DNA from: Halorubrum sp. 48-1-W
GTDB taxonomy: Archaea > Halobacteriota > Halobacteria > Halobacteriales > Haloferacaceae
DNA length: 56,943 bases
Assembly (NCBI RefSeq): GCF_003287355.1
Contig: NZ_QMIM01000030.1
Coordinates: 1-56,943 of the forward strand
Direction of reading: 5' to 3'
The notes under the pieces are model-generated. The model did no database searches. It saw only the letters and a list, made by a program, of their open reading frames with translations, and was not told the DNA's origin. This document shows, piece by piece, positions 1 to 56,943 of the stretch; position 1 is the first letter of the stretch; each line of letters starts with the position of its first letter. A program made the translations under genes and the position numbers.

Positions 1-36
1 CGACAGAACAGGTGACTCAAGTCAGGTTAGCTGACG

Positions 37-1398
37 ATGCTTTGTGAGGTACTGAGTTTAGCAGAGGCTTACGCGCGAGAACTGAGAGAGGAGGTGGAAG
101 ATGAGCCTGCTTCACTGAGAGAGAGGGTAATCCGGTGGTACCGGGCTAAATACTATGTTCAGCTGATAAATTATTGGTTGATGGATACTGCTCCGGAGGC
201 GTCGTCCTACACTGAAACCCTGTTTCTTGATCCAGAATTCAGTGCGCAGTATCCGGTGATCGACCCCGATCTTGGAGTGAAATTGATTCGTGATGATTCT
301 CTGGAGGGCTTTCAAAGACGGAACGCTGTTCATCGATATCTTCGCACGTTGGTAAAGACCGAGAACAGTCTCCTGTATAGGGATCTGCAGAACAACACCA
401 GCACAGACGGAATGTATCGATACAAGATCGAGGAAGATAATCGGCTCATTCACGTCTTGTTTTCGGATATGGATCGAGTTGAAAACTTAGATATATACAA
501 GCCGGTCGGTGATGCCGTCCGGGATATAATTGTAGACCAGCGCAGGCAGGAATTCGACGAGTACAATGATCAACGGCTAACTGATACGAGAATCTCAGAC
601 GACCATATTTTTCGAAATCCGGTGTTCATCGGCATCCAGTTTTTCGACGTGCTGGTGAAAGAGGCGTTCCATCAGAAGGTTTCGTGGCATGTGTGGCTCT
701 CTTACTATGAGACGTTCACACGAGAGATCTGCCGGAACTACGAAATAACGGAGTACAGTGACCCAGATGCTTCAGTGCCAAACGACTACTCTCGGCTCCT
801 GAACGAGATGGTCGGGAATATGTGTGACTGGATGCGGATGATGCAGACAGAGGTGGTCTCACGAACCAGCGATACCGAAGCTTGTGATGTGCGACTGCAC
901 GCACCTGAAGAGGCAACGACGTCCGCCGCCCGGACCTCGACAAATAAAGACAAGAGTTCAGTTTCTAGTGAAACCGCCAGTACCGAGGACGAAACGGGTG
1001 ATACGGACGAATTTGAAAAGTACCTCACTATTCGGGGCTCATACACTGGGCGTGATTCTGCCAGCATCCCCAAGATGACCGGAATCATCTTGGTATCGTG
1101 CAACGAGGAGATACTGACCACCAGCGAAATCCCGGATCGGTTCAAACGAGACATTACGGAGAGAATCCTCCTGACCGGGGTCGAACTCCGAAACCATGGT
1201 GAGGGGTCGTTTCCGTGGGAATACAGTGAGCTGGTGCTCGCAAATCTTGAAGAGCGGCTCACGGGTAGACGAGCGAACTCACAGTATGCGGAGCAGTTAC
1301 AAGATGTCTATGCGGACATCCGAGACGAGGTATTCATCGAAGAGGATGTCGGCGTGGATTTCGTCGACAGGTTAGACGAGCTGATTGGATATCCCTAA
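37..1398 (+). CDS. hypothetical acidic protein, 453 aa
   Basis: I do not recognise this protein. It begins with ATG near the window edge and runs 453 residues. It has no signal peptide or membrane segment, so it is probably cytoplasmic. The first 280 residues are rich in Tyr, Arg, Glu and Asp and look like an all-helical globular domain. A Ser/Thr/Glu-rich linker follows at about residues 295-330, and then a second domain of about 120 residues. It is convergent with the minus-strand gene that ends at 1450, and 51 bp separate them. No function can be assigned. Confidence 0.7.
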   Translation: MLCEVLSLAEAYARELREEVEDEPASLRERVIRWYRAKYYVQLINYWLMDTAPEASSYTETLFLDPEFSAQYPVIDPDLGVKLIRDDSLEGFQRRNAVHRYLRTLVKTENSLLYRDLQNNTSTDGMYRYKIEEDNRLIHVLFSDMDRVENLDIYKPVGDAVRDIIVDQRRQEFDEYNDQRLTDTRISDDHIFRNPVFIGIQFFDVLVKEAFHQKVSWHVWLSYYETFTREICRNYEITEYSDPDASVPNDYSRLLNEMVGNMCDWMRMMQTEVVSRTSDTEACDVRLHAPEEATTSAARTSTNKDKSSVSSETASTEDETGDTDEFEKYLTIRGSYTGRDSASIPKMTGIILVSCNEEILTTSEIPDRFKRDITERILLTGVELRNHGEGSFPWEYSELVLANLEERLTGRRANSQYAEQLQDVYADIRDEVFIEEDVGVDFVDRLDELIGYP

Positions 1399-1449
1399 CC
1401 ACATTGGAGGCTACTTTCCGATCGCATCTATCAGCGTCAAAACGTGAAT

Positions 1450-2451
1450 TCACGCCGGCGGGAGGTAGACGCTCTGCTCGCCGGCGATTTCCTCTAGGTT
1501 ATTCCGATGACGGTGGCTGAAGTAGCACTCGTAGCTACAGTATCCACAGATTGCGCCGGTATCGTATTCAGCGACGTATGGACCGCGGCAGGTTCGGCAG
1601 ACGTTCGTCCCGCACTCGGTACAGGCGGCGTCCTCAAGATCGGCAGGACTCGGTCCCTCGTACTCGACGTTGAGCCCCTCGTTTTGCGGTGTCGTTTCGG
1701 GCCAGATTCCGTGGGTCCTCCAGAATTCACGGACGCGAGCGAGACTGTGGCGCACCGTCTTTCGCACGGTGACGTGGTCGGCGTCACGACCGCTGTCGTC
1801 CCAGCCGTCGGCCGTCCAGAACTCCCCGAACTGTGCGCCACGATGTAGCCCGTTCCAGCCGACGCCGACGATGTCGGCTGGTGGCTCGTCGGTGAGTGTC
1901 GGTCTGGTCAGCTGTCGAATGGCGTCGAGTTGCTTGGGGGGACTCCCGCCGAGGATATGGACGCGTCGACGTCTCCATTCAGCCGGGTCTGAAAACTCGT
2001 GCGCTAGCCGGTCGGCGTAGCCACGCGAATATCCGAGCACGAGGTCCTCGGGAATCTCTTCGATCACTGCTTGGCACTTCGGGACGACGATGAGCTCTGC
2101 CTCGGGGTGGCTACCCTGAATCCCGCGTACAGCGGCGACGTGGTCGTCGACGTCATCGTGTTCGTAGATGTCGCCGATGACACCGACCCGTGGCTCGTGC
2201 TGGAAGAAGCGATCGACGAATCGGTCTAGGTCGGGATTGCGGAAGTCGTTGTCGAGCATACCGACGGGGAGACTGAGGTTCTGATATTGGGTCTCCTGAT
2301 ACCCGTAGTCCTCCCGAAAGCCGGGAAGGAAGCCTAGGGTCAACGCGTCGGCGACGAACGGGGCTCGGTGAAGGAACGCTATATGGTCTGCTTGTCTGGC
2401 GACGGCGATTTCGCTAGCTGTGCCGGTGTTCGAACTCAAATCGAGGGACAT
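1450..2451 (-). CDS. DUF6610 family protein with C-terminal zinc finger
   Basis: The 333-residue protein matches in style the haloarchaeal DUF6610 family, which I know from plasmids and genomic islands. Its middle part alternates hydrophobic strands and helices (VGVIGDIY, AELIVVPKC, VHILGGSPP, ADIVGVGWNG). This resembles a TIM-barrel of the tRNA-guanine transglycosylase type, but that is inference. The C-terminal 70 residues contain paired cysteines (CTEC, CRTC, CGYC) followed by a Cys and several His, a likely zinc finger. It is the last gene of a minus-strand group of four. A 12-bp inverted repeat lies upstream at 2524-2565. The function is unknown. Confidence 0.75.
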   Translation of the reverse strand: MSLDLSSNTGTASEIAVARQADHIAFLHRAPFVADALTLGFLPGFREDYGYQETQYQNLSLPVGMLDNDFRNPDLDRFVDRFFQHEPRVGVIGDIYEHDDVDDHVAAVRGIQGSHPEAELIVVPKCQAVIEEIPEDLVLGYSRGYADRLAHEFSDPAEWRRRRVHILGGSPPKQLDAIRQLTRPTLTDEPPADIVGVGWNGLHRGAQFGEFWTADGWDDSGRDADHVTVRKTVRHSLARVREFWRTHGIWPETTPQNEGLNVEYEGPSPADLEDAACTECGTNVCRTCRGPYVAEYDTGAICGYCSYECYFSHRHRNNLEEIAGEQSVYLPPA

Positions 2452-2523
2452 GACTAGGTTTGCGAGGCCGCTGCTGGCCGCCCCGCGCCCATTCAGGGGA
2501 TCGAAAAACCAGACTGCTCTATA

Positions 2524-2565
2524 TTAACCAACAATCGGTGATGTGGCTCGCAAATTGTTGGTTAA
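2524..2565. promoter_or_regulatory. 12-bp inverted repeat between two cassette genes
   Basis: The left arm ttaaccaacaat (2524-2535) and the right arm attgttggttaa (2554-2565) are perfectly complementary around an 18-bp spacer. The repeat lies about 75 bp upstream of the DUF6610 start and just past the end of the preceding gene. It could be an operator for the DUF6610 gene or a transcript-end hairpin for the gene before it. Palindrome and position are seen; the role is inference. Confidence 0.5.
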
Positions 2566-2574
2566 GATGGGTGC

Positions 2575-2796
2575 TTACTCCGCGTCCTCACGCAACTCTT
2601 CAGCCTTCCACTTGAGCCGTCGTAGAATCTGTGTCCGGCTCTGGTGGGTGTTCTCGTAGGCAACGCACGCTCGCAGCGTCTCCATGTCGTTGATCGTCGC
2701 GATGCCGGCGTTGATGAGTCGCGTGTTCGGTGGGTCGAGACGCTGTTCAGGGGACAGTTCGCTTGAATCTGGATCGTGCTCTCTTGTATCGCTCAC
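2575..2796 (-). CDS. small conserved haloarchaeal protein, 73 aa
   Basis: This is a small, charged, soluble protein whose core (about residues 20-70) carries RLINAGIATINDMETLRACV followed by a basic helix. I do not know a function. The chosen start is the GTG at 2796, giving MSDTREHD. A TTG at 2829 would add 11 residues and sit 17 bp after the upstream gene. It lies third in the minus-strand cassette between the DUF7389 and DUF6610 genes, so it is probably co-transcribed with them. The helical, Arg-rich C-terminus could bind nucleic acid or a partner protein, but nothing shows this directly. Confidence 0.6.
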   Translation of the reverse strand: MSDTREHDPDSSELSPEQRLDPPNTRLINAGIATINDMETLRACVAYENTHQSRTQILRRLKWKAEELREDAE

Positions 2797-2846
2797 TCCT
2801 AGTCGCCTCCATGCTTCCTGAGGCGACAAAAAACAGCACCTGCCCG

Positions 2847-3122
2847 CTACTCGTCGTCTCCCGGTTGGATCTGGCGAGCGTCCTCGGCGAGGTCGTGGAT
2901 GTACTCCCGAAGCGTCTCCATGTCCTCGCGAGCGTCTTCGAGCGTCTTGCCTTTCGCTTTCGCGATCACCTCGTCCTGGTCTCGAGTCCCGGTCCCCCGT
3001 TTGAGTTTCACCGTGAGGGAGACGCCAACGTCGCTTCGCTCGACGTACTCGGTCGATGTCTGTCGCTTGTTGTTCTGTGGCGATTCAGCGTTCGTGCGTG
3101 ACTGCTGCGAGTGTTCTGTCAT
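2847..3122 (-). CDS. DUF7389 family protein
   Basis: The 91-residue protein has the hallmark of the small haloarchaeal DUF7389 family: a central strand segment (TEYVERSDVGVSLTVKLKRG), then TRDQDEVIAKAKGKT and a helical tail with an acidic end. The ATG at 3122 is preferred over an upstream in-frame start at 3194, because the longer form would overlap the DUF6166 gene and the extra residues are not acidic. The family is uncharacterised. It often sits beside DUF6166 and DUF6610 genes in haloarchaeal islands, as it does here. Confidence 0.7.
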   Translation of the reverse strand: MTEHSQQSRTNAESPQNNKRQTSTEYVERSDVGVSLTVKLKRGTGTRDQDEVIAKAKGKTLEDAREDMETLREYIHDLAEDARQIQPGDDE

Positions 3123-3144
3123 GAATTGCTCTCTGTAACCGATT

Positions 3145-3546
3145 TCAGATAGACGGTGCGACTGCTTCGTCGACTGTCTCGCGAAGGGCTGCATCTATCT
3201 CCCGCTCGGTAAGCCGCCAGCAGCCGTCGGCTCCTGTACACTCCAACTGGCTCACGACCTCGGTCTTGAAGGACATGTACTCCGCGAGGGCGACGTCCTC
3301 GTCGTCAGTGTAGTCGAGCAGGAGCGCGAGGGCGAGTTGCGCCGGCCCACTCCCACCATATCCCCATTCGAAGCCCGAAGGACTGTGACTCGCCAGCTCC
3401 AGACTCCGCTCTGGCGTGAGCTGTTCTTGATCCGATTGCTTCTCGACGATGGCGCGGCCTCGACGACGGTAACCAACGTAGATGACGTCGGGATCAGTCG
3501 AAGTCCGTGACTGTACGTGTGAGCGTGGGTCGCTGATTCCACTCAT
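3145..3546 (-). CDS. DUF6166 domain-containing protein
   Basis: The 133-residue protein has the recognisable DUF6166 core: a YVGYRRRGRAIV strand near residue 25, LTPERSLELASHSPSGFEWG at about residues 43-62, then YGGSGPAQLALALLLD. The domain is found in bacteria, phages and archaea on mobile DNA and has no assigned activity. Here it is the first gene of a minus-strand cassette. Its ATG at 3546 is followed 22 bp after its stop by the DUF7389 gene. No cysteine cluster, membrane segment or signal is present. Confidence 0.75.
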   Translation of the reverse strand: MSGISDPRSHVQSRTSTDPDVIYVGYRRRGRAIVEKQSDQEQLTPERSLELASHSPSGFEWGYGGSGPAQLALALLLDYTDDEDVALAEYMSFKTEVVSQLECTGADGCWRLTEREIDAALRETVDEAVAPSI

Positions 3547-3668
3547 AGGTTGGTTCGCGGGAGGCTTGTTCGATCACCCCCGCACCCCTCTCGGGGGTAC
3601 ATAAACAGGACGGGGCTGCGTTCGGCAACGTATTTGACAGTTCCAACGTACTATCCAGGTATATCGGG

Positions 3669-3980
3669 ATGGCTGTACTGGACGATCTCTCAGGGTTCGA
3701 GTTCGAGGACGTGATAGAGGACGTCTTTCGCAATCTCGGCTACGAGAACGAACAAACGGTGGTTCACTCCGAAGAATTTGTCACGGATGACGGCGTTCAC
3801 ATCAACCAAGTCGAATGCCTCTGGTCACTGTTGAACCCGTGGCTGGCGAAATTCCGGGGCCTCTCCAAACCAGGATTGGAACAGTCCGGACGAACCTATA
3901 GGTTCGTCCGGACGTTGAATCTTGCCGGAGCATCGCTGTACGGCCTTCTTGATTGCTTCGTCGTCAACGTGTTTCGCTGA
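3669..3980 (+). pseudogene. chimeric remnant: Mrr-type nuclease N-terminus joined to IS1595 transposase C-terminus
   Basis: The first 29 residues (MAVLDDLSGFEFEDVIEDVF and the next nine) read like the N-terminus of haloarchaeal Mrr-type restriction endonucleases. From about residue 30 the sequence switches to the end of an IS1595-family (ISXO2-like) transposase, with HINQVECLWSLLNPWLAKF and FVRTLN. The nuclease catalytic core and most of the transposase are absent. The in-frame join at about 3756 looks like a deletion after insertion into the nuclease gene. The open frame is 103 residues, so a short chimeric peptide could be made, but I treat it as a remnant. Confidence 0.65.
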
Positions 3981-4084
3981 GTTATGCAAGAGCCTTCTCA
4001 AACAATACAACACGCGATCATCCACCAAGACTTTGTATTTCTCTGATAAGGATTGTTTAATCGAGCAGATTTGAATAACCAAGG

Positions 4085-4810
4085 GTGACTACGATTTTCC
4101 GCGTCAAATTTACTACAACTCCGATAGGACGAATCGCTGACATTCAGCAGGCTACCTCAAATATTCGAAGTATTGCACTGGACAACGCGTTCTATATTGA
4201 GGATGGAACATGGTTTGAATCACTCACGATCGCCGCAGCGGGTGAACTCAACTCTACGGACATTGCGGACATTTCTGGAATCGAGCTGTTTGACGAACAG
4301 GAGGTTCCAAGTGGCCCGACCGATGTCAATATTCGTCGATACACGGTACTCGCAACCGAACCATACCCATTCATTCTTGGCGTAGTTCTCAGACAGGAAG
4401 CTATTCCCAACCGAATAGTCTTACAAAACGGCCGGTTTGAGGTCGTTGTAACAGTACGGGAGTGGGAAGTAGTCCAGTTGCTGGCAGAACAGATCGGTGA
4501 GCAGTTCGGCACGTTCGATCTGGAGAGCGTTACCGAAGTTGATCGAAGTGGAGAGCCGCTCGACAGCGGTCGGCTTTCGGAGGTGCTTGTATCAAAACTC
4601 ACTGACGACCAGCTTGTAGTGCTCGAAACAGCTTACGAACTTGGTTACTTTGAGGTTCCAAGAGAGGCTACAGCGAGTGATATCGCGGACGCACTCGATA
4701 TCGCAGATTCGACCGTGAGTGAGCGCCTCCGCGTGGCTCAGCGAAATCTTTTCGAGCTTATTTATGGCGCGCGGAGCGCCGATGGCGTGAACGAACTCGG
4801 AGAAATGTAG
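4085..4810 (+). CDS. BAT-type HTH transcriptional regulator
   Basis: This 241-residue protein is a bacterio-opsin-activator-like regulator. An N-terminal alpha/beta sensor-like domain of about 165 residues is followed by an HTH_10 domain at about 170-230 (LTDDQLVVLETAYELGYF, then DIADALDIADSTVSERL as the helix-turn-helix). The start is a GTG at 4085 with no obvious Shine-Dalgarno. It is a DNA-binding cytoplasmic protein. The importer operon starts 94 bp downstream on the same strand, so local control of that operon is the simplest guess. No ligand-binding motif is evident. Confidence 0.8.
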   Translation: MTTIFRVKFTTTPIGRIADIQQATSNIRSIALDNAFYIEDGTWFESLTIAAAGELNSTDIADISGIELFDEQEVPSGPTDVNIRRYTVLATEPYPFILGVVLRQEAIPNRIVLQNGRFEVVVTVREWEVVQLLAEQIGEQFGTFDLESVTEVDRSGEPLDSGRLSEVLVSKLTDDQLVVLETAYELGYFEVPREATASDIADALDIADSTVSERLRVAQRNLFELIYGARSADGVNELGEM

Positions 4811-4904
4811 ATCGGAGAAGGATCCGCCCGTCTTCCCGGTTGGGTACTTAAAGAATGAGACTCTTCGACCCGGTTCGGGAATAGTACCATGACAGAACAG
4901 TCAT

Positions 4905-6872
4905 ATGAGTGCTAATGTCATGGATGATAATGACACCTTGGACGTGGTTGAGGGGGTGCTTGGGGAGGGAACCTCGCGCCGGCGAATGCTCACCGTACTC
5001 GGAACGGCGGGCGCAACGGCGTTGGCGGGATGTAACGCGCTGACCAGAGACAACGAAAGTGGCGGTGGGTCAGGTGGCGGTGGGTCAGGTGGCAGTGGGT
5101 CAGGAGACGGGCGCACAATGGAGACCCAATTCTGGAACGATTGGCCGCTCGAGTCGAAGAACAACGATAACGTTCCTCTTGAATACGCGGCAGTTGAGGG
5201 ACAACAGCTCGATCAGGTGCGTATCTCGTTCGGGAGCGACGACACGCCGTGGATGCGTGAGCACGCACTGATGATCCAGTCGAGCTTCGAGGAGATCGGT
5301 ATCCCCACAACGCTGGAATCGGTCCCAGTGAATGTCCTATACGACGAACACTGGCCAGTCGATACTGGTCACATAGATCCAGTAACAATGAACGTTCACG
5401 GGCCGGATCCACAGCGCGGACTTGACCCGAACCCATTCTTGATGCGCATGCACCCCGAAACCGGGGGGAACTACTACAACTACTGGAATGAGGAAATTAC
5501 GGAGTTGCTCAATGAAGAGACAGAAGAGGTTGCGGATGCCGACCGACGGGCCGAGCTCGTCCACGAGATCCAGTCGCTCGCGAGCGAGGATGCGTACATA
5601 ATCTCTGTCGGATTCCCAGATGTGATCACGGCCGCTGATACGAGTAACTGGAGTGGCTACGTCCCGACACCGGGCAACGGAACGACCCAAGATTCGTTCA
5701 TTTGGAGCCAAGTTAACCTCCAGCCTGAGACCGACGAGGGCGTCTGGGTCAAAGGTGTGACCAACTCAATGAACGGAACGAACATCGCGTGGGGAACTGG
5801 AGGCCCGGAAGAGAAGCGGCTCCTCAACATCTACGACGGGCTCGCAGATGCGACCCCACAGCTTGAGATCGCACCTGCGCTAGCGACCGATTGGGAGGCG
5901 GTCGACGAGACCACTGTTGAGATGGAACTGCGTGATGGCGTGGAGTGGCACGACGGTGAGCCATTCGGGCCGGAGGACGTGAAATTCACTGTTGAGCTCT
6001 ACCAAGAGTACAACGCGACCTCACAAGGACCGTTCTACACTCCCATCGACAGCGTCGAGGTGCTCTCGGAGTCCGGTGGAGGGAGCGTCCGGTTCAACCT
6101 GTCTAGTCCGGATGCACCCTTCTTGACACAGCGAATCGTCCGGAGCGTCATCCTGCCGGAACACCGGTGGGCAGATGTCGATAACCCGAGTCAGCATAGC
6201 CCTGACCCGCCGATCGGAACGGGGCCGTTCAAATTCGTCGACTGGGATTCTGGGACGCGCTTCGAGGTCGAGAAGCACGAGAGTCACTGGATGTGGGACG
6301 AGGACGTGCGTAACGACCTACTCGGTGACGAGTTCTTCGAACCGGGCGACGGGATCGAGGGGATCGTGTGGTCCAACGTCGGGAACGTTGACGCACTCAT
6401 CGGCGCACTCCAGCAGGGTGACATCGACGCCGTTGGGACGACGCTGTCCAACGACCAGGCGGAACGCGCGGCTGAAACTGATGGAATTGAAAAACAGACC
6501 GCGGATAATTTTGCGGTGCTTGACGTTCACCTGAACCACATTGTTCCGCTAATCCGAGACAAGGAGGTCCGCCGTGCGATCTCCCATTCTGTCGACAAAG
6601 AGGGTTTCTTTGAGGGCGTGCTCGGCGGCCGGGGTACGGTTGCGGAAGCACAAAACCTGATCTCGCCGCTGATGGAGCCATGGCACAACCCGGACGCTCC
6701 TGGATATGCCTTCGACCGGGATGAGGCCCAGTCGATCCTGCAGCGGGCGGGCTACACAACCCAAAACGGAACACTCGCGTGGCCCAGCGGTGATGCCTGG
6801 GATGCGTTCGTCGAGCGCGTCGAGGATGGGCATGCCGGCCGCGAGGAACTAGACCAGCCTGACTTCTCATAA
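4905..6872 (+). CDS. ABC importer substrate-binding lipoprotein (SBP family 5), apparent circular permutation
   Basis: This is the solute-binding component of a peptide/nickel-type ABC importer, 655 residues. A Tat motif (RRRM at 25-28) and a lipobox (LAGC, Cys43) show export and lipid anchoring outside the cell, followed by a Gly/Ser linker (51-69). The order is unusual. Residues 104-270 (DQVRISFGSDD, then LVHEIQSLASEDAYIISVGF) look like the usual C-terminal third of the family. The normal N-terminal start (RLLNIYDGLADATPQLEIAP, then LRDGVEWHDGEPFGPEDVKF) follows from about residue 280. The chain ends after RDEAQSILQRAGY, where the family usually continues into the C-terminal third. The ligand is unknown. 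Confidence 0.85.
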   Translation: MSANVMDDNDTLDVVEGVLGEGTSRRRMLTVLGTAGATALAGCNALTRDNESGGGSGGGGSGGSGSGDGRTMETQFWNDWPLESKNNDNVPLEYAAVEGQQLDQVRISFGSDDTPWMREHALMIQSSFEEIGIPTTLESVPVNVLYDEHWPVDTGHIDPVTMNVHGPDPQRGLDPNPFLMRMHPETGGNYYNYWNEEITELLNEETEEVADADRRAELVHEIQSLASEDAYIISVGFPDVITAADTSNWSGYVPTPGNGTTQDSFIWSQVNLQPETDEGVWVKGVTNSMNGTNIAWGTGGPEEKRLLNIYDGLADATPQLEIAPALATDWEAVDETTVEMELRDGVEWHDGEPFGPEDVKFTVELYQEYNATSQGPFYTPIDSVEVLSESGGGSVRFNLSSPDAPFLTQRIVRSVILPEHRWADVDNPSQHSPDPPIGTGPFKFVDWDSGTRFEVEKHESHWMWDEDVRNDLLGDEFFEPGDGIEGIVWSNVGNVDALIGALQQGDIDAVGTTLSNDQAERAAETDGIEKQTADNFAVLDVHLNHIVPLIRDKEVRRAISHSVDKEGFFEGVLGGRGTVAEAQNLISPLMEPWHNPDAPGYAFDRDEAQSILQRAGYTTQNGTLAWPSGDAWDAFVERVEDGHAGREELDQPDFS

Positions 6873-6955
6873 TGTCGGGGACACGTTCGTACCTATTATC
6901 CCGGTGGGGGGCTGTACGGCGAGACAAATTGTGACACAGGTATAATCTCACACCT

Positions 6956-7942
6956 ATGAACTTCAGACGATTTTTGATCAAACGTATCGCTATCTCGATA
7001 GTGCTGACAGTTGTGGCTGTCTCGATAATTTTCCTGACCATGCGGCTGCTCCCAGGCGATCCGTTCGGCTCTCTGGTCGCTAGTGGCGATCTCAACACGG
7101 AGCAGCTTGAAGCGGTCCGCGCACAGTACGGACTGGACCAGCCACTGTGGGTCCAGTACGTCCAGTATCTTGGCAACATCTTGACGTTCAACTTCGGCTT
7201 TTCGATCACACAGGGACGGCCCGTCTGGGATATCCTGTTCCCGCAACTTGTGGCTACGCTCGTGTTGCTGGTTCCGGCACTGATCGTCACTGCGATCGTG
7301 TCCACAATTCTCGGGATGTACGCTGGCTGGAACCGCGGTTCGACCTTCGAGAAGTCGAGCATTGTTGTGACCACTTTCTTCCGGTCCACCCCAATCTTCA
7401 TTACTGGGATATTCTTCCTGATAATCTTCGCATATCAGCTGAGCTGGTTCCCTGCGTTCGGAATTCGGAGCCCGACGGCTAACCCCGACGGATTCTTCGA
7501 GTTATATCTCTCGTGGGACTTCGCGAAGCACTACTTCTTGCCCTTCGCAACGTCGGTGTTATTCTACAGTGGGGACTTTCTGCTACTGTCGCGCAATAGT
7601 ATCGTGGAGCGGAAGGGAGCGGCCTACCTCAAGCTTCACGCAGCAAAAGGGCTCAACGAGGCAGAACAGCTTGCTCGTGCCGGCCGGAACTCGATGCTTC
7701 CCGTTGTGACGTACTTCGCGCTCCGGATGGGGATGCTGTTCCAGGGGGTAATTACATTAGAGGTGGTGTTCGCCTGGCCGGGCATCGGCCGTGGGCTCGT
7801 CACCGCGATCCAACAACAGGACTATCCGACCGTACAGGCGGCGGTGTTCATTATGGCGTTAGCTGTGATCGTAATGAACCTGCTTGCGGACGTTGTGTAC
7901 GCTCGGATCGATCCGACCGTCAGTGTGGGTGATAACGTATGA
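6956..7942 (+). CDS. dppB: ABC transporter permease, DppB type
   Basis: This is a 328-residue inner-membrane permease. It starts with RRFLIKRIAISIVLTVVAVS as the first helix and has five further hydrophobic segments. The DppB signature LRMGMLFQGVITLEVVFAWP and the cytoplasmic EAA-type loop (ARAGRNSMLPVV) are present and contact the ATPase. Together with DppC it forms the pore for the ligand delivered by the preceding lipoprotein. The gene begins 83 bp after the binding protein and overlaps the next gene by 4 bp (ATGA), so translation is probably coupled. Confidence 0.9.
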   Translation: MNFRRFLIKRIAISIVLTVVAVSIIFLTMRLLPGDPFGSLVASGDLNTEQLEAVRAQYGLDQPLWVQYVQYLGNILTFNFGFSITQGRPVWDILFPQLVATLVLLVPALIVTAIVSTILGMYAGWNRGSTFEKSSIVVTTFFRSTPIFITGIFFLIIFAYQLSWFPAFGIRSPTANPDGFFELYLSWDFAKHYFLPFATSVLFYSGDFLLLSRNSIVERKGAAYLKLHAAKGLNEAEQLARAGRNSMLPVVTYFALRMGMLFQGVITLEVVFAWPGIGRGLVTAIQQQDYPTVQAAVFIMALAVIVMNLLADVVYARIDPTVSVGDNV

Positions 7943-8859
7943 GCGTCACGAACCGCGAGGTGGCCCTTGAAAAAGTCTCAGAGCTCCACAATCGGGTCAG
8001 ATACACCCTTGGGGTTGTCCTTAGCGACCCGTGGGCGCGGATAGGACTGTTTGTCCTCTCCACGTTCTTTTTCCTCGGGATCTTCGGCCCTTATCTCGCC
8101 CCGCACGACCCGATCCAGTACACGGTTACAGACGAAACGGGTAGCACCCTGCGTACGGGTGCCCCGTCGACGACCGCCCCGTTGGGGACTACAGCGTTCG
8201 GCAAGGACGTGTTGAGCCAGTTCCTCGCCGGCGCAAGGCCGACGTTTATTGTCGGCATTTTCGGCGGGCTAGGGACTGGCGTCATCGGCTTCCTCGTTGG
8301 CCTCACAAGTGGATACTTCGGCGGACGTGTCGACGAGGCGCTGATGCGGTTCACCGATCTTACGTTCGCACTGCCGCTCCTCCCCATGGCGCTTCTGATC
8401 CTTACGTTCGTAACGCCGAGCATCTATCTCATCGCGCTGGTCATCACGGCATTCCTCTGGAAGATGCCTGCGCGGGTGATCCGCTCGGAGGTGCTGTCCG
8501 TGAAAGAGCGAACGTTCGTCAGGTCCGCTCGCGCTGTTGGCGCGGGCCACGGACGAACAATGTTCCTCCACGTGGCCCCGAACGTACTCGCGGTTGGCTT
8601 CCTCTACACGGCCTACGCAGTCGCATGGTCGATCGCGGTCCAGGCATCGCTTGCGTTCCTTGGATTTGGGGATCCAACAATGACCAGCTGGGGACGTATG
8701 CTCAGACAGGTCTTCGAGTCCGGTAGCATCCGCGTTGCCTACTGGTGGGTGCTTCCGCCCGCGATCGGTATCGCGGCGGTGACGACGTCCGTGTTCCTTG
8801 TCGGCCGGTCACTCGAAGAAGTGATCAACCCCGAACTCCGTGAGGAGGGATCCGAATGA
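7939..8859 (+). CDS. dppC: ABC transporter permease, DppC type
   Basis: This is a 306-residue permease of the DppC family. The short N-terminal region leads to a first helix (GLFVLSTFFFLGIFGPYLAP). The typical DppC periplasmic segment (PLGTTAFGKDVLSQFLAGAR) follows, then the EAA loop (RSARAVGAGHGRTMFLHVAP). It pairs with DppB to make the channel. It overlaps dppB by 4 bp at its start and the ATPase gene by 4 bp at its end, which shows one operon. Length and motifs are normal. Confidence 0.9.
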   Translation: MSVTNREVALEKVSELHNRVRYTLGVVLSDPWARIGLFVLSTFFFLGIFGPYLAPHDPIQYTVTDETGSTLRTGAPSTTAPLGTTAFGKDVLSQFLAGARPTFIVGIFGGLGTGVIGFLVGLTSGYFGGRVDEALMRFTDLTFALPLLPMALLILTFVTPSIYLIALVITAFLWKMPARVIRSEVLSVKERTFVRSARAVGAGHGRTMFLHVAPNVLAVGFLYTAYAVAWSIAVQASLAFLGFGDPTMTSWGRMLRQVFESGSIRVAYWWVLPPAIGIAAVTTSVFLVGRSLEEVINPELREEGSE

Positions 8860-10991
8860 GTTTGCTCGAAATCGACGATCTGACAATTACGTACGACACC
8901 GGTGATGGTAGCGTTCACGCGGTAAACGGCGTCTCATTCGACGTCGAAGCCGGAGAGAACTACGGGCTCGTCGGCGAGTCTGGCAGCGGGAAGTCCACTG
9001 CTGCGCTCGCTGTGCTCGGCCTCCTTGACGACAATGGAAATGTCGAGAGCGGCGAGATCCGATTCAAAGGCGAGGACGTGCTATCTATGCCAGAATCACG
9101 TCGTCGCGGGATCCGGTGGGAGGAGATTGCCTACATTCCTCAGAGTGCAATGGACGCGCTCGATCCGGTGATGACCGTCGGCAAACAGGTCGATCAGGCG
9201 ATCCGAAAACACCGCGATGTCTCGAAACCGAAAGCTCGAGAACGGACCCGCGAGGTATTCGAAATTGTCGGTCTCGATCCTGACCGCACCGACGACCATC
9301 CGCACCAGTTCTCCGGCGGCATGCGGCAGCGTGTCTCCATTGCGATGGCGCTTGCACTGGAGCCGGATCTGATCATTGCGGACGAGCCCACAACTGGTCT
9401 CGACGTGATCGTTCAAGACAAGATCATGAACAAGATCGTTGAGATCCAAGAGCGAACTGATAGCTCTCTCCTGTTCATCACCCACGATATCGGGGTTATT
9501 GCCGAGGCAAGCGATCGAATTTCCGTGCTGTACGGGGGCAAAGTGATGGAGCAGGGACATACCGATCGGGTACTCGCCGAGCCGACAAATCCCTACACGA
9601 TGGGATTGAAGAACTCCTTCCCAGATATCGATAAGCTTGGCGAGGTCGCTGTCTCAATCCCAGGGTCGCTCCCTGAACTTGACGCGGCGCCGGACTCATG
9701 TGTGTTCAGCAACCGCTGCCCGTTCGCCACTTCAGAGTGCGAGGATGCTCATCCTCCGATGGCGGATCTGGGAGACAGCGACGACGCTCAGCAACGCTCA
9801 GCCTGCTATCGAGTTGATGAGGTCGATCGGCTCCGTCCGGAGGCGACCAATCCAAATACGTGGGGAATTGACATCCGAGAACGTGACAGCTCGGAGCCGG
9901 GCGATACTGTTCTGCAGACCCGCTCCCTTTCAAAATGGTACCAGCAGCCGCAGGGTCTTCTCGACGGGATCCGTGGGAGAGAGCCTGACTACGTGAAGGC
10001 TGTCCAAGATGTCAACCTCGAAATTTGCGAGTCAGAGATTCTCGGCGTTGCAGGTGAGTCCGGGTGTGGCAAGTCGACGCTCGGAGAGACAGTGGCGATG
10101 CTTGGCGAGCCAACGAACGGTGACATCGAGTTCCGTGGCACGTCAGTTGAGGAGTACCGTAATGGGGAGATGAAGGAGTTCCGCTCGAAGGTACAGATCA
10201 TCTTCCAAGATCCCTTTGACTCTCTGAACCCGCGACAAACCGTCCGGAACTGCGTCGGTGAGCCACTGACGATCCGTAACCGCTCGCGGACAGAGATAGA
10301 CGAGAAGGTTGTCGAGACACTCTCAGAGGTCGGACTACGACCTCCAGAGAAATTCCTCAATAAATACCCACACCAGTTGTCAGGAGGCGAACGACAGCGT
10401 GTGGCGATCGCGCGCTCGCTCGTTCTTGAGCCAGAGCTGCTGATCTGCGATGAACCAGCGTCGATGCTTGACGTGTCGCTAAAAGCCAGCCTGTTAAACG
10501 TGCTACGCCGCCTCGCGGACGAGCGAGATCTCGGTGTATTATATATCTCACACGATCTCGCGAGTCTCACGCAAATCGCTGACCGCTTGGCGATCATGTA
10601 CCTCGGCGAGGTTGTAGAGAAAGGGCCGACCGCAGATGTGATCGATTCGCCGAAACACCCGTACGCAGCATCTTTGTTGTCGGCATCGCCAAAGCCCGAC
10701 CCCCGTGCGACCCGTGAGCGGGTACTCCTTCCAGGGGAGCCGCCTGATCCGATCGATCTACCTGCCGGATGTAATTTTGCTCCTCGGTGTCCGAGGGCGA
10801 AAGACGACTGTCGCGAGGCAGACCCCTCGCTGTCAGCGGCGAGCGACGGAGACCACGAAGGTGCCTGCTTCTTCCCGGTTGACGGTGAAATGTCGGGCAA
10901 CGACGACGGATCGGTCGGGGGGAATGGAGCAGCCAGTGGTGACGGTTCGACTGACGCCGACGGACCGGTTAGGACAGACGGGGGCGAGTGA
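8856..10991 (+). CDS. fused DppD-DppF ABC ATPase
   Basis: Two oligopeptide-type ATPase domains are fused in 711 residues. Domain 1 has Walker A GESGSGKST (residues 40-48), signature FSGGMRQR and Walker B LIIADEPTTGLD. Domain 2 begins near residue 350 with Walker A GESGCGKST, signature LSGGERQR and LLICDEPASMLD. Each domain ends with the cysteine-containing oligopeptide C-terminal motif (CVFSNRCPF and CNFAPRCPRAKDDC), which in relatives can bind Fe-S. The last 35 residues are a low-complexity Gly/Asp tail. Fusion makes a ready heterodimer that powers DppBC. It overlaps dppC by 4 bp. Confidence 0.92.
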   Translation: MSLLEIDDLTITYDTGDGSVHAVNGVSFDVEAGENYGLVGESGSGKSTAALAVLGLLDDNGNVESGEIRFKGEDVLSMPESRRRGIRWEEIAYIPQSAMDALDPVMTVGKQVDQAIRKHRDVSKPKARERTREVFEIVGLDPDRTDDHPHQFSGGMRQRVSIAMALALEPDLIIADEPTTGLDVIVQDKIMNKIVEIQERTDSSLLFITHDIGVIAEASDRISVLYGGKVMEQGHTDRVLAEPTNPYTMGLKNSFPDIDKLGEVAVSIPGSLPELDAAPDSCVFSNRCPFATSECEDAHPPMADLGDSDDAQQRSACYRVDEVDRLRPEATNPNTWGIDIRERDSSEPGDTVLQTRSLSKWYQQPQGLLDGIRGREPDYVKAVQDVNLEICESEILGVAGESGCGKSTLGETVAMLGEPTNGDIEFRGTSVEEYRNGEMKEFRSKVQIIFQDPFDSLNPRQTVRNCVGEPLTIRNRSRTEIDEKVVETLSEVGLRPPEKFLNKYPHQLSGGERQRVAIARSLVLEPELLICDEPASMLDVSLKASLLNVLRRLADERDLGVLYISHDLASLTQIADRLAIMYLGEVVEKGPTADVIDSPKHPYAASLLSASPKPDPRATRERVLLPGEPPDPIDLPAGCNFAPRCPRAKDDCREADPSLSAASDGDHEGACFFPVDGEMSGNDDGSVGGNGAASGDGSTDADGPVRTDGGE

Positions 10992-10995
10992 TTCA

Positions 10996-11856
10996 ATGAC
11001 CACGTTCCGCCGATCAGCGCTGTTCACCCCGGCCGACGATCGAGAAATGATGCGGAAGGCGGCTGAGTCGCAGGCAGATGCCCTGATCTTCGACCTAGAA
11101 GATGCTGTTCCCGCTGACAGGCTTCTCGATGCTCGTGAGAACCTCAGTCATGTGGTCCCGGACGTCGGTGACGACATTGAAGTCGGCATCCGGATTAACG
11201 GCGTCGACACCGGTCAGTGGCTTGATGACTTGACGGCGGCAGTCCGTGCGGGTGTCGACGCTGTGCTCGTTCCGAAGGTCGAATCACCGTCGGAACTATC
11301 GGCGGTAGTTGACACGCTAGCGGTGTCAGCAGATTCACCCCCGATAGTCCGCTTCGCAATAGAGACACCGTCTGGGTTGCTTGAAGCGGCTTCAATCGGT
11401 GCACGGGCTGCGTCACTCTCGCTTGTTACTGGCATCTCATTCGGACTTGCTGACTACTGCCGATCTCTTGGGGCACCAGGACCAACGGAGTCTGTCCGCG
11501 AACGACTCGCGTTCAAAATCAGCTCCGTCGCGGCGGCACACGGCCTCCGTGCGTTCGCGTCGACACATCTGGATATTGACGACGAAGCGGGACTACGGCG
11601 TGCTGGAATGTCGAGCCGAGATCTCGGATTTGACGGCATGAGTGCTATCCATCCGGCCCAGATCCCTGTGATAAACGATGTGTTCACGCCGGACGTCGAC
11701 GCCGTTCGACGAGCGCGGCGACTGGTCAAGGCGTACGAGGCAGCCGATTCCGACTCAATCCGAATCGAGGGCGAGTTTCTCGATGAGGCGACGGTCGCTC
11801 ACCACCGCACGTTGATCGACCGATACGAGGCTGTCCACCACGACGACGAATCGTAG
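10996..11856 (+). CDS. CitE-like CoA-ester lyase (HpcH/HpaI aldolase superfamily)
   Basis: The 286-residue protein belongs to the citrate-lyase-beta / malyl-CoA lyase family. It has FTPADDREMMRKAAESQADA, the metal and CoA site DLEDAV, the substrate-binding arginine strand IRINGVDTG, VPKVES, the active-site glutamate region FAIETPSGLLEA and the end motif GMSAIHPAQI. Members cleave or hydrolyse beta-hydroxyacyl-CoAs such as malyl- or citramalyl-CoA. The start at 10996 is chosen because it follows the ATPase stop by 4 bp; a longer reading from 10705 would lie inside the ATPase. It is the last gene of the importer operon, so its substrate may derive from the imported compound (inference). Confidence 0.85.
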   Translation: MTTFRRSALFTPADDREMMRKAAESQADALIFDLEDAVPADRLLDARENLSHVVPDVGDDIEVGIRINGVDTGQWLDDLTAAVRAGVDAVLVPKVESPSELSAVVDTLAVSADSPPIVRFAIETPSGLLEAASIGARAASLSLVTGISFGLADYCRSLGAPGPTESVRERLAFKISSVAAAHGLRAFASTHLDIDDEAGLRRAGMSSRDLGFDGMSAIHPAQIPVINDVFTPDVDAVRRARRLVKAYEAADSDSIRIEGEFLDEATVAHHRTLIDRYEAVHHDDES

Positions 11857-11882
11857 CCGGAATCCGACCGCCGTTCATTTTC

Positions 11883-14006
11883 TCACTCTCTCATACGGAC
11901 TAGCACGTCGACCACCGCTACCCCGTCCTCTTGGACTATGATGGGGTTCAGATCAAGTTCCGCGAGCGGTGCCTCAACCGCGAGATCCCCGACTTGGCGG
12001 ATAAGATCGACGAGTGCGGCTCGATCCACGGCCTTTGCACCACGCGTCCCATCGAGCAGCTCCGCAAGCGCTGTCTCATCGACCATTGCCCCTGCGTCAG
12101 CCTCAGAGATCGGCGGCACGCGGACTGCTCCGTCATCGAGTGTCTCAACCAATGTTCCCCCGGGTGCAACCGTCACCAACGAGTCGAACACGTCGTCGGG
12201 CGACACGCCAACCAGCGCTTCGACGCCACCACTGACGCGTCGCTGAACAAGCACACCCTCGATCGCCGCTTCAGGGTGTGCCTCACGAGTGTTCTCGACG
12301 ATCGTATCGTACGCTTGACGGGCCTCGTCTCGATCGCGAACCTCTGCGTGGACTGCTCCGATGTCACTTCGGTGCACAACGTCACGTGAATCGACTTTCA
12401 TTGCAACTGGGAAGCCGATCTCGGCGGCCGCTGATGCAGCCTCGTCAGCATCAGTCACGACCCGAGTCTCGACGGCATCAATTCCCACTGCGGACAGCAA
12501 CTCGGTTGCCTCCGTCCACGTGAGAACCTGGCCTCGTGGAATTGTCGGGAGATCAGATGACTCAGTTTTCGCTCGCAGTTCTCTTCGAGTCGGTGCCTCG
12601 CTCAGCCGCCTCTGGGTTTCACCCGCCTTCACGAGTGAGGCGACTGCGTCCAGACACCGGGCGGGATCGTAGAACAGGGGCCACTCGGAGCGAAGGCTCT
12701 CGTAAGGGAGTGGATCGGCTGAGCTATCGTCTGGATTCTTCCGTCCGGTCCAAAGGAAGGCGACCGGCGCCGGCGCGTTCGCTGCAATCGCCGCCAGATC
12801 GTCAGCTATTCGCTCTGCGCGCTCATCGACGGCGGACAGCCCGATCGCGAAGATGTACGCGTCATAGGGGTCGGCCTCGAACAGGATCTCTGCGATCTCC
12901 GGTAGTGCCTTGGCGCCGTATCCGCGAATGTCGGCGGGATTATGGAGTTCCCCGAATGTTAACAGCTCCTCAAGATCGAGAAGCTCTGCCTCGGTGTCTG
13001 TTGGGAGTGGTGGAAGATCTAGCCCCCGCTCGTCAGCGAGGTCTGCAAGGAGGCTGGCGAGTCCACCACTCGTCGATGCGATACAGACACGGCCCGACTG
13101 CGGCGGATTGAACGTTCCGTGGAAGTCAGCTCGGCCGAGGAGGTCTGGAATATCTGGTACGCGCTCGACGCCGCTCTGCTCGAAGGCGGCTTCCCAAGCA
13201 TCGTCACTTCCAGTGAGCGAGCCGGTATGTGAGAGTGTCGCCGCCTCTGCGATATCTGACCGGCCGATCTTCACGGCCAACACTGGCGTTCCATTTCTTG
13301 TCGCACGAGTTGCGGCTTCGATAAACTGATCCGGATCGTCGAGACCCTCCACGTACGCACAAATCACTTCAACATCTGGTCGGTCCGCCATGTAATCAAT
13401 GTAGTCAGCAAGAGTGAGGTCCACTTCGTTGCCCGTTGAGGCAATAGCGGCGAAGGATGTGGACTCGTCTGTACCACGCTCGTAGAACGTCGTGAACGCG
13501 AGCGCACCGGACTGGCTCACGAGTCCGATGCCTCCTGGCTCCGGCTCCCGAGAACAGGTGCTCGTCAGGACAGTCCCTGCATGCGGGTCCGCAACACCGA
13601 TACAGTTTGGTCCACAGACATGGATATCCCGATCCGCGGCGACGGATGCAATCTCTGCCTCTAGTTCTACTCCTGTCTCATCAGCTTCCCCGAATCCCGC
13701 AGAAATGACGAGTGCTGCTGGAACTCCTAGCTTTCCTGCCGTATCGACTACGTCGACAACGTATTCACGAGGAATACTAACTACGACGAGGTCCGGAACA
13801 GTCGGAAGCTCCGCAATGTCGTCGTAGCACTGGCGGCCCCAAGCCTCTGCTCGGTTCGGGTTGACCGGGTAGAAGTCGCCTTTGTACCCATACTCTAGGA
13901 GGTTGTCGACAAGACGTGATGCGTACGTTGCGTCTGGACTTGCACCGACGACGGCGACAGAATCCGGGTCGAACAACGGATCGAGATCCGGTGTGGTCAT
14001 TGGCAT
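11883..14006 (-). CDS. acyl-CoA synthetase (ADP-forming), fused alpha-beta
   Basis: The 707-residue enzyme carries a CoA-binding Rossmann domain (LFDPDSVAVVGASPDATYAS), succinyl-CoA-ligase-like domains with the phosphohistidine loop ATLSHTGSLTGSDDA, and a C-terminal ATP-grasp beta part from about residue 475 (EIGFPVAMKVDSRDVVHRSD). Such enzymes interconvert an acid, CoA and ATP with acyl-CoA, ADP and phosphate. In haloarchaea they serve acetate or other short acids. It converges on the CitE-like gene with 26 bp between stops, so the pair may act in one pathway although they are on opposite strands. The acid used is unknown. Confidence 0.9.
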   Translation of the reverse strand: MPMTTPDLDPLFDPDSVAVVGASPDATYASRLVDNLLEYGYKGDFYPVNPNRAEAWGRQCYDDIAELPTVPDLVVVSIPREYVVDVVDTAGKLGVPAALVISAGFGEADETGVELEAEIASVAADRDIHVCGPNCIGVADPHAGTVLTSTCSREPEPGGIGLVSQSGALAFTTFYERGTDESTSFAAIASTGNEVDLTLADYIDYMADRPDVEVICAYVEGLDDPDQFIEAATRATRNGTPVLAVKIGRSDIAEAATLSHTGSLTGSDDAWEAAFEQSGVERVPDIPDLLGRADFHGTFNPPQSGRVCIASTSGGLASLLADLADERGLDLPPLPTDTEAELLDLEELLTFGELHNPADIRGYGAKALPEIAEILFEADPYDAYIFAIGLSAVDERAERIADDLAAIAANAPAPVAFLWTGRKNPDDSSADPLPYESLRSEWPLFYDPARCLDAVASLVKAGETQRRLSEAPTRRELRAKTESSDLPTIPRGQVLTWTEATELLSAVGIDAVETRVVTDADEAASAAAEIGFPVAMKVDSRDVVHRSDIGAVHAEVRDRDEARQAYDTIVENTREAHPEAAIEGVLVQRRVSGGVEALVGVSPDDVFDSLVTVAPGGTLVETLDDGAVRVPPISEADAGAMVDETALAELLDGTRGAKAVDRAALVDLIRQVGDLAVEAPLAELDLNPIIVQEDGVAVVDVLVRMRE

Positions 14007-14274
14007 GTCATCATTATATGGATCGATTGTGATAAATATGCTCGCTCCAGCGAAAAGAGCCTAAATCTTCTGAGCCGTATTTCTCATGTTAACTATCAAA
14101 CAGTGTTAATTTTCCAGCCTCTGTGGTGTAGCCAGACGATTGATCGGAGCGTCACGAGCTCCGATCGTGAAGTGCCTTAGGCGCTTATGGAGATGTCGAG
14201 GATCAAACCTCGCGCTTCACAGTAGTTGCCGAACCTGACTGGGGCTCTTCACGCTGGGCTGTGTTGATCAACAG
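14007..14274. other. intergenic region upstream of ISH3-like transposase
   Basis: This stretch holds the divergent upstream side of the acyl-CoA synthetase gene and the left part of the insertion sequence. A perfect 9-bp stem-loop lies at 14142-14166 (gatcggagc, 7-nt loop, gctccgatc). A short direct repeat cgatcgtgaa occurs here at about 14162 and again at about 15516. I could not identify convincing terminal inverted repeats for the element. Confidence 0.4.
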
Positions 14275-15387
14275 TTGGTCCAGACAGCTGAGGCGAAACA
14301 GGTTTGCCGTGCTGCGTCGACAGTGCTGTTTCCAGCGCTCGAATTCGGCGTGAAACCGTGTGGGAAGTACACGAGAGAGGATTTCTTGGAAATCCTCTCT
14401 CGGATCGCTTTTGATCAGGAGTCCGCAAATACGGGTGGGAAAACGCTCCAGCTTGATCGTGACGAGCACGTCGATATCACCGCTACGACGCGAAATTCAC
14501 TCGCTAAATCGCTGCTGTATCACTTGCGCAATCTCTCACCAGACGCCATCACCGACCAGTTCGATGGCGTCCGAGATCGAGTGTTCGAAGTCCTCCGGTC
14601 TCAGCGCCGACTTCCAGCATTCGTCGATGTTGCCATCGATCTCCACGAGTGGCGCTTCTACGGGTCTGCCGACACTGACCACGTCTTAACCACGTATCCA
14701 GATCTCGGAACGAACAAAGCGTTTTGCTTCGCAACACTGTGTATCGTCGCCCCTCGCACGCGATTTACGCTTGCGGTGGTCCCGATGGACGCGAACGGCT
14801 TTCGCGCCAAGCGCGAAGCCGTTCGCTCCTTGCTCGAAACAGCCAAACAGTACGTCTCCATTCGGCACGTCTACCTCGACCGTGGATTCTACCAAGTCCA
14901 CGTCGTTACAGAGTTAGAACAGCAGGATGTGGATTATATCGTGCGTGCGCGGCCGAGTAGTGGAATGAAAGACCGTCTCAGCGCCGGCGCTGAAACGGTT
15001 GCTGACGAGTACACGATGCAGCGAAAGCGCAACCCAACAGCGTCGGTAGATGTCACAGTCTTCGCGGTTCCGCACCGTACAAGCGAAGACGAGCACGTCT
15101 GGTTCGTAACGAGCTTGGATGTAGACTCATCGACAGCGAAGGCGTACGCGGCGGCGTTTCGCCGCCGCTGGGGGATCGAAACGTCATATCGACAGCTCGG
15201 ATATTTCCTCCCGAGAACGTCGTCACCGACGTTCTCGGTGCGACTGTTCTACTTTCTGTTCGCGGTGTCGTTGTACAATCTCTGGGTGTTAGCTAACGTT
15301 TTAGCTTCAGCTGAAACAGTTCCAGAGATACCGCTGATCTCAACACGAATTTTCCGTAGATTCGTTCTCTCGACAGACTACGGCTGA
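14275..15387 (+). CDS. IS4-superfamily transposase, ISH3-like
   Basis: This is a 370-residue DDE transposase. The acidic residues are visible in AIDLHEWRFYG (first D), YLDRGFYQVHV (second D) and RRRWGIETSYRQL (E in the Y/R-E region). The C-terminal LFYFLFAVSLYNLWVLANVL is typical of haloarchaeal ISH3-like and related IS4 transposases. The start is a TTG at 14275 and there is no in-frame ATG upstream, so the 5' end may be degraded or the start non-canonical. The coding sequence carries several long perfect stem-loops (see findings). It sits between the acyl-CoA synthetase and the orphan ATPase. Confidence 0.8.
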   Translation: MVQTAEAKQVCRAASTVLFPALEFGVKPCGKYTREDFLEILSRIAFDQESANTGGKTLQLDRDEHVDITATTRNSLAKSLLYHLRNLSPDAITDQFDGVRDRVFEVLRSQRRLPAFVDVAIDLHEWRFYGSADTDHVLTTYPDLGTNKAFCFATLCIVAPRTRFTLAVVPMDANGFRAKREAVRSLLETAKQYVSIRHVYLDRGFYQVHVVTELEQQDVDYIVRARPSSGMKDRLSAGAETVADEYTMQRKRNPTASVDVTVFAVPHRTSEDEHVWFVTSLDVDSSTAKAYAAAFRRRWGIETSYRQLGYFLPRTSSPTFSVRLFYFLFAVSLYNLWVLANVLASAETVPEIPLISTRIFRRFVLSTDYG

Positions 15388-15450
15388 GTTCACACTCGAA
15401 TCTGACCGGGATGACCGGTGAGTACGCCTTATTTCGGAGAGGAATCGCTC

Positions 15451-15476
15451 GGGAACGCCGCTAGCGCGGCGTTCCC
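15451..15476. terminator. strong stem-loop after ISH3-like transposase
   Basis: An 11-bp perfect stem (gggaacgccgc at 15451-15461 and gcggcgttccc at 15466-15476) closes on the 4-nt loop tagc. It lies 64 bp after the transposase stop and about 124 bp beyond the 3' end of the opposing ATPase gene. It is suited to ending or isolating transcripts, but no T-tract follows, so the role is uncertain. Confidence 0.45.
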
Positions 15477-15599
15477 TCGCTCTCTCACTGAACCTGTCAC
15501 AGCGAAATCCGTGACGATCGTGAAATGCGCGAACGCAACGGCTTGGTTAGTACAGAACAAGATTTGATTCGGCAACTACTGTTCAGGGTGGGGAAGATG

Positions 15600-17726
15600 T
15601 CAATCGGGGTTGAGTGGCTCTTTAACCGTCGTTTCATCGTCGTCTGCGGTCGTCACTTTGGCGTCCTCGCCATCTGCTGCAAGCGGATAGTGACAAGCAA
15701 CTTGGTGAGTGTTGGGGTCTTCGGCCACGTCGGACGGTCGATCAGTGGTTGCCTCCGTTTCGACACTGTTCAGCTTTGGATCTGTATGCTGACAGTGATC
15801 GTCCGCTCGCAAGCACCGGGGAGCAAACGAACATCCGGCTGGGAGCTCGTCGAGAGCTGGAGCCTCCTCGTCGGCATCGAGCGTCACACGCGGGCGAGCA
15901 GCGGTCGGATCCGTCTCAGGCATCGCTGACAGCAGCGCATTAGTGTACGGGTGTCGCGGTGTCTCGGCGACGCTGCTGGTTCGACCACGTTCAACCACCT
16001 CTCCCCGATGGACGATCGCAAGTCGATCGGCGACCTGAATCAAACTGGACAGATCGTGAGAGATGTAAACAACCCCCATCTCACGTTCTCGAGCTAGTTC
16101 ACGGAGAAGGTTTAGGAGACTTGCCTTCAGTGACACGTCAAGCATCGACGCCGGCTCGTCACAGATGATCACTTCTGGCTCGAGGACGAGCGAGCGTGCG
16201 ATCGCCACACGCTGTCGTTCGCCTCCTGACAACTGATGTGGATACTTGTTGAGATATTCCTCTGGAGGGCCGATGCCGACCCGTTTGAGAGTGTCCACAA
16301 TCGGATTTTCACCTCGCTCAAGATTGTGCACCGTGATGGGCTCGCCGACAAGTTGTCGGACCGTCATCCGTGGATTCAACGCGTCGAATGGGTTCTGGAA
16401 GACAATCTGTACACGCTGGCGGAACTCCATCATCCGCCCGTTACGGTAGTGCTCGTACGGTTCTCCATCGAAAAACAGCTGACCGTCCGTCGGCTCCTGA
16501 AACAGTGCCATCGTTTCTGCCAGCGTGGACTTCCCTGATCCGGACTCGCCAGCAATTCCAAGGATCTCTGACTGTGAAACAGACAGTGAGATCTCATCTG
16601 CAGCCTTCACTTCTTCCGGACCGTACCCTAGCAATTTGTCGAGCAGTGTTTGGCTGCCACGGTACCACTTTGTTAAATCCTCGACTTCAAGGAGTACCTC
16701 ACCAGTTGAGTCTGACACTTCTTCCTGTCCGACTCCCCACGTCGAAGGATTATTGGCCTGTCGGCGGAGCGACCCAGCCTCTACCACTCGGTGGCATGCA
16801 CTCCGTTGATCGCGAACTGGAATTTCGGTGAGTTCTGGATGTGAGTCCCAGCATGAGTCGGTCGAAAACGGACATCGAGTTGCAAACACGCAGGCTGAGG
16901 GAGGCTCTGTAAGTTCTGGGGGGACCCCAGGAATTGCGATGGGGCTTGCTGCATCATCACCGCTGAGGAAGGCGTTTTTTAGCCCCATCGTGTAAGGATT
17001 TGTTGGGTTGAGAAGGACGTTCTCCGTACTTCCCTGTTCCATAACCTTTCCCCCGTACAATAATGAGAATTCGTCACATGTCTCCGCGACTGTCGCGATG
17101 TCATGTGTAATCAACAGCAATGAGCTGTCAATCCGCTCTTGTATCTCTAGAATTTCCTCGATGATCCGGTCTTGTACGACTGCATCGAGACCAGTCGTGG
17201 GCTCGTCCGCGATGATCAGATCCGGCTCCAGTGCGAGCGCCATCGCGATGACAACCCGCTGGCGCATTCCTGCCGAAAACTCGTGTGGGTAGTCATCAGT
17301 ACGGTGAGGGTCGAGGCCAACGATCTCGAACAGCTCTTCTGTCCACAGCTGTGCGCTTGAGACTGTAATATTCCTGTTTGTCCGGATGGTTTGAATAACC
17401 TGTTTGCCGACGGTCATCACCGGATCAAGCGCGTCCATTGCACTCTGGGGGATGTAAGCAATCTTCTCCCAGCGGAGGTCTCGGTACTGGGCGTCGGTAA
17501 GTTTGAGGAGATTGTAGCCGTTGAAATCAATGCGGCCGCCGGTGATCCGCGCTGAGTCTGGCAGCAGTCCGAGAATCGCATCGGCGACAGTCGATTTTCC
17601 ACACCCGGACTCGCCGGATATCCCGTAGTTGACACCATTTTCGATCGAGAAGGAAATACCGTTGACAGCGTGGACAGGTCCGTCTGGACCATCGTACTCG
17701 ATTTGAAGATCCTCAACAGTCAGCAT
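15600..17726 (-). CDS. orphan fused DppD-DppF ABC ATPase (second copy)
   Basis: This is a 708-residue paralogue of the fused ATPase at 8856-10991, with long shared stretches such as IAYIPQSAMDALDPVMTVGK. Walker A is GESGCGKST in domain 1 and GESGSGKST in domain 2, and both Walker B motifs are intact. The first signature reads FSAGMRQR instead of FSGGMRQR, while the second is a normal LSGGERQR. No permease or binding-protein gene is adjacent: upstream is a 290-bp gap and then an ISH8-type element. It may serve permeases encoded elsewhere, or be left over from an operon cut by insertion sequences. Confidence 0.88.
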   Translation of the reverse strand: MLTVEDLQIEYDGPDGPVHAVNGISFSIENGVNYGISGESGCGKSTVADAILGLLPDSARITGGRIDFNGYNLLKLTDAQYRDLRWEKIAYIPQSAMDALDPVMTVGKQVIQTIRTNRNITVSSAQLWTEELFEIVGLDPHRTDDYPHEFSAGMRQRVVIAMALALEPDLIIADEPTTGLDAVVQDRIIEEILEIQERIDSSLLLITHDIATVAETCDEFSLLYGGKVMEQGSTENVLLNPTNPYTMGLKNAFLSGDDAASPIAIPGVPPELTEPPSACVFATRCPFSTDSCWDSHPELTEIPVRDQRSACHRVVEAGSLRRQANNPSTWGVGQEEVSDSTGEVLLEVEDLTKWYRGSQTLLDKLLGYGPEEVKAADEISLSVSQSEILGIAGESGSGKSTLAETMALFQEPTDGQLFFDGEPYEHYRNGRMMEFRQRVQIVFQNPFDALNPRMTVRQLVGEPITVHNLERGENPIVDTLKRVGIGPPEEYLNKYPHQLSGGERQRVAIARSLVLEPEVIICDEPASMLDVSLKASLLNLLRELAREREMGVVYISHDLSSLIQVADRLAIVHRGEVVERGRTSSVAETPRHPYTNALLSAMPETDPTAARPRVTLDADEEAPALDELPAGCSFAPRCLRADDHCQHTDPKLNSVETEATTDRPSDVAEDPNTHQVACHYPLAADGEDAKVTTADDDETTVKEPLNPD

Positions 17727-18017
17727 GACACTTATTTAGATATGGAGTCTCGATTACGGAGTGGTACATGCTACTAAGGCGATAGTCTGAAAGAACTTAA
17801 GCGTTCGTGGGTGCCACCGTCTTTTGAGTATAGAGCCCAGGGACATCCTTTTCGGCGTTCACCGTACTGCAGTTGGAATATGTGCCGGTCCACACTACGG
17901 CCTGTTCTTTCGTGTGAAACACACTGCTCTCGCGGCTGAACAAGTATGGCGATGATATAATACTTTTGATATCTCATATTGTGAAACACACCATGCGAAA
18001 CGACAATATACACAGAC
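17727..18017. promoter_or_regulatory. upstream region of orphan ATPase with repeated tgtgaaacacac
   Basis: This gene-free stretch contains the 12-bp sequence tgtgaaacacac twice, at 17913-17924 and 17980-17991, 67 bp apart. It is AT-rich near 17945-17985. The repeat is a candidate regulator site for the ATPase gene, which starts at 17726 on the minus strand. No coding potential is seen. Confidence 0.35.
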
Positions 18018-19419
18018 CATCCGTCTTCAGTTAAGCAAGAAACCGTGTGACTGCGGTGGCTTATCGAGACATCTTTCGGAAGGAATGAGGAAGCCGAGTC
18101 TGTGCACGACAACGGCTCCTCATCTCGGATTATGCGTCGGCTCACTACACTGTTTCCCTCTGAGTTCCTCAAAGAGCACGCCGAGGAACTCGGCGTGGTC
18201 GAACGTGACCGAAAACTTCAGCTTCCTGCCTTCGTCTGGACATTCGTGTTCGGCTTCGCCGCAGGCGAAAGCCGAACACTCGCCGGTTTTAGACGCTGTT
18301 ACAACTCGACTGCCGATGAGACGATCTCACAAAGTGGGTTCTATCAGCGGTTGACTCCGACGCTTGCGGAGTACCTCCGCGACCTCGTCGAGCGCGGTCT
18401 CGACGAGGTCGCTGTTCCTGACGCGACAGCTGCTGATATCGACCGATTTAGAGACGTGATGATCGCTGATGGAACGGTGTTGCGGTTACACGAGTTTCTT
18501 TCAGATCAGTTCGAAGCCCGCCATGAGGAGCAGGCTGGAGCGAAGCTCAACCTGCTCCACAATGCCACAAAGCAGACGATTGAACGGATCGATACTGCTG
18601 ACGAGAAAGCACACGACAGCACCCTGTTCAAGACAGGGCCATGGCTTGAGAACCGCCTCATGCTGTTCGATCTCGCCTACTTCAAGTACCGCCGGTTTGC
18701 GCTGATCGACGAGAACGACGGCTACTTCGTCAGCCGGTTGAAGAAGAACGCGAACCCGATGATCACGTCGGAATTATGGGAATGGCGCGGCCGCGCCATT
18801 CCCTTGGAGGGCAAGCAGCTCCGAGCTGTTCTCGACGATCTCGACCGAAAGTACATCGATGTAGAGGTCGAAGTCGAGTTCAAACGAGGACCGTACAACG
18901 GGACGCAGTCGCTGGATACGAAGCGGTTCCGCGTCGTCGGCGTCCGCGAAGAGGACGCCGACGACTACCATCTGTACATGACGAATTTGGTGAGAAAAGA
19001 GTTCTTCCCGGCTGATTTAGCGCAGATCTACCGATGTCGGTGGGAAGTTGAGTTGTTGTTCCGTGAGCTGAAGACGCAGTACAACTTGGATGAGTTCGAC
19101 ACGAGCGACGAACACGTGGTGAAGATCTTACTGTACGCAGCACTGCTGTCGCTGCTTGTAAGCCGAGATTTATTGGATCTGATCACTGAGCAGGCGGACG
19201 ACGAGATCGTGTTTCCGCCGGAACGCTGGGCGGCGACCTTCCGGTCGCACGCCCAGCTCATCCTCCACGAACTCGGAGAGTACCTTGGCTACTCGCCACC
19301 GCCGTTACTGGAGCGGCTGATCGAGGATGCTCAGAAGATCCACCAACAACGACCGATCTTACAAGAGACGCTCGCTACCGCTACACAACCGAGGTGTGAG
19401 TCTTAGCTAAAGACGAATG
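18018..19419 (+). mobile_element. ISH8-type insertion sequence, about 1402 bp
   Basis: Imperfect terminal inverted repeats bound the transposase gene. The left end is catccgtcttcagttaag (18018-18035). The right end at 19402-19419 reads, in complement, cattcgtctttagctaag, which matches at 15 of 18 positions. The resulting length of 1402 bp agrees with what I recall for ISH8. The 10 bp flanking each end do not match, so no target duplication is visible. That suggests an old insertion or a rearrangement at one side. Confidence 0.65.
18102..19406 (+). CDS. IS4-family transposase, ISH8 type
   Basis: This is a 434-residue DDE transposase. Acidic residues lie in MIADGTVLRLHEF (first D), LMLFDLAYFKYRRF (second D) and the IS4 Y-R-E-K signature YRCRWEVELLFRELK. 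The start is a GTG at 18102, and the frame is intact from end to end, so the element could be active. Near-perfect palindromes are embedded in the coding sequence, including a 26-bp palindrome at 18778-18803 and a 14-bp stem at 18379-18412. Confidence 0.88.
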   Translation: MHDNGSSSRIMRRLTTLFPSEFLKEHAEELGVVERDRKLQLPAFVWTFVFGFAAGESRTLAGFRRCYNSTADETISQSGFYQRLTPTLAEYLRDLVERGLDEVAVPDATAADIDRFRDVMIADGTVLRLHEFLSDQFEARHEEQAGAKLNLLHNATKQTIERIDTADEKAHDSTLFKTGPWLENRLMLFDLAYFKYRRFALIDENDGYFVSRLKKNANPMITSELWEWRGRAIPLEGKQLRAVLDDLDRKYIDVEVEVEFKRGPYNGTQSLDTKRFRVVGVREEDADDYHLYMTNLVRKEFFPADLAQIYRCRWEVELLFRELKTQYNLDEFDTSDEHVVKILLYAALLSLLVSRDLLDLITEQADDEIVFPPERWAATFRSHAQLILHELGEYLGYSPPPLLERLIEDAQKIHQQRPILQETLATATQPRCES

Positions 19420-19621
19420 ACCGAATTACGGTTCCAAATGTCTTTACGTACTTATGTCCATGAGTATCATACCAGCGGATATTATTCGGAGTTAGTATAT
19501 GATCTCTCAGGGAGATCCTCGCAGGCACGAAAGAATTCGTTCGGATTGAGGTTCGGGGATGGCTTGCCGTGTTGAATCCCCTGACAGCCGATTCCCATGT
19601 TCCTATATAAGCGTGTAACCT

Positions 19622-19629
19622 TTTATATA
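19622..19629 (+). promoter_or_regulatory. TATA box of leaderless promoter
   Basis: The sequence tttatata is centred about 23 bp before the ATG at 19649. This is close to the usual archaeal distance from TATA box to transcription start, so the membrane-protein gene is probably transcribed without a leader. This supports the ATG at 19649 over the GTG at 19643. Confidence 0.5.
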
Positions 19630-19648
19630 CTCAAATAGTATTGTGCTC

Positions 19649-20056
19649 ATGGGTACAAACCATACAACAGAGTCGAACAGTATTATTCAGTGGCCGTCGG
19701 AACCGGTCGGGTATGTGGCAATTCTTTTAGCTTTCATTACGGGAATCATTCATCTCGTGGCGACGACACGGGCTATTGAGATGAGCGTTGTGCTGGCAGT
19801 CCTCTTCGTGCTCAACGGACTGGGTTTCCTCGGCGGAGCAGCACTGTATTTCACCCGGTTCTGGCGACGCTCGTTCTTCCTCGCGGCTGCACTGTACTCA
19901 TTAGTGACGATTCTCGCGCTGTTCCCGTTCCAAGGTTGGGGGGTCGAAGCGTTCTACATGAACGGGGCGATTAACCCAATTGTCACCGTCACGAAAGTTG
20001 CGGAAGCTTTCCTTGTGATCGCGTCGGTTTACTTGTATAGCAGCACAAGCAATTGA
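19649..20056 (+). CDS. small four-helix membrane protein (DUF7475-like)
   Basis: The 135-residue protein has four hydrophobic segments: residues about 17-36, 44-66, 73-93 and 108-130. It contains GIIHLVATTR after the first helix and FTRFWRRSFFLAAALYSL between helices 2 and 3. It resembles small haloarchaeal membrane proteins classed as DUF7475, whose role is unknown. The gene stands alone between an ISH8-type element and a TnpB remnant that begins right at its stop codon. It is downstream of and convergent with cydB. No metal-binding motif is obvious. Confidence 0.65.
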   Translation: MGTNHTTESNSIIQWPSEPVGYVAILLAFITGIIHLVATTRAIEMSVVLAVLFVLNGLGFLGGAALYFTRFWRRSFFLAAALYSLVTILALFPFQGWGVEAFYMNGAINPIVTVTKVAEAFLVIASVYLYSSTSN

Positions 20057-20277
20057 CATCCTCCCCGCCCTGAAGGCGACGATTCCCGACCGCGTTGGGG
20101 TAATTCTTTCTCGCGGTATTGAATACGTAGGAGTGGTTCACTCCGAATCAGCGCCTGTGGAGACTGCGCCCCCTAGGGATATACTTGTATCTGTAAAGCG
20201 CGCCGTGGAAACAGGAACCCCACTCTCAAGGGGCAAACGGCAAACGCCGTGAGCGAGTAGGATGGGGTAGTTCACCG
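20057..20277 (+). mobile_element. IS1341-type (tnpB) 3'-end remnant
   Basis: Directly after the membrane-protein stop is a tract beginning gacatcctccccgccctgaa, common at haloarchaeal IS200/IS605-type ends. The frame 20148-20252 then encodes a 34-residue tail, SAPVETAPPRDILVSVKRAV and the next 14 residues, with a stop. It matches the conserved C-terminal tail of haloarchaeal TnpB. The end gagcgagtaggatggggtag followed by ttcac is shared with another remnant at 36031-36085. The catalytic RuvC part is gone. In intact elements this 3' end overlaps the guide (omega/re) RNA. Confidence 0.6.
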
Positions 20278-20377
20278 ACTTACCCGCCTAGCAGGTCTTA
20301 TCTAGCTCACCGTCGCAACGGTCCACGTCCGAACAGATGTCAAAAGAACGTTGGTGCCAACGGGGTGGTATACACGT

Positions 20378-21379
20378 TCAATTTTTGTATCCCTCACCCT
20401 CGATCGGACCGCTAAACACGCCATAGAGGAATTTGAAGTACCACAGTACGAGGAGAAGCGCCGGAAATCCGAGAATCGTCACGAGATTCAGCGCTAACGG
20501 TGAAACAACCGCTTCTCGAACTGTCAAGCCGGTTGGCGGATAGATCGTCGGATACAGCAGGAGCGCGACCAGCAGGCTCAATAGCGCCGGAAGCCCGAGT
20601 GCGCTCACCAGCCAAGCACGGTACTTGCCGCGCAGAGCGAGAACACTTCCCCCACCTCCCGCAACGACCGACAAGACGACAATCGCACCTACGGGAAGCG
20701 AAAGAACCGTTTCGGCAGCACCTCCGGCATCAGTTACGACAACAGTCGTCAGCAGAGCGACAACTCCGATCAAGTATACCAGCGTCGCGATTATTCCGTA
20801 CGTGCGCAGGTCTGACGCTAACCGTGGCCTGGTCTTAGCTGTCAGAAAGGCCGAGCCGGTGGCGACCGAGACAGTTACGAGGCCGACACCAGTCAGCAGT
20901 GCCGGCAGCGACAGCGTCGGCGCGTCGAAGATCCACCGACCGGCGAGAGTCCCGAACAACAGCGGCGCGAAAAAGCTCCCTCCAATAAAGGAGTAATCCC
21001 AGTACCGCTTCCAGCGCTCGTCGTCGCGCTGTTCGCGCATTTCCGGGCCGAGCCCGCGGAACAGCAGCGCGAGCACGAACCCGAGCGCGAGCAGGTAGTG
21101 ATCGGCCAAGACCCGCGAGTACACTCGCGGGAACGCCGCTAGCAGCATCGTTCCGAAGGCGACGACCCACACCTCGTTTGCGTCCCAAACCGGACCGAAC
21201 GCCGTCAAGAGTGTCTCCTTCTCGCGTTCGTCGTCGCGAGTCGCGTACAGCATTCCGATTCCGAAGTCGAACCCGTCGAGGACTACGTACATCGCCAGCG
21301 CAAACATGACGGCACCGAACCAGATCTCGGGGAGCGCGTCGACAAGATACGCGTCGACGAGCAACACGAGCTCAGTCAT
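20378..21379 (-). CDS. cydB: cytochrome bd oxidase subunit II
   Basis: The 333-residue protein matches CydB. It opens with WFGAVMFALAMYVVLDGFDF, the typical first helix with the GFDFGIGML motif, and has about eight membrane helices. VWDANEVWVVAFGTMLLAAF is the conserved helix 2-3 region. CydB partners CydA in the membrane-bound quinol oxidase that reduces oxygen to water with high affinity. Its ATG at 21379 overlaps the end of cydA by 8 bp, showing coupled translation. Confidence 0.92.
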   Translation of the reverse strand: MTELVLLVDAYLVDALPEIWFGAVMFALAMYVVLDGFDFGIGMLYATRDDEREKETLLTAFGPVWDANEVWVVAFGTMLLAAFPRVYSRVLADHYLLALGFVLALLFRGLGPEMREQRDDERWKRYWDYSFIGGSFFAPLLFGTLAGRWIFDAPTLSLPALLTGVGLVTVSVATGSAFLTAKTRPRLASDLRTYGIIATLVYLIGVVALLTTVVVTDAGGAAETVLSLPVGAIVVLSVVAGGGGSVLALRGKYRAWLVSALGLPALLSLLVALLLYPTIYPPTGLTVREAVVSPLALNLVTILGFPALLLVLWYFKFLYGVFSGPIEGEGYKN

Positions 21380-22820
21380 CGTCGCTCACCTTCGGGACCG
21401 GACCGTACCAGCGGTCGTCGTCCGATACCTTCACTCCGAGTTCACGGAGCTCGTCTTCGACCAGCCACCGCAGCACATGAAGGGCTACCAAGATCAATCC
21501 GATATAGATAACGACGAAGCCGACGAGCGTCAGAGTCGCTTCGGTTCCGCTCAATGTCGAGGAAACGGCCTCACTAGTTCTGAGTTCGCCCTGAATGACC
21601 CACGGTTGTCGGCCGATCTCGGTGACGTACCACCCCGTGAGAAGCGCCGCGTAGCCGAGCGGCGACGCAGCGATCATCGTCTTCAGGAATCGACTGCTCT
21701 CCGAGAGGCGTCCGTTGTAGATGAGATACCCGCCCCATAGTGCCAGCCCGATGAACAGGAATCCGAGTCCGACCATGAACCGGAACGACCAGAACACTAT
21801 CGCTACGGGCGGGTTCTCCTCATACTCGTTTAATCCAAGCACTTCGGCGTCAAAGTCACCACCGGTAGCGAGGAACGACCCGACCCCCGGAAGACTCACA
21901 GTAAAGAGGTTCTCGGCTTTCGGATCGGTGATTGCGTCAATGCTCTTTGGGAACGCGAGCAGGTGTAAGTCCGCCGTGCCGGTATCGTAGTGAGCTTCCA
22001 TGGCTGCGAACTTCTGTGGCTGTGTATCTGCGACGTGACGCCCATACGCGTCACCATGGACTGCCTGCAGAGGAGCGGTGACGAGCAGGATGATAACCGC
22101 GAGTTTCAACGCAGTGTTCCACGTAGCAGCATCGCGCTTCTTCCAGACGATGTACGCCGAGACCCCGGCGACCAGCAGCGCGACAGAAATAACCGACGCA
22201 TTGACCATGTGTACATACATCCACGGCATCCGGGGCGTGAAGAACGCAGCCAGCGGGTCGGTTAGCTTTGCGACCTCCATACCGTTACGCGTGATCATCT
22301 CGAAGCCCTGTGGAGTCTGCATCCAAGCGTTGACGATCAGGATCCAGAAGGCCGACAGCCAAGCCCCGACTCCCACCAGTACCGACGAGAGAATGTAGGT
22401 CCGATCGCTGACGCGTTCCTGACCGAACAGCAATACCCCGAGGAAAACAGCCTCAAGGAAGAACGCCATCTTCGCTTCGAATGCGAGCGGCCCACCGATC
22501 AGCTCTCCAGCCACCTCGGCGAACTGCGGGAAGTTCGTCCCGAACTGGAAGCTCATCGGGATGCCAGTGACCGTTCCCATGACGAATCCGGCGGCGAACA
22601 CCTTTACCCAGAATGATCGCAGCCGTGTGAACCGCTCGTCGTCGGTCCGAACGTCCTTCCAAGTGAAGTAGACGATGAACGGCGCCAGCCCGACCGAGAG
22701 CGAGGCGAAAATTATGTGAACGCTGATCGTCCAGCCGAACTGCGCACGGCTCGCAAGCTCCGGCGAGAGCTGTAGCGCCCATCCCTGAATCAAGATGTCG
22801 GGAAGCACCGTCGAGAACAT
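21372..22820 (-). CDS. cydA: cytochrome bd oxidase subunit I
   Basis: The 482-residue CydA carries the conserved RAQFGWTISVHIIFA segment (residues 25-39) with the haem-ligand His35, and the GRQPWVIQGELRT motif at the start of the late helices. Several further helices hold the haem b and d sites. CydA oxidises quinol and carries the oxygen-reducing haems. The start is the ATG at 22820, with a TATA-like element about 24 bp upstream. A cysteine-rich regulator gene lies 215 bp upstream on the same strand and may control cydAB. No haem-maturation transporter (cydCD) is in the window. Confidence 0.93.
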   Translation of the reverse strand: MFSTVLPDILIQGWALQLSPELASRAQFGWTISVHIIFASLSVGLAPFIVYFTWKDVRTDDERFTRLRSFWVKVFAAGFVMGTVTGIPMSFQFGTNFPQFAEVAGELIGGPLAFEAKMAFFLEAVFLGVLLFGQERVSDRTYILSSVLVGVGAWLSAFWILIVNAWMQTPQGFEMITRNGMEVAKLTDPLAAFFTPRMPWMYVHMVNASVISVALLVAGVSAYIVWKKRDAATWNTALKLAVIILLVTAPLQAVHGDAYGRHVADTQPQKFAAMEAHYDTGTADLHLLAFPKSIDAITDPKAENLFTVSLPGVGSFLATGGDFDAEVLGLNEYEENPPVAIVFWSFRFMVGLGFLFIGLALWGGYLIYNGRLSESSRFLKTMIAASPLGYAALLTGWYVTEIGRQPWVIQGELRTSEAVSSTLSGTEATLTLVGFVVIYIGLILVALHVLRWLVEDELRELGVKVSDDDRWYGPVPKVSDDD

Positions 22821-22839
22821 AGGTATATTTGATCACGGA

Positions 22840-22848
22840 AATAAAAGA
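22840..22848 (-). promoter_or_regulatory. TATA-like element upstream of cydA
   Basis: On the minus strand the sequence tcttttatt is centred about 24 bp before the cydA ATG. This spacing fits a leaderless haloarchaeal transcript. The assignment rests on spacing and composition only. Confidence 0.4.
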
Positions 22849-23035
22849 GAAGTTGTATAATTCCCCCGTTCGAGGACTGTACTACGGTGGTTTATATCCA
22901 CAGAGCCGTAGCTTCTGTAGTCAATACGAGACGGTCACGGGTAGCGCCGGAGGCGGAGCTCAGAACACTTTTTCATATCCTCGATGCTGGGGCTTTTCAG
23001 CAAACGTGATATCTACGACTCGTAGCCACCATCGT

Positions 23036-23785
23036 TCACAGTGTTCGCTCGACAAATTCCGACACGATACGATCCTCTGCGGTTCGTAGTCGATATTGAA
23101 CCGTAGAACGGGGTTCATCAAGTATCGACGCAAGATCGGAGACAGAAACTTGTCTCGGCCGTTCGTAGTGCCCGTGCTTGACCGCCGCCTTCAGCACTTC
23201 CCAGTGTTCTGGCGAGAAGTCCGTTGCGAGGCGTTCGGTCGCCTTCCAGTCGCTGCCAGTAGTGATATGCGACACCGAAAGCGACACGCCCTCCCGAAGC
23301 TGTGCTTCCAGTGTATCGTAGATGTCTCCAATAGGAGAATTACCAGGAAAGAGAATGCGCCACCGGTACTCGTCACCGACTCGGCGGGATTCGAATATGG
23401 TTCCTGTCTGAATATGATCGAGTATGATATGCGGAAGTGAATGACAGCTGTCAATTTCTCGGCGAAGTGTGTAGATAGTTCGGCTGGTCTCTTGCCGATC
23501 TAGGACGCAATATGACCGGTCCGTATCACAATCTACGACGTCGAAACACTCGTTACAGCGGGTTTCGTTAAGAAACACCTCATCGAACGCGTCCAGCGCT
23601 TCGCTCGTCCCCTTCGCGTAGTCGAGCCGCCACATATAGCTGTCATTCACGAAAATCGCGGACGACCACAACGAGAGGCTCTCGTATTGTCGGAACACAT
23701 CCATCAACTCATCGGCTCCTGACTCGAACTGGAGGACAAACTCAAACTCACGTGTCTCTTGGGCGGGTTCAGGCTCATCGTTCAT
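23036..23785 (-). CDS. cysteine-rich BAT-type HTH regulator
   Basis: This is a 249-residue bacterio-opsin-activator-like regulator. An N-terminal sensor domain carries a cysteine cluster, CNECFDVVDCDTDRSYC (Cys at spacing 3, 6 and 7), at about residues 77-93. The C-terminal HTH_10 spans about 190-245 (DFSPEHWEVLKAAVKHGHY, then DLASILDEPRSTVQYRL). The architecture recalls haloarchaeal DmsR-type oxygen-limitation regulators, and the cysteines could bind a metal or Fe-S cluster or sense redox state (inference). It lies between cydAB (same strand) and the divergent Dps-like operon, so either or both are likely targets. Confidence 0.82.
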   Translation of the reverse strand: MNDEPEPAQETREFEFVLQFESGADELMDVFRQYESLSLWSSAIFVNDSYMWRLDYAKGTSEALDAFDEVFLNETRCNECFDVVDCDTDRSYCVLDRQETSRTIYTLRREIDSCHSLPHIILDHIQTGTIFESRRVGDEYRWRILFPGNSPIGDIYDTLEAQLREGVSLSVSHITTGSDWKATERLATDFSPEHWEVLKAAVKHGHYERPRQVSVSDLASILDEPRSTVQYRLRTAEDRIVSEFVERTL

Positions 23786-23872
23786 TCATCTATTGCTAAA
23801 TAGTAGATACACAAAAGAATTGTTTTCACTGCTGTTTCATTCTTTTAACAGGAAATTTCATCTATTGCTAAA
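23785..23872. repeat. 16-bp direct repeat in divergent promoter region
   Basis: The sequence ttcatctattgctaaa occurs at 23785-23800 and again at 23857-23872, 72 bp apart and identical. One copy abuts the regulator start codon and the other lies about 40 bp before the Dps-like gene. This arrangement suits binding by the adjacent regulator and joint control of both directions. Repeat and position are seen; the binding is inference. Confidence 0.6.
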
Positions 23873-23911
23873 GCAATTCTGATTACTGTTACCGGGGTAT
23901 GTAGAGATGTG

Positions 23912-24571
23912 ATGGCAAACGAGAAAGAACACGGCAGCGGTTCCGTGGAACCGGGCGACACGAGCAAGCGAGTCGGCGCCGAGGTCATCCGCGAACGAGG
24001 CGTCGACCCCGAGGAGCTCCGAGAGAAGCTGATCGACGCGATCGGCGCGGAGTTCACGACCTACTACTACTACACGAACCTCCGGATGCACCTCGCCGGG
24101 GAGGAGGACTACAAGGAGATCACCGAGGACGCCCGTCTCGAAGACCGGGCCCACTTCGAGCTCGTCGTCCCCCGGGTGTATGAACTCGAGGGGTCGCTGC
24201 CGAACGACATCAGAGACTTCGCCGACCGGGCCTCCTGTCCCGACGCCGAGGTACCGACGCCGATGGACGACAGCGGCGGCTTCGACACTGAGGACCTCGC
24301 GGTGGAAGACATCCTCGAGGTACTGCTCGAAGCGGAACGGTGCGCGATCCGTACCTGGAGCGAGATCTGCGACATGACCCGCGGTGCCGATCCGCGAACC
24401 TACGACATGGCCCAGCGGATCCTCAACGAGGAGATGGACCACGAGGCCTGGTTCATCGAGCTGCTGAGCAAGGAGCGGGACAACGAGATCAACCCGGCCG
24501 GGCACTTCGCGCGCGGCGAGCCGGGCGACGCGCCATACACGAAGAACAACCCGTTCAACGACTCCGCCTGA
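23912..24571 (+). CDS. Dps-like ferritin-family protein (DPSL)
   Basis: The 219-residue protein is a ferritin-like four-helix protein of the archaeal Dps-like type. Helix 1 carries [20 protein letters not shown], and later [11 protein letters not shown] and [15 protein letters not shown] give the Glu/His di-iron ligands. The segment [16 protein letters not shown] holds the two cysteines typical of DPSL proteins. Such cages oxidise and store iron with peroxide and protect DNA. The ATG at 23912 is preferred over the GTG just before it. It is the first gene of an operon with a ferredoxin 35 bp downstream, and its GC content is high. Confidence 0.85.
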
Positions 24572-24606
24572 GCGAGTCACAACGGCCTCCACTCTCCCCC
24601 TCATTT

Positions 24607-24990
24607 ATGACACAGTCGTCGGACGATACGTGGACCGTCACGATCGTCGTTCCCGAAGAGTCGTCGCTGGACGAAGCCGGCGAAACACACGAACTTGCGG
24701 TCAGTGAGAACGAGACGATTCTGGCGGCCGCGCGTTCGGCGGGTGTGTGGCTCACAGCTGACTGTCAACAAGGTTGGTGTATTACCTGTGCTGCTCGTTT
24801 GGTTGACGGCGACGTTGTCCATCCAAACGCGCGTCGGTACGACACTGAAGACCGAGAGGCAGGCTACGTACTCATCTGTACTGCGAAGCCGCGGGCAGAC
24901 TCGACACTTGTTGTTGAGCAGTACGATGAGTTCCTCGAATTTCGAGCAGCCAATAACAAACCTCCAGGAAACTCGAAGCTAAGTGACTAA
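24607..24990 (+). CDS. plant-type [2Fe-2S] ferredoxin
   Basis: This is a 127-residue electron carrier. After an acidic 25-residue extension comes the beta-grasp fold. The cluster ligands are the first three cysteines of DCQQGWCITCAARL (C-x4-C-x2-C) and a fourth in VLICTAKP about 33 residues on. The ATG at 24607 is chosen because it follows the ferritin gene by 35 bp; the longer frame from 24340 lies inside that gene. Co-transcription with a Dps-like ferritin suggests it could reduce and release stored iron, as bacterioferritin-associated ferredoxin does (inference). Confidence 0.88.
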   Translation: MTQSSDDTWTVTIVVPEESSLDEAGETHELAVSENETILAAARSAGVWLTADCQQGWCITCAARLVDGDVVHPNARRYDTEDREAGYVLICTAKPRADSTLVVEQYDEFLEFRAANNKPPGNSKLSD

Positions 24991-24991
24991 C

Positions 24992-25366
24992 ATGTCCGAA
25001 AACATAACCCGAAAGGAACGAGATAGTTCGTTAACAACTCCGTACAGTGTTCGGAATCGCGGTTTACAGCTGGTATGTTTCGATGGTCAAGTGCCTAGCA
25101 AAGAGACGGTGTTAGATCAGGGTGTCCGAACACAGACACTCGAGGCGCTTGAACGCGTTCGTACTGTCGCTGCTGAAGCTGGCGTCAGTCGTCAGGAACT
25201 AATGCGAACCACAGTATACCTGACTGACATGAGCCAATTAGAGGCAGTTACGCAGGCGTACGACGAATTCTTTGGGGGTCAACGGCCGTCACGGACCTTC
25301 GTTGGCGTCGAGCAGTTGCCGAACGATGCTACAGTTCAAATTGAGGCTACTGGCGTATGTAAGTGA
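24992..25366 (+). CDS. ridA: RidA family protein
   Basis: The 124-residue protein has the YjgF/YER057c/UK114 fold: LVCFDGQVPSKETV, VRTVAAEAGVSRQELMRTTV, YLTDMSQLEAVTQAYDEFF and PSRTFVGVEQLPNDATVQIE. The arginine in PSRTFVGV is at the place of the catalytic RidA arginine. Members deaminate reactive enamine or imine by-products of amino-acid enzymes, and some act as chaperones under chlorine or oxidative stress. The ATG at 24992 starts 1 bp after the ferredoxin stop, so it belongs to the same operon. The context suggests a stress role. Confidence 0.85.
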   Translation: MSENITRKERDSSLTTPYSVRNRGLQLVCFDGQVPSKETVLDQGVRTQTLEALERVRTVAAEAGVSRQELMRTTVYLTDMSQLEAVTQAYDEFFGGQRPSRTFVGVEQLPNDATVQIEATGVCK

Positions 25367-25784
25367 GACCCTATTGGTCGCGTTACGTTACACAGAAACG
25401 CAAGACAGCGAGAGTATTCATCGGGTTCGGAACAGCTGCGTTATAAACTCACAATAGGTAGTAACTCCGCGAAGAACCGGATCTGCCTTCTCAGTTCCCC
25501 TTCCCGTGATCCACAGAACACGATCAGCTACAACATTCGAAAACGCTACTGTAAAATCGCATGACAGAAGCGATGGTGATACTAACTTAACGCGACCCAT
25601 CGAACGGGCGCACCCACAGGGGCCGCGAGCAGACATCGACCGGCTCGTCGACGACCTCGAACGAGCGGCAACCACGTGACGGGTCGTGGGGTTCCGGGTG
25701 GCCGGCTGCCGTCGTGTTCCCCCTCATTGTTGTTGTTTGGAGCCGCCACCTGTATCGAGCCAGCGAAAAAGATCCAGAGCTGGG
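25367..25784 (+). other. gene-free stretch with decayed coding traces and composition break
   Basis: No intact gene is visible. From about 25590 the composition becomes GC-rich. A plus-strand frame ending at about 25678 reads IERAHPQGPRADIDRLVDDL before a stop. A second frame continues as GSGWPAAVVFPLIVVVWSRH, a likely membrane helix, to a stop near 25818. Together they look like a frameshifted small membrane protein whose end overlaps the opposing gene. A minus-strand reading of 25418-25560 is also open but unrecognised. Confidence 0.3.
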
Positions 25785-26585
25785 TCAGTGCCCCATCGCG
25801 CCCCCGAGGGGCTGGTAATGCGGGAACATCGGGTGTGGAAGATGAACTCCGAGCGCCATCAGGCCGTGCGCGAACAGCACGTACCCCAGCACGACGAACA
25901 CCACGCCGAGCAGCCGATGAACGCGACGCCGGTGGGCAACGTCGATCGACTGGATAATCGTTCCATAGAGGAAGACAGCCGGGATCGTCCCAATGCCGAG
26001 GGCACCGAGAGCGATTCCCCCGGTGGTCGGGGAGCCGCTCGCGAAGGCGAACAGATACGCGGGATACAGCATCGGGCAGGGAAGAAACGCGTGGACGGCG
26101 CCGAGCCCGACAATACTTGGGCTGTTCACGTGTCGGTGAACTCTCGCCGCGAGCCACGACGTAACGCGCTGGACGCCGGGTATTCGAATGTCGCCTCCGC
26201 TTCCGCCGATGACGTATCGAACGCCGGTCGCCACGATGAACCCTCCGACCGCAAGACCGACAACACCTCGCAGGAGGTCGGCGATCGGCGTCAACTGGTC
26301 AGCGGTGACGAACACGACGCTTCCGAGCGCGCCGAAGACGGCCCCGAGAATCGCGTACGTGGTTGCCCGGCCGACGTTGAACAGGAAGTGCTGGCGAACC
26401 TCGTAGGTCGTGAGATGACTGGCACGCCCGTCGTTGGCTGTCACCGTTCCGCCATCGGGCTGCGGCGTCATTTGTTTCGAGTACATTGTCACAAGTGGAC
26501 CGCACATCCCGATACAGTGTGCGCCGCCCAGCACGCCGATGAGGACGAAGAGGACGACGTCAATCCGGAAGAGCGACTCGAGCAT
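25785..26585 (-). CDS. TauE/SafE-type (DsbD_2-like) membrane protein
   Basis: The 266-residue membrane protein has six or seven helices. The signature GGAHCIGMCGPLV lies in helix 1 (residues about 20-32) and a second cysteine motif FLPCPMLYPAY after the middle. This family, annotated sulfite exporter TauE/SafE or UreH/DsbD_2-like, is linked to metal handling and cytochrome oxidase maturation in bacteria. The paired cysteines could relay electrons or bind copper. Its closeness to cydAB and redox genes fits an oxidase or metal role, but no partner is adjacent. A His-rich tail (HLPHPMFPHYQPLGGAMGH) ends the protein. Confidence 0.8.
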   Translation of the reverse strand: MLESLFRIDVVLFVLIGVLGGAHCIGMCGPLVTMYSKQMTPQPDGGTVTANDGRASHLTTYEVRQHFLFNVGRATTYAILGAVFGALGSVVFVTADQLTPIADLLRGVVGLAVGGFIVATGVRYVIGGSGGDIRIPGVQRVTSWLAARVHRHVNSPSIVGLGAVHAFLPCPMLYPAYLFAFASGSPTTGGIALGALGIGTIPAVFLYGTIIQSIDVAHRRRVHRLLGVVFVVLGYVLFAHGLMALGVHLPHPMFPHYQPLGGAMGH

Positions 26586-26766
26586 AGTCCCTCTCGGTTG
26601 CGCATGAGGTTGTGTCGTCTGGTGTGTCTCTCGAACAAGCCCAGACAGATACCGCAGACACGTTACGATAGGCGAACAAGAGGTCGTGCTATGTTGAAGA
26701 TGTTCTCAAGCATCTGGATGTAGCTTGGCGCAACAATTCTTCACAGTGGATGCGAATACACCAATA

Positions 26767-27063
26767 ATGACAGACGAAATCGACATCCCAACCGAGCCGC
26801 GGGCTGCGGTCGACGCACTGGCGACCCATCTAACTGCGACCGCAGATCGTCCGGTACCGCCAGCGACGAACCGATGGCTCGGAGAGGCTGAAGCCGTCGC
26901 CCGCGATGCTACTAGTGACGATCTTGACACGGAAATCAGACGGAAACGGGTCCACCAGGTTGCTACACTGCTTGAGTCGGCTGACGAAACGGGCGACGTG
27001 GTCGCCGACCGCCACATTGAAGCAGCGATCGAGTGCTGTCAAGTCATTCTCGCTAACGAGTGA
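26767..27063 (+). CDS. small conserved haloarchaeal protein, 98 aa
   Basis: I do not recognise a named function. The protein is fully soluble and helical, with an N-terminal EPRAAVDALATHLTATADRP, a middle WLGEAEAVARDAT and a C-terminal helix ending in CCQVILANE. The ATG at 26767 is preferred over an upstream start at 26725 because the extra residues (AQQFFTVDANTPI) are not typical and the ATG gives an acidic start. It stands alone between the TauE/SafE-type gene on the other strand and sufB. Confidence 0.65.
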   Translation: MTDEIDIPTEPRAAVDALATHLTATADRPVPPATNRWLGEAEAVARDATSDDLDTEIRRKRVHQVATLLESADETGDVVADRHIEAAIECCQVILANE

Positions 27064-27237
27064 CGGTGACCCTGTTTCTACCGAATGGTCCTCTCGCTAA
27101 ATATTAAATTCTACTGAGTAGGGAAACCGAATTAAACTACACAAAGTTATTCATTTTCGTTAAAGAAACCAGTATAAGTTACTAATGAGTGTTCCAGCTC
27201 ACCACACTTATATTCGTAGTCTCTGAAGAATACTTTG

Positions 27238-28668
27238 ATGAGTTCAAAACAAGACGATCTCAAAGAGACAAACACCGAGGCCCGTTTCGAGTTCAAGAAG
27301 GAGGAGAAGTCTGCCTTCCAGACCGAGAAGGGGCTCACCGAGGAGACGGTCCGCGTCATCTCGGAGGACAAAGACGAGCCGGAGTGGATGCTGGAGCGGC
27401 GCCTGCGCGCGCTCGAACAGTTCCAAGAGATGCCGATGCCGACCGACTGGCCCGGTCAGCCGGACCTGAGCGAAGTCGACGTCGACGAGATCGTCCCCTA
27501 CATTCGGCCGGACGTCGACGTCCGCGCCGGCGTCGACGACTGGACGGAGCTCCCGGACGACATCAAGGACACGTTCGATAAGCTGGGCATCCCGGAGGCC
27601 GAGAAGAACGCGCTCTCGGGCGTCGGCGCCCAGTACGAGTCGGAAGTCGTCTACCAGAACATGCAGGAGCGGTGGGAGGAGAAGGGCGTCATCTTCTGTA
27701 ACATGGATGAGGCCGTCCAGGAACACGAGGAGCTCGTCCGCGAGCACTTCATGACGAAGTGCGTCCCCCCGAGCGACAACAAGTTCGCGGCGCTTCACGG
27801 CGCCATCTGGTCCGGCGGCTCGTTCGTCTACGTCCCCGAAAACACCACCGTCGACATGCCCGTCCAGGCGTACTTCCGGATGAACTCCGAAGGGATGGGC
27901 CAGTTCGAGCACACGCTCATCATCGCCGAAGAAGGCTCGGAGGTTCACTACATCGAGGGCTGTTCAGCGCCGAAGTACTCGAAGTTCAATCTCCACTGTG
28001 GCGGCGTCGAGGTGTTCGTCGACGAAGACGCCCACGTCCAGTACTCGACCGTACAGAACTGGTCGAAGAACACGTACAACCTGAACACGAAGCGCGCCAT
28101 CGCCGAGAAGGGCGGGCGAATGGAGTGGATCTCCGGGTCGATGGGGTCGAAGGCGACGATGCTGTACCCCTCGACGATCCTGAAGGGGCGCGGCGCCTCC
28201 GACAACCACATCACCATCGCCTTCGCGGGCGAGGGCCAAGACATCGACACCGGCGCGAAGGTGTACCACAACGCGCCGGACACCAAGTCGACCGTCGAGT
28301 CGAAGTCGATCGCGAAGGACGGCGGCCGCACGAACTACCGCGGGCTCGTCCACATCGCGGACGGCGCCGAGAACTCCTCGACGGCCGTGGAGTGCGACGC
28401 GCTGATGTTCGACAACGAGTCGACGTCGGACACGATGCCGTACATGGAGATCAACGAGTCGAAAGTCGACGTCGCCCACGAGGCGACCGTCGGGAAGATC
28501 GGCGACGAGGACATCTTCTACCTGCAGTCGCGCGGCCTCGACGACGACGACGCCAAGCAGATGATCGTTTCGGGCTTCATCGAGCCCATCACGGAGGAGC
28601 TGCCCATCGAGTACGCCGTCGAGCTCAACCGGCTCGTCGAACTCGAAATGGAGGGCTCGCTGGGGTAA
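27238..28668 (+). CDS. sufB: Fe-S cluster scaffold SufB
   Basis: The 476-residue SufB has the typical N-terminal segment (EKGLTEETVRVISEDKDEPE), KCVPPSDNKFAALHGAIWSG and the beta-helical core with EGCSAPKYSKFNLHCGGVEV. The core cysteines and histidines build Fe-S clusters with SufC and SufD. The C-terminal DIFYLQSRGLDDDDAKQMIV is intact. It is unusual here in standing without sufC or sufD. Its GC content and third-position bias are much stronger than in neighbouring genes, as in highly expressed core genes. A DUF7563 gene starts 4 bp after it. Confidence 0.93.
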   Translation: MSSKQDDLKETNTEARFEFKKEEKSAFQTEKGLTEETVRVISEDKDEPEWMLERRLRALEQFQEMPMPTDWPGQPDLSEVDVDEIVPYIRPDVDVRAGVDDWTELPDDIKDTFDKLGIPEAEKNALSGVGAQYESEVVYQNMQERWEEKGVIFCNMDEAVQEHEELVREHFMTKCVPPSDNKFAALHGAIWSGGSFVYVPENTTVDMPVQAYFRMNSEGMGQFEHTLIIAEEGSEVHYIEGCSAPKYSKFNLHCGGVEVFVDEDAHVQYSTVQNWSKNTYNLNTKRAIAEKGGRMEWISGSMGSKATMLYPSTILKGRGASDNHITIAFAGEGQDIDTGAKVYHNAPDTKSTVESKSIAKDGGRTNYRGLVHIADGAENSSTAVECDALMFDNESTSDTMPYMEINESKVDVAHEATVGKIGDEDIFYLQSRGLDDDDAKQMIVSGFIEPITEELPIEYAVELNRLVELEMEGSLG

Positions 28669-28672
28669 TCCG

Positions 28673-28813
28673 ATGCCTGAGTGCGCCCACTGCGGAGCAC
28701 ACGTCTCACAACAATTTGTGACCGTGTTCGGGTTAGACGGTGGTGACGTAGTTGCCTGTCCAGCATGTTCCGGTCGGGCACACATCGCAGAGACGATCGT
28801 GGATCGATACTAG
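28673..28813 (+). CDS. DUF7563-like zinc-ribbon microprotein, 46 aa
   Basis: The tiny protein starts MPECAHCGAHVSQQF and has a second pair CPACSGRAH, giving a CxxC...CxxC zinc ribbon typical of haloarchaeal DUF7563 microproteins. Its ATG is 4 bp after the sufB stop, so it is almost certainly co-transcribed and possibly translationally coupled. Small zinc ribbons of this kind are common in haloarchaea and mostly uncharacterised. It may bind nucleic acid or a partner protein. Confidence 0.75.
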   Translation: MPECAHCGAHVSQQFVTVFGLDGGDVVACPACSGRAHIAETIVDRY

Positions 28814-28822
28814 TCTCAGACC

Positions 28823-29191
28823 ATGGAACACTGCTTTGCGTGTGAGACCGATTATGGGTATCTCGGGACAAGTCCACACGAGGGGTCCTGCCCGGCCTGT
28901 GGCTCGACTGCTGTCACTCCTGCGGGCGACCTCAGGGTCGTCGACACGACAACGTGGGAGAGTGTGAACGGGCTCTCAACGATCCACGTGACAGCGACTG
29001 ACGACCGATCACGGCGGTTTGAATTTGTCGTTGCGGCGCGGCGGGGACGAGGGAAACTCGTCTGTCTCGCGATCGACGGAGTGACAGTACCCACCGAGAC
29101 AGTGTGGTCAGTTCCATCTGCCGTTGCTACGAGAGTCACCGCGCACGGTATCAGGATCAGCGACTCGACGCCGGCTCAGAGCCCACAATGA
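28823..29191 (+). CDS. zinc-ribbon protein, 122 aa
   Basis: The protein opens with a zinc ribbon (CFACETDYGYLGTS, then CPACGS) in its first 30 residues, followed by a beta-rich domain of about 70 residues with Arg-rich strands (SRRFEFVVAARRGRGKLVCL). I do not recognise a family beyond the ribbon. It begins 9 bp after the DUF7563 gene and ends 68 bp before the TFB gene, so the four genes from sufB to TFB may form one unit. RNA or DNA binding is plausible from the fold but not shown. Confidence 0.7.
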   Translation: MEHCFACETDYGYLGTSPHEGSCPACGSTAVTPAGDLRVVDTTTWESVNGLSTIHVTATDDRSRRFEFVVAARRGRGKLVCLAIDGVTVPTETVWSVPSAVATRVTAHGIRISDSTPAQSPQ

Positions 29192-29259
29192 ACGGTACTG
29201 GCCAGACACACGGTGGGACGCGTCTGTTCTGTCCCGGTCACGAGAGGTGATGACACGTG

Positions 29260-30294
29260 ATGAACGAGCGCACTAACCAAGAGCGACCGGACACAGTTTC
29301 CCGCAAAAACGGTACTGATGCGCCCTCGTCAAGCGAAACCGGCGACGGACAGCCTGTTACCGACTCCGTTTCGGAGGAGAATGGGGACGAACGGCACAGT
29401 CAGACTACGTGTCCGGAGTGTCACGGGCGACTTCGTCGAGCCGATGATGACGTTGATGCGGTCTGTGACGACTGTGGACTCGTCGTTTCAGACGCGACGC
29501 TTGATACGAACATCAAACTGTACACGCCGAACGGCACCGGCGATCAGGACTCCCGCGTTGGACCAGCAAGCACGAACCTCTTACACGATAAGGGGTTGTC
29601 AACAATGATTGGGTGGCAAAACACCGATGCGAAGGGGAACGCGCTGTCAGGAGAACAGCGACAACAGATGCGTCGCCTCCGACGGTGGGATGAGCGCTTC
29701 CGACGACGCTCATCTGCGGATAGGAATCTTATGCATGCACTCGGTGAGATCAATCGCATGGCTTCCGCGCTTGGCGTGCCGGACAGCACCCGAGAGACAG
29801 CAGGCGTCATCTATCGTCGCGCACTTGCGGACGGGCTCGTTACGGGTCGAGCCGTTGAAAGCGTCGCCACTGCGGCGCTATACGCGGCGAGTCGCATGGA
29901 CGGTGTCCCGCGCTCTACCGACGAGGTCTCGGCAGTGAGCCGCGTCGAACAAATTCGCGTTGAGCGGGCATATCGACACGTCTCACGTGAACTCGGGTTA
30001 GAAATTCCTCCAACAGATCCTCGTTCGTTCATCGGACGGATCGCGTCGGACGTGGAGTGTACGGACGCGACAGAGCGAGAGGCACGACGTCTCGCCGGAA
30101 TCGCGGTTGAAAACGGCGTACACAGCGGGAAACATCCGGTAGGCATCGCCGCGGGGGCACTGTACGCGGCTGCCAAACAGTGCGATGAGTCTCTCCGACA
30201 AGCAGATATCGCTCATGCTACGGACGTGAGCGAGATGACGATACGGAACCGGTATCCTGAGATTTTGGCCGCAACAGATACCGAGGATGAATAG
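29260..30294 (+). CDS. tfb: transcription initiation factor B (TFB)
   Basis: The 344-residue protein has a zinc ribbon (CPEC at 51-54, CDDC at 69-72), a linker containing GPASTNLLHDKGLSTMIGW and two cyclin-like repeats (VIYRRALADGLVTGRAVESV and DIAHATDVSEMTIRNRYPEI). It recruits RNA polymerase to TATA/TBP. Odd points are a 50-residue acidic Ser/Thr-rich N-terminal extension and a B-reader region lacking the usual EWRxF motif. Haloarchaea use several TFBs with different promoter preferences, and this looks like a specialised one. The ATG at 29260 is preferred over the GTG just before it. Confidence 0.92.
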   Translation: MNERTNQERPDTVSRKNGTDAPSSSETGDGQPVTDSVSEENGDERHSQTTCPECHGRLRRADDDVDAVCDDCGLVVSDATLDTNIKLYTPNGTGDQDSRVGPASTNLLHDKGLSTMIGWQNTDAKGNALSGEQRQQMRRLRRWDERFRRRSSADRNLMHALGEINRMASALGVPDSTRETAGVIYRRALADGLVTGRAVESVATAALYAASRMDGVPRSTDEVSAVSRVEQIRVERAYRHVSRELGLEIPPTDPRSFIGRIASDVECTDATEREARRLAGIAVENGVHSGKHPVGIAAGALYAAAKQCDESLRQADIAHATDVSEMTIRNRYPEILAATDTEDE

Positions 30295-30663
30295 GCACAG
30301 TGAGTAGTTGACTTTTGCTTGAGTAGGTTCGAATTGGACAGTATCGATCAAGGATTGTTTTGCTCTGTTGGATCGCATAACTGTGTCCGGACCAAGATAT
30401 CACAAAAGGCGGAAAAATCATCTTTCGCCGTCGGCAGCTTAGATCAACCTCCTACGACATCTGCTGCCTTACTTCTCTTCCAAATGTGTGTTTCAGAAGC
30501 CCTCAACGGCGATACAGTTCCGATCTTGTTTTCACCTAGTCCTAACACATTCTGCGGATTTAATGAAAAACAGAAAGAGAAGCTAGAGTGAGTATATTAT
30601 TCCATATACTTAAGTAGAAAATAGAAGACGCGCATCAAATCTATCCTCCGAGATTATGGGATG
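30295..30663. other. AT-rich gene-free stretch after TFB
   Basis: No coding gene, RNA gene or clear repeat is visible in this 369-bp stretch. It is AT-rich around 30545-30625 (ttccatatacttaagtagaa). The left end of the following insertion sequence begins near 30664. Confidence 0.4.
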
Positions 30664-32554
30664 TTGAGACTACAGCGGGTATAGCGGGTCTACAATGCGT
30701 GGTTTCGGCCGATTCAGTGATCGGAAACCGACTCAGATTACTCTCCAGATGGGCGGTTCTGTTGAACTTCCAACCATATACGTGAATTTCGGCGACTTTC
30801 GACAGCGTAGCCACTCAGACGCCCCGCTATCGCGGAGAGAGTCTCGTTACTATCCGATTCCGGTTTCCTTCTTCACCAGCGTTAGCGTATTGTCGGCTGT
30901 TACTATCGGTGAATGCTCGTATTCACCGGTCAACTGTACCTGCACGAGCAAATCAACCGCTCGCCAGATCGAGTACAGGAGACAGGCGAAGGCGAAGTAG
31001 AAGAATCGGAGGCTAAAATTCTTCGAGGTCGTCGCGCCCATGAACCGTTTGATCGACTTGTAGCCACTCTCAATCTCCCATCTGTACCCGTACTCGGTAA
31101 GAAGCCCGCTATTCCGATTCGTCATGAACACTGAGTACTGCCGATGATCGGTGTGTTCGGAGTTCTCTTTGCGTCGGTAGATGAGCGTCGTTGAATGCCA
31201 CTCGTTATCGCCCAAATGCAGCTTTCGATCAGTCTCGTAGCGGTCCTTCCCCCGCTTCAGAAGTCGCTTGGCTTGGGCCTTCTCGCTGTTCTGCATCCGC
31301 TTCGGCACGACGTAGGAGAGGCCGCGCTGGCTGAGCATCTCCAGGATGTGCTGACTGTCGAACTCCCGGTCCATCAGCACGTTATCGACATGAACAGCCG
31401 CCTCTGCCGAATCCAAGAGGTCCTCGACGATTTCCTTGCGCGTGTCCCCTTTCCGAACTGGGCGCGCATCAAGGACTATTGGAACAGCATTCCCAACCAA
31501 CTGGACCGTCGCCCACTGGTAGGCATACTCGTCGGTGTTCTCCTTTGTGCCGATAATCTCGTCTTCGTGGCCTACTCGGTCGCCAGTGAACGGATCGGAC
31601 TCGGTGGTGTCAATCGCGACGATTCCGGCCCGAAAGAACTGCTCTGTCTCTGCGACCCGGTCCAGCAGTCGGCCAACGGCCTGGCGGTACATCTCGCGTA
31701 TCTTCTTGATAGAGAGGTCCCGCACATGCTCGCGATGGGCGTGGCCGAGTGGTGTTCGCTCTCGATTGGACTCGTGGATGAAGCTCCGAGCACCCTCATT
31801 GACGGCCAAATTCTCACGGAGTCCGAGGTACGTTTGGAGATCCCAGTAGGCGTTCTCGTGGATCTCACACCCCTCGCCTCGATCCAATGAGAACGCTGGG
31901 AACACAACGTCGCTGACGCGATCAGTGACGGTCTCGACCTGCTCTAATACGGTCTTGTCATCGGGGTCTGATTTCGGCCTCTCGTTATCATGTCTGCGGC
32001 TCTGTCGTTCTGGCTCACGCGGAACAGAGACACCCGCGTTCTGTGCTTTGATGAGGATGGTCCGCGTTGCGGTCTCGACGGTGTCCTGGAGATCGACCGT
32101 GAACCGTTTGTGCCAGCTGCGCCACAGAGTGGATTGGTTCGGCACCGACTCCAAACCTATCTGTTCGCAGAAATCAGGGTGTTTGGTGAGATATTCGACG
32201 AGGGCGGTCTCGTGGCCCCAGCCATGGCATTCTTTCAGCAGGAACAGGCGAAACAGTGTCTCCATCTTGTAGCTCGTTGAGCCCGCATACCGGTCGTGGG
32301 CATCGAACTGAACGTATGCGAGTGGTACTGCGTGGACGAATTGATCAATGCTATCGTGATCGTCATGCTGGAACCATGTTTCCGCAACGAGACGAACGTC
32401 CGACCCTAATCCGGAGAGCGACGTGCGATCGAACAGTGGACTCGACTTGTACGTGGGCCAGTCGATATAGGATAGCTGGGCGATCTGCCGGAAGACAGTA
32501 CGGCGAGACTCACGGGTTGGAGCCACGACTAGAGGGTGACCGCGACACGCTCAA
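30664..32554 (-). mobile_element. insertion sequence with 558-aa transposase (ends tentative)
   Basis: The left boundary is supported by a second, truncated copy at 34546, because both begin with ttgagactacagc. The right boundary is less certain: ctcaa at 32550-32554 would mirror ttgag, but similarity beyond five bases is weak. No target duplication was found. The transposase gene is complete and in minus orientation. Confidence 0.5.
30850..32526 (-). CDS. DDE transposase, 558 aa, IS4/IS1182-like
   Basis: This is a large transposase with an N-terminal helical region (METLFRLFLLKECHGWGHET), an acidic Arg/Asp-rich linker near residue 175 and a DDE catalytic domain. The catalytic residues are visible in GIVAIDTTESDPFTG (D), NVLMDREFDSQHIL (D) and YGYRWEIESGYKSIKRFM (E). 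The C-terminal FFYFAFACLLYSIWRAVDLL is typical of IS4-superfamily enzymes. The start is a GTG at 32526, and no frameshift is seen. I am not sure of the exact ISfinder family. Confidence 0.8.
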   Translation of the reverse strand: MAPTRESRRTVFRQIAQLSYIDWPTYKSSPLFDRTSLSGLGSDVRLVAETWFQHDDHDSIDQFVHAVPLAYVQFDAHDRYAGSTSYKMETLFRLFLLKECHGWGHETALVEYLTKHPDFCEQIGLESVPNQSTLWRSWHKRFTVDLQDTVETATRTILIKAQNAGVSVPREPERQSRRHDNERPKSDPDDKTVLEQVETVTDRVSDVVFPAFSLDRGEGCEIHENAYWDLQTYLGLRENLAVNEGARSFIHESNRERTPLGHAHREHVRDLSIKKIREMYRQAVGRLLDRVAETEQFFRAGIVAIDTTESDPFTGDRVGHEDEIIGTKENTDEYAYQWATVQLVGNAVPIVLDARPVRKGDTRKEIVEDLLDSAEAAVHVDNVLMDREFDSQHILEMLSQRGLSYVVPKRMQNSEKAQAKRLLKRGKDRYETDRKLHLGDNEWHSTTLIYRRKENSEHTDHRQYSVFMTNRNSGLLTEYGYRWEIESGYKSIKRFMGATTSKNFSLRFFYFAFACLLYSIWRAVDLLVQVQLTGEYEHSPIVTADNTLTLVKKETGIG

Positions 32555-32637
32555 GTATTCGTCTAACTGCTCGATATAAACGAGGATTGCTCAATCTGGG
32601 GGAAAGTTATTATTCTAGCTGTTTGCTTGTTCACATA

Positions 32638-33120
32638 ATGATCTCTCTTCGAGAGGCGTCTCCTGAAGACGCAGCAGCAATGGCGCGTATCCAATCGGAG
32701 TCGCTCCGAGAGAACGGAGAAGAGTACTACACGGACGAACAGCTTGCGCTTCTGGCACCCGCTGAGCCAGATGCTGAGGCAATTCCTGAAGATGAGTTTA
32801 CCGACGATTCGTGTCGTCCAATTATTGCTGAATTAGATGGATTGATTGTTGGCTGGGGGAGCATCCACCTCGACGAGAACGTGCTGGCTGTAACATTTGT
32901 TGATCCCGACTACACAGGACAAGGAATCGGGCGCACAATTGTTGAGGAACTCGAAACAATCGCACGACAGGAAGGCGTAGAGGAGCTAATCGTTCCCGCG
33001 TCGCGAAACGCTGTTGGCTTCTACGAAACACTCGGCTTCGAAAAACAGCGCGAAATCGATGCAAGTGGCCCCGACACACCGGAGATTCCGAGTGTAGAAC
33101 TGACGAAACAACTGTCCTAA
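32638..33120 (+). CDS. GNAT family N-acetyltransferase
   Basis: The 160-residue protein has the GNAT fold: LREASPEDAAAMARIQSESL, the strand IIAELDGLIVGWGSIHL and the acetyl-CoA motif A loop GQGIGRTIVEEL. The end motif NAVGFYETLGFEKQ closes the fold. It transfers an acetyl group from acetyl-CoA to an unknown small molecule or protein N-terminus. The ATG at 32638 starts the recognisable domain, and a longer frame from 32536 would extend into the insertion-sequence end. It stands between insertion sequences. Confidence 0.85.
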   Translation: MISLREASPEDAAAMARIQSESLRENGEEYYTDEQLALLAPAEPDAEAIPEDEFTDDSCRPIIAELDGLIVGWGSIHLDENVLAVTFVDPDYTGQGIGRTIVEELETIARQEGVEELIVPASRNAVGFYETLGFEKQREIDASGPDTPEIPSVELTKQLS

Positions 33121-33301
33121 TCGCTCGAGTTGCAGACACACTGAGCAGGTGCTCCCCCGCAAAACCAGCGAAAAGATATGTGTCTCCAAACCTGTCCCCA
33201 AAGATCCTGAGTAGTTGTAACAGCGCAATCAGCCAGACTGTTATTTTGATTTAGTACCAAAAATACCAATAGTTGCGGGCGTATTCGTAGGGATACCACT
33301 A

Positions 33302-34474
33302 ATGGAGCGAGATGACTTCGACGAGGCAACACCCGGTGAGATCGTTCCCACGACGACGTCGAAGGGGACGTATTCGGCGTTTCAACCTGACCCGCTTCCG
33401 CCCTCAATCAGTACTGAGGAACTCATTACACCGCTGGCGGAGGCGACACAGGCACTTGGCCGACTTCACGGCATCGGTCCACGTGTCGGCTCAAGGGAGA
33501 TCCTGATCGAGCCGTTCATCCGAAAAGAAGCGCTGGAGTCCTCGCAAATCGAGGGCACACATGCGACCCTCTCAGACATCTACGCCTATGAGGCTGGACA
33601 GGAGGCTCTCATCGACGAAGACAGGCAGCAGGGCACCCAAGAAGTCGTGAACTATCTACACGCGCTGACGCACGGATTGGATGCGATCACAGCTGGCGAT
33701 CCAATCACCGTCGAATTGCTATGCGAGATGCACGACCGGTTGCTTTCGGGTGTCCGTGGGGATGAGGCTGACCCAGGGGAACTCCGTTCGACTCAGAACT
33801 TCATCGGCAGTACGCCATACATCCAAGACGCCAGATACGTCCCGCCACCACCGAACGAGATCCTCGACCTTCTCGAAGACTTGCTCGAGTATGCGAACCA
33901 AGAGACAAATCTGCATCCACTTCTCCGAATCGGGCTGATCCACTACCAGTTCGAGACGATTCACCCGTTTCTCGATGGGAACGGACGACTCGGGCGGCTA
34001 TTGATCAGTCTCCTTCTGCAACGTGATGGTCTCTTGCCCGAGCCGTATCTCTACCTGAGTTCGTATTTCAACGCACGACGGTCAGATTACGTTGATCATC
34101 TCTTGTCAGTCAGTCAGCACGGTGAATGGGAAGAGTGGCTCCTGTTTTTCCTGCGTGGCGTGCAGTCGCAAGCAGATGAGGCCCACCAGCGGGCCAACCT
34201 GCTAGTCGACCTCCGAGAAGACTATCAACAGCGCTATCAGAGCGAGCGGTCTGAGAATATCCTTGAACTGGTGATGCGGCTCTTCGAAGATCCGTACCTG
34301 GACGTGAACACAGCAACCGACTGGTTGGATGTCGAATACAGCACGGCTAACCGACTGATCGGACAGCTCGAAGATGACGGAATACTCGAAGAACTCACCG
34401 GGAAAGACCGGAATCGGTTCTACCGGGCGAGCGAAGTCTTCCAGATCATCAACAAGCCGATCGATCAGCTCTGA
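33302..34474 (+). CDS. Fic family protein with winged-helix tail
   Basis: The 390-residue protein has the catalytic Fic motif HPFLDGNGRLGR at about residues 220-231. Its histidine drives transfer of AMP or another nucleotide group onto a hydroxyl. The inhibitory-helix motif SSQIEG at about residue 80 fits class II Fic proteins, which are self-inhibited. The C-terminal 90 residues (VEYSTANRLIGQLEDDGILE) form a winged-helix DNA-binding domain. Such proteins are often in defence or toxin-like loci or act as autoregulators. It stands alone, with insertion-sequence debris downstream. Confidence 0.88.
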   Translation: MERDDFDEATPGEIVPTTTSKGTYSAFQPDPLPPSISTEELITPLAEATQALGRLHGIGPRVGSREILIEPFIRKEALESSQIEGTHATLSDIYAYEAGQEALIDEDRQQGTQEVVNYLHALTHGLDAITAGDPITVELLCEMHDRLLSGVRGDEADPGELRSTQNFIGSTPYIQDARYVPPPPNEILDLLEDLLEYANQETNLHPLLRIGLIHYQFETIHPFLDGNGRLGRLLISLLLQRDGLLPEPYLYLSSYFNARRSDYVDHLLSVSQHGEWEEWLLFFLRGVQSQADEAHQRANLLVDLREDYQQRYQSERSENILELVMRLFEDPYLDVNTATDWLDVEYSTANRLIGQLEDDGILEELTGKDRNRFYRASEVFQIINKPIDQL

Positions 34475-34545
34475 ACGGCTGAGCAGAGAGGGCTTGAGGC
34501 ATACGCATTGAGACAACCGGTCTCAACTTCTGTTTCTGGTTTGGA

Positions 34546-34942
34546 AGTTGAGACTACAGCCGGTTTAGCAGGACTGTGATGCGTGCTTTCAGTCGAATCG
34601 ACGAGCTGAAACTGGTTGGGTCGCTCTCCCAACGAGCGTTCTTGTTATGTTGGTAACTAATTCGGAGTGTTTCCGAAACTTCGGGTAGTGTAGCCACTCA
34701 GACACTGGGCTAACGCGGGTGGCGCACCCTCACTATCCGATCCCTGTCTCCTTCTTCAGCAGCGTCAGCGTGTTGTCGGCTGTTACGATCGGCGAATGTT
34801 CGTACTCACCAGTCAACTCGACCTGCACGAGTAGGTCCACTGCTCACCAAATCGAGTACAGCAAGCAGGCGAACGCGAAATAGAAGAACCGGAGCCCGAA
34901 ATACTTCGACGTCGTCGCGGCCATGAAGCGTTTGATCGACTT
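34546..34942 (-). pseudogene. truncated copy of the 558-aa transposase element
   Basis: This 397-bp fragment parallels 30664-31060: ttgagactacagc at its start, then the end of the transposase gene (TVSF..LTGEYEHSPI region) with several changes. A TGA replaces the Arg codon of SIWRAVDLL, so it is non-coding. It stops abruptly at tttgatcgactt (about 34942), where the IS5-like fold-back begins. It is a decayed second copy in the same orientation. Confidence 0.75.
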
Positions 34943-35013
34943 GGCTGTGTTGAATCACTAGACAGCGTCGGGTTGAGTCACTAAATCAAAGGAGTTGAAG
35001 CGGGAGGCTTCCG

Positions 35014-35340
35014 TTGTCCATGACGCAAATCTCCCGCTTCACCGAGCGTTGTGTCTCGATCGTTCAAAGAGTTACGGGTGAGAGAGGCGAATCCGCCGCC
35101 CCGGACGGTGGCGGTGGATTCGCCGACTACGCCTACGTTTCCCTCCATTGTCTGCGGATTTACCTCGATACGTCCTACCGCATGACCATCGACCTGCTGA
35201 AGGAGATGCCACAAATAACAGGGGAGATCGGCCACGCTGAGGCCGATCTCCCCGCGCCATCCACATTGTGTAAGGCGTTCGACCGAATCGAGATGAGCGT
35301 CTGCCGAGTGCTGCTGCGCCAATCGGCCCAGCTGCACTCG
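35014..35340 (+). pseudogene. IS5-type transposase N-terminal fragment (left arm)
   Basis: The frame encodes about 108 recognisable residues, with ISRFTERCVSIVQRV, DYAYVSLHCLRIYLDTSYRM, TIDLLKEMPQITGEIG and FDRIEMSVCRVLLRQSAQLH. This is the N-terminal, pre-catalytic region of haloarchaeal IS5-family transposases. After SAQLH the frame runs into the reverse of the opposing arm and stops at 35379. The DDE part is missing. Confidence 0.75.
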
Positions 35341-35676
35341 GCAGATCCGCATTTCGAGTCTTTCAAATGCGAGACATAACGTGGAATAGTGCGGGAGATC
35401 GGACGGTTCAAGTCCGATCTCCCGCGTTATTCGGGGCATTTCCCTCAGGAGATCGATCGTCATCCGGTAGGTGGTATCAAGATAAATCCGCAGACAGTGT
35501 AGTGGTATCATCACGTAATCGGGGAACCCGCCGCCTCCTTCCGGAGCGGCGGGTTCCTCCGTATCTTCAGAAACTCTTTTAGTGATCCAAACACATCGCT
35601 CGGTAAGCGGGAAATGAGGGTCGACACAATCACCATTCTCCCGCTTCAACGCCTTTGATCTCACGACGTGATCCAC
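35335..35676 (-). pseudogene. IS5-type transposase N-terminal fragment (right arm)
   Basis: Read on the minus strand it encodes PLTERCVWITKRV, IPLHCLRIYLDTTYRMTIDL, LREMPRITREIG and FERLEMRICRVQL. This is a diverged copy of the left arm, with many substitutions such as DYVMIPLHCL for DYAYVSLHCL. The open frame continues to 34981 only because it reads antisense through the left arm. Divergence between arms shows they came from two different elements or a very old duplication. Confidence 0.72.
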
Positions 35677-35702
35677 TGCCCGCTAGTGATTAAACACAGG
35701 CC

Positions 35703-36019
35703 TTCCAACCGCTGCTGGTGGGTCGTTATGGGCGGTCGTGTGTGCACTCACCCTTCGAGCTTTTGCCTCCAACACAATCGAAGGGGTAGCAGTGAGTAAA
35801 TTCGTTGGCTTCTCGATACTGGTTCCCGTGTTCGGCATCGCGCTCTTGCCCGAGCCGGTCGAATACCTTACAGGGATCGTTCCCCTCTATTGGCCGCTCA
35901 AAGCACTCATCAGTGGGATTAGCGGAGAATCACTCGTCTACGTAATGATCTTCCTCATCATCGGGGTTCTCACCCAGGGAACCGTCATCGGGTACCTTCT
36001 TCGCAGCATTAACGCCTGA
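35703..36019 (+). pseudogene. 5'-truncated ABC-2 type permease remnant
   Basis: The open frame encodes AAGGSLWAVVCALTLRAFAS, NTIEGVAVSK and two or three hydrophobic helices with LLPEPVEYLTGIVPLYWPLK. This resembles the C-terminal end of haloarchaeal ABC-2 multidrug-type permeases. Stops lie just upstream at about 35683-35688, and the fold-back element abuts the 5' side, so the first two thirds of the gene are gone. It is probably not expressed as a working protein. Confidence 0.6.
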
Positions 36020-36030
36020 GGAATATTACT

Positions 36031-36085
36031 CCACTCCAAGGAACAAGCGGTGTCAGCCGTAAGCGAGTAGTGCAGGGTAGTTCAC
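36031..36085 (+). mobile_element. orphan IS1341-type right end (tnpB 3' end)
   Basis: The segment from ccactccaaggaacaagcgg to gcagggtagttcac parallels the tnpB tail end at 20219-20277 (cactctcaaggggcaaacgg to gatggggtagttcac). The identical pieces gcgagtag and gggtagttcac are well placed. No tnpB coding sequence remains, only the 3' end that in intact elements contributes to the guide RNA. Confidence 0.5.
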
Positions 36086-36105
36086 TAGTATTGAAGAACG
36101 ACGGA

Positions 36106-39100
36106 CTACTCCCCGGGTTCCTCTTTCCTTTGTCGCAGGCGAACAACCGCGAACAGCACTACGAGTGCCGCCGCCAGCAATCCGACTAGCAGGATGGCGT
36201 TAGGGTCGTCGTCTCCCGTCGCGTCGTCAGTCTGCTCATCGTCGTCGCCATTGTTCGTATTGCTACGTTCGCTGTTCGCTTCCCCGACAGAAACGGTCCC
36301 GACGGCTTCGTCACCGGCGATAAGGTCGTACTGGCCGACCTCCGCGGGGTCGAAGTGCAGGCTTACTGTCTCGGTTGAGCGGGCGTCGATGTCAACGTTC
36401 GTCTCGGTGACGCGTTCACCGTCGGCTGTCAGTGCTACCTCGTGGGTGCCCTCAGTCCCACCGAGGTTCTGGACAGTCGCCTCCACGGTGACTGTTTCGC
36501 CCACATCGATATCGGTGTGGTCGAGGTCCACGTCGTTGACCTCGAAGACGGGGCGGGTTGAGCCGATTGTGAACAATGACAAGCCGGGCGAGGTGGCCTC
36601 GAAGACGTGATATTCGTCGGTCTCGTTGACGTGTGTGGCGTCGAGTTCGTTCCAGCGGTCCGTTTCGTCTCGGTAAAGCGCGACGGAGTCCGTATCGACG
36701 CTCGTCTCCTCTAGGTAGGCCTTGCGCACGCGGAACTGGAAGGTGACGTCCTCGATGTCCTCGTCGGGGTTCGTGTGGTTCACCTCGACGTAGCCCACGG
36801 CCGAGGAGCCGGTCTCCTCAAGAAACGCGTCCGGCTCTGCGCGATCGTCCCTACTCGCGGGATCAGTGCCGTCCCCGGTCACGTTGGTCTCGTCATCGCT
36901 CGCGTTCGATCCGTCCGTCGTGGTGTCGTCTCGCTCGGCGTCGCCTGTGTCGGGGGCAACGCTCCAGTCACGGACTCTGACCTCGAAGTCACGTTGACCG
37001 TCCTCGGTCAAACGGATCGAGAGGCTGTCGAGGGCGACGTTTTCTCGGTCCGACTCGTCGATGGTCGGCTCGTTCCCGTCGCCAGTCTCACCTTGGTCGT
37101 CCGAATCGTCGTTTCCGCGAACGTCGAGTGCGACCTCGTCGTCCCCGCCAGTGACCTCGAACCGGGTTTCACTCTCGTCGACGTTCTCACGGACGACCCG
37201 AGATTCGTCCCTGTTGTCCCCGTCATCCTGCGAGCTGTCATCGCCACTACTGCCACCGTCGCCACCGCCTCCGCCGCCACTGTCTTCGTCGACTTCCACC
37301 TTGGCGGTGTGGACCGCGCTCTCGCTGGCGACCTCGACGTCGTGCGTCCCCTCGTCACCGGACTCGCTGTCCCACTCCAGCGTGATTTCCTCGCTGTCGT
37401 CGCCAGCCACGGTGACCTCCCGGTCGTCGCGTTGCTGCCCGTCGGCCTCGAGCGTGAGGTTCCGCGTTAGCGAGTCGGCCCCGGGGTTCTCTACCGTCAC
37501 GTCGACGGTGAGCGTGTCTCCCTCGGTCACGGGCTCGTTCGTGCCGTCGATGGTGACGTTGAGGCCATCGCCGAGAGCGCGCAACCGGGGATAGTCGTCG
37601 GGGTCGAGCGACAACCACCAGGCGTCCGCGAAGTCCAGTCCATCCACCTCGTCGCTCGCGGTCCTGCCTTGCATCTCGTCGGTTTCGAGCCCGTTTTCGT
37701 CCGGACTGCCGTCCGATGAGGACTGTCCGGTTGAATCCACATCCCAGTAGCCATCGGTGACGGTGCCGTCGTCGTCGTATCCGACGAGGCCGCCCACGTC
37801 TGCGGATCCGGACACGGATCCGGTCGCGTAGGACTCGGTCACGTCACCGGAGACTTCCCCGACGAGGCCACCCACGGAGCTGTCACCGTTGACATCACTG
37901 GTCGCGTAGGACTCGTTCACATCGCCGTAGTCGTTGTACCCGACGAGGCTGCCCACAAAGTCCTTGCCGTCGACATTGCCGGTCGTGTACGTCTCGGTGA
38001 CGTCGCCACTGTAACTGAACCCGACGAGGCCACCTACGTACTCTGCCCCGGAGACGTCGACGTTCTCGACGCCAACGTTCTGAACACCACTCGAATCCAC
38101 CCGTCCGAAGAGCCCAACGTAATCTTCGCGGTCGATGAACAGCCCCGTGATCGTGTGACCGTCGCCGTCGAACGTGCCCGTGAACGAATTTGTACTATCC
38201 TCACCGATGGGATCGAAGCCTTTCGCCGTGCCACCATCGTCGAACCACTCGTCAGTTTCGCTCGCATCGACGTCGTCGACGAGTTTGTAGTGTGCGTCGA
38301 GGTCGTAGCGCATCTGCTGGAGGTCTTCGACGTTTTCGATTTCGTAGGGGTCGCTCTCGCTCCCGTCACCTTCGTCGTACTCGTGTTCGAGCGTGAGATC
38401 CTGGTCGGTCGTCTCTGAGGGGTCCACGGCCGTCTCGTTCGTTATCTCGAAGTCCTCGTCGACGGTCGTCGTCGCCGAGAGGTCGTATTCGACATCGGGG
38501 TCAAGCAGCAAAGAGAAGTCGCCGTCCGAGTCAGTCTCGGCCGTGATCTCCGACCCCGAGTCGGGGTTGGCCGTGACCTCGATTCTATCCCCTTCGATGG
38601 CCTCGTCGTCGAGTCCGTCACGGACCGTCCCGGTCACCTCCGTCCCGAGGTCGACCGACACCGAGGCACTGGCCGCGTCGGTGTCGGGGTCGACCTGGTC
38701 GGGTTCGGGCGATGCCTCAACATCGTGGTCGAGGTCACCCGTCGCGTCGTCTCCGACGGTGCCACGGAGGGCGATCTGCTTGACACCGCCGTGGGTCAGC
38801 GAAATCGATGCTTCCTTTCCGGTCTCCTCGAAGTCCCCGTCGTCGTCGGTGTCCCACTCAAGATCCTTCAAACCGTCCTCGCCTATCGTCAGTCCCGACG
38901 TTGAGAGCGTCACGTCGTCCGCGTCGTCTGGTCCCCCGTTTTCCACGGTGAACTCGTACTCGACGGTGTCACCCGTGGCGAATGGCCCGTCGTCGGGACC
39001 GTCCACGTCGTACGTCCGCAGGTCCGCCTGTTCTATCTCGACGGTCTTCGTGTCCTGCAACTGGACGTCCGGGTCGCCGTCGAGACCGCCGTACTCGACG

Positions 39101-42100
39101 ACGTACCCATCGATGTTTCCATTGTCGATGGCGTAATCGTTCCACGTGCCGTCTGTCCGGTAGTGGGCGTAGTCCTCGCCGCCGTCGTCGTTCGGCTCGC
39201 CGTCGTTCCAGTTCTCGTACTCGTCGCCGACCGCGCTCCCGCCCTCACCGTTCTGGTCGAAAAAGTGTCGTCCGTCACCGCCGTCTTCCGTCCCTTCAGG
39301 GCCGGTCTTCCATCGCCACTCTTCCTCCTGGTCGGCGTCACTCGCCCCGATCCAACCCTGGCCTTCGAGTTTGTCGGCGACGAAATCGTTTTCCTTCTGG
39401 CTGGTGACCGTCACTAGGTAGCCCGTCAGCCCGAAGTAGTCCTCGTCTGCGGCGGCGTCGCGTGCGTCGTCCCACCGAATGGCATCGTCTTCGACGTACT
39501 CGTAGTAGTGCTCGGTGTCCCCGGAGGGTAGCGAATCACCCAACGAGAACGAGATGTCGCGGTCGGCAGTGTCGGTACTGCCCGCGTCCTCGGTGTTCTC
39601 GAACTCGACGGTCCGAAGCACTGACTCGTAGTCGCTCACCGACGCTGTCCCGGACAGTTTGAGGACGCCGGTGTACGCGTTGTAGCCGTCGTCGGTGATG
39701 TCGGTCCCACTCGTGTCGACGGATAGTTCGTCGCCGTCTTTCTTGTTCTGGAGTACCACGCGCGCGTCTTCGAGATCTTCGCCGGGACCGGACAATGAGA
39801 GGTCCGGATCCACAGTAACCGACTCACCGGGACCGGTCGTTTCGTCGCCGTCGCTGGCGTCGATCTCGTAGCGTTGCTCCACTTCGATTTTGTCGGTGTC
39901 GATGGCGTCGTCGGTGACGACCTCGACGTCGTAATCGTCTGCGAGGCCGGAGGCCGTCTCCCACTCAAGCGTAATCTCTTCGCTAGTGCCGCCGTCCACG
40001 GTGACTTCTTCTTCGTCCTGGGCCTCGTCCTCGCCCTCGATGTCGAGCGTAACGTCCTGGGTACGTTCGCTCGACCCGGTGTTGTCGATGGTCACGTCGA
40101 CGGTCAGCGTCTCGCCCTCGGTCACCGGTTCGTTCGTCTCGTCGATGGTGATGTCGAGTCCCGCGTCGAGTGCGCGCAGCCGGGGGTAGTCATCATCGTG
40201 GGTCGTCATCCACCAGACGCTATCGAAATCCAGTCCACTCAGCTCGTCTATCGCCGACCGGCCCTGCATCTCATCGGTGGTCAGCCCTGTCCCGTCTCCG
40301 GCGGTCTCGTCCTCCCCGGTCGCCTCGGTGTCCCAGTAGGAATCGCTCACGTCGACACTCCCACCGTCTTCGCGGCCGACGAGACCACCTATGGAGCCGT
40401 CACCGTCGAGCGACCCTGTAGCAAAACTCTCCGTGATCGTGGCATCGGCGTTCGCATCCCCCAAGAGACCGCCGATCTTCTCGCCACCGTTTGTCACGTC
40501 GCTCGTCGCGGAGGACTCTCTGACGGTTCCTTCCCCGGCCATATCCCCTGACAGACCGCCGACTTCGTCGTTTCCGTCCGCATCGATGGTGATGGACGTG
40601 GTCGAGCGTTCGATAGTCCCGTCGTAAATTGTGCCCACGAGTCCGCCGACGTGTGCCTCCTCGTCGGTGCCGATGTCGGTTGTCACGTCCCCGCCATCGA
40701 CGGTTCCCTCGGTGATGTCGCCGTAGCTAGCACCTACGAGCGGCCCGACGTCGTGTTCGCCGATGACGTCCGGGGATTCGAGCGTGACGTCCGTCATCGA
40801 ACTTCCGGTCTCGGTTTCTCCGAATAACCCGACGTCATCTCCCCGGTCGATGGAGAGGCCCGAAATCGTGTGACCGTTGCCGTCGAACGTGCCCGTGAAC
40901 GGCGTGCCCGAGTCACCGATGGGGTCGAACCCCTTGTCGCTGTTGGCTGTCTCGCGGGCGACGGCGTCGTACCCCGCCGTCGTCTCGTTGAGGTCGACGA
41001 CGAGCGTGAAGTTGCCGTCGAGGTTCCCGCTGACGTTGTCGAGGTGGTACCAGTTCGCTATTTCGTAGGGGTTCGAGGCCGTGCCGTCACCGCCAGCGTA
41101 GGCGTTGACGTTCTGTGCTTCCAGTTGGGCCTGGCGGTCGACGGACTGGAGAATCGGGTAGCTGTCCCCGGTGGTGTCGCCCTCGGAGTTCTCGACTGTC
41201 TCCCACGTCCCCGAGAAGTCGAAGCCACCCATGTTCGAGGTGGCGCTGGACCCCTGCATCTCCGTGGTGGTGAGCCCTGTGCCGGCATCGGTAACGCCAA
41301 CGTTGGTTTCGTCTTCGTTCCAGTACCCGTCGACAGATCTCTGATTGACCACGACGAAGGCCCCGGGCGTGCCGCTGTCGCCATTGTTGTCGCCACTACC
41401 ACCGGCACCCTCGGTGATCGTCGCACTACCGACGTATCCGTCGGTCGCCGTATCCGTGTTGAGTGCGAGGAGTCCTCCGCTATCTCCGCCATCTCCGCCG
41501 TATGCTAAGCTATCGCCGCCACCACCGCGTTCACCATCACCACCATCACCGGCGGTGATGTCGATGCCAGTTACGTACGTATCCCGGACAGTACCATCGT
41601 TATCGGCGGCCAGGCCACCGCCGTCACCGCCGTTTCCACCAACCCCTTCCGATTCACCGCCACCGCCACCGTTACCAATACCACCGTCCCCACCCGTTAC
41701 AGTCGTATTAGTGACGGCGACTTCTTCGACGGTTCCGAGATTTTTGCTGACGAGACCGCCAGCTACGCCACCGTCTCCACCGTTTCCTGTAGCGGACCCG
41801 GAGCCGCTTCCTTCACCGTATCCTCCATCACCGGCTGTGACAGTTGTTCCCGCGACGTGAGATTGGCTAATTGTTCCGCTACTCGTGACCGCCAGCCCTC
41901 CAGCACTACCACCCACGGCACCGTCCTTTCGTTCGCCGTCGCTCGCGTCGCCTGCGGTCACGCTCGTGTTCGTGACGAGCGCGTTCTGGATACTGTTTTC
42001 ATTGTCGATCACCAGGCCAGCACTGTCACGTCCAGGCGTACTCCTAAAAGAGTCGCCCATTAAGCCACTCTCTCCTCTCGCTCCGAAAGTACCGATGGTC

Positions 42101-43452
42101 ACCGTCGCGTTGTCGACCGTCGGTCCATCGAGTGTCCCGGTCTGAAGATTCCGCAAGAATCCACTGGCCTTGCCGGGGGAACCACCATCACCGGCTGAAC
42201 CGGAGTATGAGCCGAACTGCGTGTGCCGACTGCTGTCGCCACCAGCACCACCGTCTCCGCTCCCGACAACTGTATTACCAACTGACGAATCAACAATGGT
42301 AGTTCCAGACTCCGTGACGACGAATCCAGCGGAATCACCACTAGATCCACCCGAACCACCGACGGCGTTCCTGTCGGTTCCATCGATTTCACCGGCGTCG
42401 CCACCATCACCGCCGGAACCACTCTCGACGGTCGAAGCGGTGACCTGTGAGTCAGTGATCTGGTCACTGTCGGTCTCGAACAGGAGGCCACCGACGTGAC
42501 CGCTTGCCCCGCCGTCGCCACCGTCTCCGACTTCATCACTGAAATCGTCCCCATTGCTGTCACCACCGAGGCCGCCTTGGCCTCCAAGACCGCTCCGGAC
42601 CGTCGTTCCCTCGACGGTCGAGTTGGCGATCATCCCGTTCCGGCTCTGGAAGACGAGGCCACTGGCATTACCGCCATCGCCACCCGGACCACCATCGCCG
42701 CCGTTGTCGTCAGCGTAGCCACCGGCACCACCGGCACCACCGTTGCCGCCTTCAACGGTTGAGTTGACGAGCGTGACAGCCTGCAGTGACCCGCCATCGT
42801 TTACCAGCACGATTGCTGCTGCATCCCCACCATCGTTACCTGCCGTACCCGGATCACCCGTACTGCCACCGTCGCTTCCGGCCGCGCCGTCACCCCCGGC
42901 TCCACCACGAACCGTTGCATTCGTCAAATCGAGATCGCTGATCGTTCCATCATTGAGCTTCGTGAACAACGCACTATCGGCTCCGTTACTCGATGTAATC
43001 TGGAGTGAGTCGATGGCGTGACCGTCCCCATCGAGCGTCCCGGTAAACTCGCCCAGTGGCTCGAAGCCACCGCCCCAGCTCTCGGTTTCACTCGCGTCGA
43101 TATCGTTCCCGAGTTTGTAATGATTCCCGAGTCCCTGATTCTCGATACACTGCAACTGATCGACGTTCTCCACCTCGTAGGGATCGCTTGATGTGCCCGA
43201 CCCGGTGTAGCCCACGGTGCTACAGTCCGGGGCGGTGTTGCCCGCCGCCGCCGTCCCGACGAACCCGCCGCTGGTCGTTAGCATCGCCAGCCCCACGATG
43301 GTGACGAGATACACCGACAGCAGTCTGCCGGCCGTGTTTGTCACGTCAACCACCGCCCGAACTGGGGCCACCTCGCTGCCAGACTCAGGCGCGCTCGACC
43401 GCTCACGCGACCCAGCGCCCCAGCCGATAGTTCCGCGACGGTGCCCGGCCAC
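36106..43452 (-). CDS. giant surface protein with GLUG solenoids, glycine-rich inserts and C-type lectin-like domain
   Basis: This 2448-residue exported protein begins with a GTG at 43452 and a signal helix (about residues 45-70). Residues about 150-740 form 11 GLUG-like rungs, each ending in a Gly/Asp-rich loop. A second GLUG block (about 790-1100), CARDB-like domains and a cadherin-like segment follow. Residues about 1315-1457 are C-type-lectin-like (GQGWIGASDADQEEEWRWKT, YENWNDGEPNDDGGEDYAHY). Then come a DUF11-like domain, a carboxypeptidase-regulatory-like domain, a third GLUG block, a PGF-pre-PGF domain (GYVEVNHTNPDEDIEDVTFQ), another CARDB and a final membrane helix with a basic tail. 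I see no canonical PGF-CTERM motif. It is probably an adhesin or matrix protein. Confidence 0.88.
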   Translation of the reverse strand: MAGHRRGTIGWGAGSRERSSAPESGSEVAPVRAVVDVTNTAGRLLSVYLVTIVGLAMLTTSGGFVGTAAAGNTAPDCSTVGYTGSGTSSDPYEVENVDQLQCIENQGLGNHYKLGNDIDASETESWGGGFEPLGEFTGTLDGDGHAIDSLQITSSNGADSALFTKLNDGTISDLDLTNATVRGGAGGDGAAGSDGGSTGDPGTAGNDGGDAAAIVLVNDGGSLQAVTLVNSTVEGGNGGAGGAGGYADDNGGDGGPGGDGGNASGLVFQSRNGMIANSTVEGTTVRSGLGGQGGLGGDSNGDDFSDEVGDGGDGGASGHVGGLLFETDSDQITDSQVTASTVESGSGGDGGDAGEIDGTDRNAVGGSGGSSGDSAGFVVTESGTTIVDSSVGNTVVGSGDGGAGGDSSRHTQFGSYSGSAGDGGSPGKASGFLRNLQTGTLDGPTVDNATVTIGTFGARGESGLMGDSFRSTPGRDSAGLVIDNENSIQNALVTNTSVTAGDASDGERKDGAVGGSAGGLAVTSSGTISQSHVAGTTVTAGDGGYGEGSGSGSATGNGGDGGVAGGLVSKNLGTVEEVAVTNTTVTGGDGGIGNGGGGGESEGVGGNGGDGGGLAADNDGTVRDTYVTGIDITAGDGGDGERGGGGDSLAYGGDGGDSGGLLALNTDTATDGYVGSATITEGAGGSGDNNGDSGTPGAFVVVNQRSVDGYWNEDETNVGVTDAGTGLTTTEMQGSSATSNMGGFDFSGTWETVENSEGDTTGDSYPILQSVDRQAQLEAQNVNAYAGGDGTASNPYEIANWYHLDNVSGNLDGNFTLVVDLNETTAGYDAVARETANSDKGFDPIGDSGTPFTGTFDGNGHTISGLSIDRGDDVGLFGETETGSSMTDVTLESPDVIGEHDVGPLVGASYGDITEGTVDGGDVTTDIGTDEEAHVGGLVGTIYDGTIERSTTSITIDADGNDEVGGLSGDMAGEGTVRESSATSDVTNGGEKIGGLLGDANADATITESFATGSLDGDGSIGGLVGREDGGSVDVSDSYWDTEATGEDETAGDGTGLTTDEMQGRSAIDELSGLDFDSVWWMTTHDDDYPRLRALDAGLDITIDETNEPVTEGETLTVDVTIDNTGSSERTQDVTLDIEGEDEAQDEEEVTVDGGTSEEITLEWETASGLADDYDVEVVTDDAIDTDKIEVEQRYEIDASDGDETTGPGESVTVDPDLSLSGPGEDLEDARVVLQNKKDGDELSVDTSGTDITDDGYNAYTGVLKLSGTASVSDYESVLRTVEFENTEDAGSTDTADRDISFSLGDSLPSGDTEHYYEYVEDDAIRWDDARDAAADEDYFGLTGYLVTVTSQKENDFVADKLEGQGWIGASDADQEEEWRWKTGPEGTEDGGDGRHFFDQNGEGGSAVGDEYENWNDGEPNDDGGEDYAHYRTDGTWNDYAIDNGNIDGYVVEYGGLDGDPDVQLQDTKTVEIEQADLRTYDVDGPDDGPFATGDTVEYEFTVENGGPDDADDVTLSTSGLTIGEDGLKDLEWDTDDDGDFEETGKEASISLTHGGVKQIALRGTVGDDATGDLDHDVEASPEPDQVDPDTDAASASVSVDLGTEVTGTVRDGLDDEAIEGDRIEVTANPDSGSEITAETDSDGDFSLLLDPDVEYDLSATTTVDEDFEITNETAVDPSETTDQDLTLEHEYDEGDGSESDPYEIENVEDLQQMRYDLDAHYKLVDDVDASETDEWFDDGGTAKGFDPIGEDSTNSFTGTFDGDGHTITGLFIDREDYVGLFGRVDSSGVQNVGVENVDVSGAEYVGGLVGFSYSGDVTETYTTGNVDGKDFVGSLVGYNDYGDVNESYATSDVNGDSSVGGLVGEVSGDVTESYATGSVSGSADVGGLVGYDDDGTVTDGYWDVDSTGQSSSDGSPDENGLETDEMQGRTASDEVDGLDFADAWWLSLDPDDYPRLRALGDGLNVTIDGTNEPVTEGDTLTVDVTVENPGADSLTRNLTLEADGQQRDDREVTVAGDDSEEITLEWDSESGDEGTHDVEVASESAVHTAKVEVDEDSGGGGGGDGGSSGDDSSQDDGDNRDESRVVRENVDESETRFEVTGGDDEVALDVRGNDDSDDQGETGDGNEPTIDESDRENVALDSLSIRLTEDGQRDFEVRVRDWSVAPDTGDAERDDTTTDGSNASDDETNVTGDGTDPASRDDRAEPDAFLEETGSSAVGYVEVNHTNPDEDIEDVTFQFRVRKAYLEETSVDTDSVALYRDETDRWNELDATHVNETDEYHVFEATSPGLSLFTIGSTRPVFEVNDVDLDHTDIDVGETVTVEATVQNLGGTEGTHEVALTADGERVTETNVDIDARSTETVSLHFDPAEVGQYDLIAGDEAVGTVSVGEANSERSNTNNGDDDEQTDDATGDDDPNAILLVGLLAAALVVLFAVVRLRQRKEEPGE

Positions 43453-43603
43453 AACTCGCCGTCTATTCGCTTGTCGCTCGTCCGTGGGTGTTCGCGTCGT
43501 TCGTCAGGATACACCGCGCTCGTGATCAGCGAACTCCCATAGAGACACGGTAGCAAAGACACGTTGCTGGCAACTACGCAGCATATCGGTGTAAAGATGG
43601 CTT

Positions 43604-43613
43604 GCATATATAC
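43604..43613 (-). promoter_or_regulatory. TATA-like box upstream of the 2448-aa surface protein
   Basis: On the minus strand gtatatatgc lies about 155 bp upstream of the GTG start at 43452 and 54 bp before the regulator stop on the upstream side. If used, it would give a leader of about 130 nt, unusual for haloarchaea. This is a composition-based guess. Confidence 0.35.
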
Positions 43614-43666
43614 GCAACAGTGACAACGAGGTAACCAGTACGCGAACACAACCGCACGGGGGCGAC

Positions 43667-45295
43667 TCAGTCGAGTCTCGGGTCGTGGGAGAAGGCGTCC
43701 TCGAAGACGGTCCGTTCGGCGTTGCGCAGGTGATGGAGGAACGTCGAGGCAGAGGAGTCCAGTGTCTCGGCCACGTCCTCGGCACTGGCCTGCTGTGGGC
43801 GCTCGAAAAAGCCCGACAGCGAGGCCGCCCGGAGTGCGCCTTCCTGTTTCTTCGTTAGCCCGCTGAACGCGCTCGGGTGGTCGTCGTCGACGGGGCGCTC
43901 GGTACAGGCGTACATGGTCACCTCGGGCCAGTGGTCCTGTACGGCGTCGACGATGGCACTGAGATCAGTCCGGCGCGGGAACTCCACGGTCAGATTCAGA
44001 CGGCCGTCACAGACGGTAATCGAGCGCAGTATCTCGCCGTACCCGCCCAGAACTCCCCTGATCGACCCTGTCTCGGCACGAATCGACACGACCGCAGTCG
44101 TCTCCGTTTCGGTGACGACGGTCGCCGCCGTGACCGACGGGAGCTCCGCTGCAGTCGCCCGAACTGTCTCGGCGTCCACATCAGCCGTCTTGACGAGGTA
44201 TGTCGAACCGGGGCCACCCTCGGCGTGCAGTTCCTCGACGACCAGCTCCGGGAACTCGTCGTCTTCCTCGTCGCCATCCTCGACAGCCAGTGCCCTCGAC
44301 AGGGCTGTCAGGACGTGGTCGCCCGTGTACCGGAGCGAGAGTTCCGTTACTGTCTCACCGGCCAGCGCTTCCTGCTGGCGGTGGACCTGCTGTTTGAACG
44401 CGAGGGCGGCCGCCACTTCGTCGACCAACTGTCCTGCCACGTCGCTGCCGGTATCCGTCCGGACGACCGTGAGCGCGCCGTAGGACAGTCCTTCGTGGAC
44501 CAACGGCACCGACCGCACCGAGAACAGTCCACACCGCTCCAGTTGGGCGACGATGTCGTTCTCTCCGTCCATGTCTGTCGTGACTGTCACGGGGTCGTCC
44601 GTGGCGAGTGTGCGTCGTGTCGCTGCGTCGATGGCGCTCCCCTCACCGGGGTGCCGGAAGCCCCGGTCCGATCCGTGGTCGGCGATCACAACCGGATGCT
44701 GGTCGCCACCTCCTGGTCCTTGCTTCCGGACGACCCAGGCCGACTCGTAGCCGTAGTCGTTGACGAGCAGGTGACAGACACTCGCAGCGATCTCCCGGTT
44801 GGTCGATGTCTGCAAAAGGAGTTGGCGGATGGCTTCCTTGCCGTCGCGTTCGGACTGGACCTGCTCTCGGGTCTGCTGTAACTCTCGTTCACGCTGTTTG
44901 CGCTCGGAGATATCCCGAGAGTTGATGACGTAGTTGCCGTCGGGCGTGGGGTTTGACGAGCCAACCGATTCGATCCATTTGTAGGACCCATCTGCCTGTA
45001 GGTGCCGGTATTCGACCGCCTCAACGTGGTGCGCTTTTTCCGAGACCATTGCGGCGAATGCTTCGACGACGCGTTCTCGATCCTCTGGGTGGAAGTACTC
45101 GGCAACCTGCTCACCGACGAGTTCGTCTTGCTCATAGCCATACAACCGTTCGATGGCCGGACTCTCGTACAGTATTCTCCCACGCGGGTCAAGAAGCGTA
45201 AGCAGATCAGTTGAGTGTAACGGCAACTGATCGAGTGAGAAGGTATCTTTCAGCCCGAGAGATGGGTGTGAACCCGGTCGATTGTTAGCAGTCAT
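43667..45295 (-). CDS. PAS-GAF-BAT sensor regulator with HTH_10
   Basis: This is a 542-residue cytoplasmic sensor regulator. A PAS domain at about residues 25-130 (LLTLLDPRGRILYESPAIER) is followed by a short coiled coil, a GAF domain (about 160-310), a bacterio-opsin-activator domain (about 315-470) and a C-terminal HTH_10 (LTKKQEGALRAASLSGFFER, then DVAETLDSSASTFLHHL). There is no kinase domain, so input and DNA binding are in one chain. It lies between the two giant surface-protein genes on the same strand, with 214 bp to the next start. It is a good candidate for regulating the downstream one. Confidence 0.88.
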   Translation of the reverse strand: MTANNRPGSHPSLGLKDTFSLDQLPLHSTDLLTLLDPRGRILYESPAIERLYGYEQDELVGEQVAEYFHPEDRERVVEAFAAMVSEKAHHVEAVEYRHLQADGSYKWIESVGSSNPTPDGNYVINSRDISERKQRERELQQTREQVQSERDGKEAIRQLLLQTSTNREIAASVCHLLVNDYGYESAWVVRKQGPGGGDQHPVVIADHGSDRGFRHPGEGSAIDAATRRTLATDDPVTVTTDMDGENDIVAQLERCGLFSVRSVPLVHEGLSYGALTVVRTDTGSDVAGQLVDEVAAALAFKQQVHRQQEALAGETVTELSLRYTGDHVLTALSRALAVEDGDEEDDEFPELVVEELHAEGGPGSTYLVKTADVDAETVRATAAELPSVTAATVVTETETTAVVSIRAETGSIRGVLGGYGEILRSITVCDGRLNLTVEFPRRTDLSAIVDAVQDHWPEVTMYACTERPVDDDHPSAFSGLTKKQEGALRAASLSGFFERPQQASAEDVAETLDSSASTFLHHLRNAERTVFEDAFSHDPRLD

Positions 45296-45740
45296 AAAAT
45301 GGACAGTCTCCAGTGTCGGTTAAATGGATCTACTTTGCCACAACCAATATGTGAATTTTGAGCTAATAGCATATATTTGTCAGAGGCTGACCCCGCCTGT
45401 CATTACAGCTTGGCCTACATTTCGCTAAAGGGGGGTGGGGGGTGGGGGGTGAATGTCTCCCTGACGCTTCGCCGGATACCATTTGATAGGTATCCAGGTC
45501 AAGAATGAATGACGTAGGGTAAAGTTCTGACCCCAATACATATACCTAGTTGAGATTATCAACACCTAAGTATTGGTTTCACTGTCTGATGAGCGATGGC
45601 CCGAATGACCGAGATGCGGAGGTGTCGAAATCATGGATGGTGAGATCCTCAAGATCGCTCTCGGTATCGTCTGAGTTTTCTGCTGGATCAAGAAAGACGG
45701 TGTCGGTATTTGAATTGATGTTTCACGATGTGGGATCGGA
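45296..45740. other. intergenic stretch with G-tract and a coding trace
   Basis: This 445-bp region holds three runs of six G separated by single T (45430-45449) and no complete gene. On the minus strand at 45579-45720 an acidic frame without a start (DPAENSDDTESDLEDLTIHD) ends at a stop. It may be a decayed piece of a haloarchaeal protein. Confidence 0.4.
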
Positions 45741-48700
45741 CTACCAGATGGAATCGTCGTCCTCGGAGCGCCGACGCCTCACACCCCAGGCGATGACGGC
45801 TACGATCACGACGACGAGGAGAGCAATAATCGCGTAGATAGCGAATCCGACAGGCGTCTCATCGTCGGTAGTGGTTGGATGCTCGTTGTCGGAAGTGTCT
45901 TCGCCCGCCGTAACGGTCAGATCCGTTACCGTGGTGTCAGTCTCGCCAGCGTTATTCGTCACGGTGAGTTCGACAGTGTACTCACCTGGTTCGTCGGCGG
46001 TTACTGTTACCGTTTCTCCGGTTATCGTTTCACCGTTAACACTCCAATTGTAGGCGGCAATCTCGCCGTCTTCGTTCGTCGAGTCGCTACCGTCAAGCGT
46101 TATCTCCTCGCCTACGGTGACTGAGTCAGGCGAAACGGTCGCAACCGCGTCCGGCCCGCTAGTGGGCTCAGTTGAGTCGGGAGCACCAACAGCAAACAAT
46201 GAGAGGCCGGGCGATTCGGACTCGAAGACGTGATGAGTGTCGGTTGTTTCGACTTCAGTCGCGTCCAGTTCGTTCCAGCGTCCGGTCTCGTCGCGATAGA
46301 GCGCGATATCCTCCGACTCGATATCGTGTTCGTCGAGATATGCGGATCGCACGCGGAACTGGAACGTCACACCCTCGATGTCGTCGTCCGGATTCGAGTG
46401 AGTCACTTCGACGTAGCCGATGGCCGACGAGCCAGTTCCCTCGAAGAATCGGTCGTTGGTACTCTCATTGGTTTCGCTACTGGCGTCCCACTGACGGACG
46501 CTAATATTGAACTTGCGGGTGCCGGTTTCGGTCGGTTGAACCGACAGGTTGTCGTGATTGACGTTACGTCCGGTTGGCTCCTCTGTTGCGTCGTCTGCCT
46601 CGTCGGTAAGTGAGAGCAAGATATTACCGGCTCCATCGGAATCCGAGACGGCGAAGCCAATTGACCCGTCGGTGGATGGCTGGCGAGTAACCGACTGTGA
46701 TTGGTTGTCTCCAGTATCGGTCTCGTTGATGCTGTTCCCGTTTCCGCCACCACTACTGTTATCTCCACCACTCTCACCACTACTGTTATCTCCACCACTC
46801 CCACCACTACTGCCATCTCCACCACTCCCACCACTACTGCCATCTCCGTCATTGCTCGTGTCGATCATGACAGAGTCAGACTCGTCACTCGCACCGTCGT
46901 TGTCGTTAGCATCTTCAGCAGTGTCGAGTGTCGCTCCAAACGTGCCGCCCTCATTCTCGCTCAGAGTAGCAGTGTATGTGAAGCCATTAGTAAGGTTACC
47001 GCTTTGGGTGAAGTTACTCATCACTAGATTAGTCCCATCGGCGTCATCCGTCCCATTGGAATTGATCTTACTCAGCTCTTTGTCGGAGTCAAAGGAGACT
47101 TCGACAGTCTGCCCCTCTGTATTGTTAACACTGAAGTTCGTAATCTCTGGAGGCGTCGTGTCAGTGGCAGCTTCCATACTGAAGATTTCGGAAGTGACTG
47201 ATGGGTTTACGTTGAATTCCAACCTGTAATCGCCAGTCGTCGTGTTGACAACTAAGTTGTCGAATGTGGCTATCCCCGACTCGTTCGTCAGAACGGTCAA
47301 TGTAGAGTTATAACCGAAGTCCTGTGGGTCCCCTACGGGTTTCAGTGCGACGGTAACATTAGTTCCCTCAACGGCGTTGCCGTGCTCGTCAGTGACGTTG
47401 ACTGCCGGCAGACCAGTCAGTGTCTCATTAGCTATCTGGATTACGTCTGGCTGCGTCTGGATCACTACTGAGTCAGCTGCGGCAGATTCGACCTCAAAGG
47501 TCTGAGCGCTGGCTGTGTCGCCGGCAGTCACGTTGTGGTCGCCACTACTGATGGAGAAGTTCAGCTCATAGCTAGTGCCTGCTGTTTCGATCACGAGATC
47601 GTCAAAAGTAGCGACGCCATCACTCCCGGTCGTCTGGGTGGTCGTTCCCGAGTCGAATGAGTAGTCGCTGTTTTCGGTCACCGTCACGTCGACTCCCTCA
47701 ACGGCGTTGCCGTGCTCGTCAGTGACGCTGACTTTCGGCGGGCTGGTGAGCGTCTCACCAGCTGTCTGTGTTCCGTCCGGCTCTGTCTGGATCGCTATCG
47801 AGTCGGCACCGTCACTACCGTCACCATCTGTATTAACGGTTAGCGTGTCGGTGCCCGCTGTCTCTCCCGAATCCGTATGAGTTACAGTGACTGTACTTCC
47901 ATCATCGCCCTCCTCCAGCACGGTTCCATCTGATGGATCTACCGAATAATCGGAGTCCCAATCGCTATCCCCGTACGTGACGGTTGAGGTTGACCCGTCA
48001 CTGTACGTTTCAGTCACTTCGATTCCGCTCAGGTTCAGCGATTCTCCGGAGTCGTACGTGAGGTTTGGCTGGGTCTCGACGGAGATGGAGTCCACCACCG
48101 CATTCACGGTCAGCACGTCGGTGTCCGCTGTCTCCCCCACATCTGTGTGGGTGACTGTGACGGTGCCGCCATCATCGGAGTCTTCCAGTGTTGTTCCGTC
48201 CGATGAATCTGCCGAATAATCAGAGCCCCAATTGTTATCACCGTACGTGACGGTCGAGGTCGATCCGTCACTATATGTTTCAGTAACTTCCATGCCGCTC
48301 AGGTCCAGAGCTTCTCCTGAATCGTACGTCAGGTTGGGCTGAGTCTCGACGGAGATGTAGTCCACCACCACATTCACAGTTAGTGCGTTAGTGTCTGCTG
48401 TCTCTCCTGAATCCGTATGAGTTACCGTGACGGTGCTTCCGTCATCAGCAACTTCTAGCGTGGTTCCGTCCGAGGGATCGGCAGTGTACTCCGACCAGTC
48501 AGCATCGTCAAAGCTCGTCGTGTCCGTCGTTCCATCTGAAAGCGTTTCGTTGATGACCATCCCGCTCAGGTTCAGCGATTCGCCGGAGTCGTACGTCAGG
48601 TTGGGCTGGGTCTCGACAGAGATGGAGTCTACCACCGCATTCACGGTCAGCACGTCGGTGTCCGCTGTCTCCCCCGCATCTGTGTGGGTGACTGTGACGG

Positions 48701-51700
48701 TGCTTCCGTCATCGGAGTCTTCTAGTGTTGTTTCGTCCGATGTGTCTACCGAATAATTGGAGTCCCAATCGCTATCGTCGTACGTGACGGTCGCGGTTGA
48801 ATCATCGGTGTAGGTTTCGGTAACTTCCATTCCGGTCAGGTTCAACGCTTCTCCGGAGTCGTACGTCAGGTTGGGCTGAGTCTCGACAGAGATGGATTCG
48901 ACCACCGCATTCACGGTTAATGGATCAGTATCTGCCGTTTCTCCTGAATCCGTGTGGGTGACTGTGACGGTGCTTCCGTCATCAGCATCTTCTAGTGTGG
49001 TTTCGTCCGAGGGATCTACCGAATAATTGGAGTCCCAATCGCTATCGTCGTACGTGACGGTCGCGGTTGACCCGTCACTGTACGTTACAGTCACTTCCAT
49101 CCCGGTCAGGTCCAGAGCGTCGCCCGAGTCGTACGTCAGGTTGGGCTGGGTCTCGACAGAGATAGATTCGACCACCGTATTCACGGTTAGCGGATCCGTA
49201 TCAGCCGTATTGCCTGAATCGGTGTGGGTGACTGTGACGGGGCTTCCGTCATCGGAGCCTTCCAGTGTGGTTTCGTTCGATGGATCGGCAGTGTACTCCG
49301 ACCAGTCAGCATCGTCAAAGCTCGTCGTGTCCGTCGTTCCATCTGAAAGCGTTTCGTTGATGACCAGGCCGGTCAAGTCTAGAGCGTCTCCCGAGTCGTA
49401 GGTGAGGGTATCGGGCTGCGTCTCGACGGAGATGGAGTCCACCACCGTATTCACGGTCAGCGTGCTGGTGTCCGTCGTCTCTCCTGAATCCGTATGAGTG
49501 ACAGTTACATTGGTTCCATCATCGGAATCAGCCAAGGGATCTCCGTCCGCCGGAACCGCGGTGTAGTTCGACCAGCCAGCATCGTCGAAGGCCGTTGTTT
49601 CCGTAGTTCCGTCCGAGAGTGTCTCATTGATGACCAGGCCGCTCAGGTTCAGAGCGTCTCCAGAGTCGTAGTCAAGCGTATCGATCGGGGTATCAACAGA
49701 TATGGAATCCACTACCGTGATCTCCGTTAGCGTGAAGTTTTCAGTAGCGGATTCACCAGCATTGAGGCTGATGTTGCGCTCGTCGTCTTGGTGGTCAGTA
49801 GCCCCAGTGACGACGAGGTGGTAGTCATCAGCGCCGAGTCCGTCGAAGCTGTATGAGCCATCGTCAAGATCTGCGGTCTCGTCAGCATCGCCGGAGTCGT
49901 TCTGCTGATAAAAGTAGATTTCGACCGTACCATCACTCACTCGCGTTACACCGTCACCCTCGAACACGTCACCGCTCACCGAGGCCGGGTCAGCATCGGC
50001 TAATTGTTCCAAATAAGGATACCCATCGTTTGTCGCCCCGCCGATATTCCAGATGTTTTCTTCGCCCTCGTCATCGTTCGGATTGCCGACGAAGTCCCAC
50101 GGGTCGTCTAATCCGTCAGTGTCTGAATCGGTAAACGTAGCGACTTTGTTCATCTCTTCGGTGGTCTTTGCGGTTCCTCCTGCCGAATCATCTTGTTCCG
50201 ATGTATTCGTGTCCCAGAAAGCGTTAGAGTAGGACCCGCCATCATCGCTACCTGTTAATCCACCAGAATAATCTCTGTCTCGTACCCATCCCGTTGAATA
50301 AGCGTTCGTAATATCTGCTCCGTTATTTCGTCCTATTAAGCCACCTAAATATGAATCTCCGTAAACATCTCCTGTAGCATACGAATCGGTCACTGAGCCT
50401 CCAGTCTGCGAAGAATCAAAATGACCGATAAGGCCACCTATATTAGTTTCCTCATCATGTTCAGGGCTGACATTCCCGGTAGCATAGACACGTGTGTACG
50501 TATTACTGCCAATTTCGTAACCAACTAATCCACCTACTTTTGACCCCTCTCCACCGGGTATAGTTCCTGTTGCATAAGAGTCAGTGATATCTGCTCCACT
50601 ATTGTTACCAATCAGTCCACCCACCCTATTTTCTCCTAGAACGTCCCCGATTGCGTACGCACCCGTTATTGAGCCTCCAGTCTGAGAATCGTCAAAAAGC
50701 CCAATAAGACCTCCTACGTCATTTTCTTCACCGTAGTCTAGACTGACATCCATCTCGGCGTAAACATCTGTGTAGTTGTTACCACCAGCTTCGTAACCTA
50801 CTAAGCCTCCTTGCTTACCTCCTTCTCCATCTGGTATACTCCCTGTTGCAGAGGAATTTTTGATATCTGCTCCACTATTATAACCAATGAGGCCCCCAGT
50901 TTCTGTTTCCCCGTTAACAGTTCCTGTAACATTCACTCCAGAGATAGTCGATCTTTCAGTATCTTCAACGGTCCCAACCAACCCTCCGATCTGGTTTGAT
51001 TCCGACGCTACGTCAACGTCATCCAGAGTAACATTTTCAATTGTTGCTCCATCAATTTTAGAGAATAAACCATTGCTCCCACTCAAGTTTGCGATGGTGT
51101 GGCCCTGTCCGTCAAAGGTTCCCTCAAACGTCCCGATAGAGTCCCAATCTGTAGAATCACCCGTATCGTCTTTATCTAGATCAGTTGTTAAGACGTACTC
51201 GTCAGTCAAATTATTACTGATGCCTTCTAGTTCCTTCCAACTATCTATCTCAACCGGGGGTAACGGTTCCCAGCTTAATCGTGGATAGTCAGTACCATTC
51301 TGGATAAACCAATCTGTATTTGCATCGTAGTTTCGTCTTTGTTCAATAGTCCACTCAGAGTAAGTTGCTATATTTTGCATCTCTGCCGTAGTTTTACCGG
51401 TTACATCACCCCCAGAAGATCCCTGTCCCGAAGTTGTAGTGTCCCAGAAACTATTGACGATATCTCCACCGACATCGTCACCAGCGAATCCGCCTACGTT
51501 ATCATCTCCGGTTACTTCACCAGTTGAATACGAATCTTTGACATCGCCACCCTCTTTTTTACCAATAAACCCTCCCACGTAATTCTCACCAGCTACTGAG
51601 CCTGTAGCGTAGGAACCACTCATTCCGTCTGTCCCCTCAAATAGTCCAAAGAATCCCCCCACGTTATCCTTCCCAGTTACGTCTACAGCCGCGTAAGAAG

Positions 51701-53633
51701 TGTAAACATACCCGCCTTCGTCGATATATCCAACCAATCCACCGACGTTGTCATCTCCTGAGACATTTCCTGTCGCATACGAATCTGTGATATTTCCATT
51801 TTCGTCATTTAAACCGACTAATCCACCAACGCGATTCCCTCCGCTGACGTCGATATTAGTTACACCTACGCGCTTGACATCTCCGGTTATATTTCCAAAC
51901 AGCCCAACATAATCTTCGCCCTCTCTATCGATATGCAGATCACGGATCTCATACTCTTGTCCATCAAATGATCCATCAAAGTCAGCTATTGGGTCCCATC
52001 CGTTGCCATCATTAGCTTCGCTGGAGGCATAGTCGTCGTACCCTGTGGTCTCGCTGGATATGTTGTTGACGAGTACAAAGTAGTCATCTTCGGTTATTTC
52101 AGCTAAGTCGCCCCAATTAGAAATTTCGTACGGGTCATCCTCTGTGCCGCTACCACCAGAAAACGTGTACGAAAGTGTACCATCTGCTCCGTCCTGCCAA
52201 GTGAGAATGGGATAGTTGTCGTTTACTGTGCCATCCTGGTCCATCTCCCAATACTCGTCTGTGCCGGCATCATCATTTTCTGTGCCAACAAAGTCCCATG
52301 CAACATCAAGCCCATCGTTGGACTCGTCGGTAAAGGAGTTGTAATCCTGCATTTGAGCGGTGGTGAGGCCAGTTCCACCACCGGAAGAAGACTGTCCCGA
52401 GGTTTCGGTGTCCCAGAAACTATCATCTGTCCATGTATCTCCGTCTTCTCTTCCAGTAAGTCCACCAACTTTGCCGCTTTCACCCGCCTCATCTACGAGG
52501 CCAAATGAGTAACTTTTCTGGATTGTGTCACCATTATCTCCAACAAGACCACCAACCATATCACCGCCACTAATTACCTCTGTACCGGTGTAACTGTTAT
52601 TTATTTCACCTTCATTAAACCCAACCAATCCACCGGTTCGATCTCTCCCGTCGACCATGCCAGTGGTGAAGCTGTTCTTGATCAATCCATTGTTTCTGCC
52701 CGCTAACCCACCCATCATTTGATCCCCGGTGAGGTCCACGTTCGTCACCCCGAGATTCCTCACCTGGCCGGTTCCTTTGATAGTCCCGAAGAGTCCATTA
52801 TTATCACCCTCACGGTTTATGAACAGATCATCGATAGTATGGCCCTGACCGTCGAATGTTCCACAGAAATCATCAACTGGATCCCATCCTTCGCCCCCAT
52901 CAGCGCCACTAGATGCATAAGTGTCATATCCTTCAGTCGATTCGTTCAGGTCGTTAGAAAGCTCAAATGAATCGTCTGAATGGTCACTTACTGCGTCCAA
53001 TCCAGCCCAGTCAAATATCTTGTGAGGTTTGTCTTCTGAACCATCGCCATCTAGCAGAATAGAGCTGTCATTGAGCATATTTCCGTCTCTAGACTCAACA
53101 TCATACGTGATTTTTTCAGGATCGTTCGCGCTGCTGGCATCGACATTGAGAGTTACTTTTAATCTTCTAAATTCTTCCGCCCCGGAGCCGACAGCCTCAA
53201 CAGCAACAAGCGCAATTCGGTCACCCTCATCAACAGTGTCGAAATCTTCGACATCTGATCCCTCGGCATCGCCTATTTCCTCTGTATCATTTGAGGCATC
53301 ACTACCAACATTAAGATCTCCTGAACCAGAATCTGGTGTGGAAACATCACTTATTCCGGTAATACTTACGCCGCTTTCGGCTAACTCCTGAACATTTATG
53401 GATATTAGATCTTCATTTTCTTTATTTCGATCAGAGAACTTCACCTCGACATATACCTCTAGAGTATCTTCCCCTTCTGTAATGTCTCGGACGTCAGGAT
53501 CTTGCAGTTCTGTTATTTGTGAAGATTGCGCCGCCACAGTTCCAACAAGCGTCAAACTCATAGTAATTATGGACAGCACCATGATCACGCTGAAAAAAAC
53601 TGCCCAGACCTTACCGTGTGTATCTTGTACCAA
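45741..53633 (-). CDS. giant surface protein with GLUG repeats, seven Ig-like repeats and PKD domain
   Basis: This 2630-residue exported protein has a TTG start and signal helix (AVFFSVIMVLSIITMSLTLV). Residues about 215-1200 hold several GLUG solenoid blocks (GGLVGYN-type rungs ending in SFWDT repeats). A carboxypeptidase-regulatory-like domain (about 1217-1301) is followed by seven tandem bacterial Ig-like (Big_3-type) repeats of about 89 residues (about 1309-1934). Two invasin-like domains come next (VSVTDEHGNAVEGVDVTVTE), then a Gly/Ser linker, a PGF-pre-PGF domain (about 2398-2481), a PKD domain (about 2491-2577) and a membrane helix with RRRR tail. It shares the same C-terminal plan as the other giant. 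Likely cell-surface adhesion. Confidence 0.87.
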   Translation of the reverse strand: MVQDTHGKVWAVFFSVIMVLSIITMSLTLVGTVAAQSSQITELQDPDVRDITEGEDTLEVYVEVKFSDRNKENEDLISINVQELAESGVSITGISDVSTPDSGSGDLNVGSDASNDTEEIGDAEGSDVEDFDTVDEGDRIALVAVEAVGSGAEEFRRLKVTLNVDASSANDPEKITYDVESRDGNMLNDSSILLDGDGSEDKPHKIFDWAGLDAVSDHSDDSFELSNDLNESTEGYDTYASSGADGGEGWDPVDDFCGTFDGQGHTIDDLFINREGDNNGLFGTIKGTGQVRNLGVTNVDLTGDQMMGGLAGRNNGLIKNSFTTGMVDGRDRTGGLVGFNEGEINNSYTGTEVISGGDMVGGLVGDNGDTIQKSYSFGLVDEAGESGKVGGLTGREDGDTWTDDSFWDTETSGQSSSGGGTGLTTAQMQDYNSFTDESNDGLDVAWDFVGTENDDAGTDEYWEMDQDGTVNDNYPILTWQDGADGTLSYTFSGGSGTEDDPYEISNWGDLAEITEDDYFVLVNNISSETTGYDDYASSEANDGNGWDPIADFDGSFDGQEYEIRDLHIDREGEDYVGLFGNITGDVKRVGVTNIDVSGGNRVGGLVGLNDENGNITDSYATGNVSGDDNVGGLVGYIDEGGYVYTSYAAVDVTGKDNVGGFFGLFEGTDGMSGSYATGSVAGENYVGGFIGKKEGGDVKDSYSTGEVTGDDNVGGFAGDDVGGDIVNSFWDTTTSGQGSSGGDVTGKTTAEMQNIATYSEWTIEQRRNYDANTDWFIQNGTDYPRLSWEPLPPVEIDSWKELEGISNNLTDEYVLTTDLDKDDTGDSTDWDSIGTFEGTFDGQGHTIANLSGSNGLFSKIDGATIENVTLDDVDVASESNQIGGLVGTVEDTERSTISGVNVTGTVNGETETGGLIGYNSGADIKNSSATGSIPDGEGGKQGGLVGYEAGGNNYTDVYAEMDVSLDYGEENDVGGLIGLFDDSQTGGSITGAYAIGDVLGENRVGGLIGNNSGADITDSYATGTIPGGEGSKVGGLVGYEIGSNTYTRVYATGNVSPEHDEETNIGGLIGHFDSSQTGGSVTDSYATGDVYGDSYLGGLIGRNNGADITNAYSTGWVRDRDYSGGLTGSDDGGSYSNAFWDTNTSEQDDSAGGTAKTTEEMNKVATFTDSDTDGLDDPWDFVGNPNDDEGEENIWNIGGATNDGYPYLEQLADADPASVSGDVFEGDGVTRVSDGTVEIYFYQQNDSGDADETADLDDGSYSFDGLGADDYHLVVTGATDHQDDERNISLNAGESATENFTLTEITVVDSISVDTPIDTLDYDSGDALNLSGLVINETLSDGTTETTAFDDAGWSNYTAVPADGDPLADSDDGTNVTVTHTDSGETTDTSTLTVNTVVDSISVETQPDTLTYDSGDALDLTGLVINETLSDGTTDTTSFDDADWSEYTADPSNETTLEGSDDGSPVTVTHTDSGNTADTDPLTVNTVVESISVETQPNLTYDSGDALDLTGMEVTVTYSDGSTATVTYDDSDWDSNYSVDPSDETTLEDADDGSTVTVTHTDSGETADTDPLTVNAVVESISVETQPNLTYDSGEALNLTGMEVTETYTDDSTATVTYDDSDWDSNYSVDTSDETTLEDSDDGSTVTVTHTDAGETADTDVLTVNAVVDSISVETQPNLTYDSGESLNLSGMVINETLSDGTTDTTSFDDADWSEYTADPSDGTTLEVADDGSTVTVTHTDSGETADTNALTVNVVVDYISVETQPNLTYDSGEALDLSGMEVTETYSDGSTSTVTYGDNNWGSDYSADSSDGTTLEDSDDGGTVTVTHTDVGETADTDVLTVNAVVDSISVETQPNLTYDSGESLNLSGIEVTETYSDGSTSTVTYGDSDWDSDYSVDPSDGTVLEEGDDGSTVTVTHTDSGETAGTDTLTVNTDGDGSDGADSIAIQTEPDGTQTAGETLTSPPKVSVTDEHGNAVEGVDVTVTENSDYSFDSGTTTQTTGSDGVATFDDLVIETAGTSYELNFSISSGDHNVTAGDTASAQTFEVESAAADSVVIQTQPDVIQIANETLTGLPAVNVTDEHGNAVEGTNVTVALKPVGDPQDFGYNSTLTVLTNESGIATFDNLVVNTTTGDYRLEFNVNPSVTSEIFSMEAATDTTPPEITNFSVNNTEGQTVEVSFDSDKELSKINSNGTDDADGTNLVMSNFTQSGNLTNGFTYTATLSENEGGTFGATLDTAEDANDNDGASDESDSVMIDTSNDGDGSSGGSGGDGSSGGSGGDNSSGESGGDNSSGGGNGNSINETDTGDNQSQSVTRQPSTDGSIGFAVSDSDGAGNILLSLTDEADDATEEPTGRNVNHDNLSVQPTETGTRKFNISVRQWDASSETNESTNDRFFEGTGSSAIGYVEVTHSNPDDDIEGVTFQFRVRSAYLDEHDIESEDIALYRDETGRWNELDATEVETTDTHHVFESESPGLSLFAVGAPDSTEPTSGPDAVATVSPDSVTVGEEITLDGSDSTNEDGEIAAYNWSVNGETITGETVTVTADEPGEYTVELTVTNNAGETDTTVTDLTVTAGEDTSDNEHPTTTDDETPVGFAIYAIIALLVVVIVAVIAWGVRRRRSEDDDSIW
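46737..46855. repeat. 27-bp in-frame tandem repeats (Gly/Ser linker)
   Basis: About four copies of a 27-bp unit (ccaccactactgttatctcc and variants) encode SGGDGSSGG-type residues between the invasin-like and PGF-pre-PGF domains of the 2630-aa protein. The copies are in frame, so copy number can vary without breaking the gene. Confidence 0.75.
47830..49710 (-). repeat. seven tandem Ig-like repeats of about 267 bp
   Basis: Seven consecutive units each begin VVDSISVETQPNLTYDSGEA-like and end TVTHTDSGETADTDTLTVNT-like. Units 1, 2 and 5 share an inner segment VINETLSDGTTDTTSFDDAD, while units 3, 4, 6 and 7 carry EVTETYSDGSTSTVTYGDSD. The mixed pattern points to duplication plus recombination between units. 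Confidence 0.85.
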
Positions 53634-53929
53634 TCTATTATAATTGTAGGCAAAAGGTATAGCGCGTTTTCCGATACATACACCTATTTGGTATTCTTAA
53701 CCCCTATATATAGGTTCTCTGGCTAATGAAGTTAGTTTTGTGGGATGAACAGGACGATAAGTTAATCCGTCCAGATACTCCCAAGCCTGCCCAGCGAGTG
53801 TTATTAACTCGAAGGACTCCTTATCAAAAGGCATGATAGCACTCCTCACGTCTGGCTTAGTCGGCGAAAACAAGCGGGGTCAGACGCTCCCTCGTCGCCA
53901 TCAAGTAGTCAGGGAGAGGCCGAACCACG
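53634..53929. other. gene-free stretch with promoter region of the 2630-aa surface protein
   Basis: The first 80 bp are AT-rich (acctatttggtattcttaac) and should hold the promoter of the surface-protein gene on the minus strand. The remainder (53720-53929) looks like decayed tnpB DNA leading into the recognisable tail at 53930. No intact gene is visible. Confidence 0.4.
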
Positions 53930-54079
53930 TCTGCGGAAACTGCGCTCCCTGTAGATTCAATCGTGGAATGTATAAAACGTGTCGTTGAAACACGAAGCCT
54001 CGCAGCTTGATCCCAAGGTACTTTACGTTTACAGAGGTTCGAGGAGAAAGCCCACGACTTCAGTCCTGCCTCTTACCCA
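53930..54079 (+). mobile_element. IS1341-type tnpB tail remnant and right end
   Basis: Frame 53930-54010 encodes SAETALPVDSIVECIKRVVE and TRSLAA before a stop, the same TnpB C-terminal tail as at 20148-20252 (shared AP-x-D and KR-x-VET). Downstream, gaggagaaagcccacgactt continues into cagtc, which is typical of haloarchaeal IS200/IS605-type right ends. The nuclease domain is absent. Confidence 0.6.
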
Positions 54080-54323
54080 TAAGTTCATCGAGGCCCAAAC
54101 GGGCGTTTCAGACGCTTTCGGCCCCGATCTAAACTCGATAGATCGAGATGAGGAGCGATTCGGGCGGTGATATCGGCGGTGGGGAGGTACTAAATGCGAA
54201 TAAACGAGGTCGACGAAATCGTTCCACGAGGGTCTTACATCCGTAGATATCGGTATTTTCAGCCGAGCTCATCGATCTCGGCAGCGACTTGATTTGTGGG
54301 TAAGAGACAGGACTGAACTCGTG
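54053..54323. repeat. 271-bp segment bounded by 27-bp inverted repeats
   Basis: cacgacttcagtcctgcctc continues to ttaccca (54053-54079). It is mirrored by tgggtaagagacaggactga to ctcgtg (54297-54323), matching at 25 of 27 positions. The interior has a minus-strand open frame (residues SAENTDIYGCKTLVERFRRP) that I cannot place. It lies just beyond the 3' end of the rhodopsin gene. Confidence 0.65.
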
Positions 54324-54351
54324 TAAGAAGTCACCTGACTCCCTTGCGTGA

Positions 54352-55110
54352 TTAGTCACTGGATTCTGTATCTCCTAACGCCGCACTAGCAGCATCGCCG
54401 GCAGCGTCGAGAACATCGCGACTCGATAGCAAGATAATACCGAAGCCGACCTTCGCGACGAGATCGAGCACCATGAACCCAGCCGTTTCGCTATAGAGGC
54501 TGATCATTCCGAGCCCCTCCGTGCCGAGGATCCACCATACTGGGTAGACCAGCCAAACGACTACGATGAGGTTCCGAAGCGTGCTAAACGTTGATCGCGC
54601 GGCTCCCGATAATTGGCTTGCTTCTTTGGTTAGGGTGCCGAAGAGGAAGTATAGCAACACCATTAAGAAGCCCGTCGAGACTCCCCACCAAATAATGCGA
54701 TCTCCGACAGGGCTGAGCAGCACACCGGCTGTCGATAGCGTTGCCACGGCACCGGTGCCGATCATCAGTACGTCAAGGCCAACGAGTGTAGACAGTTGGT
54801 TTCGGTTTGCCCCGGCAAGCAGTCCGAGGTCGATGAGTAAGAGTGGCGTTGTGAACAGCCAATCGGTATACCGTGCCCAATAAATCGGTAGCTCCTCACC
54901 GCCGATCTCGATTGTCGTCAAGCCGAATCCAAGTGCCATGCTCAGGTAGTTTACGAACGCGATAGCAGTGATGAATATCGTGACAATATAGAACTCTTGA
55001 CGGCGTCTATTCTTTTCACCCCATCCGCGAGCGATGAAGTACAGCATACCAATGAGCATTCCCGCTGTCCCTAGCCACAGCCATAGTGATTCGCTGCCTG
55101 GTTGGGTCAT
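54352..55110 (-). CDS. bop: bacteriorhodopsin-type proton pump (cruxrhodopsin-like)
   Basis: The 252-residue seven-helix retinal protein has all pump residues. Helix [20 protein letters not shown] gives Asp83, Thr87 and Asp94 (Asp85, Thr89 and Asp96 in Halobacterium). Asp113 (Asp115), the proton-release glutamates Glu198 and Glu208, Asp216 and the Schiff-base Lys220 in [12 protein letters not shown] are also present. The N-terminus ([20 protein letters not shown]) resembles Haloarcula cruxrhodopsins. It pumps protons out of the cell in light. No opsin chaperone (brp/blh) or bat gene is adjacent. Confidence 0.95.
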
Positions 55111-55128
55111 AGTCCCTCAGAATATTCA

Positions 55129-55137
55129 CTCATATAC
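55129..55137 (-). promoter_or_regulatory. TATA-like box of the rhodopsin gene
   Basis: On the minus strand gtatatgag is centred about 23 bp before the ATG, within a near-palindrome catatacagtatatg (55130-55144). The spacing suits a leaderless transcript. Nothing shows an oxygen or light control site with certainty. Confidence 0.45.
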
Positions 55138-55388
55138 AGTATATGTTGTATGCCTCTATGTATAGTGTAACTTGTAGATTGCCTCTGCTAATAGGTACTA
55201 ATACTCTATCTATCCAGTTTTGATCCGTGAATTGCCGCAGGGCCAAGCCTCTGGCATCCTCCTAAACCGTTTATAAAATGAGGGTTTGGACCTTCATTGC
55301 AGAAATTAAAGCAGAGAAAGCAGCATAGCAAATGATATAATTAACACAATTGAAACATATAATAATAAACCGACAAACTCGATCAATC

Positions 55389-55772
55389 TCATATCCAAAT
55401 GAGTACCATATTATGAAGCGACACAGCGCTCCATACGACCAAAGCTGAAAGGTATGCTACATTGCTCCACAGATCGATATTATGTCTCGATTGTGCGACC
55501 CAGGGAAGCAGGTATTCACCAAGAAAGAATAATAACACTAGTGACACCGACGAGAGAAAGAATAGGCCGGGGATGATTCCGAGAGTCTCAACAATAAGTA
55601 CGACAATCGGATTGGCTTCTCGCAGTCCGATGCTTAGCCCATAGTACGTGAGACTCGCATCTATAGCTCGTACGAAGACCAATCCGATGAGCAGCGGATA
55701 TTTACTTTCTGCGAGTACTTCGATACTGCTGCTGGCAGCACAATTAGTGGATGCCACGGCTCCTCGTACCAT
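55389..55772 (-). CDS. DUF5658-like membrane protein
   Basis: The 127-residue protein has four hydrophobic segments. The conserved start is FVRAIDASLTYYGLSIGLRE followed by ANPIV, and a glutamate (LGEYLLPW) lies in a later helix. This pattern is that of the DUF5658 family of small archaeal and bacterial membrane proteins without known function. Its ATG is 1 bp after the response regulator stop, so the two genes are coupled. It may be an output or partner of the signalling operon (inference). Confidence 0.75.
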   Translation of the reverse strand: MVRGAVASTNCAASSSIEVLAESKYPLLIGLVFVRAIDASLTYYGLSIGLREANPIVVLIVETLGIIPGLFFLSSVSLVLLFFLGEYLLPWVAQSRHNIDLWSNVAYLSALVVWSAVSLHNMVLIWI

Positions 55773-55773
55773 A

Positions 55774-56367
55774 TCAGAACTGCTCTACAGGTTGGGATCC
55801 GATACGCTGGTCTCTGACCAGCATATCGATCTGATAATCTGTTTCGAGACGCTGAAGTGTCGTATCAGCTTCCTCCTCCAACTCCCGTATTCTCTGGAGG
55901 AGATCGCCGTATCGATCGTCCTTTTCCAGCTCTGTTTTGTCAAGGTTCGCTTCTAACGTGGCTTTCCTCGCGGTGAGTGAGAGAAGCTCTGTGAGTGAAT
56001 CTTCGTATGTTAGAATCAGCTCTGCAGCTTCCACAGCTCGAAGAAGCTGTGTCCGGTCGATTGGTTTGAGAAGATAGTCATCCACATCGATGGACGCTAG
56101 GTCTTCCGTTGGCTGAACAGCTGTTACCATGATCACCTGCTGGGCATCGCCGCCTTCACGAATTGATTGTAGCACCTCCGTGCCAGAGAGGCCCGGCATT
56201 CGACGATCTAAAAGGACAATATCAATCGGTTCCTCAGCGAAGATTTCCAGTGCATCTTCCCCGGAATAGGCCACATGAACCTCGAAGTGCTCCTGTAGCC
56301 AAACGCCAAACAAGTCAGCGAGATTCTCTTCGTCTTCGACGATCAGAACGGTACTGGAATGGGTCAT
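55774..56367 (-). CDS. HalX-type response regulator
   Basis: The 197-residue protein has a receiver domain (VLIVEDEENLADLFGVWLQE, then the phosphoacceptor Asp in IVLLDRRMPGLSGTEVL, Thr/Lys later in DYLLKPI) and a C-terminal HalX domain rich in Glu and Lys coiled coil (LTARKATLEANLDKTELEKD). HalX regulators are haloarchaeal; the output is uncertain and probably protein-protein. No histidine kinase lies in the window. It begins 10 bp after the HalOD1 gene and ends 1 bp before the DUF5658 gene. Confidence 0.9.
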   Translation of the reverse strand: MTHSSTVLIVEDEENLADLFGVWLQEHFEVHVAYSGEDALEIFAEEPIDIVLLDRRMPGLSGTEVLQSIREGGDAQQVIMVTAVQPTEDLASIDVDDYLLKPIDRTQLLRAVEAAELILTYEDSLTELLSLTARKATLEANLDKTELEKDDRYGDLLQRIRELEEEADTTLQRLETDYQIDMLVRDQRIGSQPVEQF

Positions 56368-56377
56368 CTGTTCTCAC

Positions 56378-56701
56378 TCACGCATCTCGTTCGACGATGA
56401 CACGCACCGTTGATGCGTACATGACCGTCACAAGTGCGTCCTGAAAGAGAAACTCCACAGAGGGCATATGGCTGGTCTCCTCGACTGTACGAGTTTTGAA
56501 CAAGCCATCTAATTTGTCTGCATCAACGAATTCGAACACCGGAGGTGATCTACTGAGTTCCGGCCAGTCTTCGACTGCTTGCATAAGTGTCTCAATAACC
56601 GCATCCGAAACACGGACAGGTCTGTCAAATTCACGCACTATTTGGGAATCTGTACTCCATCCCGTAGGTTCAGACTCTCGGTGCGGAGAGCTTTCGGCCA
56701 T
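56378..56701 (-). CDS. HalOD1 output-domain protein
   Basis: The 107-residue protein matches the haloarchaeal HalOD1 domain: SDAVIETLMQAVEDWPELSR in the middle and a beta strand pair at the end (SVEFLFQDALVTVMYASTVR). The domain occurs in signalling proteins and alone, and has no assigned activity. It is the first gene of the minus-strand operon HalOD1 / HalX regulator / DUF5658. The ATG at 56701 is the first in frame. Confidence 0.85.
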   Translation of the reverse strand: MAESSPHRESEPTGWSTDSQIVREFDRPVRVSDAVIETLMQAVEDWPELSRSPPVFEFVDADKLDGLFKTRTVEETSHMPSVEFLFQDALVTVMYASTVRVIVERDA

Positions 56702-56943
56702 ACAGAATACATCTATTCTACAATCAAACGCCTTCTACCCTGTAATATCGGGCCACCAAATATAATGCCTATATGGAAAGGCCCACTATTTGGAGCCAGT
56801 TTTCCGAATGTCGATAAGCAGGACAGCCCGAGTACTGTAGAACGTGATACTGAGGCAGGTCACAGCTCGGTTGAATCCTGATAGAGAGTCAGTACTTCAC
56901 AAAGCCGCTTAGTTAGAACGTCTGCTTGCTGAAGGTGTGTCTA
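56702..56943. other. gene-free end of window
   Basis: The last 242 bp contain no gene that I can support. The region should hold the promoter of the HalOD1 operon (minus strand). A plus-strand frame across it is a shadow. Confidence 0.4.

Follow-up and report, generated by a model that had tools for sequence, protein, structure and literature searches.

A circularly permuted family 5 substrate-binding protein conserved in haloarchaea and Alphaproteobacteria

Introduction

SBP_bac_5 ranks among the largest transport families, and a single fixed order of the chain is taken for granted in its members. In the window analyzed here, a 56,943-nucleotide stretch of the Halorubrum sp. 48-1-W genome, the gene at 4905–6872 (+ strand) encodes a 655-aa substrate-binding protein (SBP) that an earlier note had read as circularly permuted. 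We asked whether the segments of this protein are in rotated order, where the chain was reopened, and how widely such an order is conserved.

A natural circular permutant of an ABC-importer SBP has been proven in another structural cluster. TpMglB-2 (Tp0684) of Treponema pallidum, the representative of "Cluster Bc" within cluster B, is conserved in many species, binds glucose, and changes shape; its authors also raised tethering as a possible reason for the permutation (PMC4990184). Our search of the open-access literature returned no earlier report of a permuted family 5 (cluster C) SBP; as subscription papers lay outside this search, the novelty is provisional.

Results

The gene and its operon

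The SBP carries a twin-arginine signal and lipobox (SRRRMLTVLGTAGATALAGC, residues 24–43; 4974–5033, + strand) with the lipobox cysteine at Cys43, followed by a GGGSGG linker, as the earlier note had described. Directly upstream lies a gene for an HTH_10 (Bat-type) regulator (4085–4810, +; PF04967, E 7e-19). Downstream are genes for an OppB/DppB-type permease (6956–7942, +; PF00528 and PF19300), an OppC/DppC-type permease (7939–8859, +; PF00528), and a fused OppD–OppF ATPase with two ABC_tran and two oligo_HPY domains (8856–10991, +). The operon ends with a gene for an HpcH/HpaI protein resembling CitE/citramalyl-CoA lyase (11017–11856, +; PF03328, E 2e-34), which scored 146 bits against NCBIfam RipC, under the cut-off of 375. 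It faces a convergent gene for an ADP-forming acyl-CoA synthetase (11883–14006, −; PF13549, PF13607, and PF13380). The synthetase gene was also linked at loci L039, L110, and L112, and the linkage of CitE-like lyase and synthetase was found at some loci only; the two enzymes hint, weakly, at an organic acid as the substrate.

The regulator gene preceded the SBP gene in 13 of 14 orthologous loci, and the synteny of HTH_10 regulator, SBP, two permeases, and ATPase was retained in almost all orthologous loci examined. These contexts bear on the possibility that the protein, though truly permuted, no longer takes part in import and is a sensor or a surface protein instead. Some SBPs are receptors, and the import role is predicted here from sequence; however, a full permease–permease–ATPase set always adjoined the SBP gene, both in the orthologues examined and in the alphaproteobacterial members described below, and we regard a non-import role as improbable.

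Elsewhere in the window, a second fused OppD–OppF-type ATPase gene (15600–17726, −) has no adjoining permease or SBP gene and is flanked by two DDE transposase genes (14275–15387 and 18102–19406). It is probably what is left of a further importer operon.

Order of the segments

The 655-aa protein matched Pfam SBP_bac_5 (PF00496) with 182 bits, against a curated cut-off of 32.4 bits. Residues 321–623 aligned to profile positions 1–284, and residues 100–280, searched alone, gave a weak match (E 0.016) to positions 292–344 at residues ~107–162; the earlier note had proposed separate searches of the two parts, and the matches came in the order that it had predicted. A custom profile of 34 canonical SBPs, including E. 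coli DppA and OppA and both archaeal and bacterial sequences, placed residues ~112–243 on columns 337–462 (39.2 bits, i-E 2e-14) and residues ~282–625 on columns 3–323 (217 bits, i-E 2e-68). Profile–profile alignment by HHalign, with a 14-sequence family profile as the query, aligned residues 114–258 to DppA 351–490 (probability 98.2, E 4.2e-14) and residues 288–619 to DppA 3–335 (probability 100, E 3e-59), in a trimmed DppA numbering that we take to run seven below that of the mature protein. Both SBP lobes are thus present, and the C-terminal third, last in the canonical chain, stands in front of the N-terminal two-thirds.

The chain can accordingly be divided into four parts behind the linker. 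Residues ~104–258 (5214–5678, +) correspond to the canonical C-terminal third, comprising the second half of lobe II and the last strand of lobe I. A seam of residues ~259–281 (5679–5747, +) links the former C- and N-ends and is conserved in the ortholog alignment as GYVxTPGNGxTxDSFxWxxVNLQP. Residues ~282–625 (5748–6779, +) make up the canonical first two-thirds, namely the rest of lobe I, domain Ib, and the first half of lobe II. The C-terminal tail (residues 626–655; 6780–6869, +), with a conserved ...LxQPDFS end in the ortholog alignment, is partly helical in the model described below and is missing from the alphaproteobacterial members. The earlier note had assigned residues 104–270 to the C-terminal third and started the canonical N-terminal part at about 280, and both limits were right to about 10 residues. 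It had also stated that the chain ends where the C-terminal third would normally follow; only 84 bases separate the end of the ORF from the first permease gene, so that no C-lobe remnant lies downstream.

Rotation of the sequences gave concordant results. A doubled canonical profile produced a single collinear match of 267 bits across the seam, and the protein rotated back to canonical order gave one collinear match of 264 bits (columns 9–462). As a control, DppA rotated at the same point showed the split pattern of the 655-aa protein. Canonical controls never crossed the seam of the doubled profile, except for the tandem duplicate L129 and the weak candidate L132, both treated below. A PDB search likewise split the alignment to 5isu (58–340 to residues 322–621 and 355–480 to residues 119–251), as it did for 5u4o; among the 60 best-ranked PDB sequences of the profile search, no permuted structure was found. 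The C-derived block contains invariant residues, for example HGPDPQRGLDPNP where canonical chains have the ...DPxxF motif. Against the NCBIfam equivalogs DppA, NikA, GsiB, and Opp4A, the best score was 99 bits, compared with a cut-off of 650. These data support the 655-aa SBP being a circularly permuted variant of SBP_bac_5 and not a canonical member.

Break site and predicted fold

The new ends lie in the turn that leads from the "...LLEEAGY" helix and its hairpin to the following strand, between trimmed DppA residues 335 and 351 (~342 and 358 in mature numbering). In cluster C SBPs, the N-end, a middle portion, and the C-end of the chain together form lobe I, and lobe II is one continuous stretch, as in SapA (Ia, 35–68, 230–312, and 532–561; Ib, 69–229; II, 313–531) (PMC8519434). 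Because lobe II is continuous and lobe I holds both old ends, the break falls within lobe II, and the original termini are joined. From this topology, the lipid anchor would have moved from lobe I, its usual site, to lobe II.

We obtained a structural model with AF2. An alignment of 14 close orthologues only was too shallow (pLDDT 36.9); the final input had 32 rows, all of unaltered sequence from the window or from other loci and including canonical relatives split into N and C fragments, and gave a pLDDT of 86.7 and a pTM of 0.86. Model residues 174–531 (residues 271–628 of the protein) matched AppA 18–357 (Z 23.5), and the N-derived block reached Z scores of 20–23.5 against AppA, NikZ, DppA, and OppA. 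The superposition on DppA/OppA that the earlier note had proposed succeeded for this block, with model residues 182–529 on DppA 1–345 (Z 21.5); as Foldseek and VIA-align keep the chain order, it covered the N-derived block only, and the C-derived block stayed outside the sequential alignment. The predicted placement of the latter (the first ~160 model residues) is based on the pTM of the model and on the profiles. The predicted fold, the invariant residues, and the operon indirectly suggest that the same pocket may be kept, as the earlier note had supposed.

These results also bear on a reading without any permutation, in which a canonical SBP lacks its C-terminal third and an unrelated domain is fused in front. 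Pfam alone, with its marginal match to the N-terminal block, leaves room for this reading. However, the HHalign match of that block to DppA, its scores of 39–90 bits in the alphaproteobacterial relatives, the collinearity of the rotated protein over the whole profile, and the confident single-fold model argue against an unrelated front domain, and make this explanation very improbable.

Conservation and distribution of the permuted subfamily

We designated the permuted subfamily that includes the 4905–6872 protein P1. The earlier note had allowed for a conserved permuted subfamily, and this was borne out. Full-length relatives in the same order were found in 32 of 148 genomes of the source family, the source genome included (49–67% identity), and in 14 named haloarchaea. 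They occurred on named contigs of, among others, Halorussus, Halorubrum, Haloferax, Natrinema, Haloarcula, and Halegenticoccus, and on complete plasmids of Haladaptatus, Halobaculum, and Halobacterium. The source genome itself encodes ten SBP_bac_5 proteins, six permuted and four canonical; the six include L009, a member of group P5 (see below).

The same permutation was present on alphaproteobacterial plasmids of Nitratireductor, Ketogulonicigenium, Neorhizobium, Roseomonas, Maritalea, and Microvirga, where annotated records show permease and ATPase genes adjoining the SBP gene. In the class of G204, four of 144 genomes carried a clear full-length P1 member, and a fifth had a fragment at a contig end. 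A scan of IMG/VR gave no permuted relative. The same rotated order has been conserved in salt-loving archaea as well as in Alphaproteobacteria. In public annotation, the permuted proteins are called plainly "ABC transporter substrate-binding protein".

The source genome is a draft of 69 contigs, but an artefact of assembly or sequencing, or a recent, strain-specific rearrangement that broke the gene, is refuted almost beyond doubt by independent complete genomes, as the same order runs end to end at 49–69% identity in dozens of species, complete plasmids included, and five further permuted paralogues lie on other contigs of the source genome.

Other permuted groups and the number of origins

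Four further groups, P2 to P5, share the SBP_bac_5 family and a permuted order with P1 and differ from it in the break, that of P5 being near that of P1. P2, from two actinobacterial Acidimicrobiales-type genomes (MAGs), has its break at column ~96 of the profile. Its closest relatives (40–55% identity) are canonical: residues 101–485 of the P2 protein align to 210–587 of L195, and residues 487–598 to 67–179. The split is clean, and the former C-end runs straight into the former mature N-end. This permutation is apparently recent. The P2 loci are L178/L193 and L194, and the canonical loci are L195–L199 (class of G206).

In P3, represented by the Synergistaceae protein L058, the break is at column ~180, and Pfam profile positions 146–363 precede 2–144. 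Across the class Synergistia, 49 of 81 genomes had a P3 match, nearly always full length; the loci (L058/L179/L185–L192, class of G205) had a single match per genome. P4 has its break at column ~405; in the class of G183, seven of 59 genomes, from two archaeal genera, encode it. Its moved piece is short (~66 columns, 20–28 bits), and the doubled profile raised the scores from ~212–222 to ~248–270. The SBP_bac_5 proteins of the P4 loci (L131, L180, and L200–L206) are ~700–770 aa in length. P5, a second haloarchaeal group, breaks near columns 300–315, close to the site of P1. In its SBPs (L009, L117, and L122), canonical columns ~55 and ~60 are separated by ~55–65 additional residues.

Three other candidates were not counted as permuted. 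L124 (G154) appeared permuted in Pfam coordinates and was canonical by the custom profile. The 789-aa SBP-like protein L132 (G176:C1, 1818000–1823000) has columns 184–390 at its N-end and a C-terminal PGF-type anchor; its second block scored only 6–7 bits. L129 (G164:C1, ~2361000–2367500), from another haloarchaeon, is a 1582-aa ORF flagged only for being a tandem duplicate of two canonical SBP_bac_5 domains.

We brought 81 proteins into canonical order by rotation and built a tree of them, by a quick search and with long branches present. Each permuted group formed one side of a branch (SH-aLRT: P1, 80; P2, 97; P3, 100; P4, 100; P5, 99), with moderate support for P1, and five changes sufficed on this tree. 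A single clade of all permuted proteins was rejected (AU p 4.6e-53), which firmly indicates at least two origins. A clade of P1 and P5 was not rejected (AU p 0.07), and P5 is therefore not claimed as a separate event. We claim four distinct break sites in the SBP_bac_5 family.

Discussion

The 655-aa protein is very probably a working SBP of an Opp/Dpp-type importer that belongs to the old, conserved, permuted P1 subfamily and keeps the usual fold. It resembles the cluster C proteins DppA, OppA, AppA, and NikA in whole-chain homology once rotated, in predicted fold, and in its OppB/C permease and OppDF-type ATPase partners. Unlike them, it has its C-terminal third first, its termini in lobe II, where theirs are in lobe I, and its old ends joined by the seam. 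Like TpMglB-2, it is a naturally permuted ABC-importer lipoprotein conserved across many species; however, TpMglB-2 belongs to the sugar-binding cluster B, is permuted within the N lobe, and has no homology at this level, and the sequence and fold matches of the 655-aa protein are to family 5/cluster C rather than to Cluster Bc.

As a putative substrate-binding lipoprotein, it would be exported by the Tat pathway and then anchored to lipid through the linker to lobe II rather than to lobe I. With the old ends, both in lobe I, predicted to be joined by the ~20-residue seam and the new ends inside lobe II, the two lobes would close on the ligand in the usual cleft, and the SBP would dock on the two permeases.

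For the origin, the earlier note had suggested duplication and loss, and the tandem duplicate L129 and the P2 seam are consistent with such a route. An in-frame tandem duplication may have been followed by an internal deletion behind the signal peptide of the first copy, and then by loss of the signal and tail of the second. A secreted protein has to retain its signal at the front, which makes duplication with a deletion after the signal peptide a plausible origin. L129 is the sort of intermediate that this route needs, but not a direct one; for the P1 family, our search found no duplication intermediate. P2, with its canonical close relatives, offers a good pair for studying the permutation event.

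We tentatively speculate, with the odds against it, that a shift of the anchor to the other lobe or another site favours repeated permutation of family 5 SBPs, at no fewer than four break sites, by changing docking or exchange with the permeases, and that the permuted proteins form a distinct, widespread class, "cluster Cc".

The permutation explains the split or partial domain matches in proteins that pipelines report as "ABC transporter substrate-binding protein", and natural permutants are available for biosensor design. For a family assumed to be uniform in its topology, a conserved permuted class together with independent permutations constitutes a natural experiment on folding and on tether position in ABC import.
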